The notes below the pieces were generated by a model. The model was not told where the DNA came from and did not search any database. It saw nothing but the letters and a program-made list of their open reading frames with translations. Shown piece by piece: positions 1 through 64,000 of a stretch of 64,000 nucleotides of DNA; position 1 is the first letter of the stretch; each line of letters begins with the position of its first letter. The stretch is from Bremerella sp. P1 (GTDB lineage: Bacteria > Planctomycetota > Planctomycetia > Pirellulales > Pirellulaceae), in contig NZ_CP118164.1 in assembly GCF_028748185.1 (NCBI RefSeq), positions 1,798,001-1,862,000 of the forward strand. The letters run 5' to 3'. The translations under genes were made by a program, and so were the position numbers.

Positions 1-1
1 T

Positions 2-160
2 GTTAACCTATCGCAGCTCCAACCCCTTGGAGCCGGGATCTCGGACCCGGTGATCTCGAAGCCTTCCAGCATTGCGGAGGCCAAGCAGAATATGCGCGTC
101 GAATTCCGTATTGTGAAGGTGAACCCCGAAGATCTCAGTGAGACAGACTTCGACTTTTAA
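2..160 (+). CDS. OmpA-family protein, C-terminal end (partial)
   Basis: Only the last 52 codons are in the window; the reading frame is open from base 2 to the TAA at 158-160. The translated tail contains SIAEAKQNMRVEFRIVKV, which resembles the end of the OmpA peptidoglycan-binding domain, where a run like NRRVEFxIVK follows the last helix. An acidic tail (DLSETDFDF) follows. It lies 49 nt upstream of the von Willebrand gene on the same strand. The binding-protein/OmpA fusion two genes on makes an OmpA role for this fragment plausible, and it may be a second protein of that kind. The rest of the protein is outside the window, so its N-terminal domain is unknown. Confidence 0.6.
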   Translation, partial: VNLSQLQPLGAGISDPVISKPSSIAEAKQNMRVEFRIVKVNPEDLSETDFDF

Positions 161-209
161 TCGGGCGATGTTCGCAAGGAAATGGGAAGCTTATTGAGGG
201 AGAATCGCC

Positions 210-1136
210 ATGTCGCGTCTATTGATGTCTGTGTGCGTGGGCTTAATGCTCACCATCGGTACAAGTACATTGCATGCCAGCAGGCAATTGAATGTTGTCG
301 TGATTCTCGACAACTCAGGCTCGATGAAGGGCATGATGAACAGAAGCGAGTCCAAGATTGACGCGGCCAAGTCGGCGCTAATGCAGGTCCTTGATAAGTC
401 TCCCGCAACTTCCCAAGTAGGGGTCCTGTTACTCAATCCAGGTCCTCAGGGAGATTGGTTGATCCCCCTTGGGCCCATCGATCGGGCCAATCTCCAACGC
501 TCGGTCGCATCGCTCGACGCGGACGGCAACACTCCCCTGGGGGCCAAAATGAAGGTCGCAGCCGATGCTCTGCTGCAGCTGCGCGAGGCCAATCGCTACG
601 GCACCTATAAGATGCTGATCGTTTCTGATGGTGAGGCAAGCGATCCTGATCTGGTCCAGCAGTATCTGCCGTCAATTCAGGCCCGAGGCATTTTGATCGA
701 CGTGATCGGTGTCAACATGGCGCAAAAGCATAGCCTGGCAACTCAGACCAGCACCTACCGCAATGCGAATGATCCGAATTCCCTGGCCAAGGCAATTGGC
801 GATGTCGTTCTCGGTGAAAGTTCGGCAAGTCCAGATGATGCCGCCGGTCAAACCGACTTCGAAGTACTCGCTGCCCTGCCCGATCAGGTGGCGATGGCAT
901 CTCTGGCTGCGTTGACCGCCGCCAGCAACGATCCGATCGAGAAATCGCAAGATTGGGTTCCTGACGAAAGCTCGACTTCAAGCCACGGCTCATCGGCTCC
1001 AGCGAATTCAGGCCACCGCTCGCCGCCACCGCCCAAGGACAAATCGCCTATCTCGATGTTTCAGATCCTCGTATTCATTTTTATTTTTGCCGCGATAGCC
1101 CGAGCTGTATTCGCTAATCTAAAATCGAAGCGATAG
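210..1136 (+). CDS. Membrane-anchored von Willebrand factor A (vWA) domain protein
   Basis: 308 aa. An N-terminal signal peptide (about residues 1-23) leads directly into a vWA fold. The metal-binding MIDAS residues are complete: D34-x-S36-x-S38 in the motif DNSGSMKG, T108 in GNTPLG and D140 in VSDGE. A Ser/Pro-rich linker (about 240-275) follows, then one C-terminal transmembrane helix (about 281-301) and a basic tail. The vWA domain should therefore face the periplasm and bind a protein partner through a divalent metal. The start is ATG at 210 behind a GAGGGAG ribosome site. The gene is the first complete one in a same-strand cluster with OmpA, PspA-like and ABC-transporter genes. vWA proteins often assemble or tether envelope complexes; the partner here is not known. 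Confidence 0.88.
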   Translation: MSRLLMSVCVGLMLTIGTSTLHASRQLNVVVILDNSGSMKGMMNRSESKIDAAKSALMQVLDKSPATSQVGVLLLNPGPQGDWLIPLGPIDRANLQRSVASLDADGNTPLGAKMKVAADALLQLREANRYGTYKMLIVSDGEASDPDLVQQYLPSIQARGILIDVIGVNMAQKHSLATQTSTYRNANDPNSLAKAIGDVVLGESSASPDDAAGQTDFEVLAALPDQVAMASLAALTAASNDPIEKSQDWVPDESSTSSHGSSAPANSGHRSPPPPKDKSPISMFQILVFIFIFAAIARAVFANLKSKR

Positions 1137-1193
1137 CAATTACCATAAGACCAAGTCGCTTCCCTATTCCGTCAATAAGCCAGGAGATTCTAC

Positions 1194-2741
1194 GTGTCGA
1201 AAGCCAAGCTGCTTGTCGCTAGTCTGGTTTGGCTGTTTCTATTCGCGGCAGCCGTGTTGTGTTGGAAGTTATTCCTTGCACCGGTCGTCGAAGTATCTCA
1301 GCAAGAGCAAGAACGCATCGCCGCCGAGAAGGCTCGCCAAGAGCGGGAAGAGATGCTGCGGCGGGGCGGGTCGGATAGCCACTACAAGACCCAGGTGAAG
1401 ATCGCGTTGGACGGCTTCAGTGGCTACGCCGTCTTTCGGTCGCCTGAGTTCCAAGAGGAACTCCGCCAGAAAGGGATCAAGCTCGACCTGGAGGATGATG
1501 GAGCCGATTATCCCAAGCGGCTTGCTGCTCTCAAAGATGGCTCGACCGACATGGCCGTCTTCACGATCGACGCATTGGTTAAAGCGTCGGCCCAGGCGGA
1601 GGACTTGCCGGCAACGATTGTGGCAATCGTTGATGAGACCGTAGGAGCGGATGCGATTGTTACTTATCGCGATACATTTCCGAACGTCGATGCTCTGAAT
1701 ACGCCTGAGACCAAGTTCGTTCTCACGCCCGACTCGCCCAGCGAGACTTTGGCCCGGGTCGTACAGTCGCGGTTCGAGCTCGATCAGTTAAGCGAAGACC
1801 CGTTTATCCGAGTTAAAGACGCTTCGGCGGTGTTCGAGAGATACAACGCGGCGAAACCCGGCGACAAGTTGGCCTATGTCTTGTGGGAACCGTACGTGAC
1901 GCAGATGCTCAAGAATGATCGCGTCCACGTCGTGGTCGATAGTTCCCGCTTCCCGTCGGCGATTGTCGATGTCCTGGTGGCCAGTGATGACTTCGTGGCC
2001 AAGCATCGCGAGACAGTCGTCGATGTTGTCCGCGCCTACCTAACTGCCAACCACGCGTTCCACTCGACCGATCGTCGCATTCAGCTAGTGATGGAAGATG
2101 CCGCGGTGAGCGGCGCGTCCTTGTCAAAAGACGAGGCAACTCGGCTGGTTGAAGGAGTATGGTGGAAGAATACGCAAGAGAATCTCGCCCACATCGGGCT
2201 CCGCTCGCAGGCCAAGCTCCCGCATCTCGAAGACATGATCGCCGGTGTCACGCGAGTCCTGGTTGAGTCTGGTTCGATCGAGAAGGACCCGACCGATGGT
2301 CACCCCAATTACCTGTACAACGATTCTATTCTGAACGACCTGGTCAACTTTCACCCTGGTGGACAAATAGAGGAGGTTCGTGGCACCGCGATGCCCAAAC
2401 TGACGGACAACCAGTGGAGTACGCTGGTTCCGGCCGGAACGGCTCGATCTCCGACCCTGGTTTTTGCCCGCGGAACGGTCCAGTTAACCGAGCGCAGCCG
2501 TTTGTTGTTGGATGAACTAGTGGGAACGCTCCAGTCGACGCGTTACTATGTAATTGTGCGGGGCAATGCATCGCGACGTGGAAACCTAGAGGCGAACGCA
2601 CGCTTGGCGGAAGAGCGGGCCAAAGAGGTTGAGCGGTACCTGGTTGAAAAAGGAGTCGATACCGATCGAATACGTGCGATCGGGGTCGAGCCGAGTGGTA
2701 GTACGTCCGTTTCCTTTGTCCTTGGCGAACTCCCTTATTGA
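1194..2741 (+). CDS. Membrane-anchored substrate-binding protein / OmpA-like fusion
   Basis: 515 aa, GTG start at 1194 with GGAG upstream. Residues 5-27 form an N-terminal transmembrane anchor, 34-58 a charged helix. About 65-330 resembles the NMT1/SsuA class of ABC binding proteins: ALDGFSGYAVF at the start of the fold, the GSTDMAVFTIDAL hinge region and the LAYVLWEPYV segment. About 400-515 resembles an OmpA C-terminal domain (a TVQLTERSRLLLDEL helix, then ANARLAEERAKEVERYL). A solute-binding domain tied at one end to the inner membrane and at the other probably to peptidoglycan is unusual, because normal binding proteins shuttle freely. It may be a sensor rather than a transporter part. 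The gene follows the vWA gene by 57 nt and precedes a two-TM gene by 38 nt. Domain boundaries are by eye. Confidence 0.8.
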   Translation: MSKAKLLVASLVWLFLFAAAVLCWKLFLAPVVEVSQQEQERIAAEKARQEREEMLRRGGSDSHYKTQVKIALDGFSGYAVFRSPEFQEELRQKGIKLDLEDDGADYPKRLAALKDGSTDMAVFTIDALVKASAQAEDLPATIVAIVDETVGADAIVTYRDTFPNVDALNTPETKFVLTPDSPSETLARVVQSRFELDQLSEDPFIRVKDASAVFERYNAAKPGDKLAYVLWEPYVTQMLKNDRVHVVVDSSRFPSAIVDVLVASDDFVAKHRETVVDVVRAYLTANHAFHSTDRRIQLVMEDAAVSGASLSKDEATRLVEGVWWKNTQENLAHIGLRSQAKLPHLEDMIAGVTRVLVESGSIEKDPTDGHPNYLYNDSILNDLVNFHPGGQIEEVRGTAMPKLTDNQWSTLVPAGTARSPTLVFARGTVQLTERSRLLLDELVGTLQSTRYYVIVRGNASRRGNLEANARLAEERAKEVERYLVEKGVDTDRIRAIGVEPSGSTSVSFVLGELPY

Positions 2742-2779
2742 CCGCGGCATGACGCCGTGGACTGGACTCGTTTGGACTC

Positions 2780-3493
2780 ATGGATAGCGTAAAAAAGAAG
2801 GTGCTGCTCGATCTGTTCGTCTCGCCCTGGACGATTGTTCCAATCGTTGGCGGAATGAGCGCCTGGTTGCTCTCGTGGGGAATCGACGGAAACACTGCGT
2901 TGAACCTGATCGGACTCGTCGGCGTGATGACCGGGCTGGGAATTCAAGCGACTCGACTGATCTTTGGAATCGAAGAACTGACCGCGAAGGCACATGCCTA
3001 CCTGACTGAGCAGGAGAAAGCAGAGCAAGACAAAAAGCTAACGGACTTGGCCAGGCGACTGGAACAGGACGATGACCCTCGAAGTGAAGAGTGCTTGCTT
3101 CGTCTCCGACGGCTGTACGACTCACTGCAGTCTGAAGCACCGAAAGGTCACACGGCGATCATTTTTCGAGCAAAGGTCGAACAACTGTTCCAGGCAGCCG
3201 TCAAGCAACTTGAGCGTTCACTGGAACTTTGGGAGAAGGCGCAGCAACTGCCTGGAAGTGCCAGCCGTCCCCTCCTAAAGGAACGCCGCAAAGCGATTGA
3301 CGAAGTCGTGCTCACGGTGAACCACGTGACGCGGACAGTCGAACAATATCATGCCTTTCAAATGCAGGAAAGTGACCACGAGTTGGCCAAGCTGCGAGAA
3401 GAGCTCGATCAAACGATCGAGGCGGCTCGACGGGCAGACGAAGCGATCAACGCCATTGGGAAACCTCAATACAATGAGGTCGACTACGAATAG
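2780..3493 (+). CDS. Two-TM coiled-coil membrane protein, function unknown
   Basis: 237 aa. Two hydrophobic segments near the N-terminus (about 14-34 and 40-62) are followed by a long charged, helix-rich region with heptad-like patterns (about 70-130 and 175-230). No enzyme motif is visible. The N-terminus MDSVKKK suggests an inside start, so the coiled-coil part should return to the cytoplasm, where it could meet the PspA-like protein encoded 120 nt downstream. I considered a resemblance to XpaC/TelA-associated proteins but could not support it. The ribosome site is weak; the ATG at 2780 was chosen because it begins the basic leader just before the first helix. Confidence 0.7.
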   Translation: MDSVKKKVLLDLFVSPWTIVPIVGGMSAWLLSWGIDGNTALNLIGLVGVMTGLGIQATRLIFGIEELTAKAHAYLTEQEKAEQDKKLTDLARRLEQDDDPRSEECLLRLRRLYDSLQSEAPKGHTAIIFRAKVEQLFQAAVKQLERSLELWEKAQQLPGSASRPLLKERRKAIDEVVLTVNHVTRTVEQYHAFQMQESDHELAKLREELDQTIEAARRADEAINAIGKPQYNEVDYE

Positions 3494-3613
3494 CTGCCTG
3501 CCCCAATAGCTTAAGAGCGAACTCGATCGGCAGCCCGCAATATTAATATTCGACAATTGAAAATCACCAACGTAAACTGCAACGTTTCACATCAAAGCTG
3601 AAAGAGGGCTTCT

Positions 3614-4426
3614 ATGTTTAAAGCAGTCGGCAAATACATGAGAGCCGTTTGGTACCTGATGACGTTCCGCGTCGAAAAGGCCAGCGAAGCACTGCGTATG
3701 AATCCCGGCGTGGTCTCCGCCAACTACGATCGAATCATCGAAGAAAAGCGGAGCCAGATCAACCAATACAAAGACGCGATCGCTTCGATGATTGCCCAGG
3801 AAGAATCGAAGAAGCAGAAGCTCAAGGTTTTGACCGAAGAAGTCGAACGCTTGGAAAAGCTGAAGGCCGGTGCGGCAGCCAAAGCTCGTCAGGTCGCCGA
3901 GAGACACAATGGCGACGCTGCGGCAACCCATGCCGATCCAGAGTATCAAAAGTGCCAAACGGCCTTTCGCGATTTCAGCACGACGCTCACTGAGAAGCAG
4001 GCCCGCATCAGCGAGTTGGAGTCGGACATCGAACAGCTTCTAGCGAACATCAATCGCCACAAGCTACAGATCGAGACGCAGATGCGCGATCTGGAAAAGC
4101 TTGGCGAAGAGAAGCACGAAGCTGTGGCGACGATCCTGTCCGCTCGAGAAGAGCAGCAAATTGCCGATCTCATGACAGGCCTTTCACAAGATCGCACGAG
4201 CGAAGAGCTTCGCGAACTGCGCGAGTTGCGGAACAAGGCGTCTGCCAATGCACGTGTCAGTCGCGAACTGGCCGGCCTTGATACCAAGCAGGCCGAGGCA
4301 GAGTTCTTGGAGTTCGCCAATGAGAGCCAAGCCAACGATGAGTTTGACGCTTTGATCGGCTTGACGAAAAACTCGCCAGACACCGACAAGGGCTCTCAGG
4401 AATCGACAAGAATTCCGGAAGCGTAA
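3614..4426 (+). CDS. PspA/IM30-like membrane-associated coiled-coil protein
   Basis: 270 aa, nearly all predicted helix. The N-terminus (MFKAVGKYMRAVWYLMTFRV) could be an amphipathic membrane-touching helix, and a continuous coiled coil covers about residues 40-200, as in PspA/Vipp1 (ESCRT-III superfamily, usually 220-270 aa). The region after about residue 200 is charged and looks less ordered. PspA proteins polymerise on stressed inner membranes. The ATG at 3614 has AGAGGG 7 nt upstream. It is embedded in a same-strand run with vWA, binding-protein/OmpA and ABC genes, so I infer a shared envelope task. The family call rests on length, helix pattern and N-terminus; an unrelated coiled-coil protein is the alternative. 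Confidence 0.68.
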   Translation: MFKAVGKYMRAVWYLMTFRVEKASEALRMNPGVVSANYDRIIEEKRSQINQYKDAIASMIAQEESKKQKLKVLTEEVERLEKLKAGAAAKARQVAERHNGDAAATHADPEYQKCQTAFRDFSTTLTEKQARISELESDIEQLLANINRHKLQIETQMRDLEKLGEEKHEAVATILSAREEQQIADLMTGLSQDRTSEELRELRELRNKASANARVSRELAGLDTKQAEAEFLEFANESQANDEFDALIGLTKNSPDTDKGSQESTRIPEA

Positions 4427-4473
4427 CGAATACCCGGAAAGAACATACGCCCCACACAACGAAGGAGTTAAGA

Positions 4474-5550
4474 ATGCGTACATTGATGGGCTTTGCATGC
4501 ATAGCCATGCTTTTTAGTGTCGTAGGTTGTAACACAGGAGGTGGTGGAACGACGAAGACCGATGACGGCGAGTCGGTTCCCGTCTTCAGCCTGGCCTGGA
4601 GTGAGTATCCCAGCTGGTCCGTTTTCGGCGTTGCCCATGAGAAGGGTCTGATCAACAAAGAAAAGGGAGAGTTGGGCGAGGTCGAAAAGAAGTGGGGCGT
4701 TGATATCGTCCTGATCCAGGCCGACTACGACCCTTGCTTGGCACAATATGGCAGTTCGCAGGTCGATGCTGTGTGCATGACAAACATGGACAGCCTCGCC
4801 CCGGCAACCGGACGCGATTCGGTGGCCATTCTGCCTACCTCCACCAGCGTCGGTGCCGATGCTTGTATCGCCGTAGGAATCGATTCGATCGATGACCTGA
4901 AGGGAACACCAACCTACGGTCTGGAAAAGTCGGTTTCGCAGTATGCATTTGAGCGCTGCTTAGAGCTGGAGGGCAAAGATCCCTCGCAGTTCGAGTTCAA
5001 GAACATGGACCCAGGCTCGGCCGCCCAGGCCATGCAGTCGGGCGATGAGAACTTGAAGTCGATCATGGTTTGGAACCCGTTCGTGATGCAGACCCTGCGT
5101 GATCGCGAGGGCTCCAAGCGGCTATTTGACTCGCGTAAGATCCCGGAAGAGATCATCGACATGGTCGTCGTCGCCAAGAGTTCGCTTGAGAAAGAAGGGG
5201 GCGACAAGTTTGCCCATGCCGTCATCGACGCGTTCTACCAGGTCAATGGCATGCTCGAGGATAAATCGACACGCAATGACACGCTGACCGCACTTGGCGA
5301 GAAGTTTTCGAACCTGGGTGTCGAAGACATGGAGATCGTTGTCCAGGAAACCAAGATGTACAAGAACGCCGACGAAGGGATCGCCTTGTTTGAAAAGGAA
5401 GAATTTCAAACCAAGACCATGCCCACGGTCGTCGACTTCTGTGTTTCACACGACATCATCAGTGAGAAACCGTCAGTGGCTTTCGGTGATGCGACCGCTC
5501 AGCTGAACTTCGACCCTTCCTACATGAAGCAAGTTCAGTCGGGTAAATAG
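4474..5550 (+). CDS. ABC transporter substrate-binding lipoprotein (SsuA/TauA/NMT1 type)
   Basis: 358 aa. A lipoprotein signal ends at the lipobox SVVGC with C19 as the lipidated residue, followed by a Gly/Thr-rich linker. The body has the two-lobe pattern of nitrate/sulfonate/taurine-type binding proteins: VFSLAWSEYPSW near the start, the SQVDAVCMTNMD segment, a GTPTYGLEKS hinge and SIMVWNPFV. The substrate cannot be read from the sequence. The start at 4474 has a strong AAGGAG ribosome site. The gene is followed by a hairpin terminator and then by a matching permease at 5657. Its fold resembles the binding domain of the fusion protein at 1194-2741, which suggests that both arose from one ancestor and may recognise related ligands. 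Confidence 0.85.
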   Translation: MRTLMGFACIAMLFSVVGCNTGGGGTTKTDDGESVPVFSLAWSEYPSWSVFGVAHEKGLINKEKGELGEVEKKWGVDIVLIQADYDPCLAQYGSSQVDAVCMTNMDSLAPATGRDSVAILPTSTSVGADACIAVGIDSIDDLKGTPTYGLEKSVSQYAFERCLELEGKDPSQFEFKNMDPGSAAQAMQSGDENLKSIMVWNPFVMQTLRDREGSKRLFDSRKIPEEIIDMVVVAKSSLEKEGGDKFAHAVIDAFYQVNGMLEDKSTRNDTLTALGEKFSNLGVEDMEIVVQETKMYKNADEGIALFEKEEFQTKTMPTVVDFCVSHDIISEKPSVAFGDATAQLNFDPSYMKQVQSGK

Positions 5551-5579
5551 TCCGGCATCCACCGATACGACTGTTATTT

Positions 5580-5625
5580 GCGAAGGCACGAGGGTAAACT
5601 TCGTGCCTTCGCTTGTTTTGCTTTC
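5580..5625 (+). terminator. Hairpin terminator between binding-protein and permease genes
   Basis: A perfect 12-bp inverted repeat, gcgaaggcacga (5580-5591) against tcgtgccttcgc (5601-5612), closes a 9-nt loop and is followed by the T-rich stretch ttgttttgctttc. It sits in the 106-nt gap between the lipoprotein gene and the permease gene, so it should lower expression of the permease relative to the binding protein. Confidence 0.75.
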
Positions 5626-5656
5626 GACTCCTCATCCACCCCTATGAGACCGCAGG

Positions 5657-6451
5657 ATGATTCGCCGCCCAATCAGTCAGAAAACGCGTATCGTTTTGGG
5701 GATTGTCAGTTTCATTGTTCTGCTTATCGGTTACGCGTGGATCTCGCATCGAGCACATGTCGAGAACCCACGTAACAAGACGCTACCGAACTTTAGCCAG
5801 TTCCAGGAAGGATGGAAGCGAATTGCCACCGGCGAAGGAGGCGTCGACTTGTGGGCAGACGTCAAGGCATCGGCCATGCGCCTGGCGATCGGAGTGGGCT
5901 TAGGGATCCTGCTCGCGTTTATCATCGGGCTGGCGATGGGATGTTTCCCAATTGTGGAAGCAAGTCTGATGCCCCCAATCGCGTTTCTGGCGAAGATACC
6001 TCCAACGGCGATGCTTGCCGTGTACTTTGTATTCTTCGGGGTCACCGGTATCCAAATCTTTGTGGCCTTGATCGCCTTCGGTATCTTTCCAACACTCGCC
6101 CAATCAATTGCTCAGGCCGCTCAAAAAGATGTGGACGAGCATACGCTCTACAAAACGTATACCCTCGGTGCATCCCACTTCGAGGTCGTGTGGGAAGTCG
6201 TCCTCCGCCAGATTCTTCCACGAATCATTGAAAACGCCCGCCTGCAGATCGGTCCGGCGATGGTCTTTCTCGTTGCCGCCGAATTCGCTCTGGCAGACCA
6301 GGGTTTCGGTTATACGCTCCGCATGCAATCACGTCTGCAGAACATGAATATCGTTTACACCTACCTGGCCCTGCTCGGTATCGCAGGACTTGTTTTCGAC
6401 CAACTCTTGATTCTTCTGCGTCGATTCACTTGCCCATGGTTTGGTGACTAA
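5657..6451 (+). CDS. ABC transporter permease (SsuC/TauC type)
   Basis: 264 aa with about six transmembrane helices. The BPD_transp_1 core is clear: an EAA-type cytoplasmic loop reads YTLGASHFEVVWEVVLRQILPRI (residues about 172-194; the Gly-Ala pair and following helix are the ATPase contact). The N-terminal helix (12-31) and a long first loop precede the transport core, as in sulfonate/nitrate permeases. It should form a homodimer moving the ligand delivered by the lipoprotein encoded upstream. No ATP-binding subunit is encoded on either side within the window: the next gene begins a separate PSD1 pair and the upstream genes are not ATPases. The ATPase may lie upstream of base 1 or be shared. 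A terminator follows at 6492. Confidence 0.88.
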   Translation: MIRRPISQKTRIVLGIVSFIVLLIGYAWISHRAHVENPRNKTLPNFSQFQEGWKRIATGEGGVDLWADVKASAMRLAIGVGLGILLAFIIGLAMGCFPIVEASLMPPIAFLAKIPPTAMLAVYFVFFGVTGIQIFVALIAFGIFPTLAQSIAQAAQKDVDEHTLYKTYTLGASHFEVVWEVVLRQILPRIIENARLQIGPAMVFLVAAEFALADQGFGYTLRMQSRLQNMNIVYTYLALLGIAGLVFDQLLILLRRFTCPWFGD

Positions 6452-6491
6452 TTCTCGGAAGAAACCTCAATTCGCATCACCCAGACTGGCT

Positions 6492-6530
6492 AAGGCCTTG
6501 CAGGACAACAACTTGCAAGGCCTTTCTTGT
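6492..6530 (+). terminator. Hairpin terminator after the ABC permease gene
   Basis: Perfect 11-bp inverted repeat aaggccttgca (6492-6502) / tgcaaggcctt (6514-6524) with an 11-nt loop, followed by a short T-containing tail. It lies 40 nt after the permease stop and closes the first cluster. Confidence 0.7.
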
Positions 6531-6707
6531 GGCCAAGTCTGCCGTAGCTTCTCGGCTCAGGGCAGAGCCTCCGGACCTCTCGGGCGGATCTGTTTCGGGG
6601 TGACTCGCTCTTCCCATAGCACTATACTGAAAGCCACGCCAAATTCCCGCCTGCGATTCTCTCGCAATTTCCTCCACCCCTCCCTTCCCAGGCAATCTCA
6701 GGTGAAC

Positions 6708-9323
6708 ATGATGTCTCGTGGAATCGCCGCTGCATTATTGATTGCGTTCGCTGCAAACTGCTACGCCCAAGATGAGGTCCATTTCGAGACCGACGTCCGC
6801 GGTATTTTCAAGCAGCATTGTTTTCACTGCCACGGTGAGGAAGAGACCGTCGAAGGTGGTCTCGATCTCCGCTTGGTACGGTGGATGGTCGAGGGAGGCG
6901 ATTCCGGCTCGGCGATTGTCGCTGGTAAGCCGGAAGAGAGTTTGCTCTACCAACGCCTCGAAGCGCACGAGATGCCGCCAGACGCCAGCAAGCAGCTCTC
7001 GGCGGAGGAACTTGAGAAAGTAAAACGTTGGATCGGCGGCGGTGCCAAGACTGCCCGCGCAGAACCGGAGACGCTCGGAGATAAATATCTGATCACCGAC
7101 GAAGAGCGGGCTCACTGGGCGTATCAGCCAATTAAGCGGCCGGAAGTTCCGCAGGTGAAGCATGCTGCGGCCGTCGCGAATCCGATCGATGCTTTTCTGT
7201 TGGCGAAGTTGGAAGAACATGGCCATCAGTTCAATAAGCCCGCCACTCCGGATCGGCTGGTCCGCCGACTGTCGCTCGACCTGTTGGGGCTCCCGCCAGA
7301 GCCGCAGTGGTCTGCGGAGTTGCAGGCAAGCGAAGATCCAGCGCAATGGAACAAACTGGTCGACAAACTGCTCGCCTCGCCGCACTACGGAGAACGCTGG
7401 GGACGACATTGGTTGGATGTCGCCGGCTACGCCGACAGCGAAGGGTATAGCGACGTCGACGCCGAACGTCCGCATGCCTGGCGTTACCGTGATTACGTGA
7501 TTCGGGCGTTCAACACCGGAATGCCGTTCGATCAGTTCATTCGTGAACAATTGGCAGGCGACGAGTTGGTTTCATCCCCGATGAACGACCTCTCTCCCGA
7601 AGATGTCGAACTGCTCGCAGCGACCGGCTTTCTGCGGATGGCGCCCGACGGAACCGGTGGCGCGGTGGATGACGCTCAGCAAGCACGAAACGACACAATC
7701 GCCGATACGATTCACATCGTCTCCTCTTCGCTGATGTCGATCACGTTGTCGTGCGCCCAGTGCCACGACCATCGCTACGATCCGATTTCGCAGGCCGATT
7801 ACTATCGCTTCCGCGCGGTCTTTGATCCGGCGTTCGATTGGCAGAAATGGAAAAACCCCAAACAGCGTCTCATCTCGCTCTACACCGACGCCGATCGAAA
7901 GACGGCCGCCGAGATTGAAGAAGAGGCGAAAGTCATCGACGCCGCCGTCATCGAAAAACGGAACGAGTTCATCCAGACAACGTTTGAAGAGCAACTGGCA
8001 AAACTGCCAGGCGAGATTCACGAATTGGCTCGAACGGGTTTCGCAACAGACGCCAAAGAGCGGACGCCGGAGCAAAAAGAGATCTTCCGCAAGCATCCGA
8101 ATCTCAACGTCTCCGCTGGTTCGCTCTACTTATACAATCGGAAGGCAGCAGATGAACTGAAGAAGATGCAGAAGGAGGCGACGGACGTTCGCGCGAAGAA
8201 GCCGAAACAAGAATACGTGCGAGCACTGACTGAGACGCCAGGACAGATTCCGGCCACCCGACTCTTCTATCGAGGCGACTACGCGCAACCGAAACAAGAG
8301 CTGACGCCGGCCGGTTTGACGATCGTCCGTCAGGCGTCGGACCTTCCAGAGATCCCGGTTTCGTCTTCGAATCTGTCGACCTCCGGCAGGCGATTGGCCC
8401 TGGCCACCTATCTTACCGATCCCAAGCATCCCTTGACTGCCCGAGCGATTATGAATCGCGTCTGGATGCACCACTTCGGCGTCGGTCTGGTCACCACGCC
8501 AACTGACTTCGGCGTGTTAGGCGATCCACCGACGCATCCCGAACTGCTCGATTGGCTGGCAGCCGAGTTCATCGAGAGCGGTTGGGACTTGAAGCACATG
8601 CACCGGCTGATCTTAACCACCACTGCATGGCGACAAGCGGTTCGCGACGATGCGGCGCTTCAAGCTGAGGACCCCGACAATCAATGGTACGGGGGCGCCC
8701 GACTGCGACGGCTCGACGCCGAGGCGATTCGCGACAGCCTGCTGACGATCTCCGGCGAGTTGAACACGAAACAATTCGGCCCACCGGTTCCGGTCATGCC
8801 GGACGCCGTGGGCCGCATCGTGGTTGGCGAAGAGAACACCAACGCGGGGCGACCCGGTGCGGCAGTGGATATGAAGGGGGAAGATCTGCGGCGGAGCGTT
8901 TACATTCAGGTTAGGCGGAGTCGCCCCTTGAGCATGATGGAGACGTTCGATCAGCCGGCCATGAGTCCAAATTGCGATCAACGTCGACCTTCGACCAGCG
9001 CCACGCAGTCATTGATGATGCTCAACAGCGTTGAACTGATCGACCGTTCGCGGAAATCGGCGACCAAACTGTTGCAAGCGTTTCCCGACGATCCCGCCAA
9101 ACGGATCGAGTCCGCCTGGCGACTGATCTATTGCCGTGCGATCCAAGAGCAAGAGTTGACCGACGCTCAGGCGTTCGTTCAGTCGGTCGCGGAAGATTTA
9201 AAGACGCAGACGGCCTATCAGGCTAAGGGAGACAAGCCGCCGGATCGTTCCGCCGATGAGGAGGCGCTTGCCGTGTTGTGCCAGGTACTGCTTAGCTCCA
9301 ACGAGTTTTTGTACGTCCAGTAA
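6708..9323 (+). CDS. PSD1-family protein with planctomycete cytochrome c and DUF1549/DUF1553 domains
   Basis: 871 aa. Signal peptide (about 1-20) ending near CYAQ, then a PSCyt1-type domain with a haem-binding motif C38-F-H-C41-H42. DUF1549 follows (from about residue 140, [10 protein letters not shown]), with a second CxxCH at C349-A-Q-C352-H353. DUF1553 lies in the C-terminal half ([14 protein letters not shown] onward). These very abundant planctomycete proteins are exported and almost always encoded beside a DUF1501 protein; their biochemical role is not established, though haem sites suggest redox work tied to polysaccharide or sulfated substrate use. The frame is open further upstream to 6441, but that stretch crosses a terminator and lacks coding character. 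The ATG at 6708 has AGGTGA upstream and gives the signal peptide directly. Confidence 0.93.
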
Positions 9324-9337
9324 CAGGAAGAAAAAAC

Positions 9338-10795
9338 ATGACCTCACCCCACGATCTTGCCGCCGGCAGTCGCCGCCATTTTATGGCGACTAGCGCGATG
9401 AGTCTTGGCTCGTTGGCGTTTTCTTGGATGCAGCAGCAGGAAGCCTGGGCCGCCGAACAGGTAAAGCCGCCGCTTGGGCCTCAGGTCTTTGACACAACGC
9501 CCAAGGTTCCGGCAAAGCGGCCGCGTGCCAAGGCGATGATCTCGCTCTGGATGCAGGGAGGACCCAGCCATCACGACTTGTTCGATCCCAAGCCGGAAAT
9601 GAAAAAGTACGACGGGCAAGAATTCCCGGGCGAACTGAAGCAAGACAACAAAGCCCAGGCCAGTTCCAAGGTGTTCGCATCTCCCTGGAAGTTTTCTCCC
9701 AGCGGACGGTGTGGGATGGAGCTTTCGGAGCTATTGCCCCACCTGCAAACGGTGGCGGACGACATCTGCCTGATTCGCTCGATGAAAACGGGCGTGAACA
9801 ATCACGGCCAATCGATTCGAGCGTTGCAGGGCGGTCGTATCACCGGGGGGCGACCGACACTAGGAAGCTGGATGACCTACGGCCTGGGATCAGAAGCCGA
9901 CAATCTGCCGGCGTTCGTTGCGTTGATCGATCCTGGACAACTGCCGGTGCTGGGAGTGGAAAACTGGTCGAACGGCTGGTTACCGTCGATCTATCAGGGA
10001 ACAGTCATTCGGCCGACCGAACCGCGGATTCTAGACCTTACGCCGCCGGCTCACCTGAAGGGACTTGCGCAGCAGAAATCGCTGGAGTACCTGGAGCAGT
10101 TGAACTCACGCCACGTCCAGCAGTTTGCGGATGTCTCTGACCTTCAAGCACGGATGGCCAGCTATCAGTTGGCCGCCAAGATGCAGTTGGCGGCGACCGA
10201 GGCACTTGACCTGTCGCAAGAGACCGAAGCAACCAAAAAGATGTACGGGATCGATCAAAAGGAGACGGCCGACTACGGTAGCCGCTGCTTGATCGCGCGA
10301 CGCTTGATTGAACGAGGCGTTCGCTTCGTCCAGGTCTACACCGCGAATCAGTTATGGGATAGCCACGGTCGTATCACAACGTTGTTGCCCAATGCCTGCA
10401 AGAAGGTCGACCAGCCGTCAGCTGCCTTGGTCGCCGACTTGAAGCAACGGGGCTTGCTGGACGAGACGGTCGTTCACTGGGGGGGCGAAATGGGACGATT
10501 GCCGGTCGTTCAGAATGACGCAGGCCCCGATAAGATTGGCCGCGACCACAATACCTACGGGTTCAGCATGTGGGTTGCCGGTGGCGGTTTCCGCGGAGGC
10601 TACGTCCACGGTAAGACGGACGAGTGGGGACATCACGCGATCGAAGGCGTCGTCAATCACTTCGACTATCACGCCACACTGCTCCATCTGTTCGGCCTGG
10701 AGCATGACAAACTTACCTTCCGCCGGAGCGAACGGGACCAGACACTGACCGACGGGCAACCGGCGAAAATCGTACACGAGTTACTCAACGCGTAG
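9338..10795 (+). CDS. DUF1501 family Tat-exported protein
   Basis: 485 aa. A twin-arginine leader is visible (SRRHFMATSAMSLGSLAF, residues 11-28) and ends near AWAAEQ. The alkaline-phosphatase-like DUF1501 features follow: SLWMQGGPSHHDLFDPKP, HGQSIRALQGG, the QVYTANQLWDSHG segment and a late WGGEMGR...GRDHN block holding likely metal-binding His/Asp residues. Start ATG at 9338 with AGGAAG, only 14 nt after the PSD1 gene, so the two are co-transcribed. Co-occurrence of PSD1 and DUF1501 is a hallmark of planctomycetes; the pair is presumed to form an exported, possibly hydrolytic, complex. The substrate is unknown. Confidence 0.93.
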   Translation: MTSPHDLAAGSRRHFMATSAMSLGSLAFSWMQQQEAWAAEQVKPPLGPQVFDTTPKVPAKRPRAKAMISLWMQGGPSHHDLFDPKPEMKKYDGQEFPGELKQDNKAQASSKVFASPWKFSPSGRCGMELSELLPHLQTVADDICLIRSMKTGVNNHGQSIRALQGGRITGGRPTLGSWMTYGLGSEADNLPAFVALIDPGQLPVLGVENWSNGWLPSIYQGTVIRPTEPRILDLTPPAHLKGLAQQKSLEYLEQLNSRHVQQFADVSDLQARMASYQLAAKMQLAATEALDLSQETEATKKMYGIDQKETADYGSRCLIARRLIERGVRFVQVYTANQLWDSHGRITTLLPNACKKVDQPSAALVADLKQRGLLDETVVHWGGEMGRLPVVQNDAGPDKIGRDHNTYGFSMWVAGGGFRGGYVHGKTDEWGHHAIEGVVNHFDYHATLLHLFGLEHDKLTFRRSERDQTLTDGQPAKIVHELLNA

Positions 10796-10821
10796 TTAAA
10801 ACGGCGCCGCTTGCCTGGGCG

Positions 10822-11850
10822 CTACTTAGCGAGCGGCGGCTGACTGACGAGCGCACGTTGCGTCTCGATGACGCGAATGGCCTGATCTTTGTCCATAGTC
10901 AAGTAGCGATCGCGGCCGTTGGCCTGAGGCTGAAATCTCGTGAAACCGTCATCATCCACCGAAACCAGTCCCGGCTCGGAAAGCCCAAAGTAGCGATCTT
11001 CTGGTCGCACGGCGTAGAGCACACTGGTCAAATCCCAGGTTGGCCGGTCATGATTGGGGCCACTGTGCAGGAGATAGGCTTCCCGCACAATGTGGTGTGG
11101 CACGTAGCCGAAGTCCCGGGCCACGCTTTCTCGCGGATAGGGCGCGGCAATTCCGATCAGAAAATCGCTCCATACCACGGGGGAGTCGTGCGGCCACATC
11201 TCGGCAAAACGCTGCATCGAGCCGATCCCATTTTTGACGTTCGCTTCCAGGTAATGGGCATTGCCGTTGACCGGCGAGAAAGCGCCTGCCATGACCGAGG
11301 TCAATCGTACCTTCCGGCGAATGAGTTCTTTGCCCGTCAGATCGCTGATCTCATCCGCCGGAGATTCGACCAGGTCGGCCAGGTTGGCGGCCAGCCCCAC
11401 TTGGATCAGCACCATCGACTTGTCTTCCGCCGCGGCAAGGGCCTTTCGCAATATGGTCACGGCATCCGGTGCATCATCACTGGAGAGTAAATCGTGCGGG
11501 TAACGAAACTCACCCTCATCTTTCGTTTTCACGAGTGACAGATATTTGCTTTCCCGCTTCTGAGCGTCGCGAGTAACGCCGATAGGAATCTGCCCGCGGC
11601 CATAAAACGTGTTCACCGCGTCGACAAACGGGGCCGTAAGCGGATTCACCTTGGAGATGGTCACGGCCTTAAGATCGCACTCGCTGCGATCGGCCAACGT
11701 ATGCAGCATGGCCAAGGCCAACACATCATCGACGTCACCGGAGATGTCGGTGTCGAAGATAACGGGAACCGGATCAGTCGCTCGGGCTTGTCCCATTCCG
11801 ACTGTCAGAGAGCACATCAAAACGGCAACGACGAGGTAAGTGCGATTCAT
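10822..11850 (-). CDS. Inosine-uridine preferring nucleoside hydrolase family protein, exported
   Basis: 342 aa. Signal peptide (about 1-23, ending ...GQARA) and then the calcium-binding signature of the family, D33-T-D35-I-S-G-D39-V-D41-D42. The fold continues with AMLHTLADRSECDLKAVTIS and a late NHDRPTWDLTSVLYA block, where nucleoside hydrolases carry the last Asp ligand. It cleaves N-glycosidic bonds of ribonucleosides or related compounds, here apparently outside the cytoplasm. The ATG at 11850 was preferred to a longer frame because it gives a clean signal peptide. It lies 114 nt downstream of the sodium symporter gene, same strand, so a release-then-uptake pair is possible. Substrate specificity cannot be read. 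Confidence 0.88.
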   Translation of the reverse strand: MNRTYLVVAVLMCSLTVGMGQARATDPVPVIFDTDISGDVDDVLALAMLHTLADRSECDLKAVTISKVNPLTAPFVDAVNTFYGRGQIPIGVTRDAQKRESKYLSLVKTKDEGEFRYPHDLLSSDDAPDAVTILRKALAAAEDKSMVLIQVGLAANLADLVESPADEISDLTGKELIRRKVRLTSVMAGAFSPVNGNAHYLEANVKNGIGSMQRFAEMWPHDSPVVWSDFLIGIAAPYPRESVARDFGYVPHHIVREAYLLHSGPNHDRPTWDLTSVLYAVRPEDRYFGLSEPGLVSVDDDGFTRFQPQANGRDRYLTMDKDQAIRVIETQRALVSQPPLAK

Positions 11851-11964
11851 CTTTTCTTTTCCAGTCGGTTGAAGTGAATTGTGGGGCTCGGCGTACGTGA
11901 GACACCCCACCCCCAACGAGTCGTCGGTTAAATTGAAGCGTCGGAGCGATCGTCATTGATCCTG

Positions 11965-14196
11965 CTACCCGCCAATGCCTGCTACCCAGCCTGCGATCGC
12001 AATGATCCCGAAGCAGACCGCGACGCAAATAATAAAGCCCGTAAGGTCGACTTTAGACGGCCAGTAAAACTCCAAGTCACTGCCGGGAAAAATCTTGTGA
12101 CGTTCGATTGCAGAGGGGTCTTCCATTGCCGCCTCCAGATTCGATTGGTCTCGTTGATGATCCGGATCGACCGGTGTATTCATTTTAGCGTAGTGTCGAT
12201 CGAGCGCATCCTTGGTGTTCCGCCTGGTAAACAGGCTGAAGAGAATCATGACCAGCATGGGGGCGGCCATCTTCGGCAGTAGACCTAACGTGTCGATGGC
12301 CGCATTGCTCTTAGACCGCAGGTCAACGCCGAGCAGTTGAAAGAGCAGCAGGTCGAGTTTGAAATTGCCTGAGGCACGCAGTGTGATGTCCTCTGGGTAA
12401 CGCATCACCTTCTGCGTCGAATTCTCGTCCAGGCGTTGCTCTTTCACCACGGTTAACTCAATACCTTCGACTGGATTGCCATTCTCATCGATCGGGGAGA
12501 CACCACCGCTCCAAAAAATCGGTTGTCCTCCTGTTCGCGTTACTTCAGTCAGTTGATCGCCGACGGCCAGGGCCTTAGGACCTGTTGCTTCAAGCAGAGC
12601 GATCTGCTGCTCTAGTTGGGCGATCCCTCCCGCATCACTATCTTCCTTGGCGGTCGCCAACAGTTGTTGTGCTTGCTCCTGTTGGTCACGCCACAATTCG
12701 ATATCCAAATTGCGGCGAGCGACATCGGATGGCGCCGCTGCCCGAGTGGTTGTTGTCTCCACGAAGTCATTGGTGATCGTATAAGGGGCCGCCGTACGTA
12801 CTCCTGGTACAAATGGCAACAAATTGGGGGCAATAAAGAATACGATGGCACAGTACGCCACGGTGACACAGGCGGCCGAAGCGGTCGCCCTCCGCCAATA
12901 CATGCCGATCCAGAACGGAGCGGCAAACGACACCGCAAGCACCCAGGTCAATTGCAATTGCTCGAACACGTCCATCATCAGCAGCGAGATCAGCACGGCA
13001 CCGGCGACAATGACACTACCGGTAAGTCGACCTACCCGAACACATTCTTTTTCCGATGCGTTCTCGTTGATGTAGGCGGCATACACGTTTCGCACGACGA
13101 GACCGGAACCGACAATCATGTAAGCGTCGACACTGCTCATCAATGCCGCCAACAGGCAGGCGACCATCAATCCAGTTAAGCCAGGGGAAAGCAGTTCCCG
13201 CGAAGCGATTCCCCAGGTCTTGTCGGGATCGCCCGCCAATTCGGGGTGCCCCGCAAAGAGCGCCAACGCAATCAGGGCGGTAAGCATCCATCCCACTGTG
13301 CAAAAGCGTTTGAGGAAATTTCCCACGACAAGACCCACGCGGGCATCCCACTCGCTCTTGGCCGATCCGCCGCCCGTCGCGATAAAGTGCGGTTGAACGA
13401 CGATGCCCATCAAGTTGATCAGCACGATGGCCACAACGCGATACCAGGGAAACTCGCTCATCGAAGACGACCCGACCAAGTCGAAGTGTTCTTGGGGCAG
13501 TTGCTCGTGCAGAATACGAAAACCAGCCATCATGCCATCGCGACTGGGATCGCCGAACTGCTCGACCAACGCATTCAGGCCAAAAGGTATCAACATGATC
13601 GAAAGCAGAATAATGCAGATACCTTGAATCAGATCGGTGTAATAGGCTGCCCGCAGGCCGCCCAAAACTCCGTAGGCCAGCACGACGACACCAATGATCG
13701 GGACCAGGAAGTACTCGATGGGGATCTCAGTTTCGCCAATCGCAATGGCGTTAATATTCGCCAGTGGCGCTGCCACTTTGCCGATGGCCGAAAACAACAT
13801 CGACCCATAAACCATGAAGAACAGAAGTCCAAACAGACAATAGGCTGCTCCCAGGGCTTTGGATTCATACCGCTCAACGAACCAATCACCCAGCGTCAAG
13901 TGCCGCATTCGCCGGTACCATACGCTTGTGATCCAATAGAAGGGAGTCACAAACAGCCAGTACATCACGCTCCACATCCCACTCAGACCTGAGGTGAACG
14001 TGGTGCGGCCCGTATTGACCGGGTCACTGGAACCTGTGCCAGCACCAAAGGCAGCAAAAGTCTGCAGGATCTTGCCAAAGCCCCGCCCCCCCATGAAGTA
14101 GTCTTCTTGCCCCTTGATGCTTCTCGAGGAGATGATGCCAATCACGATCATCACCGCGAAGTACCCCACCAACACCGCATAGTCAGGCCACGTCAT
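11965..14196 (-). CDS. Sodium:solute symporter (SSS family) with long C-terminal coiled-coil insert
   Basis: 743 aa, longer than the usual 500-600. The first thirteen or so helices follow the SSS plan, starting DYAVLVGYFAVMIVIG and including the sodium-site region GSSDPVNTGRTTF, the YGVLGGLRAAYYTDLIQG signature and LLAALMSSVDAYMIV. Between helices, about residues 478-600 form a hydrophilic insert with a Gln/Glu-rich coiled coil (RDQQEQAQQLLATAKE...AQLEQQIALLEA). Two more hydrophobic segments follow (about 635-655 and 720-740). ATG at 14196 with AGAGGA upstream. It is the first gene of a two-gene run with a nucleoside hydrolase, which hints at nucleoside or ribose uptake; this is inference only. 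Confidence 0.9.
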   Translation of the reverse strand: MTWPDYAVLVGYFAVMIVIGIISSRSIKGQEDYFMGGRGFGKILQTFAAFGAGTGSSDPVNTGRTTFTSGLSGMWSVMYWLFVTPFYWITSVWYRRMRHLTLGDWFVERYESKALGAAYCLFGLLFFMVYGSMLFSAIGKVAAPLANINAIAIGETEIPIEYFLVPIIGVVVLAYGVLGGLRAAYYTDLIQGICIILLSIMLIPFGLNALVEQFGDPSRDGMMAGFRILHEQLPQEHFDLVGSSSMSEFPWYRVVAIVLINLMGIVVQPHFIATGGGSAKSEWDARVGLVVGNFLKRFCTVGWMLTALIALALFAGHPELAGDPDKTWGIASRELLSPGLTGLMVACLLAALMSSVDAYMIVGSGLVVRNVYAAYINENASEKECVRVGRLTGSVIVAGAVLISLLMMDVFEQLQLTWVLAVSFAAPFWIGMYWRRATASAACVTVAYCAIVFFIAPNLLPFVPGVRTAAPYTITNDFVETTTTRAAAPSDVARRNLDIELWRDQQEQAQQLLATAKEDSDAGGIAQLEQQIALLEATGPKALAVGDQLTEVTRTGGQPIFWSGGVSPIDENGNPVEGIELTVVKEQRLDENSTQKVMRYPEDITLRASGNFKLDLLLFQLLGVDLRSKSNAAIDTLGLLPKMAAPMLVMILFSLFTRRNTKDALDRHYAKMNTPVDPDHQRDQSNLEAAMEDPSAIERHKIFPGSDLEFYWPSKVDLTGFIICVAVCFGIIAIAGWVAGIGG

Positions 14197-14480
14197 GCTA
14201 CGATTTCCTCTAATTCGTTGTTGGTTTACCTGGTGAATCAGGTAGGAGGCGTATTGGGTAGGTTTTGAAACAGATTCTGGAATTCGTGTAGGTCAGGCGG
14301 ACCAATCTGGTTCCCTGCGAATTCATCAACACGGACGAGATGCCCCCACGATATCGCACAGGGGATGCCACAAACAAGTAGAAGAATTCAGGCAAGGCGA
14401 ACGGTGCCACCGAGCAGACATCCTATCGCTGGCAGAAAGAGTACGGTGGGTTTGGCCATGGGGTCGGCCTGGGACCGCAT

Positions 14481-15698
14481 CTATGGTTTGGCAAACTTCC
14501 CCATTAACAGGATCGCGTCTGTTCGATCATCGATCACGAAAAACAGAAATGGATGATCTGCACGGAAGACCGCGTCCGCTTCGCGTACACTTTTGGAGAT
14601 AAAAGCAGTCGTAACCGCCGCGACCTCGGTGCCTGACTCGTTGAGGTCGATCACCGCCTGATGACGGATGTCTTGGAGGTACAAGTTCGACTTCCCAGCG
14701 ACTGGGGTAAAATCGGCCTCGGGACTGAAAGCTGTCCGAACGCCAAGTCGGTTGAGCGTTTGCTTCAGCGAACTACCTTCTGTTATCTGAAAACGAGGCA
14801 GAAATAGCTCGACGCTCATTTCCTTCGCGTCCGACCGCAAACGGCTTAAATCGGCCGCACTCAACTTCCGCTCTTCGGACTGTGGTACGTCCACGTCCTT
14901 GGGAAGTACGACGACAAAGGTGACCCGCTCACCTTGATAGGGGAGTTCCACGAGTTGGCACTGCGAATTCTCGGCATAGCGGATCCTCGCGATTTGGTGC
15001 ATCAGAGACACCTTCGGTGCCGATTCTTCTTTGCCCTTCGTCTTTCCAAACGCCGCTTCGCGCGTGAGTTGTGGCAGAAATGGATGCGTCCAGCTATCTC
15101 GAAAATAGAGCGAGCTAGTCACGAGCAGCATCGTATCGGGCGAAATCGGAATGGCGTCGTCGAACTTGATCTGACTGCCTGTTTGCTGCTGCATCCATTG
15201 TCTGACTTCGCGTCGGGCTTGTTCCGGCTCACTACGGAAATCGAGGAGAAAGAGTTCTGCTCGATATTTCTCGCGTAGGATCTGTAACATTGCCGGTTGG
15301 TAGTCGTATCCGGTTGCACCCCAAAGCTGTGCCGCATAGCGAAGGGTGAAGTCTCCTTGATCCGAATCAAGCTCACCCAACAACTGCGACCAGGCAGCCG
15401 CCAACTCCGCACGCCGGCCGTTAAAGCGTGTGGCGGCGGACAATTCTGCGGCGGTTTGCCCCCGCGCTCCCGTCTCGAGCATCGATAGGCACGCGGAAAC
15501 GCTAAGGGGCGAGTAAACAAGGTTATCCTCGTCCTTCTCCAGTTCGAGAGCGTAGAGCAAATCAAACCCGACTTGATTGACCGCAATTGCCAGCGGTGAT
15601 TCTTTCTGTGTCGAAATCTCTTCCCCCAGTCCAGGCCACGCAGTCAACAAAACCAGGGCCCAAGAGATGCCGCTGAGCTGCAAGAGGTTTCCGAACAT
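14481..15698 (-). CDS. Secreted serpin (serine/cysteine protease inhibitor)
   Basis: 405 aa. Signal peptide about 1-25 (...WPGLGEE). The serpin fold is complete: NLVYSPLSVSACLSMLETGARGQT (56-82), VTSSLYFRDSWTHPF (193-207), LMHQ...LVELPYQG, LPRFQITEGSSLKQTLNRLGV, and C-terminal ADHPFLFFVID (380-390). The hinge of the reactive-centre loop, E354-S-G356-T357-E-V-A-A, has Thr at P14 and small residues after it, as in inhibitory serpins. Counting 17 residues from E354 puts P1 at S370, with K369 and R372 either side, so a basic cleavage site is possible. The start has AAGGAG 6 nt upstream and lies 14 nt after the stop of a caspase-fold protease gene, so the two are almost certainly co-expressed. Confidence 0.92.
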   Translation of the reverse strand: MFGNLLQLSGISWALVLLTAWPGLGEEISTQKESPLAIAVNQVGFDLLYALELEKDEDNLVYSPLSVSACLSMLETGARGQTAAELSAATRFNGRRAELAAAWSQLLGELDSDQGDFTLRYAAQLWGATGYDYQPAMLQILREKYRAELFLLDFRSEPEQARREVRQWMQQQTGSQIKFDDAIPISPDTMLLVTSSLYFRDSWTHPFLPQLTREAAFGKTKGKEESAPKVSLMHQIARIRYAENSQCQLVELPYQGERVTFVVVLPKDVDVPQSEERKLSAADLSRLRSDAKEMSVELFLPRFQITEGSSLKQTLNRLGVRTAFSPEADFTPVAGKSNLYLQDIRHQAVIDLNESGTEVAAVTTAFISKSVREADAVFRADHPFLFFVIDDRTDAILLMGKFAKP

Positions 15699-15712
15699 GT
15701 TTGACTCCTTGG

Positions 15713-16861
15713 TCAGCGGCGAACGCTGATGTCACGGATCCGAACCTTGACCGTCCGCGACGTACGGTCGGCGGGATTATTCAGGTAGAACTTGTGGACG
15801 TCAGGTTGAAGCGCCGCCTGGCCCGACCAGAAGGTCTGCATGAAGTCGTTGGTATTTCTGATCTGGGTCACCAGTGGATTTCCCCAACCGGTTTCAATGC
15901 GATAAAGAACCTCTCCAACCTGAAAACCTGCCCACTCCGCCTGAGAATCCTTAAAGACTTCGTCGATACGAACGCCTTGGCCGTTGGTATTGCTCACACG
16001 GATACCTAGCCGCCACGGTACTTTGGGGATCGGGGTCGCGATTGGTTCGCCCAGACTGGCGACTTTGACGGTCTGCGTCTTCTGATTGGGAAATAGAACT
16101 CGAAAGTCCTTGCTCGCGTCGTATTGCATTTTGAAGGCTTCCTTCGTGCGGAGTGCTACCTGCCCCACGACTTCTCGCCAAGTGATCGGAGTTCCGCGGA
16201 ACGCCATGTTGGGCTGATTGATCACATCGATCAACGCCGAAGTGAAGATGCTGCCACTCTCATTCAACGCGACGGCTTCTTCCCCTGGAGCTGCCGCATG
16301 AAGGTCGACAATGCCTCGGTGGCGAAAGAAGAGATACCGACATGCGTCGTGATCGATCCCTTGGGCCATCGACATCGCAGCCAAAGCGCGCGGCTCGATC
16401 ACGTTGCTACAGGCATCGGTGATCAGGACGGTCAGGCGGGCATTTTTCGCTTTCAGCCGTTCCAGCAAGTCGTTCCGCAGCAACAATTCTCCGTTCGACA
16501 TTCGCAGGACTTGGCCGCGTTCCTTCATGAATGCCCCATGCCCAGTGAAGTAACACAAAACCGTATCGTCATTCTGCACCTCCATGGCATCCACCTTGGC
16601 CAACAGGTTTTCCTTGGTCACAGCGCTCCCTTTGAGCACTTCGACCGGCCCGCGACGTACGCCTGGAATTTCGGCGGTGATCATTTCGTAGAACTTTCGC
16701 CTGTCAATGTCGACCAATGGTCCCACGGTCGTATCGGCCGTATCGGCAACGATCAAAGCGTGAAGACGTCGTGCATCGTTCCCATCGAGTCCATATGCCG
16801 AAGACAGGCCGGACAGCACCAAGATTGCTGCCGTCAGCATCGTATATCGTTTCCAAAACAT
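15713..16861 (-). CDS. Secreted caspase-fold (peptidase C14/metacaspase-like) protease with PDZ-like C-terminal domain
   Basis: 382 aa. Signal peptide about 1-23 (LSGLSSAYG). The caspase-hemoglobinase fold follows: HALIVADTAD as strand 1, then the catalytic pair H108 in CYFTGHGA and C151 in LITDACSN. A loop rich in polar residues (190-205, containing EAVALNESGSIFTSAL) matches the post-catalytic p10-like strand region. Residues about 283-345 resemble a PDZ domain (LGIRVSNTNGQG...AEWAGFQVGEVLYRI). Metacaspases of this group usually cut after Arg or Lys and may need calcium. An extended frame upstream to 16948 was rejected: the ATG at 16861 has GGAG upstream and gives the signal peptide. It precedes the serpin gene by 14 nt. 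Confidence 0.88.
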   Translation of the reverse strand: MFWKRYTMLTAAILVLSGLSSAYGLDGNDARRLHALIVADTADTTVGPLVDIDRRKFYEMITAEIPGVRRGPVEVLKGSAVTKENLLAKVDAMEVQNDDTVLCYFTGHGAFMKERGQVLRMSNGELLLRNDLLERLKAKNARLTVLITDACSNVIEPRALAAMSMAQGIDHDACRYLFFRHRGIVDLHAAAPGEEAVALNESGSIFTSALIDVINQPNMAFRGTPITWREVVGQVALRTKEAFKMQYDASKDFRVLFPNQKTQTVKVASLGEPIATPIPKVPWRLGIRVSNTNGQGVRIDEVFKDSQAEWAGFQVGEVLYRIETGWGNPLVTQIRNTNDFMQTFWSGQAALQPDVHKFYLNNPADRTSRTVKVRIRDISVRR

Positions 16862-16981
16862 GATGATTCTCCATGGGTCCAAGTTGGGGTCGAGTCGCAT
16901 TCGCTTGTGAGCATGGTGCCTCCGACCGAAGTCTCGTCGGAGGCACACGTTGTTTTTCGGCCGTTTCGTCTAAAGGTACGA

Positions 16982-18067
16982 CTACGGCCTCATCATCACG
17001 TCACCGGTAAAGCTGCTAAGGTCGCCAGAGATCGTCCACTTCCGGCCTAGCGCCCCCTTTGCTCCAAAGAACTCACCAAGATCTTTGTTTTGTTCCGCTA
17101 GTTCAGCCTGGGTGAACTGCACCGAACTCGTATTCACGATCGCGTCAGCTGGCAGGGCGCCTTTGCGAACTTGGGTAAGACCACCTGGAGTGAAGACGAT
17201 CGCCTCAACCGTGGTCGCTCCTGTTCCGCCTGCTCGGCTGATGTAGAGCGGGTAATACACGTAGTCGGAAACGAAACGGTATTGGATTGCCTGTTTGACA
17301 TCGAGTTCGGTCCGATTAAGAACGAGATCGAAGGCAAAATGGCGGAAGCCCAGCTTCTGATACCGGTCGATCAATTCCCGAATATGCCCCGTGATAAGTG
17401 GTTGGGCATCCTCGCCGAACTTCTTGTTCACGTAGGCTTCCACTTCGGTGACAAACTGATCGGTACTGTCGGCTTCGATGACAAAGATGTTGTGGGCGCC
17501 GATCTTCGCTTCCGCGATGACAGGCTTCTTGGCCGATCCAACCAACTTCTTGGCCAGAAGAGCACTACAATTGGCAAACAATTCGCGATCCCCTTCCTTG
17601 ATCTCGATCGGCTTCCCGGGCAGAGGCAACACGCTGAGCGCTGCCCCTTCTCCTTTGAATGCTTGCTGTTCGGTAGAAAGCGTGAGGATCTCCTCTTCAC
17701 CGTTCCAAGCGATCACGGCAAATTGTCGTGGTTCCTTGAACGTGCGGATGCCTTTTCCGACTGCCTTGGCGGCAGCGATACTATTCCATTCTGGATCGTC
17801 ACCTCGATAGGCCGGGATTCCGCCGCCTGCAGCAACGGTCTGGCTTTGTGACTGCGTTTGGGTTTGATTGACGACCAGCGGTGGTGGTACGGGTCGACGA
17901 ATGACAACCGTCGGAGGTGGATAGTAAGTCGTCGCACGCACGCTTACGCCAACATGCACGTGGACTCGGGTCGTAACAAGGATTTGCCCACAATCCGCAA
18001 AGACGGAAGAGGTGCAAAACAGTAGCGTCCCCAGGACAACTGGTAGTGAAATCGTTTTGACGTTCAT
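16982..18067 (-). CDS. Secreted DUF2330-like protein
   Basis: 361 aa. Signal peptide about 1-25 (...SSVFADCG), then a His/Val/Pro-rich stretch with an unusual alternating run (QTQTQSQSQT, about residues 70-80). The body resembles DUF2330 proteins in that FAVIAWNGEEEILTLST corresponds to their ALIxWDGGxExLxLST region. It continues with a LPLPGKPIEIKEGDRELF segment like their VPVPSEPEV...LF. Function of the family is unknown. ATG at 18067 was preferred over a TTG 15 nt upstream. It lies 120 nt upstream of the caspase gene and 47 nt downstream of a membrane-protein gene, all on the minus strand, so it may belong to the caspase-serpin transcript. Confidence 0.7.
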   Translation of the reverse strand: MNVKTISLPVVLGTLLFCTSSVFADCGQILVTTRVHVHVGVSVRATTYYPPPTVVIRRPVPPPLVVNQTQTQSQSQTVAAGGGIPAYRGDDPEWNSIAAAKAVGKGIRTFKEPRQFAVIAWNGEEEILTLSTEQQAFKGEGAALSVLPLPGKPIEIKEGDRELFANCSALLAKKLVGSAKKPVIAEAKIGAHNIFVIEADSTDQFVTEVEAYVNKKFGEDAQPLITGHIRELIDRYQKLGFRHFAFDLVLNRTELDVKQAIQYRFVSDYVYYPLYISRAGGTGATTVEAIVFTPGGLTQVRKGALPADAIVNTSSVQFTQAELAEQNKDLGEFFGAKGALGRKWTISGDLSSFTGDVMMRP

Positions 18068-18114
18068 GGCTCTAACTTTCAAAGAGGGGTGAGTATTGTT
18101 CGTCGTTGGTTTGC

Positions 18115-18849
18115 TTATCTCGGTGGAGCGCGCGAAATGCCGACTCGCTCAGCAAAAATGCCTCCATGTTGTCGCAAGTGATTGTGCGAGGAGCCAAATG
18201 TCCCAAAGAAATAGACGCAGTACATCGAAAGCACGGCTGCGAAAAAACACCAGACGGATGTGTAGGAGTAGTTGTAGAACCAGCCAGAGATGATCGCGCT
18301 AAACAAGCCAATCGCGACTGGCACGATCATCTCTCGCCATCGTGACATCAGCAGAAGCGGGATCACGGTGCAGACCATATAGATGGTTGTCATAAACCAT
18401 TGAGACGGCCCTGAAGCCAGAAAACTATCCGGGTAACGGTTGCGCAGCGAATGCTCGATCACCTCGACACGGATCTTGCTTGGATCGTTCAATACAGGAA
18501 ACCAAGCGAGGTACAGCCAGAGTGACCCAACCGTCGTCCATGCCGTCAAGATCCAGCGTCGTATTCCTGGAGGTTCCGCCCAGGCCGCCGATAGCGGAAA
18601 CCAAATCGGCCATATGGCCAAAGCGAACAAGAGGTAGATCGTCGCTCCCCAGGCCTTCAGAACGGGAGCATCATATCGCAGACCCAGCCAAACGAGCCCT
18701 TCGACCGCCTGCTGAATGGAGAAGCCGAAGGGAATCAGTGCGAAGCCCAGATAGGCAGGCTCTTCACGAAGAGCTTTCCGCACACAGTACACGCCCGCCG
18801 GTAACAATAGACCAGCAACCGCAAAACTCGATTCGGCAGAGAAACACAT
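18115..18849 (-). CDS. DUF6629-like polytopic membrane protein
   Basis: 244 aa with about seven transmembrane helices. The N-terminus MCFSAESSFAVAGLLLPAGV and the following GFSIQQAVEGLVWLGL are the marks of a small family starting MCFSA (DUF6629 as I recall it), whose function is unknown. The C-terminal tail is short and basic. ATG at 18849 opens the minus-strand group that continues through the DUF2330-like, caspase and serpin genes; the gap to the next gene is 47 nt. Confidence 0.72.
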   Translation of the reverse strand: MCFSAESSFAVAGLLLPAGVYCVRKALREEPAYLGFALIPFGFSIQQAVEGLVWLGLRYDAPVLKAWGATIYLLFALAIWPIWFPLSAAWAEPPGIRRWILTAWTTVGSLWLYLAWFPVLNDPSKIRVEVIEHSLRNRYPDSFLASGPSQWFMTTIYMVCTVIPLLLMSRWREMIVPVAIGLFSAIISGWFYNYSYTSVWCFFAAVLSMYCVYFFGTFGSSHNHLRQHGGIFAERVGISRAPPR

Positions 18850-19668
18850 GATATTCTCCGTGTCTCTATGGGGACCAATCTATCGGTCGTCCCACAACAC
18901 AAGCCGAAGCCAGATATCTGTTAAATATCGGCCTTCACTTATGCTTGTATCTTGGGCTAGTTTTGAGAACTCCCACATCCCGAAAAGGGGGCGCCCTACC
19001 CTGGTGGAAATCACCATCACGTTTGGGACAAAGGTGCGTTCGCTGCAATCGTGTCACCCCGAGTTCCTTTAAACCGCCTTGAAACAAGCGCTCTAGATGC
19101 GATCTCAAGCCGCGATGGCGCGTCTGCCGCCGTAGAGCACTCGGAACTCAGACCGAAGCGTTCAAATCGCGCAGACACTACCGTAAGTCATTATTCAATA
19201 GTGACTTACACATACCCTTGATTTTGTATTTGTTGGCGGAGATGTCTCTTGAACTCTCAATTGGCTCCACGCTCATCACCCGCTTAGACAATTTGATCCC
19301 GTACTCACTTAACAAGCTGGCTTTGGTCATCGCCCCAGTCCAAAGAAGACGTGCCGACTGGTCTCAAATCAATCGTGTTTGATCCATCGCTGCGGCTTAC
19401 AGCAGTACTGGTTAGAACGCCGGAAAAACAGGTGGTTTACTCTCGATTTGCCCGTCTTTGCTGGGGGTCTCTGCCATTGAATTGGCGTTGTTGCGAAATC
19501 GTATACCGGATACGATCCTTTTCACTAAATTGAACTTGGCTTTTCGTAGTCAGATTTCGAGGGCGGGATTTCAGCAGGATGGACGACCGCCATCGGAGGT
19601 AAGAACGGATTCGATGCTCTCTGGTGTATTCCCCCAGAGAAATCACAACCGCGAAAGATGCCGATCGA
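18850..19668. other. Intergenic region upstream of the CDP-sugar cluster
   Basis: About 820 nt between a minus-strand gene and rfbF. No frame in it looks coding. It should hold divergent promoters. The only structure I could see is the palindrome at 19183-19209 (listed separately). Confidence 0.5.
19183..19209. promoter_or_regulatory. Palindrome gtaagtca-N11-tgacttac
   Basis: An 8-bp perfect inverted repeat at 19183-19190 / 19202-19209 extends inward through one G.U and three A-T pairs to a 12-bp hairpin with a 3-nt loop. It lies in the divergent intergenic region before rfbF, about 460 nt from its start, and has no T-tract. It may be an operator or an RNA hairpin. Confidence 0.35.
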
Positions 19669-20460
19669 ATGAAAGCAATGATTTTATGCGGTGGTGAAGG
19701 AACGAGACTCCGCGAGTTCACCGAGGTCTTGCCCAAGCCCTTGGTGGAAATTGGTGGCCGCCCCATCCTCTGGCACATCATGAATATCTTCTCCGCGGCC
19801 GGAGTGAACGATTTCACACTTTGCCTTGGTTACAAAGGCAATATGATCCGAAACTATTTCCTCAACTACGAGGCCATGGAATCGGACTTCACGATTCGGC
19901 TCGGTGATCCTTCATCCCTGCAGCTACATAATCGATGTGACGTAACCCGCGACTGGAAAGTTACGTGCGTTGACACCGGCGAACAGGCAATGACCGGAGC
20001 ACGAATTGCTCGTGCGGCTCGCTTTCTGGTCGACGACGAACGATTCTGCCTGACGTACGGGGATGGAATTGCGGACATCGACATCAACGAGCTGATTAAG
20101 TTTCATGTTGCCGAAGGTGCGTTGGCAACGATGACCGGTATTCGCCCTCCCAGCCGATTTGGCGACTTGGAAATCACGAACAATCGCGTGACCTCCTTCC
20201 GCGAAAAATCACAAGTTGGTCAAGGCTTGATCAACGGCGGGTTCATGGTCATGGAACTCGACTTCCTGCGTTATCTCACGGCAGACGACCAGTGCGTGCT
20301 GGAACGAGAGCCACTGGAACGATGTGCTCGCGATGGCCAACTGGCCGTCTATGAGCACCATGGATTCTGGTACTGCATGGATACGTTCCGAGACTGGAAA
20401 GTACTCGACGAGATGTGGCGCACCAAGGACACGCCTTGGCTGAAGAGGGAAGCGGCATGA
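19669..20460 (+). CDS. rfbF: Glucose-1-phosphate cytidylyltransferase
   Basis: 263 aa, the usual length of RfbF (about 257). The N-terminal nucleotide-binding motif MKAMILCGGEGTRLRE is intact, followed by PKPLVEIGGRPILWHIM. The acidic metal site lies in LTYGDGIADIDI, and the GGFMVME and YEHHGFWYCMDTFRDW motifs are typical of the CDP-glucose enzymes. It makes CDP-glucose from glucose-1-phosphate and CTP, the first step toward CDP-3,6-dideoxyhexoses. The ATG at 19669 is preferred over an upstream in-frame start because it begins right at the family N-terminus, though its ribosome site is weak. Its stop overlaps the start of rfbG by 4 nt (ATGA). Confidence 0.95.
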   Translation: MKAMILCGGEGTRLREFTEVLPKPLVEIGGRPILWHIMNIFSAAGVNDFTLCLGYKGNMIRNYFLNYEAMESDFTIRLGDPSSLQLHNRCDVTRDWKVTCVDTGEQAMTGARIARAARFLVDDERFCLTYGDGIADIDINELIKFHVAEGALATMTGIRPPSRFGDLEITNNRVTSFREKSQVGQGLINGGFMVMELDFLRYLTADDQCVLEREPLERCARDGQLAVYEHHGFWYCMDTFRDWKVLDEMWRTKDTPWLKREAA

Positions 20461-21548
20461 AAACCCAATTCCAAGGAAAACGCGTCTTCCTGACCGGACA
20501 TACTGGGTTCAAAGGATCCTGGACTTCCCTCTGGCTTTCCCAAATGGGAGCCCAAGTCTACGGATATGCTCTCGATCCGCCAACCAATCACAATAACTTC
20601 ACGTCGTCGCAGGTCGCTTCAAGATTAGCTGCGGATACCCGTGCGGATCTCTCGGACTTTGACCAATTGCAGACCGCAATCGATCAAGCTCGACCCGATG
20701 TTATTCTTCACATGGCAGCCCAGCCTATCGTGAACACAGCGCTCGCCGATCCACGCAGCACCTACCAGACGAACGTCATGGGTACGGTGAACCTGCTGGA
20801 AGCCGTTCGCGTAATCGGACGTCCCTGTCACGTGATCGTGATCACCAGCGACAAGTGTTATCGCGACTTAGGCGAAAACCGTCCTTACAAGGAAGACGAC
20901 CCGCTGGGTGGCAACGATCCCTACAGCGCCAGTAAAGGAGCGACGGAAGTCGTCGCTCATAGCTATCGAGCCAGCTACTTTCCACCAGCCTCGCTACAAG
21001 AGCATGGCATCAGTCTTGCAACGGCCCGGGCGGGCAATGTCATTGGCGGTGGCGACTGGGGTGCGTGCCGTATTGTTCCTGACCTATGTGCAGCGTTTCA
21101 TCGCGGAGACATGCTGCAGCTGCGCATGCCGCATGCAATCCGACCATGGCAACATGTGCTGGAACCCGTTTCTGGCTATCTCCACCTGGCCGCAGAGATG
21201 ATTCGTCGACCGAGTCCTCGCTGGTGCCAGGCTTGGAACTTCGGACCGGAAGACGAATCGGCCGTTACGGTCGAGCGATTGGTCCGTGAGTTCAGCAAGG
21301 CTTGGAATGGTGGTGGCTGGGAGAACGCGATTCCCGATGAGCCACTCCGCGAATCGGTCTACCTACGACTGAACAACTCGAAGGCCAAGCGGGAACTGGG
21401 TTGGTTTCCACGCTGGTCTCTTCAGGAAACCGTCGAACGTACCGTTCGGTGGTACAAGCGTTTTCATTTAGATCCATCGCAAAATATGCTCGCGTCTTGT
21501 TTGGAGGACTTGGAAGCCTACCAGGAGACTCAGGGGATTTTGGTATGA
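20457..21548 (+). CDS. rfbG: CDP-glucose 4,6-dehydratase
   Basis: 363 aa. Extended short-chain dehydrogenase with NAD motif G14-H-T-G17-F-K-G20 and catalytic Y156-S-A-S-K160; the serine/threonine of the triad lies in [12 protein letters not shown]. The ITSDKCY and [18 protein letters not shown] segments are characteristic of CDP-glucose dehydratases. It converts CDP-glucose to CDP-4-keto-6-deoxyglucose. The start overlaps the rfbF stop and its own stop overlaps the rfbH start, so the three are translationally coupled. Confidence 0.95.
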
Positions 21549-22891
21549 GCAATGTTGGCGTCGTCGAGACGAGTAACCAGTCGAGATCTCCTGACGAACT
21601 TCGTGCGCAGATCCTAAGTCTAGTCGAGCAGTACCACGACGCTGCCTATCCCAAGAAGGAGTTTCGCCCTGGCAAAGATGCGGTACGGATTTCGGGGCGG
21701 GTATTCGATGCAGCTGACATGAAATCGCTGGTCGATTCATCGCTCGACTTCTGGCTTACCGCTGGCCGATTCGCCGAAGAGTTTGAAAGCCGCTTCGCCG
21801 AAGTAGTCGGGACACGATACTCATTACTGGTCAACTCAGGCTCCAGCGCCAATCTGGTTGCCCTGTCCGCACTCACTTCACCGAAACTGGAAGATCGTCA
21901 GCTTCGCCCTGGTGATGAAGTGATCACCGTCGCTTCTGGCTTTCCAACCACCGTCAACCCGATTCTTCAGAACCAATTGGTACCGGTTTTTGTCGATGTT
22001 CATGTACCAACATACAACATCGACATTTCGCAACTCGAAGCAGCCCTTTCGCCGAAGTCCAAGGCAATTTTCATTGCCCACACGCTTGGCAATCCGTTCC
22101 AAGTGGCCGAGGTTCGCGAATTCGCAGACAAACACAATCTCTGGCTGATCGAGGACTGCTGTGACGCGCTCGGTGCGACCTATCAGGGAAAGAATTGCGG
22201 AACATTCGGTGATCTAGCGACATTTAGCTTCTATCCTGCCCATCACATCACGATGGGAGAAGGAGGCGCCGTCGTGATGAACTCGCCCAAGCTTAAGAAG
22301 CTGGTTGAGTCGTTCCGTGACTGGGGACGCGATTGCTGGTGCGCTCCTGGCGAAGACGATACTTGCGGCAAGCGATTCGCCTGGCAATTGGGACAGCTCC
22401 CACCTGGCTACGACCACAAGTACATCTATTCGCATATCGGTTACAACCTGAAAGCAACCGACATGCAGGCCGCCGTTGGTGTTTCGCAGCTCGACAAGCT
22501 GGAAGGGTTTGTGACGGCCCGAAACCGCAACTTCAAGCTACTCAGTGAAGGTCTCCAGGACCTGCAAGAATACTTCATTCTACCGGAGCCAACGCCGGAG
22601 TCGGAACCTAGCTGGTTTGGTTATCCCTTGGCTGTGCGACCCGATAGCCCCATCAGCCGAGACGACGTCGCGCAAGCGATGGCCCGAGCAAGGATTGGCA
22701 CCCGCTTTCTGTTCGGAGGCAATCTATTGCGACAGCCGGCCTACAAGGACACGCCCCGCCGCACCGTTGGGGATCTGCCCAACGCCGACTTCATTATGAA
22801 TCAGGTTTTATGGTTGGGCGTGTATCCCGGCATTGATGATTCTCAGAGGGAATATGTGATCGACGCGCTCCATCAGATCCCTACAAGCTAA
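21545..22891 (+). CDS. rfbH: CDP-4-keto-6-deoxyglucose 3-dehydrase (PMP and [2Fe-2S] enzyme)
   Basis: 448 aa. It belongs to the aminotransferase fold, but the cofactor lysine is replaced by His: H233 in [15 protein letters not shown], as in the E1 enzyme of Yersinia (H220). The four iron-sulfur cysteines align by spacing with E1: C206 in EDCCDALG and C264, C266, C274 in [13 protein letters not shown]. With a reductase partner it removes the 3-hydroxyl, giving CDP-4-keto-3,6-dideoxyglucose. No E3-type reductase (RfbI/AscD) is encoded next to it here, so electrons must come from elsewhere. The start overlaps the rfbG stop by 4 nt. Confidence 0.95.
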
Positions 22892-22919
22892 CCATCTGCT
22901 CGCCGATCAGGTTTTTGAA

Positions 22920-23930
22920 ATGTCGAATCAGGATGATCGCCGTCTCATCAGTATTGTTACGCCGGCGTACAACGAGGAAGACTCGGTTCACGAATGCCAC
23001 GCGGCCGTAGCAGAACTGTTTCGCGGCCCGCTGTCGAACTATCGATACGAACACATCTTCGCAGATAATGCCTCGACAGATTCAACGGTTGCGATACTGC
23101 GAGAGATCGCCGCTGAAGACCCCCACGTCAAAGTCATCGTGAACTCTCGCAACTTTGGCCCCCTCAAATCACTTTGGAACGCGACTCAGGCAGCAACCGG
23201 CGACGCCGTGATTCCGTGTCTTGCGGCGGACCTGCAAGATCCCCCGGAAATCATTGTCGAGTTCGTAAAGAAGTGGGAAGAAGGGTTCGACATAGTCCAT
23301 GGCATTCGTGCCGATCGCCAAGAAGGCGCGGTACTGCACTTCATCCGTCGTATGTACTATCGCGGAATCCGCTGGCTGGCCAATGTGGACATCCCGCTCA
23401 ACAGCGGCGAGTTTCAGCTCATTGATCGCAAAGTTGCCCAAGTCCTTGCCGAGGTTGAGGATTACTATCCGTACGTTCGCGGATTGATTGCTGCGTGCGG
23501 ATTCAAGCAAGCTCGTGTCCCCTACACCATGCTGGCTCGAAAGCGGGGAGTTTCCAAAGCCAATTGGTACGGCATGATCGATATCGGACTCAATGGACTC
23601 ATCTCATTGAGCAATGTCCCGATGCGAGTCTGCATGGCAATCGGGTTCCTCACTTCCGGACTTAGTCTGGTGTTTGCGTTGGTATCCTGCATTGCAGCGA
23701 TCATCGCTATGGCAACCGGCCAACAGACTCCCAGCCCCGGTATTCCGACGCTTATCGTGGGCATGTTTTTTCTGGGCGGAGTTCAACTCTTCTTTCTCGG
23801 CTTCATGGGCGAGTATATCTCGGCCATTCATTCCCAGGTCAGGCGGCGCCCCATTGTGATTGAACAAGAACGAATCAACTTCGAAAGAAGTGTCGTGCCA
23901 TCTTTGGCGATAAATCGCAAAGCATCGTAA
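22920..23930 (+). CDS. GT2 glycosyltransferase, polyprenyl-phosphate type (GtrB/DPM1-like)
   Basis: 336 aa. GT-A catalytic domain at about 8-230: SIVTPAYNEEDSV, the DNASTDST motif and the acceptor-metal region AADLQDPPE (D104, D107). Two C-terminal transmembrane helices (about 237-262 and 272-300) end in a basic tail. This is the layout of enzymes that load a sugar onto undecaprenyl phosphate at the inner face of the membrane, giving a donor for periplasmic GT-C enzymes such as the one encoded at 27592. It lies 28 nt after rfbH. Sugar specificity is not readable. Confidence 0.9.
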   Translation: MSNQDDRRLISIVTPAYNEEDSVHECHAAVAELFRGPLSNYRYEHIFADNASTDSTVAILREIAAEDPHVKVIVNSRNFGPLKSLWNATQAATGDAVIPCLAADLQDPPEIIVEFVKKWEEGFDIVHGIRADRQEGAVLHFIRRMYYRGIRWLANVDIPLNSGEFQLIDRKVAQVLAEVEDYYPYVRGLIAACGFKQARVPYTMLARKRGVSKANWYGMIDIGLNGLISLSNVPMRVCMAIGFLTSGLSLVFALVSCIAAIIAMATGQQTPSPGIPTLIVGMFFLGGVQLFFLGFMGEYISAIHSQVRRRPIVIEQERINFERSVVPSLAINRKAS

Positions 23931-23977
23931 CGCACTTCGCCTCGAACCACTTGCACGGAAAGCGATTGAGGACATCC

Positions 23978-25783
23978 ATGGAACGGGAAAGCAAGACGAT
24001 TGAAGGCTGCTGGCAAACCTGGCTTGATGACGTTCGCCATCTGAAGTCGATCGATGACTTTTCCAGCCTGATGACCATCGCGATGCCGCTTGAGCAGTCG
24101 TCCGGCTATCTCGTTCCGCTGTGCGAATTTCACGCAGGCGATGACGAAACCATTTCCCTGCTCGCGAAGTGGCGAGACGCGAATCAAACCGCCTACCCGA
24201 CCCGCTTCGCGGTCACTCTCGAAGGCACGAAAACGTGGCTGAAGAAGGCGATCTTGGAAAATGACGCTCGCGTGCTGTTCCTGGTCCTAGATCGCTATGG
24301 GCGACCAGTCGGCCACGCTGGTTTCGCGGGCTGCGACAACGACGCCGGCAACCTTGAACTCGACAATATCGTTCGCGGCGAAAACAGATCTCCCGGGATT
24401 ATGGGAGAGGCCATCAGTAAACTAATCCGTTGGGTAGAAGCGGAAGCGAAACCGAACAGCCTGTTCCTGCGTGTGTTTGCGGACAACGATCACGCGATCA
24501 GTTTCTACGAGAAACTTGGATTCCAAAATACATCGACCATCCCGCTACGACGACATGAGTCCAACGGGCGAGTGGACTTTCTGGAGTTGGAAGCGGACGA
24601 TAGCGACGCCCCAGACTCCACCATGTATCGCATGGAATACGCAGCACAGGATGCCTCCGCTGATGATTGGATCTTAACGGCAGGTCCATCCGTCTCTTCC
24701 CGAGAAGTGTCGTACTCGACTGATGCCGCACGTACCGGCTGGAACTCGAAGTGGGGCGACTATCTCAAGAAGTTCGAGCAGCATGCGTGCGATTATCTTG
24801 GCGTTCGCTACGCCATTACGACTTCTTCCTGTACCGGTGCCCTGCACCTCAGTTTGCTGGCCGCAGGGATTGGTCCTGGTGATGAAGTGATCGTACCGGA
24901 GATCTCGTGGATTGCCACGGCCAGTGCCATCCGATACGTCGGAGCAAGACCCGTTTTCGCGGACGTTCGCTACGACTCGATGTGTCTCGATGCGAACGAC
25001 TTCAAAGCGAAGATCACTTCGAAGACTAAGGCCGTGATTCCGGTTCATCTCTACGGCCAGTCAGCACCGATGACGGAGATCACCGCCATTGCCCAAGAGC
25101 ATGGCCTCAAGATCATTGAAGATGCCGCCCCTGCCCTGGGGACGACTTGTGACGGCAAACTGGCGGGCACTTGGGGAGACGCGGGTTGCTTCAGTTTCCA
25201 AGGAGCCAAGTTAGCCGTCACCGGTGAGGGTGGTCTGCTGGTCACGAACTCCGAAGAGGTGTACCAGCGTGCGATGAAATTATGGGATCATGGCCGACGA
25301 CCTGGCTCGTTTCAAATCGACAAGGTTGGCTGGAAGTACAAGATGAGTAATCTTCAAGCGGCCTTCGGGCTTGCCCAGTTGGAACGCATCGAACAGTTGA
25401 TTCGCTGCAAACGACAAGTCTTCGCGTGGTATGAAGAAATGCTCGATGGTGTCTCCGGCATCGAGTTGATGCGAGAACCAGCCGGAACCCACAGCATCTA
25501 CTGGATGTCGAATATCCTTGTCGATCCTGACTGCGGAATGACCCGCGAACAGCTAACCGACCAATTGAAGCAGCGAAAGATTGATACGCGGCCGGTGTTC
25601 TCACCCATGAGCACCTTCCCTATCTGGGACGAACCACAACAGACCACCGGACGAGTGGCTGCCGATATTTCGCAACGTGGCATCAATCTGCCCAGCGGTG
25701 TCTGTCTGACCTACAAGCAAGTAGCCCGTGTTTGCTACGAATTGAAGCAAGTCCTGAGATCGAAACGATCACTCGCAGCGTAG
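23978..25783 (+). CDS. GNAT acetyltransferase - DegT/DnrJ/EryC1 sugar aminotransferase fusion
   Basis: 601 aa, two enzymes in one chain. Residues about 45-205 form a GNAT N-acyltransferase (GHAGFAG strand, RSPGIMGEAISKLIRWVE acetyl-CoA loop, ADNDHAISFYEKLGF). Residues about 232-595 form a PLP sugar aminotransferase with TSSCTGALHLSLLAAGIGPGDEV, D382 in IIEDAAPALG and cofactor K411 in FSFQGAK, followed by TGEGG. Such pairs normally occur as separate genes (WecE/WecD, FdtB/FdtC). The fusion should aminate a nucleotide-linked 4-keto sugar and acetylate the new amine. Placed three genes after rfbFGH, the likely substrate is the CDP-4-keto-(3,)6-deoxyhexose. ATG at 23978 has TGAGGA upstream; a further frame to 23951 starts at TTG and was rejected. 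Confidence 0.9.
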   Translation: MERESKTIEGCWQTWLDDVRHLKSIDDFSSLMTIAMPLEQSSGYLVPLCEFHAGDDETISLLAKWRDANQTAYPTRFAVTLEGTKTWLKKAILENDARVLFLVLDRYGRPVGHAGFAGCDNDAGNLELDNIVRGENRSPGIMGEAISKLIRWVEAEAKPNSLFLRVFADNDHAISFYEKLGFQNTSTIPLRRHESNGRVDFLELEADDSDAPDSTMYRMEYAAQDASADDWILTAGPSVSSREVSYSTDAARTGWNSKWGDYLKKFEQHACDYLGVRYAITTSSCTGALHLSLLAAGIGPGDEVIVPEISWIATASAIRYVGARPVFADVRYDSMCLDANDFKAKITSKTKAVIPVHLYGQSAPMTEITAIAQEHGLKIIEDAAPALGTTCDGKLAGTWGDAGCFSFQGAKLAVTGEGGLLVTNSEEVYQRAMKLWDHGRRPGSFQIDKVGWKYKMSNLQAAFGLAQLERIEQLIRCKRQVFAWYEEMLDGVSGIELMREPAGTHSIYWMSNILVDPDCGMTREQLTDQLKQRKIDTRPVFSPMSTFPIWDEPQQTTGRVAADISQRGINLPSGVCLTYKQVARVCYELKQVLRSKRSLAA

Positions 25784-25790
25784 TTGTCCC

Positions 25791-26627
25791 ATGATCATAC
25801 CCGTACATTCCACCGATCGAAGTGAAAGCCTTGCTCGACGCATTCGCAAGCACTGCGTACAGATGTGTCACGATGCAGGGACTTCGCACATTGGATCGAA
25901 CTTAAGCTGTTGCGATCTGATTGCGGTCCTGTACAGCAGCATCCTTCGATACGATCCGAATCAGCCACAGATGGCCGATCGCGACCGTTTTATCATGTCC
26001 AAGGGACACGCAGCGGCTGTGATCTATGCAGTACTTGCGGAGACCGGCTTCATTCCCGAAGAGAAGCTACGCGAGTTCTGCCAGAATGGAAGTCCCATTG
26101 CTGGGCATGTTCACTCCCATGGTGTGCCTGGGATCGAATTCTCGACCGGTTCACTTGGGCATGGCTTGCCGGTCGGTTGTGGGATTGCCCTGGCAGCAAG
26201 GGCTGACAAATCAAATCATCGCGTATTTGTACTGATGTCTGATGGTGAATGCGACGAGGGGACGACCTGGGAAGCAGCACTCTTTGCTGCCCAGCATCGC
26301 CTCGGGGGACTCACGGCGATCATCGATACAAACAGTTGGCAAAGCTACGGCTCAACCGCCGACGTGCTCGACCTTGAACCCTTCGCCGACAAGTGGAAGG
26401 CATTTCGCTGGGATGTAACCGAGGTTAACGGCCACGACCATCAGGCGATTCAGAAGGTATTATCCCGTCCCGTCGATCCGAATGGACCTCCGCGCGTGGT
26501 CATTGCCCGTACCGTGAAGGGAAAGGGCATTCCTCATATGGAAGACCAGTTGGTCTGGCACTACCGCTCGCCCAGCGACGAAGACGTAAGACTCGCACAA
26601 AGCATTCTCGAGGATCCCAACTCGTGA
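25791..26627 (+). CDS. Transketolase-like protein, N-terminal (TPP-binding) subunit
   Basis: 278 aa, the length of split transketolase N subunits. TPP pyrophosphate-binding motif at SDGECDEGTTWEAALFAAQH with the closing IIDTNSWQSYG (metal-binding D and N). HIGSNLSCCDLIAVLY and FIMSKGHAAAVIYAVL are the classical transketolase N-terminal blocks, and TGSLGHGLPVGCGIALA is intact. The C subunit follows with a 4-nt overlap. In a sugar-biosynthesis cluster such pairs may transfer a two-carbon unit to, or make, a special sugar instead of serving the pentose phosphate pathway. Confidence 0.92.
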   Translation: MIIPVHSTDRSESLARRIRKHCVQMCHDAGTSHIGSNLSCCDLIAVLYSSILRYDPNQPQMADRDRFIMSKGHAAAVIYAVLAETGFIPEEKLREFCQNGSPIAGHVHSHGVPGIEFSTGSLGHGLPVGCGIALAARADKSNHRVFVLMSDGECDEGTTWEAALFAAQHRLGGLTAIIDTNSWQSYGSTADVLDLEPFADKWKAFRWDVTEVNGHDHQAIQKVLSRPVDPNGPPRVVIARTVKGKGIPHMEDQLVWHYRSPSDEDVRLAQSILEDPNS

Positions 26628-27550
26628 GAAAAGCATTTATCGAATCATTGCTTGCTGCCGCGAAGGCGGATCCCAGAATCTGGCTTCTGTGCGGTGACCT
26701 GGGCTTTTCCGTACTCGATCCATTCGCCGCGGAATTTCCCGAACGCTATATCAACTGCGGCGTCGCTGAGCAGAACATGATTGGTGTCGCAGCAGGTCTC
26801 GCGAAAGAGGGAAAGATCCCGTTCGTTTATTCGATTGCCAATTTCTCAACGCTTCGTTGCCTGGAGCAGATCCGCAACGATGTCGCCTATCACGACTTGC
26901 CAGTTCGCATTGTGTCGGTAGGGGCGGGCTTTGCTTACGGTGCGGCTGGGTTTACACACTTTGGAATTGAAGAAGTTGCCGCCCTCCGAGCGTTTCCCAA
27001 CTTGCTCGTAGTTTCGCCTGGGGATCCGATCGAAGCGGCAGCATCGGTCACAGCCCTGGCCCGCGATCGTCGCCCCGCGTACTTGCGACTTGGCAAAGGG
27101 GGAGAAACGGCCGTTCATCCAACACCGCTTGAATTAACGCTTGGACATGCAATCCAAGTTCAAGATGGAGATCAGGCCACCGTTCTCGCTTCCGGTAGCT
27201 TGCTGGCGACTGCCGTCGAGGCGGCCAACGACTTGGCAGCCTCAGGAATCAACGTTCGCGTGTTGAGTGTGCCCACAATCGCTCCGCTCGATTCAAACGC
27301 CATTCAGAAAGCGGCGTACGAAACCGGCAACCTTGTAACGGTCGAAGAGCACACAATTGGAGGCCTAGGCTCGGCTGTGGCCGAACTTGTTGCCACGGAA
27401 GGCCTACCTGCCAAACTGAAGATGGTTTGCATCGGCAAGGAGCGTACAACGCCGGCAGGTGGCCATGCATTCTTGAGAAGCGAGTATGGTCTGACGGCCG
27501 ACCAGATTGTTTCTGCGGTTCGATCACTGACCCAACGTCAACCCGTTTAG
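26624..27550 (+). CDS. Transketolase-like protein, C-terminal (pyrimidine-binding) subunit
   Basis: 308 aa. The GTG start at 26624 overlaps the N-subunit stop (GTGA). The cofactor-activating Glu lies in INCGVAEQNMIGVAAGLA. SIANFSTLRCLEQIRNDVAYHDLPVRIV matches the pyrimidine-binding domain. The C-terminal transketolase domain (YLRLGKGGE... and VTVEEHTIGGLGSAVAELV) is complete. It resembles DXP synthase and transketolase C halves, and with the protein encoded at 25791 it makes one active enzyme. Confidence 0.92.
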   Translation: MRKAFIESLLAAAKADPRIWLLCGDLGFSVLDPFAAEFPERYINCGVAEQNMIGVAAGLAKEGKIPFVYSIANFSTLRCLEQIRNDVAYHDLPVRIVSVGAGFAYGAAGFTHFGIEEVAALRAFPNLLVVSPGDPIEAAASVTALARDRRPAYLRLGKGGETAVHPTPLELTLGHAIQVQDGDQATVLASGSLLATAVEAANDLAASGINVRVLSVPTIAPLDSNAIQKAAYETGNLVTVEEHTIGGLGSAVAELVATEGLPAKLKMVCIGKERTTPAGGHAFLRSEYGLTADQIVSAVRSLTQRQPV

Positions 27551-27591
27551 CCCCTACCGCACATCTCCGTATTTCAGACTAAGGTACTCCG

Positions 27592-29178
27592 ATGGCGGAC
27601 GCCCTGGCTTCCGAGCCAACATCTTATTGGAAGTCTTTGTCACTCCAGCGTGGGGTCTTGCTCGCGGCTCTCATTCCACTGAGCATTTCGCTCGTTTTGC
27701 GATTTCTCATGATTGGTGGGCCGCCGTGCACCGATGAAGGTTCCTATGTGGCGATCGGAATGCACCGAGGCCTGCAAGCGCGTCCATTGGCCCCAGTTGG
27801 CCTATATCCACTGTTGGTCGTCCAGGGATTTGGTGTCTCGCCTGAAGCTCCCCTGTTTCGTCCACGTGTCGTCGATGCAATCGTAGCGGCCATCGGTGCC
27901 GGCCTGCTCGGTTTCTTTCTTTATCGCATGTCCAATGCCTGGATCGCGACGCTGGTCACCAGTGCGTATGTTGTTGTCGTCAATCAGTATGTCAACTTCG
28001 GCTTCCGAAATTCGATCACGGCCGCGACTGCCTTACTGCTGCTGTCGCTGATCTTGATCCAGTCGAAATCACTGCGGGCAATGTTTATCGCGGGACTGCT
28101 CATACCGTTTGTCGCGTTGCTGCGTGAACCGATGATCTTTGTGCCGATTCCCATACTCGCGTACGCGTTCGTCCAACAACGATGGCGCGGGGCGGCGTGG
28201 TGCCTGGCCGGCATGGTCATCGGAGGGCTGCTTGGCCTGAGCTTGCTACATTTCATTTCTGGCTCGGTGGGCGAGACGCTCATCGCATTCCAGAAGCAAG
28301 TCGGAGTCTTCAAGGTATTGCCCAGCAGTGGAGCCATGGTGACCCAGACCGCATTCCGATTCATTTCGGCTCAGTGGTGGTTTCTGATTCCCGCCGTCAT
28401 TGCTATTCCCCTGACGATCTACTACAAGCGTTTCGGGACTTTGATTGTTGCCGCTCTATTCCTGGCAATCATTGCACCGGAAGTATTCTCGAAGTGTCCG
28501 GTTATGTATCACTTCGCTCAGGGATGCCTCGCTTGCTCGCTTCTCATTGCTGTTGGTTTGTATCAAGCCCTAGAGCTATGGAAAAGCCAGAATGAAAATC
28601 GAATGCCACGTGTCGCACTAGGAATTGCAGCCGGACTGCTAACGCTGTCTGCCGCCTGGGGCATCTATCAGTCGACACACGGATATTCTGAAATGGCCCG
28701 CCAGTCGAGGCACTTTTATCCAATTATGGTCGATGGCAATTGGGACAATTCCTTGAAAGAAGAAGACTTCTATTTGCTGCTTGCCGACAAGCTTAGAACC
28801 AACGCGAATCCGGATGATCGCATGATCGTCAGTGGGCACTATTGGGTTCTGTATCCATTGACGAAGATGGAGCCCGCGGACCTAGAGTATCCGGAATTGA
28901 CCTTCGCGTCCCATGCCACCGAGGACGACTTCCAGGCTCTGTGCGAACGACTACGCTCGCAGCCTCCGGAGTTCTTCGTGGAAACCTATCGCGAAACTCA
29001 GGAAGCCAGGTTCCGCGACATCTGGCCTGAATTCGACGACCAATATGAAGTCATGTTAGACGTGCCTATCAATCCGGCCATCCGCTACGGTATCTTTGGT
29101 GGACGAATCTGGCAGAAGAAGAGCAGCAACGCCTCGATCAATGTCGCGGCAAAAGATGACGCCCTGCCTGCTCGCTGA
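27592..29178 (+). CDS. GT-C family glycosyltransferase (PMT/ArnT-like), polytopic membrane protein
   Basis: 528 aa, about 11 transmembrane helices and a soluble C-terminal third. The first extracytoplasmic loop carries the acidic pair D-E in PPCTDEGSYVAIG, the catalytic position in GT39/GT83 enzymes, which use polyprenyl-phosphate sugars. The ATG at 27592 has AAGG upstream. It ends the CDP-sugar cluster and is the natural user of a lipid-linked sugar made by the GT2 encoded at 22920. Acceptor unknown. Confidence 0.82.
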   Translation: MADALASEPTSYWKSLSLQRGVLLAALIPLSISLVLRFLMIGGPPCTDEGSYVAIGMHRGLQARPLAPVGLYPLLVVQGFGVSPEAPLFRPRVVDAIVAAIGAGLLGFFLYRMSNAWIATLVTSAYVVVVNQYVNFGFRNSITAATALLLLSLILIQSKSLRAMFIAGLLIPFVALLREPMIFVPIPILAYAFVQQRWRGAAWCLAGMVIGGLLGLSLLHFISGSVGETLIAFQKQVGVFKVLPSSGAMVTQTAFRFISAQWWFLIPAVIAIPLTIYYKRFGTLIVAALFLAIIAPEVFSKCPVMYHFAQGCLACSLLIAVGLYQALELWKSQNENRMPRVALGIAAGLLTLSAAWGIYQSTHGYSEMARQSRHFYPIMVDGNWDNSLKEEDFYLLLADKLRTNANPDDRMIVSGHYWVLYPLTKMEPADLEYPELTFASHATEDDFQALCERLRSQPPEFFVETYRETQEARFRDIWPEFDDQYEVMLDVPINPAIRYGIFGGRIWQKKSSNASINVAAKDDALPAR

Positions 29179-29235
29179 ACTGTTTCTATCACATCATAGG
29201 CGAGCGAAGTCGCAGGCAACTCTGCCGGACGTCAA

Positions 29236-29469
29236 TCACTGCGACTGGGAAGCCTGATATCGTTGGTACGCCGACGTGTTGCGAAGTCGCGCATCGTCTC
29301 GTGTATTGGTCCGGTATTGGACGTTATAATTCGGTCGCTGAGGCACTTTCCATTGTGGTCCTTTATTCTGATGAAGAACAAAGGACACTCCGAGAAGTAC
29401 GATAAGGAACCCTCCAACGAGGAACAATCGAATCGTGGCGAAGACATAAGAGTCACGTGGCATGGCCAT
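29236..29469 (-). CDS. Small single-TM protein, function unknown
   Basis: 77 aa. One transmembrane helix (about residues 11-32, FATIRLFLVGGFLIVLLGVSF) and a basic, Asn/Gln/Tyr-rich tail. ATG at 29469 has GAGGA 8 nt upstream; an upstream extension overlapping the neighbouring gene was rejected. It follows a PH-like membrane protein gene by 43 nt on the same strand. Confidence 0.55.
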   Translation of the reverse strand: MAMPRDSYVFATIRLFLVGGFLIVLLGVSFVLHQNKGPQWKVPQRPNYNVQYRTNTRDDARLRNTSAYQRYQASQSQ

Positions 29470-29512
29470 GGTAATATTCCTCGATCTTGGTGGTTGAAGT
29501 TTGTGTGATGTC

Positions 29513-29947
29513 TTATTCCTGAGGAAGCTCAAGGGCATCGGAGATCCACTTCAGGATGACCTCTTCCGAAGTATCCAGCCCGCTAATCTCCAGCTCCTTC
29601 TGCTCTCCGCTGATGAGCGAAAATCGCACGAAGTTGCGGATTCGCATTCCTTCGGTTTCCTGCACGACGGTGATCCGGCGAATCCCATCCCAAGGAATCG
29701 TCGAGCCACCGAGTCGCGAGCCAGAGATTCCACTTTGAGACAATTGCAACTGCACACGACTGTCTAAGGCTTGAAATGTCGCATAAAGGAAGGCACAAAC
29801 CGCAAACGCACCGAGCACCATCGCGTAAAAACCACCTGCGAAGACCGCGATGCCGGTCAAAATAACTGCCCCAGCAATTGTCCAGGCGACTTTGCCAGAA
29901 CTGCGATAACATTCGAGAGATGCACGTGGTTGAGCAGTGGCGAACAT
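29513..29947 (-). CDS. Small membrane protein with PH-like domain
   Basis: 144 aa. Two close transmembrane helices (about 20-60) precede a C-terminal beta-rich domain (VQLQLSQSGISGSRLGGSTIPWDGIRRITVVQ..., about 66-140) that looks like a bacterial PH-type fold ending in a helix. ATG at 29947 has GGGAG upstream. The gene is divergent from the ECF sigma gene (start 30071) with 123 nt between the starts, so both may share a control region. Confidence 0.65.
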   Translation of the reverse strand: MFATAQPRASLECYRSSGKVAWTIAGAVILTGIAVFAGGFYAMVLGAFAVCAFLYATFQALDSRVQLQLSQSGISGSRLGGSTIPWDGIRRITVVQETEGMRIRNFVRFSLISGEQKELEISGLDTSEEVILKWISDALELPQE

Positions 29948-30070
29948 GATGAATGACTCCCAAAAACACTTTTGTGGCGGTTGGCCTCTATAAGGGAATT
30001 CCCAACTTCTTAGTTGACCGGACACCTAAGTTGTGATTTTCTCAGAATTAGCAAACATGGGGGGATATGG

Positions 30071-30667
30071 ATGCAAGATGAGCAAAATTGGGATCGTTTG
30101 ATTGAAGGCCTACGAACAGGCGACAACGACGCATGTCGTGATTTCTGGACAAGTTACGGCCCCTTGCTGGAATCGGTGGCCCAGAAACAGCTTTCCACCC
30201 GACTGCAGCGGCGAGTGGGATCCGACGATATTGTGCAGTCCGCTTGTCGGACTTTCTTTCGGCGGGTGTCTGCGGGGCAATTTGATCTGCCCGACGCTGA
30301 CACCCTGTGGCGTTTGATTTGTTCGATTACCCTGACCAAAGCCCGCCGGGCAGCGCGAGACCATTCGCGCCAGAAACGGGGGATGAATCGCGAACAAGAC
30401 ATTTCCGCTGGCAATACCGATGGCAGCAATCCGGAAGGCCAACTTGCCTCTCCCGAATCGTCGCCACTGGATGCCGCCGAAATGGTCGACCAGATGCAGG
30501 CCCTCTTGTCGGGCTTGGGAGAGCAGGAATGCCAGATCCTCGATCTAAAGTTACAGCAATACACCAATGACGAAATCGCCGAACAACTGGGTTGCTCCGA
30601 ACGGACGGTCCGGCGAGTGATCAAACGCCTGCAGGACAAGTGGCTAACAATGGACGAGAGCAGCTAA
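30071..30667 (+). CDS. ECF-type RNA polymerase sigma factor (planctomycete kinase-linked group)
   Basis: 198 aa. Region 2: RVGSDDIVQSACRTFFRRV. Region 4 has a helix-turn-helix, YTNDEIAEQLGCSERTVRRVIKRL. Between them lies an extended linker (about 105-140). The ATG at 30071 is preceded by a run of six G; the open frame upstream is unlikely to be translated. The kinase gene starts 12 nt after its stop. In planctomycetes, ECF factors of this group are commonly encoded beside a large Ser/Thr kinase, and phosphorylation, not an anti-sigma factor, is thought to control them. Confidence 0.9.
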   Translation: MQDEQNWDRLIEGLRTGDNDACRDFWTSYGPLLESVAQKQLSTRLQRRVGSDDIVQSACRTFFRRVSAGQFDLPDADTLWRLICSITLTKARRAARDHSRQKRGMNREQDISAGNTDGSNPEGQLASPESSPLDAAEMVDQMQALLSGLGEQECQILDLKLQQYTNDEIAEQLGCSERTVRRVIKRLQDKWLTMDESS

Positions 30668-30679
30668 AGCAAATTCACC

Positions 30680-33600
30680 ATGTCCGGAGACATTCATGAC
30701 GATCTGATCCAGCAGTTTGAGGTAGCCTGGAGCACCGAGGTTCCTCAAATCGAAGCCTATCTCCCTTCGGCCAATGACTCCGCGTTTGAAGGCACGCTGA
30801 AAGAACTGGTCATCATCGATATGGAGTTTCGCTGGAAAAGGACCTCGACCGGAAAACAACCCGCCGGCGATCCCCTTTTGCTAGATGCCTATTTAGAGCG
30901 CTTTCCGCAATTGAAAGCCGAGCCAGCCCTCAGTGAACTGGCCGAAGAAGAATTCGTCATTCGCCGCAAGTATGGGGACCGTCCCGATGTCACGCATTAC
31001 CAAGGCGTTTACCCGGAGATGAGGACGCGGCTGCGCGAACTGGGCGAAGAGCACGAACTTCCGACGCCTGATCCCATTTCAACTTCTCCACCTCATCATT
31101 CAAATGCCCTTCCCCAAATCGCGCATTACAAGGTGCTAAAAGAAATCGGGGAAGGTGGAATGGGCTCGGTTTATCTGGCCAAGCAGGAAGAACCGATTCG
31201 TCGTTATGTCGCCCTTAAGCTAATCCGCTCTGGTCTCGACTCGAAGGAAGTGATCGCCCGATTCGAAGCGGAACGCCAAGCCCTGGCGATCATGGAGCAT
31301 CCAAACATTGCTCGGATCTACGAAGGAGGGACGACCGCGACCGGCCAGCCTTTCTTCGCGATGGAATATGTCGATGGCATTCCCCTAAATCGTTACTGCG
31401 AACAGTATCGCCTAACCGTTCGCGAACGCCTGGAACTCTTTCTCGAAATCTGCTCCGCAATTGCGCACGCCCATCAGAAGGGAATTCTGCACCGCGACCT
31501 GAAGCCATCCAACGTGCTTGTCATGCACGAAGCAGGACACCACATTCCGAAAGTGATTGATTTTGGACTTGCCAAGGCACTTGATAGCCAAGACGTACTG
31601 ACGGATGCCACGGTCCATACGCGGGCAGGGCAAGTGCTGGGAACGCTCAAATACATGAGCCCGGAACAGGCTTCGACCACCAAGCACGATATCGATACGC
31701 GGACGGATGTGTATGCGTTAGGAATCATGCTGTACGAACTATTGACGGGGCAAACGCCACTTGAGCGTAACGATTTAAACGATCGGGGCATGCTTTCCGT
31801 ACTGGAAATGATTCGCGACCTGGAACCAAAACGGCCAAGCGTACGCCTCCTGGAACAGGACACGAACTCCGATACTGTGTCGGCTGAACGGCGGATCAGT
31901 GTTGGTTCCTTGCATCAGATGCTGCAAGGCGATCTCGACTGGGTCGTGATGAAAGCGATTGAGAAGGAGCGAGAACGTCGCTATGAATCAGTCAGCGAGT
32001 TCGCGGCCGACATATCGAGATTTCTCAGCGACGAACCCGTTTCGGCTCGACCGCCATCGACGTCGTATCGGCTGCAGAAGTTTGCCAAGAAGAATCGCGT
32101 GCTGGTTGTTTCGGGCGTGTTGATGCTACTGCTGTTGATAACCGGTGTGGGCGCAACCGTATGGCAAGCAGTTCGCGCCACGAACGCCGAACGCGCAGCG
32201 AAAGTACAGGAAAGCATTGCGATCGAGAAAGCGGACGAAGCGAAACGCCGCCAGAAAGAGGCGGAAGAAGCCCGCGACAACGCCAAAGCAGCTGCCCATC
32301 GAGCCGAATCGGTTCTCGAATTATTCGTCGATTCCTTTGATTCGGCCAACCCGGCCGCTACAGGCGTCGCCAGTCAGTCAGCTCTCGATGTGCTGATTGC
32401 CGCGGAAACGAAACTGGATGAACGCCTTAAAGAAGATCCGCAAAGCCGCGTGAAGCTGCTCACTGCATTGGCCGAGTCATATCGCGGACTGGGGGACTAC
32501 GTGCGATCGGAGAACGCTGCTCAGAAGGCCGTCGAGACAAGCGAGTTGTACTTGGACCCCGACGCACTTGACGCAGACAAGGCGAACCTGGCGTTGATGT
32601 GGGCCTGGGGACATCTCAACAAAATCGACGAAGCGATTCAGCTCGGCAACCAGCGCATCGCACGCCTGAAGAAACAACAAGACAGCCTCGACAAACAGCT
32701 TCAGTTAGTTGCCCTACAACATATCACCGGGGTATGCCTTGATCACGTTGCACGGCATGACGAAGCCATCCCGATGCTGCAGGAAAGTTTCGACAAGCGC
32801 GTCGAGTTACTTGGGAAGTCGGACACCAGAACGGTTTCTTCAATGAGCGCCCTCGGAAGTGCGATGTCGGCCGCTGGAAGACTGGATGAGGGCACGAAAC
32901 TCCTGGAAGAGGCACAGCAGGTCGTCCAAGAACATTTCGACGAAGCCGACTACATTCGGTATGTCGTTTGGCGACACCTGGCCCTTAGTTACCAAAGGCA
33001 AAAGAAGTATGAGAAGGCCGGAACGATTCTGGAAGCGTTGTATAGGCGTGCGAAGGAATCGCTGGGGTTAAATCACCCAGACTCTTATGCGATCGGGAGA
33101 AATCTCCGCGAGGTCTACCTGGAAGATGGACGAACGTACGAAGTCATCAACTTGCAGAAGCACATTAGCGACAATCTCAAGAGCTACTCGTATTGGGAAG
33201 CGGCGGCATACGAATACGAATACCTCTTGACCCTACAGATTCAGACCTTTGGCGAGAATCATCACGAGACGATAGCGACACTGGGCAAGCTTGCCGAGTG
33301 CTACTATGCCCAAGGCATGTATGACAAGGCGATCGAACTGGGAGAACGGAATATCGCAGGTTGCATCAAAATTCATGGAAAGGATGCGCTGCAGACCCAG
33401 CTTGCCCGCTCTTATCTTGCGTATGCCTGTGAAGCGTCCAACCGGCCAGAACGTGCCGTGGAACTCCTAGAAGCCTACATTGAGAACGCCGAGTTGCAGA
33501 ACGAAGCGACGCGTTTTGAAGTGCTGCAGGTGGTCGATCGACTGATTCCCGATCTCTTGTGGATCAAGGACGGCACCCGCTCCAAACGCTATCTGACCTA

Positions 33601-34039
33601 TCGTCTGGAATTGACGCCCGTTACCAATATGCAAAGTCGATTTGAATTTAATCGGACCATGGCGGATATGGCTTCGTCATCCATCGAAAGCGAACTCTAC
33701 TCGTTGGCAATGGGACAAATCGCCATCGTCTTGTTCTCAAGCAAGATCAACCCAGAGGACCTGGCACGCTGCAAGATCATGTATGCCCTGTGTCAGGCAG
33801 AACTGAATACCTTGAACGAAGCAACTGAGAAAGAGGCGGTCGATTCCTACGATCGCCTGGTCGAACTTACTCCAGGGCTACCAGTGAATCGCCAGTGGTA
33901 TGCCCAACGAGCTTGCGAAAGACTGATTCAGGCTTATGAAACGGACGAGCGAGCGGCAGATGCCGAACATTGGAAAGAACAGCTTGCCACATTAATTACC
34001 GAAAAAACAGGCAAATCGCCCCCCTCAGCGCCCGAATGA
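30680..34039 (+). CDS. Ser/Thr protein kinase with transmembrane helix and TPR sensor region
   Basis: 1119 aa. Residues 1-145 form a helical N-terminal region common in planctomycete sigma-linked kinases. The kinase domain (about 147-455) is complete: GEGGMGSVYLA glycine loop, ALK lysine, HRDLKPSN catalytic loop (about 271-278), DFG (about 294) and an SPEQA-type activation segment. A single transmembrane helix (about 473-497) and a charged coiled coil (500-545) precede repeated helical pairs up to the C-terminus that read as TPR units. The topology puts the kinase in the cytoplasm and the TPR region outside. Translational proximity (12 nt) to the ECF gene makes that factor the probable target. 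Confidence 0.93.
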   Translation: MSGDIHDDLIQQFEVAWSTEVPQIEAYLPSANDSAFEGTLKELVIIDMEFRWKRTSTGKQPAGDPLLLDAYLERFPQLKAEPALSELAEEEFVIRRKYGDRPDVTHYQGVYPEMRTRLRELGEEHELPTPDPISTSPPHHSNALPQIAHYKVLKEIGEGGMGSVYLAKQEEPIRRYVALKLIRSGLDSKEVIARFEAERQALAIMEHPNIARIYEGGTTATGQPFFAMEYVDGIPLNRYCEQYRLTVRERLELFLEICSAIAHAHQKGILHRDLKPSNVLVMHEAGHHIPKVIDFGLAKALDSQDVLTDATVHTRAGQVLGTLKYMSPEQASTTKHDIDTRTDVYALGIMLYELLTGQTPLERNDLNDRGMLSVLEMIRDLEPKRPSVRLLEQDTNSDTVSAERRISVGSLHQMLQGDLDWVVMKAIEKERERRYESVSEFAADISRFLSDEPVSARPPSTSYRLQKFAKKNRVLVVSGVLMLLLLITGVGATVWQAVRATNAERAAKVQESIAIEKADEAKRRQKEAEEARDNAKAAAHRAESVLELFVDSFDSANPAATGVASQSALDVLIAAETKLDERLKEDPQSRVKLLTALAESYRGLGDYVRSENAAQKAVETSELYLDPDALDADKANLALMWAWGHLNKIDEAIQLGNQRIARLKKQQDSLDKQLQLVALQHITGVCLDHVARHDEAIPMLQESFDKRVELLGKSDTRTVSSMSALGSAMSAAGRLDEGTKLLEEAQQVVQEHFDEADYIRYVVWRHLALSYQRQKKYEKAGTILEALYRRAKESLGLNHPDSYAIGRNLREVYLEDGRTYEVINLQKHISDNLKSYSYWEAAAYEYEYLLTLQIQTFGENHHETIATLGKLAECYYAQGMYDKAIELGERNIAGCIKIHGKDALQTQLARSYLAYACEASNRPERAVELLEAYIENAELQNEATRFEVLQVVDRLIPDLLWIKDGTRSKRYLTYRLELTPVTNMQSRFEFNRTMADMASSSIESELYSLAMGQIAIVLFSSKINPEDLARCKIMYALCQAELNTLNEATEKEAVDSYDRLVELTPGLPVNRQWYAQRACERLIQAYETDERAADAEHWKEQLATLITEKTGKSPPSAPE

Positions 34040-34144
34040 TTCCCCTCCCAGATTTTTCTCAGATTCCTTGTCCGGATATCTCGCCCCTTGGCAATCTCCC
34101 TAGTGAAACCACAAATCACTACGAAATTCACACAGGGGAAAACA

Positions 34145-34765
34145 ATGAAAACGCAAGCAATCATTCTAGGACTTGTCATGGCCATCAGCCTATCCAGCTC
34201 GGCCATGGCACAGAATCTACTGACGCTTCCGCCCAAGCACGTCAAGCAAGACAAGTACGATTGGTTCACCTCGTACGAAATCAAGTTCAGCAATATCTTT
34301 CCGGCGGAAGCCGAAAAGATTCGCCAGATTATGAAAGACCGCGTTCGCGAAGAACTGGGTGATATCGCCCAGCTCAAGCGGCGGGGACAGACGGCCGAAG
34401 CCCAGGACAGGCTAACTCGTCTCCATCGCAAGGTTCAGTCGTGGAAAAACGAGGTCAATGCGAAGTATCCCAAGACCACGATCACTGTGTGGGGGGACGC
34501 GGTCAAATCGGATATGAAGACTGCGCTCGAATTCCTGAAACGAGGCAAGTACAAGCCGGGGCAGCACCTTCACGTCTATCTCGTCGATGGACATCTGCGT
34601 ATCAGGCACACCAAACCGAGCGAGTACGACAAACCACTGGCAAAGAATCCGTCGCCTCAACCAGTCAAGCCGGTTCGACCGATTAAGCCCGGCGGAGACC
34701 TCACCGGTGAAGAGCCCAACGACATCTGGGATCAGTGGCGAAAAGACTTGATCGGTGACCCATAA
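34145..34765 (+). CDS. Secreted protein of unknown function
   Basis: 206 aa. Signal peptide about 1-22 (...SSAMAQ). A central charged helical region (about 45-110) and a Pro/Lys-rich low-complexity stretch (PQPVKPVRPIKPG, about 177-190) are visible. No enzyme motif. ATG at 34145 has AGGGGA upstream. It lies 105 nt downstream of the kinase gene and ends in a strong terminator, so it may be read through from the ECF-kinase promoter. Confidence 0.7.
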   Translation: MKTQAIILGLVMAISLSSSAMAQNLLTLPPKHVKQDKYDWFTSYEIKFSNIFPAEAEKIRQIMKDRVREELGDIAQLKRRGQTAEAQDRLTRLHRKVQSWKNEVNAKYPKTTITVWGDAVKSDMKTALEFLKRGKYKPGQHLHVYLVDGHLRIRHTKPSEYDKPLAKNPSPQPVKPVRPIKPGGDLTGEEPNDIWDQWRKDLIGDP

Positions 34766-34788
34766 GAGACACAACAGCAACCATCCTG

Positions 34789-34823
34789 AGCCCTCCTGTT
34801 CACACGAGCAGGAGGGCTTTTTT
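34789..34823 (+). terminator. Strong intrinsic terminator
   Basis: Perfect 10-bp GC-rich stem agccctcctg (34789-34798) / caggagggct (34809-34818), 10-nt loop, directly followed by six T. It closes the ECF-kinase-secreted protein group. Confidence 0.9.
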
Positions 34824-34950
34824 CGTTTTGCCATTTAGTAGAAGAACCCAATCACAGATTTTCAAGAAAGTCTGTCCGGAAGTTGCCAGCATCGGGAATC
34901 TTCTGGTGTACGACAAGTCAAACAGTTCAACACACTCGGGGGAACGAATC

Positions 34951-35499
34951 ATGTCACCTTTTACAAAACAACGGATCGTGGCCTTGGCCTTCGCTTTTGG
35001 AATCAGCAGTGCAGTTGCTCTGCATGCGGGCGAGCTCAGTGGTCGCTATCGTGTCCACGGTGGAAAACAGGAAATCAGGATCGAGGAAACCGACGCATAT
35101 CACTTCAACGTCTACGTCAGTAACAGCGCGGGCGGAAAGGCGGTCAGCACAATGAAACACGTCCCGGTACAATTCCGCTTGAACACGGGTCACGTTTTTA
35201 CCCGCATGGAATATGAGGGGACGTACACGACCTACTTACCGGATGGGCGTATCCAACGCGGTCCAACGACCATGAAGCCGGTTCATGGCCAGCTGGACAC
35301 CTATGAAATCGTTACGTATGTCGACCAGGGAGATCGAATCGTGCTGCAGAATACGTCTACGGTCTCCAAGATCTCCCCCAAATTTCCGCCAGCTCCGGAC
35401 TGGTATAAAGAGGAAGAGAACACTCCGATTAATAACAAGATCGACCGCCTGGAAACGGATATCGAAAGCGAACTGGAGTCGATGCTTAACGACTTTTAA
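34951..35499 (+). CDS. Secreted protein of unknown function
   Basis: 182 aa. Signal peptide about 1-25 (...VALHAG). The mature part begins with ELSGRYRVHGGKQEIRIEET and is mainly beta-stranded, with a short charged helix at the C-terminus (KIDRLETDIESELESML). It looks like a small lipocalin-like or META-like barrel but I cannot assign a family. GGGGGAA precedes the ATG at 34951. It has its own promoter space after the terminator at 34789. Confidence 0.65.
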   Translation: MSPFTKQRIVALAFAFGISSAVALHAGELSGRYRVHGGKQEIRIEETDAYHFNVYVSNSAGGKAVSTMKHVPVQFRLNTGHVFTRMEYEGTYTTYLPDGRIQRGPTTMKPVHGQLDTYEIVTYVDQGDRIVLQNTSTVSKISPKFPPAPDWYKEEENTPINNKIDRLETDIESELESMLNDF

Positions 35500-35961
35500 A
35501 GGTTCAAGACAGCCACCTGGCAGCGTCAACCAAAAAAGCGAATCACTTGCCCAATCTACGCCGCGGTGATTCGTGAAAAGTTGATCGAGTGCTAGCATGA
35601 CACCAATCTGCCGGTCTTGCAGATTGGTGTTGGGAATCAAAGAATCGATCATGTTCGGATAACCGCTAACTTATCGAATGACTTTGTTCGCGGTGAAAAC
35701 CAGATTCCCAAGAGATCGTTGTTCTGGAGGGGTACCACACTTCACCCGAAAAATCTCGAATGTCCGTCCTCCCATTTTAGACATCTGAAGGCGACTTACC
35801 TTTCAAAACAGGTCTAACCACCCCTTCATTTTGTGAGATCGTAATTCAATTCTCTATTGATTTGGACCGCACTTTAACGCTAAACCGATAGGGAAAATTT
35901 TTTCCGTAGAGGGTTTCAAGAGGAAACCTCGGTGCGCAAACAAGAGGTTTTCTAGTCATCA
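35500..35961. other. Intergenic region before the second glycan cluster
   Basis: About 460 nt with no credible gene. It contains the hairpin at 35600-35630 and A/T-rich stretches near 35890-35910, and should hold the promoter of the gene at 35962. Confidence 0.5.
35600..35630. promoter_or_regulatory. Intergenic 12-bp hairpin
   Basis: Perfect inverted repeat acaccaatctgc (35600-35611) / gcagattggtgt (35619-35630) with a 7-nt loop. No T-tract on either side, so a factor-independent terminator is doubtful. It lies 100 nt past the end of the secreted-protein gene. Confidence 0.45.
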
Positions 35962-38649
35962 ATGATCGTTGATCACAAATCACTGCAAGGCCCCGAGCGA
36001 CGTTTTCATGTTCGCGGCGGTACAATCGGGCAAGTGATCCGGAAAACGCTCTCAAAGCTAGATCTGAATCAGGTCGTTGAGGTTGGCGTTGGCGGAAACC
36101 AAGTCACTGAGGAACTCAAGGCGGAATCTACGGCATGCATCGCGATTGGATCATCTTATAAAGATGAGACCACAAAGTCCTATGCATTCGATCTTAAAAA
36201 GGTAGCCACCGGCTCTGAAATCCAAATGATGCTGGCGGAAATGCCCGAACTTTCCGCTGGCTACCTGACCAGTTGTTTATGCACGCTTCCGGGTCTTGGA
36301 CGTGACCAAGTCAGTAGTGCCCTCTGGAATCTTCGTGAGATCTGCCAGGAATACCTGTTAATCTCCATAGAAACAGACCCCTCAAACGATTACAACCGTC
36401 AGCATCAAACGGTGATACCCAAACGCGCCTGGTTGCGTCTGGTAGAAGCCTTGGGATTTGAGGTCGAGTCGCTTTCCGAGTGGACGGACTTCACCCAACC
36501 TAACAGTGATACCGCCGGAGGTGATACTTGGTCGGTAACGCACTGGAAGAAGCTTAACCCATTTCGTGACCCGGCAAGTGGCAAGACAACATGTCTTCTG
36601 CTGAAAAAGAAGGCCGACTTAGACACCTCATTTGAGCAATTCGATCTCTTTGCTCGTACGATTCTGGGGGCCGAATCCAAGAAACGCACCGATTTACCCA
36701 AGAACGCTCGGTTCACGTTTCTTCTTGGGCACTACCAGGAGTTCCTGCTATTTCAGCCATTCTTCGATCAAATCCCCCAAGATCAATTCCGCGTACTTAT
36801 TCGTGGCGGTGCCTACAGAACGCTTGAGGAGCGGAGACTACAGTCGATCCTGGCTTACCTTGACGCCAGGAAGATTAACTATGAATTCCTTACGTCGATT
36901 GATCAGGTGGAATGGCAAACATCCGATTCGACGAAAGAAGTACTAGTCACTGCCGTTGATTCGACGGCTACGAAAAACCACTTAATCAATTCCTCCATCC
37001 TGGAATGTGCTCGCGCAGCGGGGATCCCGACATTCCAACTTCAGCATGGTCTTTGGCCCCATGCCGAGTTTCCGGACACGCATACGGTCTTCTGCGATCA
37101 CTTGTTGGCTTGGTCCGAGGATTGTCAAAAGCCATTTCACCTCGACTTGGAAAATCAGTCCGAGACAAACACCCCTCCACGCCACTCGATGCATTACGTT
37201 GGTTGCCCTCGCTTTGATGCCTATGCAGACAGAGGACGTGTCGATATCGCCAACCTCTTAGGAGAGTGGGCAACCAATTTCGATCACAGCGTTGTGGTGG
37301 CGACCAATTTACACTGGCCTTTGCATAGCCAGGGCAGCGAAGTACTTCCCCAGCTTTTTCAAACCGCAAGGGAAATGCCTCGCACTTTGTTTATTTGCAA
37401 GATGCATCCCGTTCACGACTATGACGACCAGACTTTTGCCAAGATGCCTCCCAACGTCGTGGTCATCGACGAATTTGTGAGTCTCTATGCGGAACTCTCG
37501 ACGCCTCGATTGATAAACGCGTGTGATGCGGTGATCTGCACGCTAAGTACGGTTGTGTTAGAGGCCGCCTTGGCAGGCAAGCCCTTTGCTATTCTCGAAA
37601 CAGGCAATCCCAATCACTTCGAAGGCACCGAAACCGTGCCGATTGCCAACATGACCGAGGCATTGACCTCTCTGTTGAAGCATGATGAGAGCAATGCCCA
37701 ACACGACCATTTTGTGCAGCATTACTACTGCGTGCCCAATAATGGCACGTCTATGTCATCGGTTATCCAAGTTATTTCAAATGTCATCGAGCAAAGCGAT
37801 TATTGTCCTCGAGGTATCGATATCGCAGTGAGAACCCTTGCCTTGGAACTGCTGCATACCCTCGAGGAAAACTATCAGCTCAAGACCTCACCGCACGCCG
37901 AATCAAACCATTCACCACCTTCTCAACCAGGCCAGGATATGAGCGTAGCGAATCCCCCCAAGGAAAGTTGGCGACATCTACGAAAGTATGCGAGGAGCAT
38001 CAAGAAGCGAATGCCGTGGTTTCAGATCGGCGAAGCAAAGATTCCGACTCCGCCTGAGCCAACGAATACCGATGTGGTTGCCAAGAGCAACGTAAAGAGC
38101 AAGACACCGGTCAAGCTTGGCGAACTTCGATCACGAGAACAGTTCCCAGACCTCCTTCGTGAACTTTCACTCAATGGCTTAGGAATTGAACTGGGGGTAG
38201 CAGCCGGCGCTTACTCCGATTTCCTACTGGAACACAGTGATCTGCGTGTTCTCTTTTCCGTCGATCGTTGGACGGACCATCACGACGATAACGAAGCCCG
38301 AGCCGCCCATCAGCTTCTTTCCCGTCATAGTGTCCGCAGTTCAGTCTTGAAGATGACCTTTGATGAAGCGAGCCACCTGTTCGCCGACGCAGCGTTTGAT
38401 TTCATCTATCTCGATGGATACGCCCATCTCGGCCAGGATGGGGAATGCACACTAACAACCTGGTGGAACAAACTGAAACCCAACGGCATTTTTGCAGGCC
38501 ATGATTACCACCCGAAATGGCCCAAGACGGTTGAAGTGGTCGATCAATTTACAAGACGCCACGGCCTGGAACTATTCACGACAGATGAAAAGCCAGAGAT
38601 CGTCGAAAGCGAATTCCCTTCCTGGTACGTTCGCAAGCCGAGTAGTTGA
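35962..38649 (+). CDS. Three-domain glycan enzyme: methyltransferase-like, GT-B-like, class I methyltransferase
   Basis: 895 aa. Residues about 25-210 look like a methyltransferase fold with a weakened SAM loop (VVEVGVGGN; later PKRAWLRLVEALGFEVES). About 240-620 resemble a GT-B type transferase of the CDP-glycerol/polysialyl group (LQHGLWPHAEF, VGCPRFDAYA, CKMHPVHDYDD, STVVLEAALAGKPFAI). About 715-890 form a class I methyltransferase with a good SAM motif (GIELGVAAGAYSDFLLE), the acidic residue in FSVDRW and IYLDGYAHLGQ. A Pro-rich linker separates the last two. It would extend and methylate, perhaps cap, a surface polysaccharide. The order of domains is clear; the acceptor is not. Confidence 0.78.
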   Translation: MIVDHKSLQGPERRFHVRGGTIGQVIRKTLSKLDLNQVVEVGVGGNQVTEELKAESTACIAIGSSYKDETTKSYAFDLKKVATGSEIQMMLAEMPELSAGYLTSCLCTLPGLGRDQVSSALWNLREICQEYLLISIETDPSNDYNRQHQTVIPKRAWLRLVEALGFEVESLSEWTDFTQPNSDTAGGDTWSVTHWKKLNPFRDPASGKTTCLLLKKKADLDTSFEQFDLFARTILGAESKKRTDLPKNARFTFLLGHYQEFLLFQPFFDQIPQDQFRVLIRGGAYRTLEERRLQSILAYLDARKINYEFLTSIDQVEWQTSDSTKEVLVTAVDSTATKNHLINSSILECARAAGIPTFQLQHGLWPHAEFPDTHTVFCDHLLAWSEDCQKPFHLDLENQSETNTPPRHSMHYVGCPRFDAYADRGRVDIANLLGEWATNFDHSVVVATNLHWPLHSQGSEVLPQLFQTAREMPRTLFICKMHPVHDYDDQTFAKMPPNVVVIDEFVSLYAELSTPRLINACDAVICTLSTVVLEAALAGKPFAILETGNPNHFEGTETVPIANMTEALTSLLKHDESNAQHDHFVQHYYCVPNNGTSMSSVIQVISNVIEQSDYCPRGIDIAVRTLALELLHTLEENYQLKTSPHAESNHSPPSQPGQDMSVANPPKESWRHLRKYARSIKKRMPWFQIGEAKIPTPPEPTNTDVVAKSNVKSKTPVKLGELRSREQFPDLLRELSLNGLGIELGVAAGAYSDFLLEHSDLRVLFSVDRWTDHHDDNEARAAHQLLSRHSVRSSVLKMTFDEASHLFADAAFDFIYLDGYAHLGQDGECTLTTWWNKLKPNGIFAGHDYHPKWPKTVEVVDQFTRRHGLELFTTDEKPEIVESEFPSWYVRKPSS

Positions 38650-38866
38650 GAGCATTTGGGCAAACGAAAGCATGGCGTAGTGATTCGAGCTGCTGACCAG
38701 ATCGCTGGGCAGTGGCAACTCGCATTGCCCCCAAGGGATGGCTTGCCCTAGAATGCTCACCCCCCACCGAATTTGTAATAGCGGTTCAATTTGGTATTCC
38801 GCTTCGCGTATTCGGCGACATGTGCGGGAGAATTCCTCTGCCTAATTACACAACATCAGTCGCAGT

Positions 38867-39283
38867 ATGACCGAGAATCCGCGAAGCTCTGGACCTTCAC
38901 ATGACGATGCGATGCGTCTTGCTCGGATATTCGAGTTGGGCTTAGAGACACGCCGATTTGTCCAAGTCGGTGCCCCAACCGATGAAGGCGTCTACCGAGT
39001 TCTTGATATTGACTCGTTTCCGTGGAGAAATCTTTCGAGTATCGCTCGCCCTAAACTTTCTATAACGCAGAAGATTCTGCGAGAACTTCGTCGAGCCTTC
39101 GGCAAGCTCTCTGGCAAAGCGAGTGAAGGGGAAACGAAAGATGCTCCACAGCGGTCAGCGGCTTCACGAATCCCTCCTGATGTGGCTCCCGGAATCGAGC
39201 TTCGCAGGATGCTCTCTTTGTATGAACAACACGCTCTTGAATCGCCGGAAGATCTTGATCGCGCCGCGTCTGGGAAGGGGTAA
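38867..39283 (+). CDS. Small protein of unknown function upstream of GT4
   Basis: 138 aa, soluble, no signal peptide. It contains FVQVGAPTDEGVYRVLDIDSFPW and a basic helical middle (KILRELRRAFGKLSGKA), then a helix rich in Glu and Leu. I recognise no family. It ends 3 nt before the GTG of the GT4 gene, which suggests that it is real and coupled to it. Confidence 0.55.
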   Translation: MTENPRSSGPSHDDAMRLARIFELGLETRRFVQVGAPTDEGVYRVLDIDSFPWRNLSSIARPKLSITQKILRELRRAFGKLSGKASEGETKDAPQRSAASRIPPDVAPGIELRRMLSLYEQHALESPEDLDRAASGKG

Positions 39284-39286
39284 GAC

Positions 39287-41155
39287 GTGCGACTACTGAT
39301 CGACGCCCAGGCACTGCAGACGACCAACTCACGTACGCGTGGCGTCGGTCGATACTCCCGTTCCTTCATCGAAGGCATTCGATCGGTACGCCTGGATTGG
39401 CAGATCGAACTCGTTGAGAATTCGCACCTTCTGCCCGTCGATGAAGACTTGCGTCGGAATTTTTCTATCAAGTCATTTACGCCTCCATTGCCGAGCGGTC
39501 GCCAGTTTACCTCGAACCGTTCGCTCAACGAGGCTTACTACGCCGATTGGCTTTGCAGTCAAGAATCAGACGTGATCGTATTCTGCAACCTATTTGAGCA
39601 GGATGCCGTTCTACCCACATTTAAGACCTCACGGCCGGCCCGAACGGCAGCGATCATCCACGATGTGATTCCGCTCTTGTTCAGCCAGCAGTATCTGACC
39701 AATTCCGTCGAACTCGATTGCTATCCTCATCGGTTTCGTCAGCTTTGCCAGATGGACGATCTGCTTGCCAACTCGGCATCGACGCGTGACGATTTCCTTA
39801 GACTGGGCGTCGCTAATTCGCCCAATACCGTCAACATCCGCGGGGCTACTAATGGCGATTTCCGGCTCCCACGTGATGATGAAAACCCTCACGCAGAACT
39901 GAGTCGCCTTAACGTTCAAAAAGACTTTATCCTGTATGTGGGTGGCTGCGACTATCGCAAGAACATGGAAGGAACCCTGGAGGCGTACGCGCAGCTTCCG
40001 GTTGAACTTCGCAAGCGTCACCAACTCGTGATTACATGTGGCTTGTGGTCTCCCTATACCGAACACTATGCCAGTGTTGCCGAACGCTGCGGCGTTGCTG
40101 ACTCGGTCGTATTTACTGGCCAAGTCACCGAGAACGAACTCAAGGCCCTGTACCAGGCTTGCCGGCTGTTCTTCTTTCCTTCATTCTACGAGGGCCTGGG
40201 CCTGCCGGTACTGGAAGCCATGCAAAGTGGTGCTCCTGTTGTTTGCTCCAATTGCTCCTCACTGCTTGAATTTGGAGGCAAGGTCAGCCACATGGCTGAT
40301 CCTTATTCACCGCAACAATTGGCCAAAGCGGTTTTGAAGTGCTTGGCGGAGCCTCGCGAGAGTAACCTGAGCGAGCGGCTCGAATTTGCCCAGCAGTTTT
40401 CCTGGGAGCGAACTTGCGAAAGCGCGGCCCGACACTTTGAGCACTCACCGATCACTGCTCGCCCACCGAAAAGACGTCCTCGGCTGGCCTGGGTTTGGCC
40501 AATCACCGCCCCGGAATCCGACTTGGCAAATCGCACGTTGGAGCTCTTGTCGCAGCTAGGCAATCAGTACGACATCGACGTCGTTGTTGATTCCGAGCAG
40601 CCTATTGTCGACTCACACATCGCTAGTCAGTTTCTCGTGATCACGGACCAAGAGGTCAGTAAACGGAATTCGATTGCTGCGTACGACCTCTTCATTTACC
40701 AAGTTGTCGATGACGTAGACCACAGCTACATGGCTCCGTTGATGCAACAGTATCCGGGGCTTGCCATTTTGTCCGATAGTGCCCTACAGAATGCCAGGCA
40801 AGTATTAGAGCTGGCGAGATCGATTATCGTTCAATCGCCAAGCTCGTTGGATCGCGCACAAACACTTGTCGATGTGCCTGTGCATCAGATTTCACGATCA
40901 CTGAAACCACGAAAAGCACTCCCCTTAGTCGCCAGCGTGATTGCCCAATCGATCGTCGAAGGTGCTGCGAATGATGGGGTTTGGCAAGATCAGGTCAGAG
41001 CTTGTATGACCGAGGCCCAGAGCGAGCTGCCGGACAACTTGCTTGCTCAGTGGAATTCGCTGCGAAACCAAGTCCTTAGCCTTCAAGCGTCAAAAACATC
41101 TACCCCAAACATGCAAAGTACACTTGCCCCTAATCAACGGAAACTGACGGCCTGA
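39287..41155 (+). CDS. GT4 family glycosyltransferase with extra C-terminal region
   Basis: 622 aa. GTG start at 39287. The first 385 residues are a GT-B enzyme: RGVGRYSRSFIEGI loop, ILYVGGCDYRKNMEGTLEA, and the nucleotide-sugar signature FFPSFYEGLGLPVLEAMQSGAPVVCSN. The other 230 residues begin like a second GT-B N-domain (PRLAWVWPITAPESDLANRTLEL) but have no catalytic half, so this is probably a degenerate or substrate-binding repeat. It should add a hexose to a growing surface glycan at the cytoplasmic face. Confidence 0.85.
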   Translation: MRLLIDAQALQTTNSRTRGVGRYSRSFIEGIRSVRLDWQIELVENSHLLPVDEDLRRNFSIKSFTPPLPSGRQFTSNRSLNEAYYADWLCSQESDVIVFCNLFEQDAVLPTFKTSRPARTAAIIHDVIPLLFSQQYLTNSVELDCYPHRFRQLCQMDDLLANSASTRDDFLRLGVANSPNTVNIRGATNGDFRLPRDDENPHAELSRLNVQKDFILYVGGCDYRKNMEGTLEAYAQLPVELRKRHQLVITCGLWSPYTEHYASVAERCGVADSVVFTGQVTENELKALYQACRLFFFPSFYEGLGLPVLEAMQSGAPVVCSNCSSLLEFGGKVSHMADPYSPQQLAKAVLKCLAEPRESNLSERLEFAQQFSWERTCESAARHFEHSPITARPPKRRPRLAWVWPITAPESDLANRTLELLSQLGNQYDIDVVVDSEQPIVDSHIASQFLVITDQEVSKRNSIAAYDLFIYQVVDDVDHSYMAPLMQQYPGLAILSDSALQNARQVLELARSIIVQSPSSLDRAQTLVDVPVHQISRSLKPRKALPLVASVIAQSIVEGAANDGVWQDQVRACMTEAQSELPDNLLAQWNSLRNQVLSLQASKTSTPNMQSTLAPNQRKLTA

Positions 41156-41205
41156 TATTCCCGTGAGCAATCCGCTTCAACGGAGATACTCACCGCCTGT
41201 TTGAA

Positions 41206-42933
41206 ATGGCAAAACGGAGTGCCATTCTCATGAATTTGTACAGCAATTCACCCAGTTGGTTGCGGGACAATTGGATCCATGTCCTAGGGATTGCTGTGCT
41301 TATCGCTGCCGTGGGAGCATGGGCTCGGATCGCCTCGTTGCCAGCATTTGCTGCCGATGAAATTGCCTTCTATATCTGGGCGGACGGCATGTATCGCGAT
41401 CCGTCGTCGCAGTCGACCTGGGCCTCCTTGTTCCGCTCAAACGGTGCTGGCTACGGAGCGACCTACTGGACCGTCTACGTAAACCTCATTGATTGTTTCG
41501 GCCCGAACGCATTGTGGGTCATGCGTCTATTCGCATTTGTTGCCTTTGCATTTCTTCCGATTGCCATTGCGATTGCTGGCAACCTGACGATCCGCTACCT
41601 GGGGTACTTATTGGCGGCGCTATGGCTGACCATGCCGATGGCATGGTGGTGCGGAAAGATCACCGGGCCTGAAACCTTTTCCCTTGCCTTCGCGGTGTGG
41701 GGCGTGGTTCTGCTCTATCTTTCTTCGCGTCACGAACTCAAAGACCGCGTACCGTACCACAAGCAGCTGGGGGTGATCTCATGGATTCTCATTGGTGGCG
41801 CTGTCGCGATTAAAATGACGTCGCTTCCGACAGCGTTCTTTGCCTTCCTGATTACCTTTGGTCGACCAAGCATTTGGCTGAATCAACCAAGAGTTGATAT
41901 CGCCAATCGAATGCTTAAAGCGGTTGGATTGATGTTTGCCGGGTTCGTGTTGATCAACCCCGTCTGTGTGCTGAACCCTTCGACCTTCCTGCACAATATC
42001 CTTCGAATGCGTAGCGAAAGTGCCTGGAGATGGGATACGGCCAAGACGGTGCTCAGCAACGACGTATGGAATTGGGACGGCGTGATGGCCGGTGGTCTCG
42101 TTCAATGGGGACTATGCCCATTGGCTCTGATTCTGCTAGTAGCGTTGTTATGGGGTAAGAGCCCGTTTGTTTCCTTCGTATTGTCCATCTCCTTCCTCGG
42201 TGCCTGGGGAATGATCCTTAGCAGCGGCGGCATTCTTGGATGGTATTGGTTCGGCTGGATCCCGATGACGCTGATGGCCGTTCTATGGAGCATCCACGGA
42301 ACGCGTCCCAACCACAAACTCATTTCCGGTTTGGCGATCGTTGTGATGATCAACCTGGCGTTTCAGGTTCCCGAAATCATAGAGCGTTACCAGATGAAAT
42401 CATGGCAGGCCACAGCAGTCTCTCAACATGCTGACGTCGAGCGTGCCATCAATCAGCTACTCTCAAAACAGGACTATGATTTAGTTCTCGACTATTGGGA
42501 AGTCTCTCATCTCGGTGGACTTGCCCTGGCAAACTCGACGAACGCGAAATTGGTTCAACAAACGCCGGAGAGAATCTTGGCATTCTTTCCCCCAAATGAA
42601 TCCATTTCATCGACTAGACCGAATCCTCGTGAGATTGGGATCCGGTCCGATGCTTATATCAAGATTCTCGAACTCGGCCAAAAGGGGACACAAGGACAAG
42701 CGATCTTGCTGATCGTGTCCAAGCGGTTAGCCTCCAAACATGCCTTTGCGGAGACGTCAGACTACATCGAAAGAGAGATCATTCCGAAGTCGCCACCAGG
42801 AACGACCTACACCCAACTCTTGGATTTGTCGAACACACTCGTTTATGAATTGGCAACTCAACAGCCGTCGTATGGAGAGCAAGACACGGATGCTCAGCAG
42901 GCATCCCAGGGGCTCAAATCCGTCACGCGGTAA
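41206..42933 (+). CDS. GT-C family membrane glycosyltransferase
   Basis: 575 aa with about 11 transmembrane helices. An acidic D-E pair lies in the first extracytoplasmic loop (AFAADEIAFYIWADG), as in PMT/ArnT-type enzymes. Later helices alternate with short loops; the last 170 residues are soluble. It is adjacent to a second GT-C gene at 43055. Each should transfer a lipid-linked sugar to an acceptor on the outer side of the inner membrane. Confidence 0.78.
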   Translation: MAKRSAILMNLYSNSPSWLRDNWIHVLGIAVLIAAVGAWARIASLPAFAADEIAFYIWADGMYRDPSSQSTWASLFRSNGAGYGATYWTVYVNLIDCFGPNALWVMRLFAFVAFAFLPIAIAIAGNLTIRYLGYLLAALWLTMPMAWWCGKITGPETFSLAFAVWGVVLLYLSSRHELKDRVPYHKQLGVISWILIGGAVAIKMTSLPTAFFAFLITFGRPSIWLNQPRVDIANRMLKAVGLMFAGFVLINPVCVLNPSTFLHNILRMRSESAWRWDTAKTVLSNDVWNWDGVMAGGLVQWGLCPLALILLVALLWGKSPFVSFVLSISFLGAWGMILSSGGILGWYWFGWIPMTLMAVLWSIHGTRPNHKLISGLAIVVMINLAFQVPEIIERYQMKSWQATAVSQHADVERAINQLLSKQDYDLVLDYWEVSHLGGLALANSTNAKLVQQTPERILAFFPPNESISSTRPNPREIGIRSDAYIKILELGQKGTQGQAILLIVSKRLASKHAFAETSDYIEREIIPKSPPGTTYTQLLDLSNTLVYELATQQPSYGEQDTDAQQASQGLKSVTR

Positions 42934-43054
42934 GAGCGCAATTCCCGTGACATTTCCGATTCAGGTTGACCTAGTTTTGAGCCTATTCTAGCATAGCTTG
43001 CCCCAATTCTAGATTCACAATTGTCACCCGTTCCCAACTGCCGTCGAAGCAAGG

Positions 43055-44713
43055 ATGTATGCGATGGACCACGATTTGTCTGATGCTTCGGCGAATCCGT
43101 GCCTATCGCCTCATTCCGATGAGAATTTGGGGCGACCTTGGCTTTACGAAGTTCTTTTGCCCATCCTCGTTACGGGGCTTGGTGCCGCACTGCTAGCATT
43201 TGCTAGTCCGCGAATTGATTTTCACGCGGATGAAGCCATTTATATGTCGGCGGTTCCGGTCAGTACCCAAAGAGATTCGGGACTCGTATTTCATCTCGCT
43301 TATCTTGCAGGCAGCTTAGGAGCCCCAACTCCCTTGGCCGCCAGGTGCACGTCACTGGCTTTCGGGTGCCTCTTGATCTTCTCGGTCACACGAACCCTTC
43401 AGCGACTCTTACCCGATCGCTCAGCCATCTTGGCCATACTCGTGCCCCTTTCGATCGTAATCTCGTATCAGGGAGTCTTTACGATTCTCCGTGTCCGCCC
43501 AGAAATATCATGGCTGGCAATGAGCAGCCTGGCTTGCTGGTGTTTGGCGGAACTACGCGTTAAGAAGACTCGGACGTTTCAAGCACTCCTACTATTGGCA
43601 CTTTTGGCTCTCCCGATGAATCATCTGCTGAGCCTGTTTCCTTGCTTCTTTTTGGTGATCTACCTAACAGCCTTCGGAAGGAACTATCTCGGAAACCGGT
43701 TTACGGTCCTTTCGCTCGGTATGCTTGGGGCTGGTTATTTGCTGAACCAAGTCCTGCGAGCCTGGTGGATCGGTGCGACGATTCAGCTCCTACCGAATGT
43801 TGGAGGAGCATCCCAGCCACGACCATCGATCGGAAGTTTTCTAGGGCACGTCTATTGGCATACCCCACTTGCCTTAGCGGATCGTGCGGCGACCTCCAGT
43901 CTGTGGGACTACCTGATCCCAGTGGAAAATCCGGCAATGGTTTCTCATTGCATGATTGCGACGCTGATCTGGGCGATCGTATTGCCTTTGCCCCTTTTGA
44001 TGCGCAGCTGGGAATCAAGATTTGTCACTTCGATTCCGCTGATCACACTCGTTTTGTTCTACTTGTCTGGCTACTTCAACCCAACGTATGCCCCCATCCT
44101 GACTCTCTACACCATCGCGATTTATTGCGCGTTGGCATTGGACTCGAAGAGCCTACGATTTCACAAGTTCGTCGCCGTCACCATTCTCGGCGTAACGCTT
44201 ATCAACGGAACTTCTTTCTTGGCGACACGCGTTTTGAATCATGGTCCTGCTTCCTTTTATCAAGTGGAAGCAGCCCTGCGCGAAAAGATGGCTACCTTAC
44301 CGGAAGATGCCGTCATCGCCATCCCCGAGAGGTTTCAGTCCGCCCTAGGAAGAGAGCAGCAGCGCGTTGTCATGTTCAAGCATCCATTGCCTGACCAGGT
44401 CGACCTATTCGTACTCGACAACTACGACTTCGAGATGTACCGCTTTGTGCCGACCTACGAAGAGAGACGCAACGAGGTCTTGGAATTCCTTTCCCGTCAT
44501 ACGCCAAGCGACGAGTTTTCGATGCCCGTCTATCGAAACGAAAAGCTCGACAACGCGACCGAGAATAATGTCGCAATCAAAACCGCCCTCGGATCGTGGT
44601 TCTTCAGAAACTCCATGACCTACACCGTCTCGATTATTGGTCAGCACGAACAAGACCAATATCGCATCTCGCAAATGCTGGATGATCCTGCCACCTCTTC
44701 ATCACGCCACTAG
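43055..44713 (+). CDS. GT-C family membrane glycosyltransferase
   Basis: 552 aa, about 11 transmembrane helices. The first loop contains FHADEAIYMSAVPVS with the D-E pair of this fold. The C-terminal 150 residues are soluble. The ATG at 43055 has AAGG next to it; a second in-frame ATG is three codons downstream. It ends 10 nt before the DUF4214 coiled-coil gene. Confidence 0.78.
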   Translation: MYAMDHDLSDASANPCLSPHSDENLGRPWLYEVLLPILVTGLGAALLAFASPRIDFHADEAIYMSAVPVSTQRDSGLVFHLAYLAGSLGAPTPLAARCTSLAFGCLLIFSVTRTLQRLLPDRSAILAILVPLSIVISYQGVFTILRVRPEISWLAMSSLACWCLAELRVKKTRTFQALLLLALLALPMNHLLSLFPCFFLVIYLTAFGRNYLGNRFTVLSLGMLGAGYLLNQVLRAWWIGATIQLLPNVGGASQPRPSIGSFLGHVYWHTPLALADRAATSSLWDYLIPVENPAMVSHCMIATLIWAIVLPLPLLMRSWESRFVTSIPLITLVLFYLSGYFNPTYAPILTLYTIAIYCALALDSKSLRFHKFVAVTILGVTLINGTSFLATRVLNHGPASFYQVEAALREKMATLPEDAVIAIPERFQSALGREQQRVVMFKHPLPDQVDLFVLDNYDFEMYRFVPTYEERRNEVLEFLSRHTPSDEFSMPVYRNEKLDNATENNVAIKTALGSWFFRNSMTYTVSIIGQHEQDQYRISQMLDDPATSSSRH

Positions 44714-44723
44714 GAATCCGGCA

Positions 44724-45845
44724 ATGTGTAGCGATCAAACGCTAAAAGAAGTACGAACCAAACTGCTCACGGGCATTCGGCCGAGCGATCGTTTGCGTGC
44801 CCAGCCATCATCCGCGGTGGCGATCGATGACCTGCTTAGTGTGCATGACGACATCCAGTTTCTGCGTGATGCGTATCAATTCATTTTGGGGCGAGCTACC
44901 GACTACCCAGACATGCTCCACTGGCGGGAAAGACTGACGTCAGGGGAAATCTCTCGTGAGAACTTAATCGTTGAGCTTCAACGTTCTCGCGAAGGCCAAA
45001 AGAAGAACGTCCGCCTGTTCGTTAACGCAGATCAGCGTCCAAAGGGCAGGTCACGATTTCAGGAACGTATCCGTCGCTATGTTCTCTTCCCATTTTCGAC
45101 ATGCAAGGCTCTCTGGAATTTGGCGTCCATAAGCCAAAGACTTAACCGGCTAGAACAGCACGTGAATACCTTGGCATCCCAAGGCATCAAGATCGCTGAG
45201 AGAATCGAGTGTGATCTTGATGCGTGTGTTGAAACTTCCGACCGAGACACAAATCGGCAAGTCGTTGCTCTCCAGGCGCTTGTGAGCCAAAGGCTACAAG
45301 AGGCAACCTCCAGGGAGCTGGAACAAGCCATTGTCAGCCTGGGCCGTGAAATGGACACGATGCACGAAAGCCAACATAAACAAAACTGGCTGATCGTTGG
45401 AGAGTCGTCACAGCCGATTCTAAAGGGGTGTCAAACGGCCAATATCCAAGTCGACTCCGTTCCAGCTTCACGAGGTTTATCAGAACCTGCAGTATTGAAT
45501 TCAGAAAGCGTGCCGAAGCGAGATTCCACCCTAAACGTCCTAGCCAATTCCCTGGATAATTCTCGCGGTGGGATCGTCGTCAACCTGGCAATCCACGAGA
45601 TGGAAGATGAACAGCTGATTCAGCTGCTTTCCCTTTCCTACAAGGCTTTGGCGGAGGGCGGTTATGTCGTTGTTGGATGCATGGTTGGCAATCACTGGCA
45701 CAACATGAGATTGGAATCGGCACTTCGCGTTTGCGGATTCGACTGCCAAGTAAGCGGGATATCGAGGCAAGAGAGCGAGTCTGATTCATCGGAAGTGATC
45801 GTTGGCCGGAAACTCATCACACAGGAGAGTCGCCGTGCTTCGTAG
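44724..45845 (+). CDS. DUF4214 - coiled coil - methyltransferase-remnant protein
   Basis: 373 aa. About residues 38-85 match DUF4214 (AYQFILGRATDYPDMLHWRERLTSGEISRENLIVEL), a module found in surface and glycan-linked proteins. A long coiled coil follows (about 115-220, repeated Gln/Glu/Leu). The last 85 residues read like the second half of a SAM methyltransferase (IHEMEDEQLIQLLSLSYKALAEGGYVVVG) without the SAM-binding first half. It therefore looks non-catalytic; it may set glycan chain length as a molecular ruler, as coiled-coil WbdD does. ATG at 44724 has AGGA upstream. The next gene overlaps by 11 nt. Confidence 0.72.
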   Translation: MCSDQTLKEVRTKLLTGIRPSDRLRAQPSSAVAIDDLLSVHDDIQFLRDAYQFILGRATDYPDMLHWRERLTSGEISRENLIVELQRSREGQKKNVRLFVNADQRPKGRSRFQERIRRYVLFPFSTCKALWNLASISQRLNRLEQHVNTLASQGIKIAERIECDLDACVETSDRDTNRQVVALQALVSQRLQEATSRELEQAIVSLGREMDTMHESQHKQNWLIVGESSQPILKGCQTANIQVDSVPASRGLSEPAVLNSESVPKRDSTLNVLANSLDNSRGGIVVNLAIHEMEDEQLIQLLSLSYKALAEGGYVVVGCMVGNHWHNMRLESALRVCGFDCQVSGISRQESESDSSEVIVGRKLITQESRRAS

Positions 45846-47019
45846 ACTAGCTCTGATCACACCATGGCCAAGTGAACGAACGGGGATCGCTGACTACGCT
45901 TTCGATCTCGCACACGGCTTGGCCGAGAAGAAAATCGAAGTTGACGTTTACACCACGTGCACAGAGCCTGTCCCGGGTGAAAGCGGTATCCGGATATTCC
46001 GCCTGAATGAGTTCACGGGACGCAAGGGATACGACCAGGTCGTCTATCAGATGGGCAATTGCGTCGCCTTCCATGCGGAGCAGCTCCCTGTGCTGTTCAA
46101 ACACCCAGGCATCGTGCATCTCCATGACCCTTCGCTGCACCACCTGATTGCTTATTTCGTCTTTCGAGATGACACCAACGACTACTACCGATTGATTCGC
46201 AAGTGGTACGGTTCGTCCGTTTCCGACTGGGTTCACCAGTACAATGAGACCCACGAAAACAAATTTTGGGAAAGCCCTCACGTAGTCGACGTGCCGTTTG
46301 TCGATCCTGTTTTGGAATGTGCTACCGGGTGTATTGTTCACTCCGAATTTGCACGTCGATTGGTTCAGAAGCGACTTCCTAATCTGAACGTTGTAAAACA
46401 CATGCAGGCCTATCGTCATATGGACTGGCAAGACTCTTGCAGCGATCAAGAGATCCTTCAGATTGGGGCATTCGGCGTTGTTACTCCGCATAAGAAGATC
46501 GACGCGATCCTGGAAGCCGTACGTCGTTGCAATGCTGCCGGGAAGAAAGTGCATTTCCATGTCGGTGGCGGGATGGATGAAGCCAGCCAAGGGTTACCTG
46601 ACCGTGCTCGCTCGCTGGGCATCGAAAGCGACGTGACGTTCTACGGTCGAATGGCTGAAGATGAGTTTCTGTCATGTATGAAACGCATGGATGTGTGCAT
46701 CTCGCTCCGCTATCCCACGATGGGAGAAACAAGTGCGATTGTCTCTCGTACCATGCAGCTCGGTTTGCCGACGATCGTGAACGATGTCGGCTGGTACTCC
46801 GAACTTCCTGAGTGTGTTTTCAAACTGCCGGTTGAGCCTGACGCGATGGTGGAAGAGCTGGCCAATCAGCTTTGTCTTATCAGCAATGATCGCCGTCAAC
46901 TCGAGAAGTGGAAATCAACTTGCCTGCAACAAGCACGAAGCACATGCTCTTTCGATCAAGTCATCGGTGACTATGTCGAATCGCTTACTTGCTTGGGAAG
47001 CCATCTTAAGATCGCGTGA
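45835..47019 (+). CDS. GT4 family glycosyltransferase
   Basis: 394 aa. GTG at 45835, with AGGAG upstream, inside the end of the previous gene. N-terminal GT-B motif RLALITPWPSERTGIADYAFDLAHGL. Donor-binding half with QIGAFGVVTPHKKIDAILEA and RYPTMGETSAIVSRTMQLGLPTIV, where E of MGET corresponds to the nucleotide-sugar Glu. It is the last gene of the second glycan cluster. Confidence 0.88.
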   Translation: MLRRLALITPWPSERTGIADYAFDLAHGLAEKKIEVDVYTTCTEPVPGESGIRIFRLNEFTGRKGYDQVVYQMGNCVAFHAEQLPVLFKHPGIVHLHDPSLHHLIAYFVFRDDTNDYYRLIRKWYGSSVSDWVHQYNETHENKFWESPHVVDVPFVDPVLECATGCIVHSEFARRLVQKRLPNLNVVKHMQAYRHMDWQDSCSDQEILQIGAFGVVTPHKKIDAILEAVRRCNAAGKKVHFHVGGGMDEASQGLPDRARSLGIESDVTFYGRMAEDEFLSCMKRMDVCISLRYPTMGETSAIVSRTMQLGLPTIVNDVGWYSELPECVFKLPVEPDAMVEELANQLCLISNDRRQLEKWKSTCLQQARSTCSFDQVIGDYVESLTCLGSHLKIA

Positions 47020-47213
47020 TTTGATGCAGACTTTGCTTTCGCGCGACCACCGGTCAGTCGTTGGCCAACCTCGTGATCATCGAGGGGGTTAAAGTTCTTT
47101 GTTCTCCCTCGACGGGGCGGTTGCGTACACTCCAAGACGGATTGCTACATGTTGATTGGATCTAGGTTAGAATAGTCCTGGAAATCAACCACAAAACCAG
47201 GTAGACCCTCCCG

Positions 47214-48797
47214 ATGACTCGAATCCACCTTCCGGTATTTTTTCTTTTCCTGCTTTTTAATTCTGCCATCGCCGTCGCTGACGAATCGACAACCAGGCCC
47301 AACATCCTGTTTATCTTTTCGGACGATCACGCGATCAAAGCGATCTCGGCCTATGGTGGGGACCTGGCCAAGGTTGCTCCGACTCCGAACATTGATCGGA
47401 TCGCCCAGGAAGGCATGTTATTTCGCAACTCTTTCTGTGCAAACTCGATTTGCGGACCATCCCGCGCTACGATCCTGACAGGCAAGCACAGCCACAAAAA
47501 CGGGTTCATGCGAAACACCGGCCAGGGCATGGATCAGTCACAGTGGACGCTCTCGAAGGCGCTCCAGGCTTCGGGATACAACACGGCCGTTATCGGCAAG
47601 TGGCATCTTAAAACGCAGCCTCTTGGATTTGACCACTGGGAAATCTTGCCTGGGCAAGGGAACTATTACAATCCGGCTTTCATTCAGCAGGATGGTTCCA
47701 CGAAACGTTTCGAGGGTTACGTCACTGATCTCACTACCGATAAATCGATTGCATGGCTGGAGCAACGTGACCAGTCGAAACCATTCTTTCTGATGTGCCA
47801 ACACAAAGCACCCCATCGCACCTTTTCCCCGCCACTTCGGTACTTGGACGCATTCGAAGAGATTGAGATCCCCGAACCGGAGACTCTGTTTGACGACTAT
47901 GCCAACCGAAGCCTGACCTTGGCCAACAACGAAATGGAGATCGATCGGCATATGGACTGGGCTTATGACCTGAAGGTCCGTAAGGATGAACGGGGAGACG
48001 TCGTGCTTCCCAAGCCTGATCGCTACGGCACGCCGGAATACAGCCGGATGACCGATGCCCAAAAGTCGGTATGGGACGCGCATTTCGGTCCGCGCAACAA
48101 GGCGTTTTTGAAAGATTTCCAGGACGGCAAACTTTCAGAACAGGACATCGTTCGCTGGAAGTATCGCCGCTACATGCGAAACTACCTCGGCACAGTTAAG
48201 GCCGTGGACGATAACGTTGGGCGATTACTGAAGCATCTCGACGACAACGGGTTGTCCGAAAACACCATCGTGGTTTACTCCTCCGACCAGGGCTTCTACC
48301 TGGGAGAACATGGATGGTATGACAAGCGTTGGATGTTTGAAGAATCGCTGCGGATGCCGCTCATCATTCGCTGGCCTGGTGTGACCCAACCAAACTCGGC
48401 TACGGATCAATTGGTTCAAAACATCGACTACGCCCCCACGTTTTTGGAAATGGCTGGCCAGTCAATTCCAGAAGAGATTCAGGGACGCTCTCTGGTTCAA
48501 CTCTTGAAAGGGGAGCCAGCTCCATGGCGCGAGTCACTTTACTATGCGTACTATGAACTGGGCGAGCATGCGGTGCCACAGCATTTTGGGGTGCGTACTG
48601 AAACGCACAAACTCATTCATTTCCCGGTCACCGATGAATGGAATCTGTTTGATCTCCAGGCCGACCCCAATGAAATGGCCAGCATTTACGATGCCCCATC
48701 GGCCCAGTCGGTTCGTGATTCGCTGACGAAAGAATACTACCGCCTTCGTGAACTCTATGAAGCTCCACCGCTGCCGAAAGCGTCGAGAGGTAAGTAG
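47214..48797 (+). CDS. Secreted formylglycine-dependent sulfatase
   Basis: 527 aa. Signal peptide about 1-22. The metal site begins with FSDDH (D37, D38). The active-site signature C80-G-P-S-R84-A-T-I-L-T-G is intact; C80 should be oxidised to formylglycine by a maturase not seen here. It continues with GKWHL, HKAPHR and SSDQGFYLGEHGWYDKRW. A C-terminal DUF4976-type subdomain is present. Length and motifs fit S1-family polysaccharide or glycosaminoglycan sulfatases. It lies just upstream, and convergent, to a CxxCH protein with terpenoid-cyclase-like repeats. Confidence 0.94.
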   Translation: MTRIHLPVFFLFLLFNSAIAVADESTTRPNILFIFSDDHAIKAISAYGGDLAKVAPTPNIDRIAQEGMLFRNSFCANSICGPSRATILTGKHSHKNGFMRNTGQGMDQSQWTLSKALQASGYNTAVIGKWHLKTQPLGFDHWEILPGQGNYYNPAFIQQDGSTKRFEGYVTDLTTDKSIAWLEQRDQSKPFFLMCQHKAPHRTFSPPLRYLDAFEEIEIPEPETLFDDYANRSLTLANNEMEIDRHMDWAYDLKVRKDERGDVVLPKPDRYGTPEYSRMTDAQKSVWDAHFGPRNKAFLKDFQDGKLSEQDIVRWKYRRYMRNYLGTVKAVDDNVGRLLKHLDDNGLSENTIVVYSSDQGFYLGEHGWYDKRWMFEESLRMPLIIRWPGVTQPNSATDQLVQNIDYAPTFLEMAGQSIPEEIQGRSLVQLLKGEPAPWRESLYYAYYELGEHAVPQHFGVRTETHKLIHFPVTDEWNLFDLQADPNEMASIYDAPSAQSVRDSLTKEYYRLRELYEAPPLPKASRGK

Positions 48798-48807
48798 AAA
48801 GTGAAGA

Positions 48808-49797
48808 TCACGGCGCTGGTTGCGTTCGGACCAACGCGATGATAGCCCAGGCCGTGCCCCAATACGTCGAGGTTTCCTTGACCTTCCCTTTGGCTCGCTT
48901 CAGCGTACTGGGAACGGTCCAGGAACCATCCTCTTCCTGGTTATCAATGAGAAATCGCCGAGCCTTTCCGATTGCCGCAGCATCCCCTTCCTGTGGCTGG
49001 TGACTTAAGGCGAACAAGACGATTCCGGTACCAAGGGCATCGCTAGGCCGATCCACTAACCACCCCCATCCACCGTCTTCCTGCTGTCTCGATAGCAACT
49101 GCTGTTTGAATTCCTGCTGCTTTTCAGGTGATCCAAAACGCTGTTCAAACAACATGCGTACAGCCCACCATTCGCTGCTTTGGCCGGGCTCGGCTTCCGT
49201 TAAAAACTGTTTAGCGGAAGTGAGTTTGTCGTCCCAACTGGGAAGTTCTTTCGCTCGAGGCTGCAGGGCCAGCAAAGTCCACATCGTCGTGACTTCCGTC
49301 GTTTCGCGCTGCGGACGATCTTGCAGTGGAAGCTGCCCGCAGGCCTTCCAGGAACCATCGTCCTCCTGACGCGTGACCAGTGCCGTTTCAAACGCCCCCT
49401 CCCATTCGCCTGCGGCTTTGTCATCGGAATAATTGCTGCTAAGCAACAGTTGATACATCGTGTCGATGTTGCCTGTCTCGGCTTCTGCCTGGTCGGTCTT
49501 CTCACGGTTCTTGGGCGCAGTCCAGTTCTGCCAATCAACAGACCAAGCGGATGCTTCGCCTAGTTTCGCTTGGTCGACGGTTGCGCCGGCGCTGTGGGCT
49601 TCCTTTAAGCTCCACACCATGAAAGGGACCTGGTGGCAGGAGACACACTTCCGGTTGTCGATCCATGCCTGACCCTCACGCTGCAGAAATGGCACGCTCC
49701 GGCCAATGGCGCTGTGAACCGATTCCGTAGAAGCATCCATTGGCGAGTCGGCGGGTGGCGCAGCAACAAGTAACCAGACAACGAGCAACACGTTCAC
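48808..49797 (-). CDS. Secreted CxxCH protein with terpenoid-cyclase/prenyltransferase-like repeats
   Basis: 329 aa. Short signal peptide (about 1-15), then a single haem-type motif C51-V-S-C54-H55, followed by alpha/alpha-toroid repeats marked by RQEDDGSWKACG, QQEDGGWGW and NQEEDGSWTV, as in squalene-hopene cyclases. The Asp-rich catalytic motif of cyclases is not visible, so enzymatic cyclisation is doubtful. Similar proteins with one CxxCH occur widely in planctomycetes and may carry electrons or bind sugars. GTG at 49797 has GGAG upstream. Its end is 10 nt from the convergent sulfatase stop. Confidence 0.75.
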   Translation of the reverse strand: MNVLLVVWLLVAAPPADSPMDASTESVHSAIGRSVPFLQREGQAWIDNRKCVSCHQVPFMVWSLKEAHSAGATVDQAKLGEASAWSVDWQNWTAPKNREKTDQAEAETGNIDTMYQLLLSSNYSDDKAAGEWEGAFETALVTRQEDDGSWKACGQLPLQDRPQRETTEVTTMWTLLALQPRAKELPSWDDKLTSAKQFLTEAEPGQSSEWWAVRMLFEQRFGSPEKQQEFKQQLLSRQQEDGGWGWLVDRPSDALGTGIVLFALSHQPQEGDAAAIGKARRFLIDNQEEDGSWTVPSTLKRAKGKVKETSTYWGTAWAIIALVRTQPAP

Positions 49798-49909
49798 AGG
49801 TCGACTCCAAAGGAGGGGAAAGCCTGAGGGGGGAGAGTTAAGCGAGCGATCATGCTCAACTCTATTCTAATGCAATAAGCCCTCAAAGAATCAATCTTTT
49901 CATCCGTAT

Positions 49910-51058
49910 TCAGGCGTTTCGATAATCCGCAGGCGTTGTGCCGGTGTATTCCCGAAACGCACGAATGAATCCACTGGTGCTGTCGAAACCGCTACGGATT
50001 GCTACATCGATGACGCTTAACGAAGTCGAAGAAAGTAGATGTTGCGCATGCCGCATACGCGATAGCCGAATTTCGTGGGCGATCGAATGGCCCACGACCG
50101 ATTTGAAGCGATTTTCGAGCGTTTTACGGCTGACCTCGGAGTTCTCGACAATGTCAGCCACGGTGATTGGTTGCCCGTATCGGGCTCGAATAAACTCGAT
50201 CGCAGAAGCGACCTCCTTGTCATCCAGGGCCAGAAACTCTGAGGAACGCCGTGCGATGAGCGGGCCTGGCGCTACCAAGATCGGCTCTGACGGGGTAGGC
50301 TCGCCTTGGATCAACTGATCCAACAATTGAGCCGCCAAATATCCGATTCGTTCTGAGTTCTGAGCGATGCTGGATAAGGGAGGCGATGTCGTATCGCAAA
50401 TCAAACCGTAGTTGTTCACCCCGACGACCGAGATTCCAAAGGGAATGCTAATACCCAGCTGTTTGGTACATTCGACTACCTCGTACGCGAATTCATCATG
50501 ACATGTCGCAACACCGCAAGGCTGAGGCAGTTCGGCAAGTTGACTACGCAATTGTTCCTGATCGATTCGACGAAAAACGACATCGCCTTGCGTATCTGAT
50601 TCAAAGGCCACTTCGATTGAGGTGGCGTCAAAACCCGACTCGCGCAGCCGCGCGAGGAAGCCTTCCCGACGAAGTTGATTGTGATACCAGTCAAAATGCC
50701 CTACGAAAGCGAAATTGCGTAAGCCCAAGCTGATCAGATGATCCGCCAGACGTCGGCCAATCTCGACGTTGTCGGAGTGGACGATTGCCAGATCTTCCGC
50801 AGGTGGCTCGTGGAGTGTCAAATTTACGAAGGGAATCTTGAGCGACTTCAGAAAGTCGATCTGCTCGCTGGTCTCGGCGTAGGCAATCACCCCATCGGCC
50901 TTGGCCTCTTTCAAGTGTTTCCAGGGGATGTAAGGGATTGCGGCATTCTTGATGATTCGAATTCGCGACGTTTCCGCGGCATATTGCAAGATACCACGGA
51001 GCATTCGGATCTGGTTATCCGAACTGGGAACCACCACAAGTGCGATCTGGTGTGGCAT
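49910..51058 (-). CDS. XylR-type transcriptional regulator (LacI-like sensor plus AraC HTH)
   Basis: 382 aa. Residues about 1-270 form a periplasmic-binding-protein-like sugar sensor (GILQYAAET, DGVIAYAE, GLRNFAFVGHFDWYHNQLRREGF, SVVGVNNYGLICDTTSPPLSSI). About 280-380 form a double AraC helix-turn-helix (ITVADIVENSEVSRKTLENRFKSV, then LSVIDVAIRSGFDSTSGFIRAFREYTGTTP). The architecture is that of E. coli XylR. The ATG at 51058 was chosen because the family N-terminus starts there. It lies 169 nt after the 2-epimerase gene, on the same strand, and is the best candidate for controlling the sialic-acid operon; its ligand could be sialic acid, ManNAc or another sugar. Confidence 0.9.
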   Translation of the reverse strand: MPHQIALVVVPSSDNQIRMLRGILQYAAETSRIRIIKNAAIPYIPWKHLKEAKADGVIAYAETSEQIDFLKSLKIPFVNLTLHEPPAEDLAIVHSDNVEIGRRLADHLISLGLRNFAFVGHFDWYHNQLRREGFLARLRESGFDATSIEVAFESDTQGDVVFRRIDQEQLRSQLAELPQPCGVATCHDEFAYEVVECTKQLGISIPFGISVVGVNNYGLICDTTSPPLSSIAQNSERIGYLAAQLLDQLIQGEPTPSEPILVAPGPLIARRSSEFLALDDKEVASAIEFIRARYGQPITVADIVENSEVSRKTLENRFKSVVGHSIAHEIRLSRMRHAQHLLSSTSLSVIDVAIRSGFDSTSGFIRAFREYTGTTPADYRNA

Positions 51059-51227
51059 GCCGTTTAAATGAGGAAAGTGTCGTATGAGCCGAAGAAATTG
51101 CCGTCGTTTGGATCCTCGAGCCGACAGATTCGCCGCTCGTCGCTTGATGTTAGGAGAGTACAAGAAGATCTCAATTTCTACAGCTTAGACTATACCGAAT
51201 CCCAACGGAAAGAGCGTATTCCCACTG

Positions 51228-52406
51228 CTATGGAGAAAGCGTAGTTGGGCTCGTCATTTCCTGGAGCAGCTGAGAGCAGACCAATTGCATCCGGGGAAAG
51301 TGAAACGGGCCCTTCCACAGGTTGCCCTTCAAGGTTGAACTGAGCCGGCCATCGCGATGGAGATAGCCAAACCACTCGCCATGCTGTGGGTCTGCAAAAT
51401 GAGAGTAGGCCCAGTCATGGATCTGCTGATGCCACTGAGCATAGCGATCTTCGCCGGTAAGATAGTAAGCCAGTAGCGTTGCGATGATCGTTTCATTCTG
51501 CGGCCACCAGAACTTCATGTCGTGCCAGTACTCTTGTACAGGCCGATCATCGACACCGGTAAAGTAAAGGATACCACCATATTCTTCATCCCATCCGCGG
51601 TGCCACATCCAGTCGAGCATCTGGCAGCCAAGTTGGATCAGGTCTTGATCCTCTCGGTACTTTCCTTCCCAAAGAATGAACCAGGCACCTTCAATAGCGT
51701 GTCCCGGGTTGAGGGTGCGACCGTCAAAGTGATCCAGCACTTCACCGTCACTGCCAACCGTTTCCATCACGCAAGCGATTTCTGACTTCACATGGAACGT
51801 ACGTATCGCATCGATACTTTGGTCGATGTAAAGGTCCGCGTCCTCGAGTCCAATGGAACCGCGGAGTTGTTGGGCCGTATTGATCGTGATCATGGGGACG
51901 CCGATTCCCCTCGTGGGACGCACGCTGGTAAACTTGGGCTCCGGATGGTGATTCACAAATCGCAGGAATAGCTCGTGTGCTTTCTCGGCATACTCTGCCT
52001 TGCCGGTAGCCTTCGCTAATTCCCCAAAAGCAATCGCGGCGAACGATTCGGAAAACGCGTAGCGACGCTTGCGAATAGGCTCCCCTTCCCTGGTGAGATG
52101 AAACCACATCCGGCCGTCGACCGGGTCAAACGCATGCTCAGAGATAAACTGAAGGCCCGTTTCCGCCAGACGCAACCACTCTTCACGGGGTTCGACTTCG
52201 TTGTACAACTCTCCCAACAGCCAAGTAAAACGAGCCTGTTGCCATACCCCTTTGTCGGTATCGACAATCGTCCCGTCGCGATCAAGCGAGGTGATGAAAC
52301 CGCCGTACTGCTGATCAACACTATGTTTCAACCAGAATGGCAAAGTATCGTCCAAGAGACCGTTGCGGTACTGATCCAACAGAGCTGCTTTTCGGTCGCT
52401 ATTCAT
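51228..52406 (-). CDS. N-acylglucosamine 2-epimerase (AGE) family protein
   Basis: 392 aa, the usual length. The alpha6/alpha6 barrel signatures are present: GGFITSLDRDG, KGVWQQARFTWLLGELYN, FSESFAAIAFGEL, NPGHAIEGAWFILWEG and the late WPQNETIIATLLAYY. These enzymes interconvert N-acetylmannosamine and N-acetylglucosamine. The start overlaps the transporter stop by 4 nt (ATGA). Next to sialate lyase this step turns ManNAc into GlcNAc for central metabolism; no NanE-type or kinase gene is needed at this point. Confidence 0.9.
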   Translation of the reverse strand: MNSDRKAALLDQYRNGLLDDTLPFWLKHSVDQQYGGFITSLDRDGTIVDTDKGVWQQARFTWLLGELYNEVEPREEWLRLAETGLQFISEHAFDPVDGRMWFHLTREGEPIRKRRYAFSESFAAIAFGELAKATGKAEYAEKAHELFLRFVNHHPEPKFTSVRPTRGIGVPMITINTAQQLRGSIGLEDADLYIDQSIDAIRTFHVKSEIACVMETVGSDGEVLDHFDGRTLNPGHAIEGAWFILWEGKYREDQDLIQLGCQMLDWMWHRGWDEEYGGILYFTGVDDRPVQEYWHDMKFWWPQNETIIATLLAYYLTGEDRYAQWHQQIHDWAYSHFADPQHGEWFGYLHRDGRLSSTLKGNLWKGPFHFPRMQLVCSQLLQEMTSPTTLSP

Positions 52407-55009
52407 GATTCGGCCTCTCCCTCCTCTGCCGATGCCAATGGCACATCATAGATCGTCAGTCCGGCGAGGTTTTGGACAGGACGCCCAGTCATCCAACTGG
52501 CCGCGTAACCCGTGAGGAAACAAACCCCGAGTCCGGCAGCAGGGAAGAAGTAGCCATGCATGCGTGAATACTTCCAGAGGCAGAACATCACGACGGCACC
52601 AACACACGCTCCACACATGGCACCAAACTGATTTGATCTTCTTGTGAAGGCCCCCAACAGAAAGAGGCCTCCCAGGATGCCCATGAAGATCCCCAGCACA
52701 ACCACAAACGCATCAAACAGGGACCGAATCTCCGGATCGACAAACAATAGCCCGAGAAGTGTTCCAGCCAAACCAACCAGAAGCGTACAGGCTCTGGCCG
52801 CGATCAAATAACCTCGTTCCGAGGAACAGAACGCCATGGGTCGCAGGAAGTCGACCACGATCGTCGTGGCAGATGAGTTCATACTCGTCGAAACCGTCGA
52901 TTGAGCCGCAGCGAAGACACCAGCCACAATCAGGCCTGCGAGGCCGGCGGGAATCTCCCGTGCGATGAACAACGGGAAAATCTGGTCGGTCGTGATATGT
53001 GGATCAAGTTTGCCAGGGTTGCTGTGGTAGAACGCGAACAATGCCGTGCCCAGACCGAAGAAGAGCAGCGTGGCTGGGATCGTTAGAATAGCACTCATCC
53101 AGATCGATCGCGCTGCAAGCTGCTGTGTCTCCGTCGTGACATATCGCTGTACAACGGCTTGATCCGCTGTGTATGAAGAAATGTTCTGGGCAATCGCCCC
53201 GATGACAATGACCCAGAATGCTGCCTGAGCATTGGTCACATCCCAGTGGGCGTTGACGATATTCAACTTTTCGGCAGAACTAGCAATGTCCCAGAATCCA
53301 GCCATTCCTCCATCAACACCTTGTATCAGCAGAAAGAGCGCCAACAAGGCGCCTCCTAACAAGACGAACGTTTGGATCGTATCGGTCCAGATGACTGCCT
53401 CAATGCCGCCGAGAGTGCAATAAGCAATACTCAAGAGCCCCATTAGTAGCACCGATTGAGCCGGGGTAAGCGGAGTGGCAACGGCCAGGGCCAAGGCCGT
53501 TAGCGACATGACGATGGCCATTCGAAACAGGTGGAACAAGACAAAGCTGGTGCTGGCAAACCGACGCGTCACGGAACCGAATCTTCGTTCCAAGTACTCA
53601 TAGGCACTAGTCGCATCAATACGACGATAAAACGGTAGTGCAACGTAAACAGCCAAGATGGCGACCAATGGAATCGTGAAATTCCCTACTGCATAGACCC
53701 AGTCTTGGGCAAAGGCTTTACTCGGCAAGCCAGTGAACGTCAAGGAACTCAGCATCGTAGCGAAAATACTGCAACCGGCCGCCCACCATGGAATATGCTT
53801 TCCACCTCGAAAGTAGTCGTCAGTGTTCTTGTTCTTCTGCGTGAAGTAGACGCCAACCCCCACCATCGCCAGGAGGTATCCGAACAAGACAACATAATTC
53901 ATGATGCCAAAGCTCTTCTCGGCCTCATGAACGTCCACTTTCCAGATATGCGGCGAGCGGACTCTCGGGCGTATCTCTCCGCTGGGGACAACCACCGAAT
54001 CCCCCCAACGAACCGCTGTTGTCGTGACCAGGTTCTCAGGCATCTCTCCAGCTTGCGTCCAAGTATCGGTGATGGTGTGATAGGCGAAGATCTCCCGGGG
54101 AAATCCAGGATGGTCATCCTTCAACAGGTCCGCCTTTCCCCAGTTGCTTTCATCGGCTCCGCCAAGAACGAAGATGTGACTTTGCCCGATACCGATCGCC
54201 TCGCCTGCCATGATGACTCGCGGAGCATCACCACGCCTTCGCCAGGAGTTCGTCTCGGGAACCAATTGCCAGACGTCCTTTAGGAACTGGGTCTCCCCGG
54301 CCTCTTCTCTTCGGCCACCAATGACGTAGATAGCGTCGCGAAAGCCATCGTGTTGTACAGCGACTTGATGGAAAGCTCGCGTAGGCCCAGGCAGGCTGGC
54401 CAATTCCTTCCACTGAAAGTCGCGAGGCTCTCCCGGCTGAGACAGATCCAGCGTCCAGACTTTATTACCGGCCGAAGATAGTTCTGGAGCTGACTGTCCC
54501 CCAACCAAATAAACCGTGTTACCAAGCAAAACAGCCTGCGCATAAGCGATCGGCTCCGGCAAAGAAGCACATGGAGTCGTCTTTAAAAACTCGCCGTCCC
54601 AGCTCAAAAAGTAGGCATCGGAGAAAACTTTCTCAGCATCGCATCCGCCCAGGCAAAGCAATCCTTTGGGAGTCGAAACGCTGGCTCCATAGGCAACCGA
54701 TCTCGGCAACTTGCCCACGGCTTGCCACTGATAGCCCTCGGTCTTTCTCTCCAGAAGATAGATCGTATCGACCCACTGTTTCTCTGACTCCCAAACGGGG
54801 AGCGGAAAGTTGGCCCCGCCAGCGACAATCAATGCTTCGTTGTCAACACCCGCAAAAGGCCCAGCGACACCCAACGAATTAGGAAGGTCTGGCAACTCGT
54901 GCCAATCCAACACTGTATCGGCCTGACAAGGGACAGCACCCAGGCAGGCCCAGCAAGGCACGATCAGCAGCAGACTAAGGTGAAGCAATCGAAAAAACAT
55001 GAATAGCAT
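52403..55009 (-). CDS. Cyclically permuted NanM-type mutarotase fused to sodium:sialic acid symporter
   Basis: 868 aa. An N-terminal signal (about 1-30) leads a Kelch beta-propeller (about 32-365) and then an SSS transporter from about residue 369 (NYVVLFGYLLAMVGVGVYF, later YCTLGGIEAVIWTDTIQ and AAAQSTVSTSMNS). The propeller is about the size of E. coli NanM. Its first blades (GVAGPFAGVDNEALIVAGGANF, RSVAYGASVS) resemble the last blades of NanM as I remember it, so the domain is permuted. It should speed anomer exchange of sialic acid released outside and hand the right anomer to the attached symporter. A propeller-SSS fusion of this type is known from sialic-acid loci. The gene lies between the lyase and 2-epimerase genes. 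Confidence 0.87.
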   Translation of the reverse strand: MLFMFFRLLHLSLLLIVPCWACLGAVPCQADTVLDWHELPDLPNSLGVAGPFAGVDNEALIVAGGANFPLPVWESEKQWVDTIYLLERKTEGYQWQAVGKLPRSVAYGASVSTPKGLLCLGGCDAEKVFSDAYFLSWDGEFLKTTPCASLPEPIAYAQAVLLGNTVYLVGGQSAPELSSAGNKVWTLDLSQPGEPRDFQWKELASLPGPTRAFHQVAVQHDGFRDAIYVIGGRREEAGETQFLKDVWQLVPETNSWRRRGDAPRVIMAGEAIGIGQSHIFVLGGADESNWGKADLLKDDHPGFPREIFAYHTITDTWTQAGEMPENLVTTTAVRWGDSVVVPSGEIRPRVRSPHIWKVDVHEAEKSFGIMNYVVLFGYLLAMVGVGVYFTQKNKNTDDYFRGGKHIPWWAAGCSIFATMLSSLTFTGLPSKAFAQDWVYAVGNFTIPLVAILAVYVALPFYRRIDATSAYEYLERRFGSVTRRFASTSFVLFHLFRMAIVMSLTALALAVATPLTPAQSVLLMGLLSIAYCTLGGIEAVIWTDTIQTFVLLGGALLALFLLIQGVDGGMAGFWDIASSAEKLNIVNAHWDVTNAQAAFWVIVIGAIAQNISSYTADQAVVQRYVTTETQQLAARSIWMSAILTIPATLLFFGLGTALFAFYHSNPGKLDPHITTDQIFPLFIAREIPAGLAGLIVAGVFAAAQSTVSTSMNSSATTIVVDFLRPMAFCSSERGYLIAARACTLLVGLAGTLLGLLFVDPEIRSLFDAFVVVLGIFMGILGGLFLLGAFTRRSNQFGAMCGACVGAVVMFCLWKYSRMHGYFFPAAGLGVCFLTGYAASWMTGRPVQNLAGLTIYDVPLASAEEGEAES

Positions 55010-55034
55010 TTCCGGGTGACGCGATGTCGAACGA

Positions 55035-55970
55035 TCAGGATCGATCGCGGCTTGAGTCGGCCACCAAATTAGCCAAGCAGTCTACCGTTTGCAACTTCTG
55101 CTGAAGTTCCTCGGACTCTCGAGGAGTCAATTCGCGCTGAGGCAGTCGACATGTCCCGAAGTCGTGTCCCAGCATGCGAAGTAACTCCTTCATTGCCGAA
55201 TGAAACGGATATTGCCCAAGTACGCGAATGAGCTCGATTGCCTCCATTTGTAGTGCCTGAGCATCCTCCATCCGATGCGACTGAAACGCGTCGATCATCT
55301 CCAAATAGGTCGGGGCGATCACATTGTACGTGCTCCCGATCGCTGCCTTGGCACCAGTCGCCAACGCTCCTAGCATCATCTCATCGGTTCCCCACACGAC
55401 ATCGTATCTGCCATCACTGATTTCCAGACACTGCTGATATTCGTGCAGCTTCGTATCGGTATACTTTAGCCCGAAAAGATTGGGAATAGCTTCACCGGCT
55501 GCCTGCATGAAGGAGACGATGTCCACCGACGAGCCGGTCAATACAGGAATGTGATAGTAGTAAAAAGGAAGACTCGAAGCAGCCGAAGCGATCGCCTTGA
55601 TCGTTTCTAAGAGCGAGGCTTGATCGTTTGCTTTGAAGTAGGAGGGACAGGTCGCCGAAACGGCGTCGGCACCAATTTGCTGAGCATGGGCAGCCAAGAG
55701 CCTTGCTTCTGCAATACTGTTATGCCCTACCTGAACAAAGACCGGTATGCGTCCATCCGCTGCTTGCACGTAAGCTTCGGCCACCTCGCAGCGTTCCATA
55801 GTGGTAAGAGAAACGCCTTCGCCGGTGCTACCGCAGACATACAAACCGCGGTTGCCGGCCTCGATCAGGTGTTCAACCATCGGGCCAACTCTTTCCAATG
55901 CGAGCGACCCGTCGGCGCTGAATGGGGTATAAGTCGCGGCAACGAGACCGCTTAGTTTATGCGTACTCAA
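55035..55970 (-). CDS. nanA: N-acetylneuraminate lyase
   Basis: 311 aa, DapA/NanA aldolase fold. G47-S-T-G-E51 carboxylate-binding motif, the catalytic Tyr in YYYHIP (Y139 by alignment with Y137 of E. coli NanA) and the Schiff-base lysine K169 in FGLKYTD are present. The preceding sialidase gene ends 9 nt upstream and the transporter gene begins 25 nt downstream. It cleaves Neu5Ac to ManNAc and pyruvate. Dihydrodipicolinate synthase is the main alternative for the fold, but the neighbours and the YHIP motif favour sialate lyase. Confidence 0.9.
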   Translation of the reverse strand: MSTHKLSGLVAATYTPFSADGSLALERVGPMVEHLIEAGNRGLYVCGSTGEGVSLTTMERCEVAEAYVQAADGRIPVFVQVGHNSIAEARLLAAHAQQIGADAVSATCPSYFKANDQASLLETIKAIASAASSLPFYYYHIPVLTGSSVDIVSFMQAAGEAIPNLFGLKYTDTKLHEYQQCLEISDGRYDVVWGTDEMMLGALATGAKAAIGSTYNVIAPTYLEMIDAFQSHRMEDAQALQMEAIELIRVLGQYPFHSAMKELLRMLGHDFGTCRLPQRELTPRESEELQQKLQTVDCLANLVADSSRDRS

Positions 55971-55979
55971 GGTTCGTTC

Positions 55980-58900
55980 CTAACGGTTAACGACTTCGTT
56001 ATTGTTTTTCTGAAATACAGCTTCGTCGGTTGAGAACGGCGACGCTGGAAAACCATCGCGGTTGTATAGATTCACCGGCGTATCGGGATAGGCAATCCAT
56101 GCATAGCGAGCGAACTTCGGCTGGGGTACCTTCGTGCTTGTGATTCGAACACGATTCCCTTCCACGGTTGCCGTAGCTGGAAAGTAATGCCGATCGGCTC
56201 CGGCGATTTCAAAGTGGCGAAGTGATTTCTGGTCGTAAGAAACAAGCCCATCGCCCACGTGCTGGAATGCCAACCAGATAGATTCATCATCGATCTTCAT
56301 TGATTTCAGAAGTGGGCCGGTCGTTTCTGATACTGATGGGTCTCGATAGACATCGCCCAATGCAATTCTAGCGAGTCTTTGGCCAACAACTTTCTTGTCA
56401 CGCGGGTGGACATCGTTCCGATCCCCAGTGTCGATCGTAATCGCCATCCCGACGTTGACCATCTCCTCGGCAATACGACGTTGCCCCTCACGAAACACGG
56501 GCCAGTCTGGACGCTCGATCGCTGGGAGCTGGACGAACAGAAAAGGGAGGTCATGGCGTCCCCATTGGTCACGCCAGTCTTGGATTAAGATCGGAAGAAG
56601 TGATCGATGTTGAACCGCCCGGTCATGAGTCTCGGCATTCGATTCTCCTTGATACCAGAGGACACCACGAATCGCAAAGGGAAGCATTGGCTGGACGGCG
56701 GCTTCCCAGAGGAAGCCCGGCTTGAAGGGATGATTCGGCCCCAACTCGTCACCAGGCAGGGCAATACCTGACTGCATTGCCGGCAAGAGGTTCTCCCAAC
56801 CGCGGCGTCGACAAAAATCACTGAGCAAGGAGTTCTCCAGCCAGTTCCCATCGACGAGAGCGTGAAACCTGGGATCTTCCGCAAGACGATTGCGTCGAAT
56901 CCAAGCACTGGCCGGCGAACCACCTGAGCCAACATTGATAAGCCCGATGGGAACATCCAGTTGCCGATGGATTTCCCGACCGAAGTACCAAGCTACTGCA
57001 GAGAAGTCTTTCGCTTCAATAGGCGAGGCTACCGCCCAGCGACCCTGCTTGTAGTCCTCTGGACAAAGGCGGGCAAGTTCTTTCTCGCCGTTGGTCCCTG
57101 GGACCCCGGGGGCTCCCCCTATTAAGTTGAGCAACCGAATCGTGGGTATATCTGCCGCAGCGATCTCTTCTACTCCATGGTTGGTGGCATGAAGCGGCCA
57201 AGCCATATTCGACTGCCCAGCACAAAACCAAACGTCACCAACAAGAATGTCCTCGAAACGGATCGTCTTGTCGTCCGTACTAATGACCAACTGAATCGGC
57301 TGAGCGTTCGCCTCGCGTGCTGAGAATTGAACCTTCCAGTTGCCGTCCCTATCAGCCATTGTTTCGAGAGATGCCCCATCGAGTGTCACCACAACCTTCG
57401 TTTCCGATTTCGCCCAGCCCCAAACAGGCAGAGGCTGCTCTCTTTGCAGAACCATGTGACTGCCGAAGACCTTCGGAAGCTGTAAAACCTTCTTGGTGTC
57501 ATTCTTTTCTCGATGATCAGACTGGCGAAGGATGATGTCCTTCACTGGTATTCGCTGGAAGACAAGTTTCGACGTGCTCCCTTCGTAAAGGATGCCGACC
57601 GTATCTCGGTCGATCATGGTCATGCATGAGTAGCCTGCCCCGAGCCCTTCATCTAGTAGGAGACGTTTATCTTGTGGCCAGTTTTTGCCGTTATCGCTGG
57701 ACGCTTTGATCGTGATATTCTCACGACCCCCTAGACTGTCAGGGTTCGAGAAGAGCAACCATCCACCCAGTTCTTCGCCCAGTTCCTGGTCGACATTGAT
57801 AAGGCTCGCCATGCAGGCACCTGGTTCAATCAAAAGCTTCTTCGAGCTGGCATGCTCTTGCCATGTAGCTCCGAGGTCGTCCGATATCATCACGACGCGT
57901 GCCCGCGATTTGTTGTAACGACAATTCAGCATCAAGACGCCGGGGCGAACCTCGACAACCTGAGCCTCGGTCGTTTCTGGATGTGCCCCTGCTCCAACTT
58001 CCCAGGACTTCCCATGATCTTGGGAATAGACGATCGTCGAGTGTGGAACGCCGTCTTTATCTCGATATTGCGCCGCAAAGACGAGCGTACCATCCTCCAT
58101 GCAGATGCCCTTACCGGGACCATTAAAGAGGAGGTTCCACTCAGAGTTCTTGATTTGCTCGGTAATACGGATCGGCTCGGACCAACTTAGGCCGTCATCG
58201 TCGGAGCGGACGAGGACAAACTGACCAGTTTTCTCTGGCGACATGCCTTGGTCTGAACCGTGCCATGCCCGATTGCCATGACTCCATAAGGCAGCCACCC
58301 AGATCGAGCCGGTTTGCTTGTCGACCATAACTGCCGGATCACCAATACCATCGTATCTCCATTTAGGATCGTCACCCATGTTCATGACGATCTTCATCGG
58401 CTCCCAGCTACGCCCGCCGTCTGTGCTACGTGACATGCCGACATCGATATCGCCTGGCAAGTCACCACCATTGCGATAGCGCACGTCATACACTGCGATC
58501 AGCGTGCCCGCCTTGGTAGTTGCCAGGCCGGGGATACGATAGGTGTTGACTCCATCGTCTCCTGCGCGACGTAGTGCGTGGCCGATTCGTACCGGAGAAG
58601 ACTCCTCCATGGCAACCGGTCTATGTTGCTTTCCAGAAATCGTAACTTCCGGGCAGCTCACCCTGAGTGTCTGGGAGACATCGGCCGATTCCTTCAACTT
58701 CACCGACACAAGGAAGTGATTCTCTCCACGGTTAAGCGGAGCATGTCCCTGAAGCTTCATCTCACTGGAGGCCGCCGTTGAACTGCCAAAGAGCGTGAGA
58801 TCCGCATGGTCCTTCAAATCGACAATATTGAACCATGCTGGTCGCGGGGATGCACTTGCGATGACCTCTACCTTGTCGATGGCGCTAAGATCAATGGAAC

Positions 58901-59606
58901 CACTCAAAGCGACTTCCACCGCTTCGAGCATCAAGCCACCCTCGTTTCCCTGGACGTTTACCGTTACATCAAAGACCGGATTCCACTCGTTCCGCAGCAG
59001 CAATGGCACCGTTCGTTGTCTGGCGGTAATACTCTCAACGCGCTTCGGCATGCTCGGTTCGATGACAAGATCATCGATCATGACCCCTGAGCTAGAAGGC
59101 GTGGTACTACGAAAACGAATCTGCTTCGGCAATTTATCCGGAAGAGGGATCGAAACGTGATTCTTAAATCCTCCGACCGGTGCGTTGCCCGGGGCGTTGT
59201 AGGCAGTCTGCCAGTGACCATCCACCAACAAATCGACTTGAAAAGCAAATGGACTACGAGCAGTCCAGCGTTCAAACCAAAATTCAAGTCTGTCTGCTCG
59301 ACCTGGGAATGAATTGGGAGTCCAGATGACTTCACGTTCTGTCCCACCAAGCAGCCGTAGTGACGCCTTCCCACTTCGACGATGCGCCGTATGAACTACG
59401 ACTTGATTTGCTTCTGCGTTCCAAGTGCCAGAGTCATCGCTACCTTCGGCAAGTGGACCAGGAGTAAGCGACTCAAATCCTGCTTTTAGGGTCAAAGGAT
59501 GGCCCGTCGTCGCTTCCTGGGCAATTGCGGTCGTGACTGACCAGCAAATCAACGCAAACAGAGCGAGTAGCACGATCGAGCATTTGCTTGAAGTGGATCG
59601 TTTCAT
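55980..59606 (-). CDS. Secreted sialidase - sialate O-acetylesterase fusion
   Basis: 1208 aa. Signal peptide about 1-30. A beta-sandwich N-terminal region (about 45-330) includes BNR_assembly_N-like strands. The GH33 sialidase domain (about 340-690) has the arginine motif YRIPGL (about 352) and several Asp boxes: SRSTDGGRSWEP, VRSDDDGLSWSE, VYSQDHGKSWEV and SSDNGKNWPQ. The C-terminal half (from about 705) is a SASA-type esterase with GQSNM (Ser nucleophile, about 797-801), WYQGESNA (about 985) and a late D-VHPRDK (about 1068). The chain can thus remove O-acetyl groups and release terminal sialic acid. ATG at 59606 was chosen over a GTG 12 nt upstream. It follows a small lipoprotein gene by 44 nt. 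Confidence 0.9.
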   Translation of the reverse strand: MKRSTSSKCSIVLLALFALICWSVTTAIAQEATTGHPLTLKAGFESLTPGPLAEGSDDSGTWNAEANQVVVHTAHRRSGKASLRLLGGTEREVIWTPNSFPGRADRLEFWFERWTARSPFAFQVDLLVDGHWQTAYNAPGNAPVGGFKNHVSIPLPDKLPKQIRFRSTTPSSSGVMIDDLVIEPSMPKRVESITARQRTVPLLLRNEWNPVFDVTVNVQGNEGGLMLEAVEVALSGSIDLSAIDKVEVIASASPRPAWFNIVDLKDHADLTLFGSSTAASSEMKLQGHAPLNRGENHFLVSVKLKESADVSQTLRVSCPEVTISGKQHRPVAMEESSPVRIGHALRRAGDDGVNTYRIPGLATTKAGTLIAVYDVRYRNGGDLPGDIDVGMSRSTDGGRSWEPMKIVMNMGDDPKWRYDGIGDPAVMVDKQTGSIWVAALWSHGNRAWHGSDQGMSPEKTGQFVLVRSDDDGLSWSEPIRITEQIKNSEWNLLFNGPGKGICMEDGTLVFAAQYRDKDGVPHSTIVYSQDHGKSWEVGAGAHPETTEAQVVEVRPGVLMLNCRYNKSRARVVMISDDLGATWQEHASSKKLLIEPGACMASLINVDQELGEELGGWLLFSNPDSLGGRENITIKASSDNGKNWPQDKRLLLDEGLGAGYSCMTMIDRDTVGILYEGSTSKLVFQRIPVKDIILRQSDHREKNDTKKVLQLPKVFGSHMVLQREQPLPVWGWAKSETKVVVTLDGASLETMADRDGNWKVQFSAREANAQPIQLVISTDDKTIRFEDILVGDVWFCAGQSNMAWPLHATNHGVEEIAAADIPTIRLLNLIGGAPGVPGTNGEKELARLCPEDYKQGRWAVASPIEAKDFSAVAWYFGREIHRQLDVPIGLINVGSGGSPASAWIRRNRLAEDPRFHALVDGNWLENSLLSDFCRRRGWENLLPAMQSGIALPGDELGPNHPFKPGFLWEAAVQPMLPFAIRGVLWYQGESNAETHDRAVQHRSLLPILIQDWRDQWGRHDLPFLFVQLPAIERPDWPVFREGQRRIAEEMVNVGMAITIDTGDRNDVHPRDKKVVGQRLARIALGDVYRDPSVSETTGPLLKSMKIDDESIWLAFQHVGDGLVSYDQKSLRHFEIAGADRHYFPATATVEGNRVRITSTKVPQPKFARYAWIAYPDTPVNLYNRDGFPASPFSTDEAVFQKNNNEVVNR

Positions 59607-59650
59607 TGGGCAAGGCACTACTTTAAGGAGGGATCGATGGCAAACATCGC

Positions 59651-60094
59651 TTAGCGTCGTCGCCGGGCAGTAAGATCGAAATCAAAGCGATTCGTTTGTG
59701 GATTCACTTCCGCTCTTAGCTGTGACTGGGCATTGTAACGGGAAGGGATCACAACTCCGGAATTGCTCCCTGGGTCGTCTGTCGGAACGGACTCTCCTTC
59801 GGTTTCATCTTCAGCTTCGCCAGTCCAGACAATTGTTACCCGATGCTGGCCAGCGACAGCCCCCTTCTTCTGATCCATATACTGCAGGACATACTCGCCA
59901 CTTTGATTGGTGACACCGGACGACCGGCGTCCTTCCATGGGCTCGAAGTTGACTCGCAATCCGGCGATGGGTGTTCCATCGAGCGTGACCTTTCCGGTGA
60001 CAGGAATCAGGTCGGGATAACCTTGGTTTGAACCACAGCCTGCTGTCGCGACCAACGAAAGCAGGACAATCGAGATACCCAAACATAAACGCAT
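59651..60094 (-). CDS. Small lipoprotein with carboxypeptidase-regulatory-like fold
   Basis: 147 aa. Lipobox ATAGC with lipidated C20. A single Ig-like domain follows: VTGKVTLDGTPIAGLRVNFEP, then SGEYVLQYMDQKKGAVAGQHRVTI. Such lipoproteins are extremely common in planctomycetes next to DUF1559 genes, as here (48 nt gap). The role is unknown; attachment or presentation of a DUF1559-linked assembly is a common guess. It is the second gene of the sialic-acid transcript. Confidence 0.83.
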   Translation of the reverse strand: MRLCLGISIVLLSLVATAGCGSNQGYPDLIPVTGKVTLDGTPIAGLRVNFEPMEGRRSSGVTNQSGEYVLQYMDQKKGAVAGQHRVTIVWTGEAEDETEGESVPTDDPGSNSGVVIPSRYNAQSQLRAEVNPQTNRFDFDLTARRRR

Positions 60095-60142
60095 CTCAGG
60101 CTCCTTTCTATTGTGTTGTCGGTTGAATAGCAGCAGGCGATC

Positions 60143-61084
60143 TTAAAAGTCGCCAACGACATTGCCATCGCTGCGTTGACCAAGATTTGAGTAGGTGGCC
60201 ATATCGATCGTCTCGGCGATATAACGAGTCGATCCATCGCAGAGGGCGAAGATGGCACCCCCTGGGTGACGGCTTGTGAAGACCCGCTCTTCGCGCCATC
60301 CATCCGAGCCTCCATCTTCATTGATGGCAAAGTCCACCACACCCACCGTTCCAAAGACGGCAGCAACGGAGCACGCGGCGCACTTATCCAAACGAGGCCC
60401 CATCCAGACGGCCTTCGCGTTGCCATGTAACTGACTCTTTTCTCCAAACGAAAGCGTATTGCTCGTTCCGTCGGTAATATCCGCGAAGCTGATCTTGCTA
60501 TTGGGTCCAAAGACGCCATCAGGCTTGAATTTCAGATTGTCGTCATCAGAGCGGCCGTAAAACGGATTGGACGAAGCAGCTACCGCTGGCGAGTGAAAGG
60601 TACCAGCTACCAGGACATCAAACCGCCCCATAACCCCGCTGTAATTCGATGCCCCTAAGGCATAGCTGCCGGAAGTGACGGGACTGGGCGGATTGTCCGA
60701 AGGACAGATAAAAGCATCTAATCTGGTATCGCTTAAGTCGGTCGGAACGCTGCCATAGCTCACGATGCCTGGGTTTATTTGATCGAACAGGGCACTTTGC
60801 TCGATGTACGGAAGTACGAACGTTCCCCAGCCGAACGACGGAGAACCGAGCGTTGACGCTCCGCGGCCCGAGGCCAAGTAAATCCAACCAGGAGGAAAGG
60901 ACCCCAGCGTGTCATGATAATTGTGCAACGACAGACTGAGCTGCTTTAGGTTGTTCGTGCATTGCATTCGGCGAGCTGCCTCGCGAGCTTGTTGTACAGC
61001 TGGCAGTAACAATGCAATCAACACGCCGATGATCGCGATGACCACCAGCAACTCGACCAGCGTGAAACCACGTCGATTTGCCAT
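60143..61084 (-). CDS. DUF1559 pseudopilin-like protein
   Basis: 313 aa. Type IV prepilin-like N-terminus, RRGFTLVELLVVIAIIGVL, with the methylation-type Gly-Phe-Thr junction near residue 6. QQAREAARRMQCTNNLKQLSLSLHNYHDTLGSFPPGW follows. The C-terminal SRHPGGAIFALCDGS box is the DUF1559 signature. The ATG at 61084 is used, not a TTG 15 nt upstream. These proteins are a hallmark of the phylum and are inserted at the membrane by the type II/IV system. It heads the minus-strand sialic-acid group. Confidence 0.93.
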   Translation of the reverse strand: MANRRGFTLVELLVVIAIIGVLIALLLPAVQQAREAARRMQCTNNLKQLSLSLHNYHDTLGSFPPGWIYLASGRGASTLGSPSFGWGTFVLPYIEQSALFDQINPGIVSYGSVPTDLSDTRLDAFICPSDNPPSPVTSGSYALGASNYSGVMGRFDVLVAGTFHSPAVAASSNPFYGRSDDDNLKFKPDGVFGPNSKISFADITDGTSNTLSFGEKSQLHGNAKAVWMGPRLDKCAACSVAAVFGTVGVVDFAINEDGGSDGWREERVFTSRHPGGAIFALCDGSTRYIAETIDMATYSNLGQRSDGNVVGDF

Positions 61085-61614
61085 GAATTCGACCCCCAAT
61101 GAAAAGACTTACAAAAATGAAGCTTCAAATAAGATAGAAGCGAAGTCGATTCCACGTTGTCGAAAAATAGCATTCCGATGTGCGCAAATGGCAGCCGGGC
61201 TATTTCTGGATCTACGGGCGAAAGCAAAGCACCGGCAATCGCACGCGTGAATGCGCAAAGTCAATTACCAATCAAACCGAAACCAGCAGCCAGCAATATT
61301 AGAGTGTAGGTGATCAGACAACTAACGCACTGCTAATTCCTGCGAGGTCATCTTCGCTCGCACTGAGAAGCAATCACCGATCGTAGTTTCCTTGGGTCGG
61401 CCAAATCAGAACGCTACTAAGCTCCGGCAGAGAAGGACGGATCGGATCACGCCTTCTACCTCCTGATCAGTGTTAATACGAGAATCAAACTGCGGTTTAT
61501 GCACCAAAAGTAGTCAACCTAGTCCTGGTCGTTAAAAATAGGAAACTGGGGTTTCCCAAGCAAAGTACATGAGCTTTAATGCTTGCGTAGTTGTGTTCAT
61601 ACACGGAGGTTAGC
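61085..61614. other. Divergent intergenic region between the sialic-acid operon and the PstS-like gene
   Basis: About 530 nt without a credible gene. It must contain the promoter of the minus-strand sialic-acid operon and that of the + strand PstS-like gene. A short perfect hairpin, ggaaac-tggg-gtttcc (61541-61556), is the only structure that I noticed; no AraC/XylR-like direct repeat was evident by eye. Confidence 0.5.
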
Positions 61615-62703
61615 ATGCCGCAGTTCTTTCGCGACTTAGTACTCTTCTTCGCAGTTTTTGCCATCTTTGGTGTCTTCCAGATCGCCCGTGCTGAAGAGCA
61701 GCCGTCGACGCCCCCAGCGTCCCCGATGGAGATCCCCCCGGCGGAAAACAACAAATTATCCGTCGAGGAAGTACGCGCTATCCTCAACAGTATTGATCCC
61801 TACCTGCCAGGCAAAGAGATTTCAGGTGAGATCGATCTGTTTGGTTCGACGACGATGGACGCTCTCGTGCACGGCTGGGCTACTGGATTCACAAAGTTCC
61901 ATCCCGAAGCAAACATCGTTATCTCAGCTGAAGGCTCCGAAACGGTCTTCGATCGATTGTCAAAGAATCCAACAAGTATTGGCATGCTTTCGCGTCCAGT
62001 CACGCCTCAGGATCTGGATAAGTTGAAGTCGATGGGGCTGAAACGCCCTGTAGCGATTTACGTTGCTCGAGATGCTATGGGCGTTTACGTCCACAAAAGC
62101 AACCCACTCGAGTCGATAACCTATCCACAGCTTGTTTCCCTATTCTGTCGGGGAGATGCATCCAACGAGCCGACTTGGAGCACGGTTGCCGTGGAGGGAG
62201 ATTTGGCAGACAAGCCCGTTCAGATCATCGGTCGAGACAAAAATAGTGGCACTCAAAGGTATATCGAAGACTTTCTTTTTCACACCCACAACATGCGGAA
62301 GCACGCCCAGAATGTTGGGGCGAACGCCGAAGTTATTTCTGCAATTGCAGAGAACCCCCAGGGCATTGGCATTGCGGACTTAAAACATACCAATCCATCG
62401 GTGAAGCGATTAGGACTTGAAGACAAGCACGTAATACATGACGGAGATGAACACGAAGTTCTCCTTGGCCAGTATCCCATGATTCGTCCCTTAACCCTTG
62501 TCATGGACCTTGGCCAAAACAAAGACAAGGTAGCTGCCAATAAGGAATTCATTCGTTATGCCTTAGCACAAACGGGACAGACCCAGGATATCTTGGCTGG
62601 TTTTTTCCCATTTGATCCTCCGACGCTACGCAACGAATTATCAAAACTTATCGAAGAGGATTCGCCTCCGGTAACGGATGCCGAATTGAAAAAGGCGGAA
62701 TAA
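61615..62703 (+). CDS. PstS-like phosphate-binding family protein, secreted
   Basis: 362 aa. Signal peptide about 1-27 (...QIARAEE), a Pro-rich linker, then a PBP2 fold with LFGSTTMDALVHGWATGF (compare the GAGSTF opening of PstS) and IGRDKNSGTQRYIEDF (compare the phosphate-contacting RSDGSGT loop). It has no transporter genes nearby, so it may be a scavenging or signalling homologue. ATG at 61615 has a strong GGAGG. It ends 50 nt before the PDZ-YbaY gene, same strand. Confidence 0.85.
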   Translation: MPQFFRDLVLFFAVFAIFGVFQIARAEEQPSTPPASPMEIPPAENNKLSVEEVRAILNSIDPYLPGKEISGEIDLFGSTTMDALVHGWATGFTKFHPEANIVISAEGSETVFDRLSKNPTSIGMLSRPVTPQDLDKLKSMGLKRPVAIYVARDAMGVYVHKSNPLESITYPQLVSLFCRGDASNEPTWSTVAVEGDLADKPVQIIGRDKNSGTQRYIEDFLFHTHNMRKHAQNVGANAEVISAIAENPQGIGIADLKHTNPSVKRLGLEDKHVIHDGDEHEVLLGQYPMIRPLTLVMDLGQNKDKVAANKEFIRYALAQTGQTQDILAGFFPFDPPTLRNELSKLIEEDSPPVTDAELKKAE

Positions 62704-62753
62704 GACCAATTGAATGATGGGCCATGAGATTTAAGCGTCAAGGAAGCGAATTA

Positions 62754-63920
62754 ATGAATGCCTCTATCCGGAAATACCCGATTTACGCTGCATCGTTGCT
62801 GAGCACATTGACAGTCGCCTTCATCGCCAGTGAAGCGAACGCTCAGACGAGCTGGGGAGTTCAGCCGGTCCAAACGACTTACGCCAACCCTTCCGATTCA
62901 TGGTACAGCATGAACTGGGTGGGAAGCTCCAGCGTACGCAAACGCTGGCGCCTGGGAATCGAAGGTGAAAACTCCGTCACAGGCGTAGTGGTTCGACAAG
63001 TCGAATCGGGTTCGGCGGCGGCTCGCATTAACATCGTTCCGGGCGATATTATTGTTTGTGTCGCTGGCGATCAAGTTGGCAACGTAGGCAATCAAATCTT
63101 CGATCTCCAGGAGGAACTGAATCAACACGCAGATCGATTCGGGCGTGTTCAGATGTTGATCTACTACCAGAGAATTGGGCAACTAAGGTCTCTGAATGTA
63201 CAACTCCAGGATCACCCTGCAGGTCTTACCGGCACTCTGGCGGTAGAAAGTGGAAGATTGCCTGCGGATGCCGTCGTCACGATTCGCTTGGAGAACGTAA
63301 GTCGACCATTCTACGTCGTCCGCAATGGCGAGTATTCATTCCGGGCATCTGGTTATGGTATTGGGGATATTCCCTTCCAATTGAATTACGATCCGGCCTA
63401 CATTTCAAACAACGATACTTACCGATTACGGGCATGGATCACTTCGGGTGGGCGAACGATCTACGATACCGTCCAACCTCCTCTCGTGCTGACGCGCGGC
63501 AATCCCACAACGACCCGTTTATTGCTGCGTCCAGTGGCAACGCAATACACGCAGGCCAACACCGGTTCTGTCGTTACGGTCGGGTATAACTCAGTTGACG
63601 CGAATCAACAAGCTATCGTGAATGCTTACCAGCGTTACCTCGGACGCATGCCGAACTCCATGGAAATCGCGGCGTGGTACCAGACTGGTCAGATCCTCAA
63701 CGATCGTATGCGACGTCTTTCCCTTGAGTTGATGGCCACCGATGAATACTACAACCGGTCCGGCGGCAACAATGTGCTTTGGGTAAATCGCGTCTTCACC
63801 GAGATTATTGGGCACCCACCGACTACTACGGAAACTGATCTCTGGCTTCAACGCTTTGCTGAACTGCGTTATTCCAGAATGGAACTGCTCAATCAACTCA
63901 ATATGCAGGCACGGCGATAG
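62754..63920 (+). CDS. Secreted PDZ - YbaY - DUF4214-like protein
   Basis: 388 aa. Signal peptide about 1-31. A PDZ domain (about 60-130, LGIEGENSVTGVVVRQVESGS...VPGDIIV) is followed by a YbaY-type barrel (about 170-280): LTGTLAVESGRLPADAVVTIRLENVSR and IPFQLNYDPAYISNNDTYRLRAWITSGG. The C-terminal 100 residues resemble a repeated DUF4214 module (NAYQRYLGRMPNSMEIAAWYQTGQI, then EIIGHPPTTTETDLWLQRF). AAGGAAG precedes the ATG at 62754. YbaY proteins are linked to glycolipid or outer-membrane maintenance; the combination here is unusual. It follows the PstS-like gene by 50 nt. Confidence 0.78.
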   Translation: MNASIRKYPIYAASLLSTLTVAFIASEANAQTSWGVQPVQTTYANPSDSWYSMNWVGSSSVRKRWRLGIEGENSVTGVVVRQVESGSAAARINIVPGDIIVCVAGDQVGNVGNQIFDLQEELNQHADRFGRVQMLIYYQRIGQLRSLNVQLQDHPAGLTGTLAVESGRLPADAVVTIRLENVSRPFYVVRNGEYSFRASGYGIGDIPFQLNYDPAYISNNDTYRLRAWITSGGRTIYDTVQPPLVLTRGNPTTTRLLLRPVATQYTQANTGSVVTVGYNSVDANQQAIVNAYQRYLGRMPNSMEIAAWYQTGQILNDRMRRLSLELMATDEYYNRSGGNNVLWVNRVFTEIIGHPPTTTETDLWLQRFAELRYSRMELLNQLNMQARR

Positions 63921-64000
63921 CGACTGAATCCCGTTGAACAGCGTTTTGCTTACCTTCTTCAGGTGAGCATCACTAGCAGCTTGCCAGTCAAGACAAGCCG

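Follow-up and report, generated by a model that had tools for sequence, protein, structure and literature searches.

On the minus strand of the window, by which we mean the whole stretch of 64,000 nucleotides of Bremerella sp. P1 analysed here, a gene for a caspase-fold protease is followed by a gene for a serpin, which starts 14 nt after the caspase stop codon (Table 1). Positions, strand and spacing of the two genes were confirmed from the sequence as given in the initial annotation, and so was the ribosome binding site it had placed between them: the gap before the serpin ATG reads CCAAGGAGTCAAAC, and its AAGGAG motif ends six bases ahead of the start. The short gap suggests that caspase and serpin are carried on one transcript. 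On the upstream side, 120 nt separate the caspase from a gene at 16982-18082, which was scanned without its first residues and showed likeness to DUF2330 only below the cut-off. These 120 nt include an 11-bp inverted repeat that possibly marks a boundary of the transcription unit; no T-run was seen by eye after it. A sodium:solute symporter is encoded downstream of the pair. Three neighbouring genes were scanned, the DUF2330-like gene, a DUF6629 gene and the symporter.

Table 1. Features of the caspase-serpin locus, in window coordinates
Feature	Position	Strand	Basis or remark
Caspase-fold (C14) protease, 382 aa, ATG at 16861	15713..16861	-	Signal-peptide-like N-terminus, PDZ-like C-terminal domain
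Caspase, signal-peptide-like N-terminus, residues 1-24	16790..16861	-	By eye and hydropathy
Caspase domain, residues 30-264; H108, D149, C151	16070..16774	-	Profile and alignment
Caspase, PDZ-like domain, about residues 285-375	15737..16009	-	Clear in homologues; no Pfam detection in the window protein
Caspase-serpin gap, 14 nt, Shine-Dalgarno AAGGAG at 15705-15710	15699..15712	-	Sequence
Serpin, 405 aa, signal-peptide-like N-terminus	14481..15698	-	PF00079, hydropathy
Serpin hinge and reactive-centre loop, residues 354-378	14565..14639	-	P15 G356, P2 K369, P1 S370, P2' R372 by count
11-bp inverted repeat, 9-nt loop, between upstream gene and caspase	16916..16946	-	By eye

The caspase fold with H108 and C151, proposed by the initial annotation, was borne out by a Pfam match to PF00656 (E 9.9e-9, 35.7 bits; cut-off 21.4). 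This His-Cys dyad is invariant in our caspase alignment, and D149, the acidic residue two positions before the catalytic Cys, has an equivalent in all 23 aligned rows. D149 was profile-aligned with the D-x-C of MALT1, a weak match (E 0.0055). The residue at this position presumably lines the S1 pocket, and an acidic residue two before the Cys would be a trait of metacaspase- or paracaspase-like basic specificity. Metacaspases and MALT1 were the nearest solved proteins by sequence profile, all of them weak matches (E 0.003-0.01). With the predicted model (mean pLDDT 82), Foldseek returned MALT1 paracaspase and then animal caspases as the nearest solved folds (best E 3.5e-10). The TM score to the query was only 0.38 for MALT1, 0.61 for a caspase-only MALT1 chain and about 0.7 for caspase-7. 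In the PDZ-like tail strands are present in the model; Pfam gave no PDZ match in this protein up to E 0.1, and NCBIfam gave no more than a weak match to MamE (E 0.063). The initial annotation had mentioned neither this domain nor the inverted repeat upstream of the caspase.

The serpin matched PF00079 as a full-length domain (E 1.3e-88, 298 bits, positions 2-370; cut-off 27). Inhibitory serpin hinges have Gly at P15, Thr at P14 and small residues at P12-P8. The hinge of the window serpin, G356-T-E-V-A-A-V-T, conforms to this inhibitory-type pattern, as had been proposed, with Val at P12 and P9 less usual than Ala. P1 residues were assigned by counting from the hinge Gly as P15. In the window serpin this count places Ser370 at P1, with K369 at P2 and R372 at P2', so that the two basic residues described earlier do stand beside P1. 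The solved structures nearest to the serpin model (mean pLDDT 85) were cleaved serpins whose loop is inserted (TM to target 0.92, rmsd 1.7). Since AlphaFold modelled residues 356-369 as a strand, the loop appears at least compatible with insertion, which is no proof of function. Both N-termini have a hydrophobic core, with a best 12-residue Kyte-Doolittle mean of 2.29 in the caspase and 1.84 in the serpin, and this suggests that both proteins are exported or secreted.

The genome of 6.96 Mb contains one serpin match and three C14 matches, and the other two C14 genes are located elsewhere. Assuming about 5500 genes, we estimate that same-strand adjacency of the two would arise by chance on the order of 1 in 1000. 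Within the genus, no caspase was detected in any of eight sisters, one of which is only 68% complete, and a serpin was found in one of the eight, unlinked. In two sisters (G034 and G033), of which stretches of 34 kb and 16 kb were compared, 84-85% DNA identity is retained over the symporter and about 190-220 bp of adjoining sequence. The stretch carrying the pair did not align with these sister sequences, and hence seems to be a variable one; elsewhere short matches occurred at window positions 60902-61072. A clean empty site for the pair was not found in the compared stretches.

Conservation of the pair in relatives, set beforehand as a test of the annotation, was seen at the level of the family and beyond; the test failed for the genus and for 30 serpin loci sampled from the phylum. 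Among the 241 genomes of the window's family Pirellulaceae, 28 had a caspase match, 56 a serpin match and nine had both. A linked pair was present in three of these nine, namely in the window, in G159 and in G112. The predicted open reading frames of G159 follow each other in this order with 22 nt between them, its serpin being cut by the contig end, and the caspase and serpin of G112 are separated by a single gene that has no Pfam match. The nearest relative of the window caspase, G055, has a TPR protein as its neighbour, which counts against reading the two genes as a pair. In the Thermoguttaceae, 67 serpin genes over the cut-off were found in 44 of 119 genomes, and at least 22 of the 67 (in at least 17 of the 44 genomes) had a same-strand caspase upstream within 3.5 kb. 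For this count the 67 serpin places were compared with 39 listed caspase places chosen by contig; the remaining listed caspases of the family are on other contigs or, in G340, more than 17 kb off by eye. The other 45 serpins are unlinked in these assemblies, some of them at contig ends. Both families belong to the Pirellulales.

All loci were recounted under one laxer rule, which gave 24 linked serpins read locus by locus, three in the Pirellulaceae and 21 in the Thermoguttaceae, the two families to which they are confined. The ratio of 24 to 160 is not a frequency, because sampling largely followed the order of E-values or targeted the pair-bearing family and some loci occur twice; the fair counts are those of whole families. 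L206 and L208 were re-read by eye, because a Lys at P1 stood there without a caspase, and L186 and three others were also read by eye. The enzyme of L155, without a Pfam C14 match at E 0.05, was classed as a caspase by our own profile. In every one of the 24 cases the caspase lies upstream on the same strand, and in 22 the open frames overlap or are at most 201 nt apart. Contiguous genes in conserved order are thus found among linked loci and are not conserved within the window's genus. The Thermoguttaceae genome G511 carries three caspase-serpin pairs in tandem. Its serpins group together in the tree, as do two of its tandem caspases; the third is a long-branched degenerate copy.

At the 30 serpin loci from the phylum sample (294 genomes) no caspase was found in flanks of 1.5 kb. 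Nine caspase open frames were obtained from this sample, of which only that of the window was accompanied by a serpin; as the caspase query included PDZ domains, which took its four scored candidates per genome, no negative is drawn from it. The caspase alignment was also run against 84,980 species genomes by way of one short peptide pattern, which makes this no census. It yielded 64 loci, of which 16 have a serpin in the stretch examined. Of these, 13 were contigs already found, one was L241 (the same as G817) and two lay outside the Planctomycetota. The latter two belong to the Thiotrichales, a Thiomargarita record and a Thiotrichaceae record, in both of which a serpin comes after three caspases in tandem. 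A second Thiomargarita record (L270), covered over 6.6 kb, contained no serpin, and plasmids gave one weak caspase match (18.7% identity). The recurrence of the pair in some other bacteria suggests a protease with a built-in brake, of the kind described for plants and viruses.

In the best serpin tree the window serpin stands among unlinked serpins. A single clade of linked serpins was rejected (p-AU 0.0002; 20 linked rows of 67), whereas joining the window serpin to the Thermoguttaceae group was not (p-AU 0.13). Both AU tests were run by a quick method on 67 of the 147 tree rows, after removal of 12 named loci and thinning of the other unlinked rows to every third one. As the linked serpins do not form one clade, the pairing has been gained, lost or both on several occasions. 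The serpin of the window groups with unlinked serpins, yet its union with the Thermoguttaceae group was not rejected, and independent recruitment is therefore likely. One might go further and regard the adjacency in the window as accidental and unrelated to the pairs elsewhere, in line with this place in the tree and with the absence of the pair in the genus sisters. Such a coincidence is hardly credible, however, in a genome with so few candidate genes and with order, strand and close spacing as in the other examples, such as the 22 nt of G159.

A basic residue at the counted P1 position is strongly associated with linkage to a caspase. Lys or Arg was present in 19 of 23 linked serpins (17 Lys, 2 Arg) as against 13 of 113 unlinked ones (Fisher p 2.6e-11); before one locus was re-classed, the counts were 18 of 22 and 14 of 114. 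Because related sequences inflate this test, identity clustering was applied, and the difference persisted at 50% identity (13 of 17 linked versus 3 of 44 unlinked clusters, p 1.6e-7) and at 40% (7 of 11 versus 0 of 17, p 2.8e-4). The tree allowed only four independent contrasts for the trait, and the sign test on them was not significant. The Fisher and cluster counts comprise 23 linked serpins, the hinge and tree-contrast analyses the 22 that were readable. The four linked serpins with a non-basic P1 have Ser (the window), Met, Ile and Leu. The argument from basic residues, raised in the initial annotation, accordingly holds for the relatives and is weaker in the window. At the counted P2, the window serpin has Lys and both Thiotrichales serpins have Arg; by eye, these two also show Arg at P1'. 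The serpin of G817 has a Lys at P1 by eye and is outside all the pairing and P1 counts.

A basic P1 suits trypsin-like enzymes as well as caspases. The serpin might accordingly guard against foreign trypsin-like serine proteases of hosts, predators or neighbours, the caspase being a separate exported enzyme that shares the operon through the same setting of use. Arg at P1 also occurs in ten unlinked serpins, and at least one linked locus, L236 with three pairs, comes from a gut sample (goat colon). We nevertheless consider this explanation unlikely, since it does not account for the fixed order and spacing, the tandem duplication of the whole unit and the concentration of basic P1 residues in caspase-linked serpins.

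The linked genes differ in catalytic state and in additional domains. Of 22 upstream caspases that could be read, 21 have both His and Cys intact. One of the tandem caspases of G511 has lost both catalytic residues, yet its Lys-P1 serpin is retained. Six Thermoguttaceae loci have a serpin followed by a caspase homologue in which the catalytic His is replaced by Lys. At G448 C96 and G372 C137 a dead homologue (Lys/Ala and Gln/Ile in place of the His-Cys dyad) comes directly after an active caspase, and no serpin separates them. According to the Pfam scan, ten linked caspases contain one to seven PDZ domains each, and the Thiotrichales caspases none; L178, L191 and L207 match the caspase profile only before the PDZ part, L191 being cut by the contig. 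PDZ sequences also occur within serpins: the serpin match of G159 is split by a PDZ match (6e-12), and that of G112 likewise contains one (5e-4, below the Pfam cut-off). Furthermore, a C-terminal tag of about the form SGxGGx(M/I/L/F)(E/Q/N) was found by pattern in seven linked serpin genes and by eye in an eighth (L164). The pattern, tried on frames of at least 80 aa, hit no other gene among 22,433 open frames, repeats included, an exclusivity that is post hoc because the pattern was written after the tails had been viewed. The tag was also looked for at the ends of the caspases, and none was seen.

These additional parts could also mean that the serpin is a substrate, a chaperone-like partner or a localiser of the caspase, with loop cleavage activating or releasing something and no trapping. 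Non-inhibitory serpins exist, and a catalytically dead linked caspase, as well as the PDZ matches in G159 and G112 and the C-terminal tag, would fit such a role. It is made quite improbable by the inhibitory hinge, with its Gly at P15 and small P12-P8 residues, which most linked serpins keep; the exceptions, in loop or hinge, are L066, L178 and L207.

Taken together, recurrence, fixed order, duplication of the unit and the basic bait are best explained by a cognate enzyme-inhibitor pair, and the earlier reading of the window as a protease with its own serpin is supported. Judging from the sequences, we give a probability of roughly two in three to the serpin serving as cognate suicide inhibitor for the basic-specific caspase next to it, in a unit that acts outside the cytoplasm. 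For the window itself the enzyme-inhibitor link is extrapolated from relatives with which it has roughly a quarter of the residues in common. The caspase-fold enzyme would be exported and would probably cut after Lys or Arg, with its PDZ-like domain picking substrates or partners. The serpin would be made from the same message, just after the caspase, and would offer a loop with a basic residue as bait. Upon cleavage the loop would insert into sheet A and the protease would be trapped covalently, as by plant serpins with metacaspases. In the window serpin cleavage may occur at K369-S370, shifted by one residue towards the hinge relative to the canonical P1. The poxvirus serpin CrmA has Asp at P1, and its P1 lies one residue nearer the hinge; a study of CrmA loop length was reportedly made by Tesch in 2005.

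Individual elements of this proposal have precedents. Passages on orthocaspases and other prokaryotic caspase homologues describe them as cutting after positively charged residues (PMC6426788), and plant and algal serpins are reported, in the parts of the articles concerned with them, to act on metacaspases (PMC10609998, PMC10896300). Arabidopsis AtSerpin1 with AtMC9 and AtMC1 and an algal serpin with CrMCA likewise set a serpin on a basic-specific caspase fold; these systems differ in being eukaryotic, and the relevant passages describe no paired genes or PDZ domains (PMC10609998, PMC10896300). Poxvirus CrmA similarly provides cross-class serpin inhibition of the caspase fold, as outlined in PMC7863939, but is directed by a virus against its host. 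In bacteria, staphopain-staphostatin, SpeB-Spi and the Bacteroides C10 operons, as far as treated in PMC3462683, also combine contiguous, transcriptionally coupled genes for a cysteine protease and an inhibitor. In contrast to the pair described here, they consist of papain-like proteases and small non-serpin inhibitors.

The inhibitors in such operons were read as self-protection in the passages concerned (PMC3462683), which raises the possibility of a toxin-immunity system with the exported caspase as a weapon against other cells and the serpin as protection for the producer. The patchy distribution of the pair and its variable chromosomal neighbourhood in the window would agree with that. 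The three scanned neighbours are unlike delivery genes, however, and we regard this function as very improbable.

A previous survey by Asplund-Samuelsson and colleagues in 2012 listed 217 prokaryotic metacaspase operons and, in the text concerned, a 'protease and protease inhibition' operon in four Rhizobium strains with the inhibitor type unnamed; the words serpin and PDZ are absent from its main text (PMC3501461). Likewise, the words operon and Planctomycet are absent from the main text of a serpin phylogeny of 2021 (PMC8233489). The Thiomargarita genome paper reports 59 metacaspases and, in the corresponding portion of its text, leaves serpins unmentioned (PMC4853749). Among the matches listed from the open-access literature, none reported a bacterial caspase-serpin pair in its title or the start of its abstract, and a report may exist elsewhere. 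Bacteria are already known to have protease-inhibitor pairs encoded in operons, and within the same limits no report of the caspase-serpin combination was found.

A bolder and tentative interpretation, which we find doubtful as a whole, extends the cognate pair to a tethered, self-limiting caspase module. PDZ domains would hold the serpin to its own caspase, either as a domain built into the serpin (G159, G112) or through the conserved C-terminal tag, here taken as about (S/K)GxGGx(M/I/L/F)(E/Q/N), read by the PDZ domains of the caspase. Dead homologues may act as decoy or scaffold in some lineages, the pairing may have arisen more than once, and three caspases may share one serpin in the Thiotrichales. 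If true, such a module would amount to a proteolytic switch outside the cytoplasm that carries its own brake.

The roles and control of bacterial caspase homologues are largely open, and the pair names a likely inhibitor of a given bacterial caspase. With the predicted cleavage bond, specificity and control become testable with two small proteins. To our knowledge, the physiological targets of bacterial serpins are mostly unknown. If the serpin is the cognate inhibitor of the caspase, some bacterial serpins would gain a target within their own cell, and the control of caspase-fold proteases by serpins would extend beyond plants and viruses to bacteria.

Caspase homologues encoded immediately 3' of a linked serpin, that is, a serpin gene with a caspase upstream on the same strand, carry Lys in place of the catalytic His at six loci. 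In two Thiotrichales records the serpin is preceded by three tandem caspases and has a lipoprotein-like start. As judged by eye, the third caspase of these arrays has a long C-terminal part with an aromatic last residue, and this part possibly forms a membrane barrel.

Coordinates of caspase and serpin gene arrangements within the fetched loci
Feature	Locus	Position	Record
Three tandem caspases, then serpin	L257	5839-10741	Thiotrichales
Three tandem caspases, then serpin	L271	5776-11942	Thiotrichales
His to Lys caspase homologue after linked serpin	L171	2424-4052	
As above	L186	1-1169	
As above	L187	389-2029	
As above	L188	3189-4871	
As above	L193	2926-4596	
As above	L195	1740-3353	

A distinct group of Pirellulales serpins formed one starred clade in the serpin tree. 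Their frames comprise 739-755 aa (L174, L175, L182, L183, L184, L224) or 926 aa (L179), and the Pfam serpin match ends near position 330, as if a large segment were located at or after the reactive loop.

Upstream of the window caspase, a perfect 11-bp inverted repeat (window 16916-16946, found by eye) separates this gene from the DUF2330-like gene.

Window-related caspases also have other neighbors. In G055 (L067:1-2662), a long TPR protein, incomplete because it is cut by the contig end, starts 1 nt after the nearest relative of the window caspase. At L069-L073, L075, L077, L085, and L086, the caspase gene is followed by one encoding a 666-693 aa protein; the one scanned, from L069, comprises HEAT repeats and a DUF900 alpha/beta hydrolase. 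This protein is a different partner for the same caspase family as that of the window.
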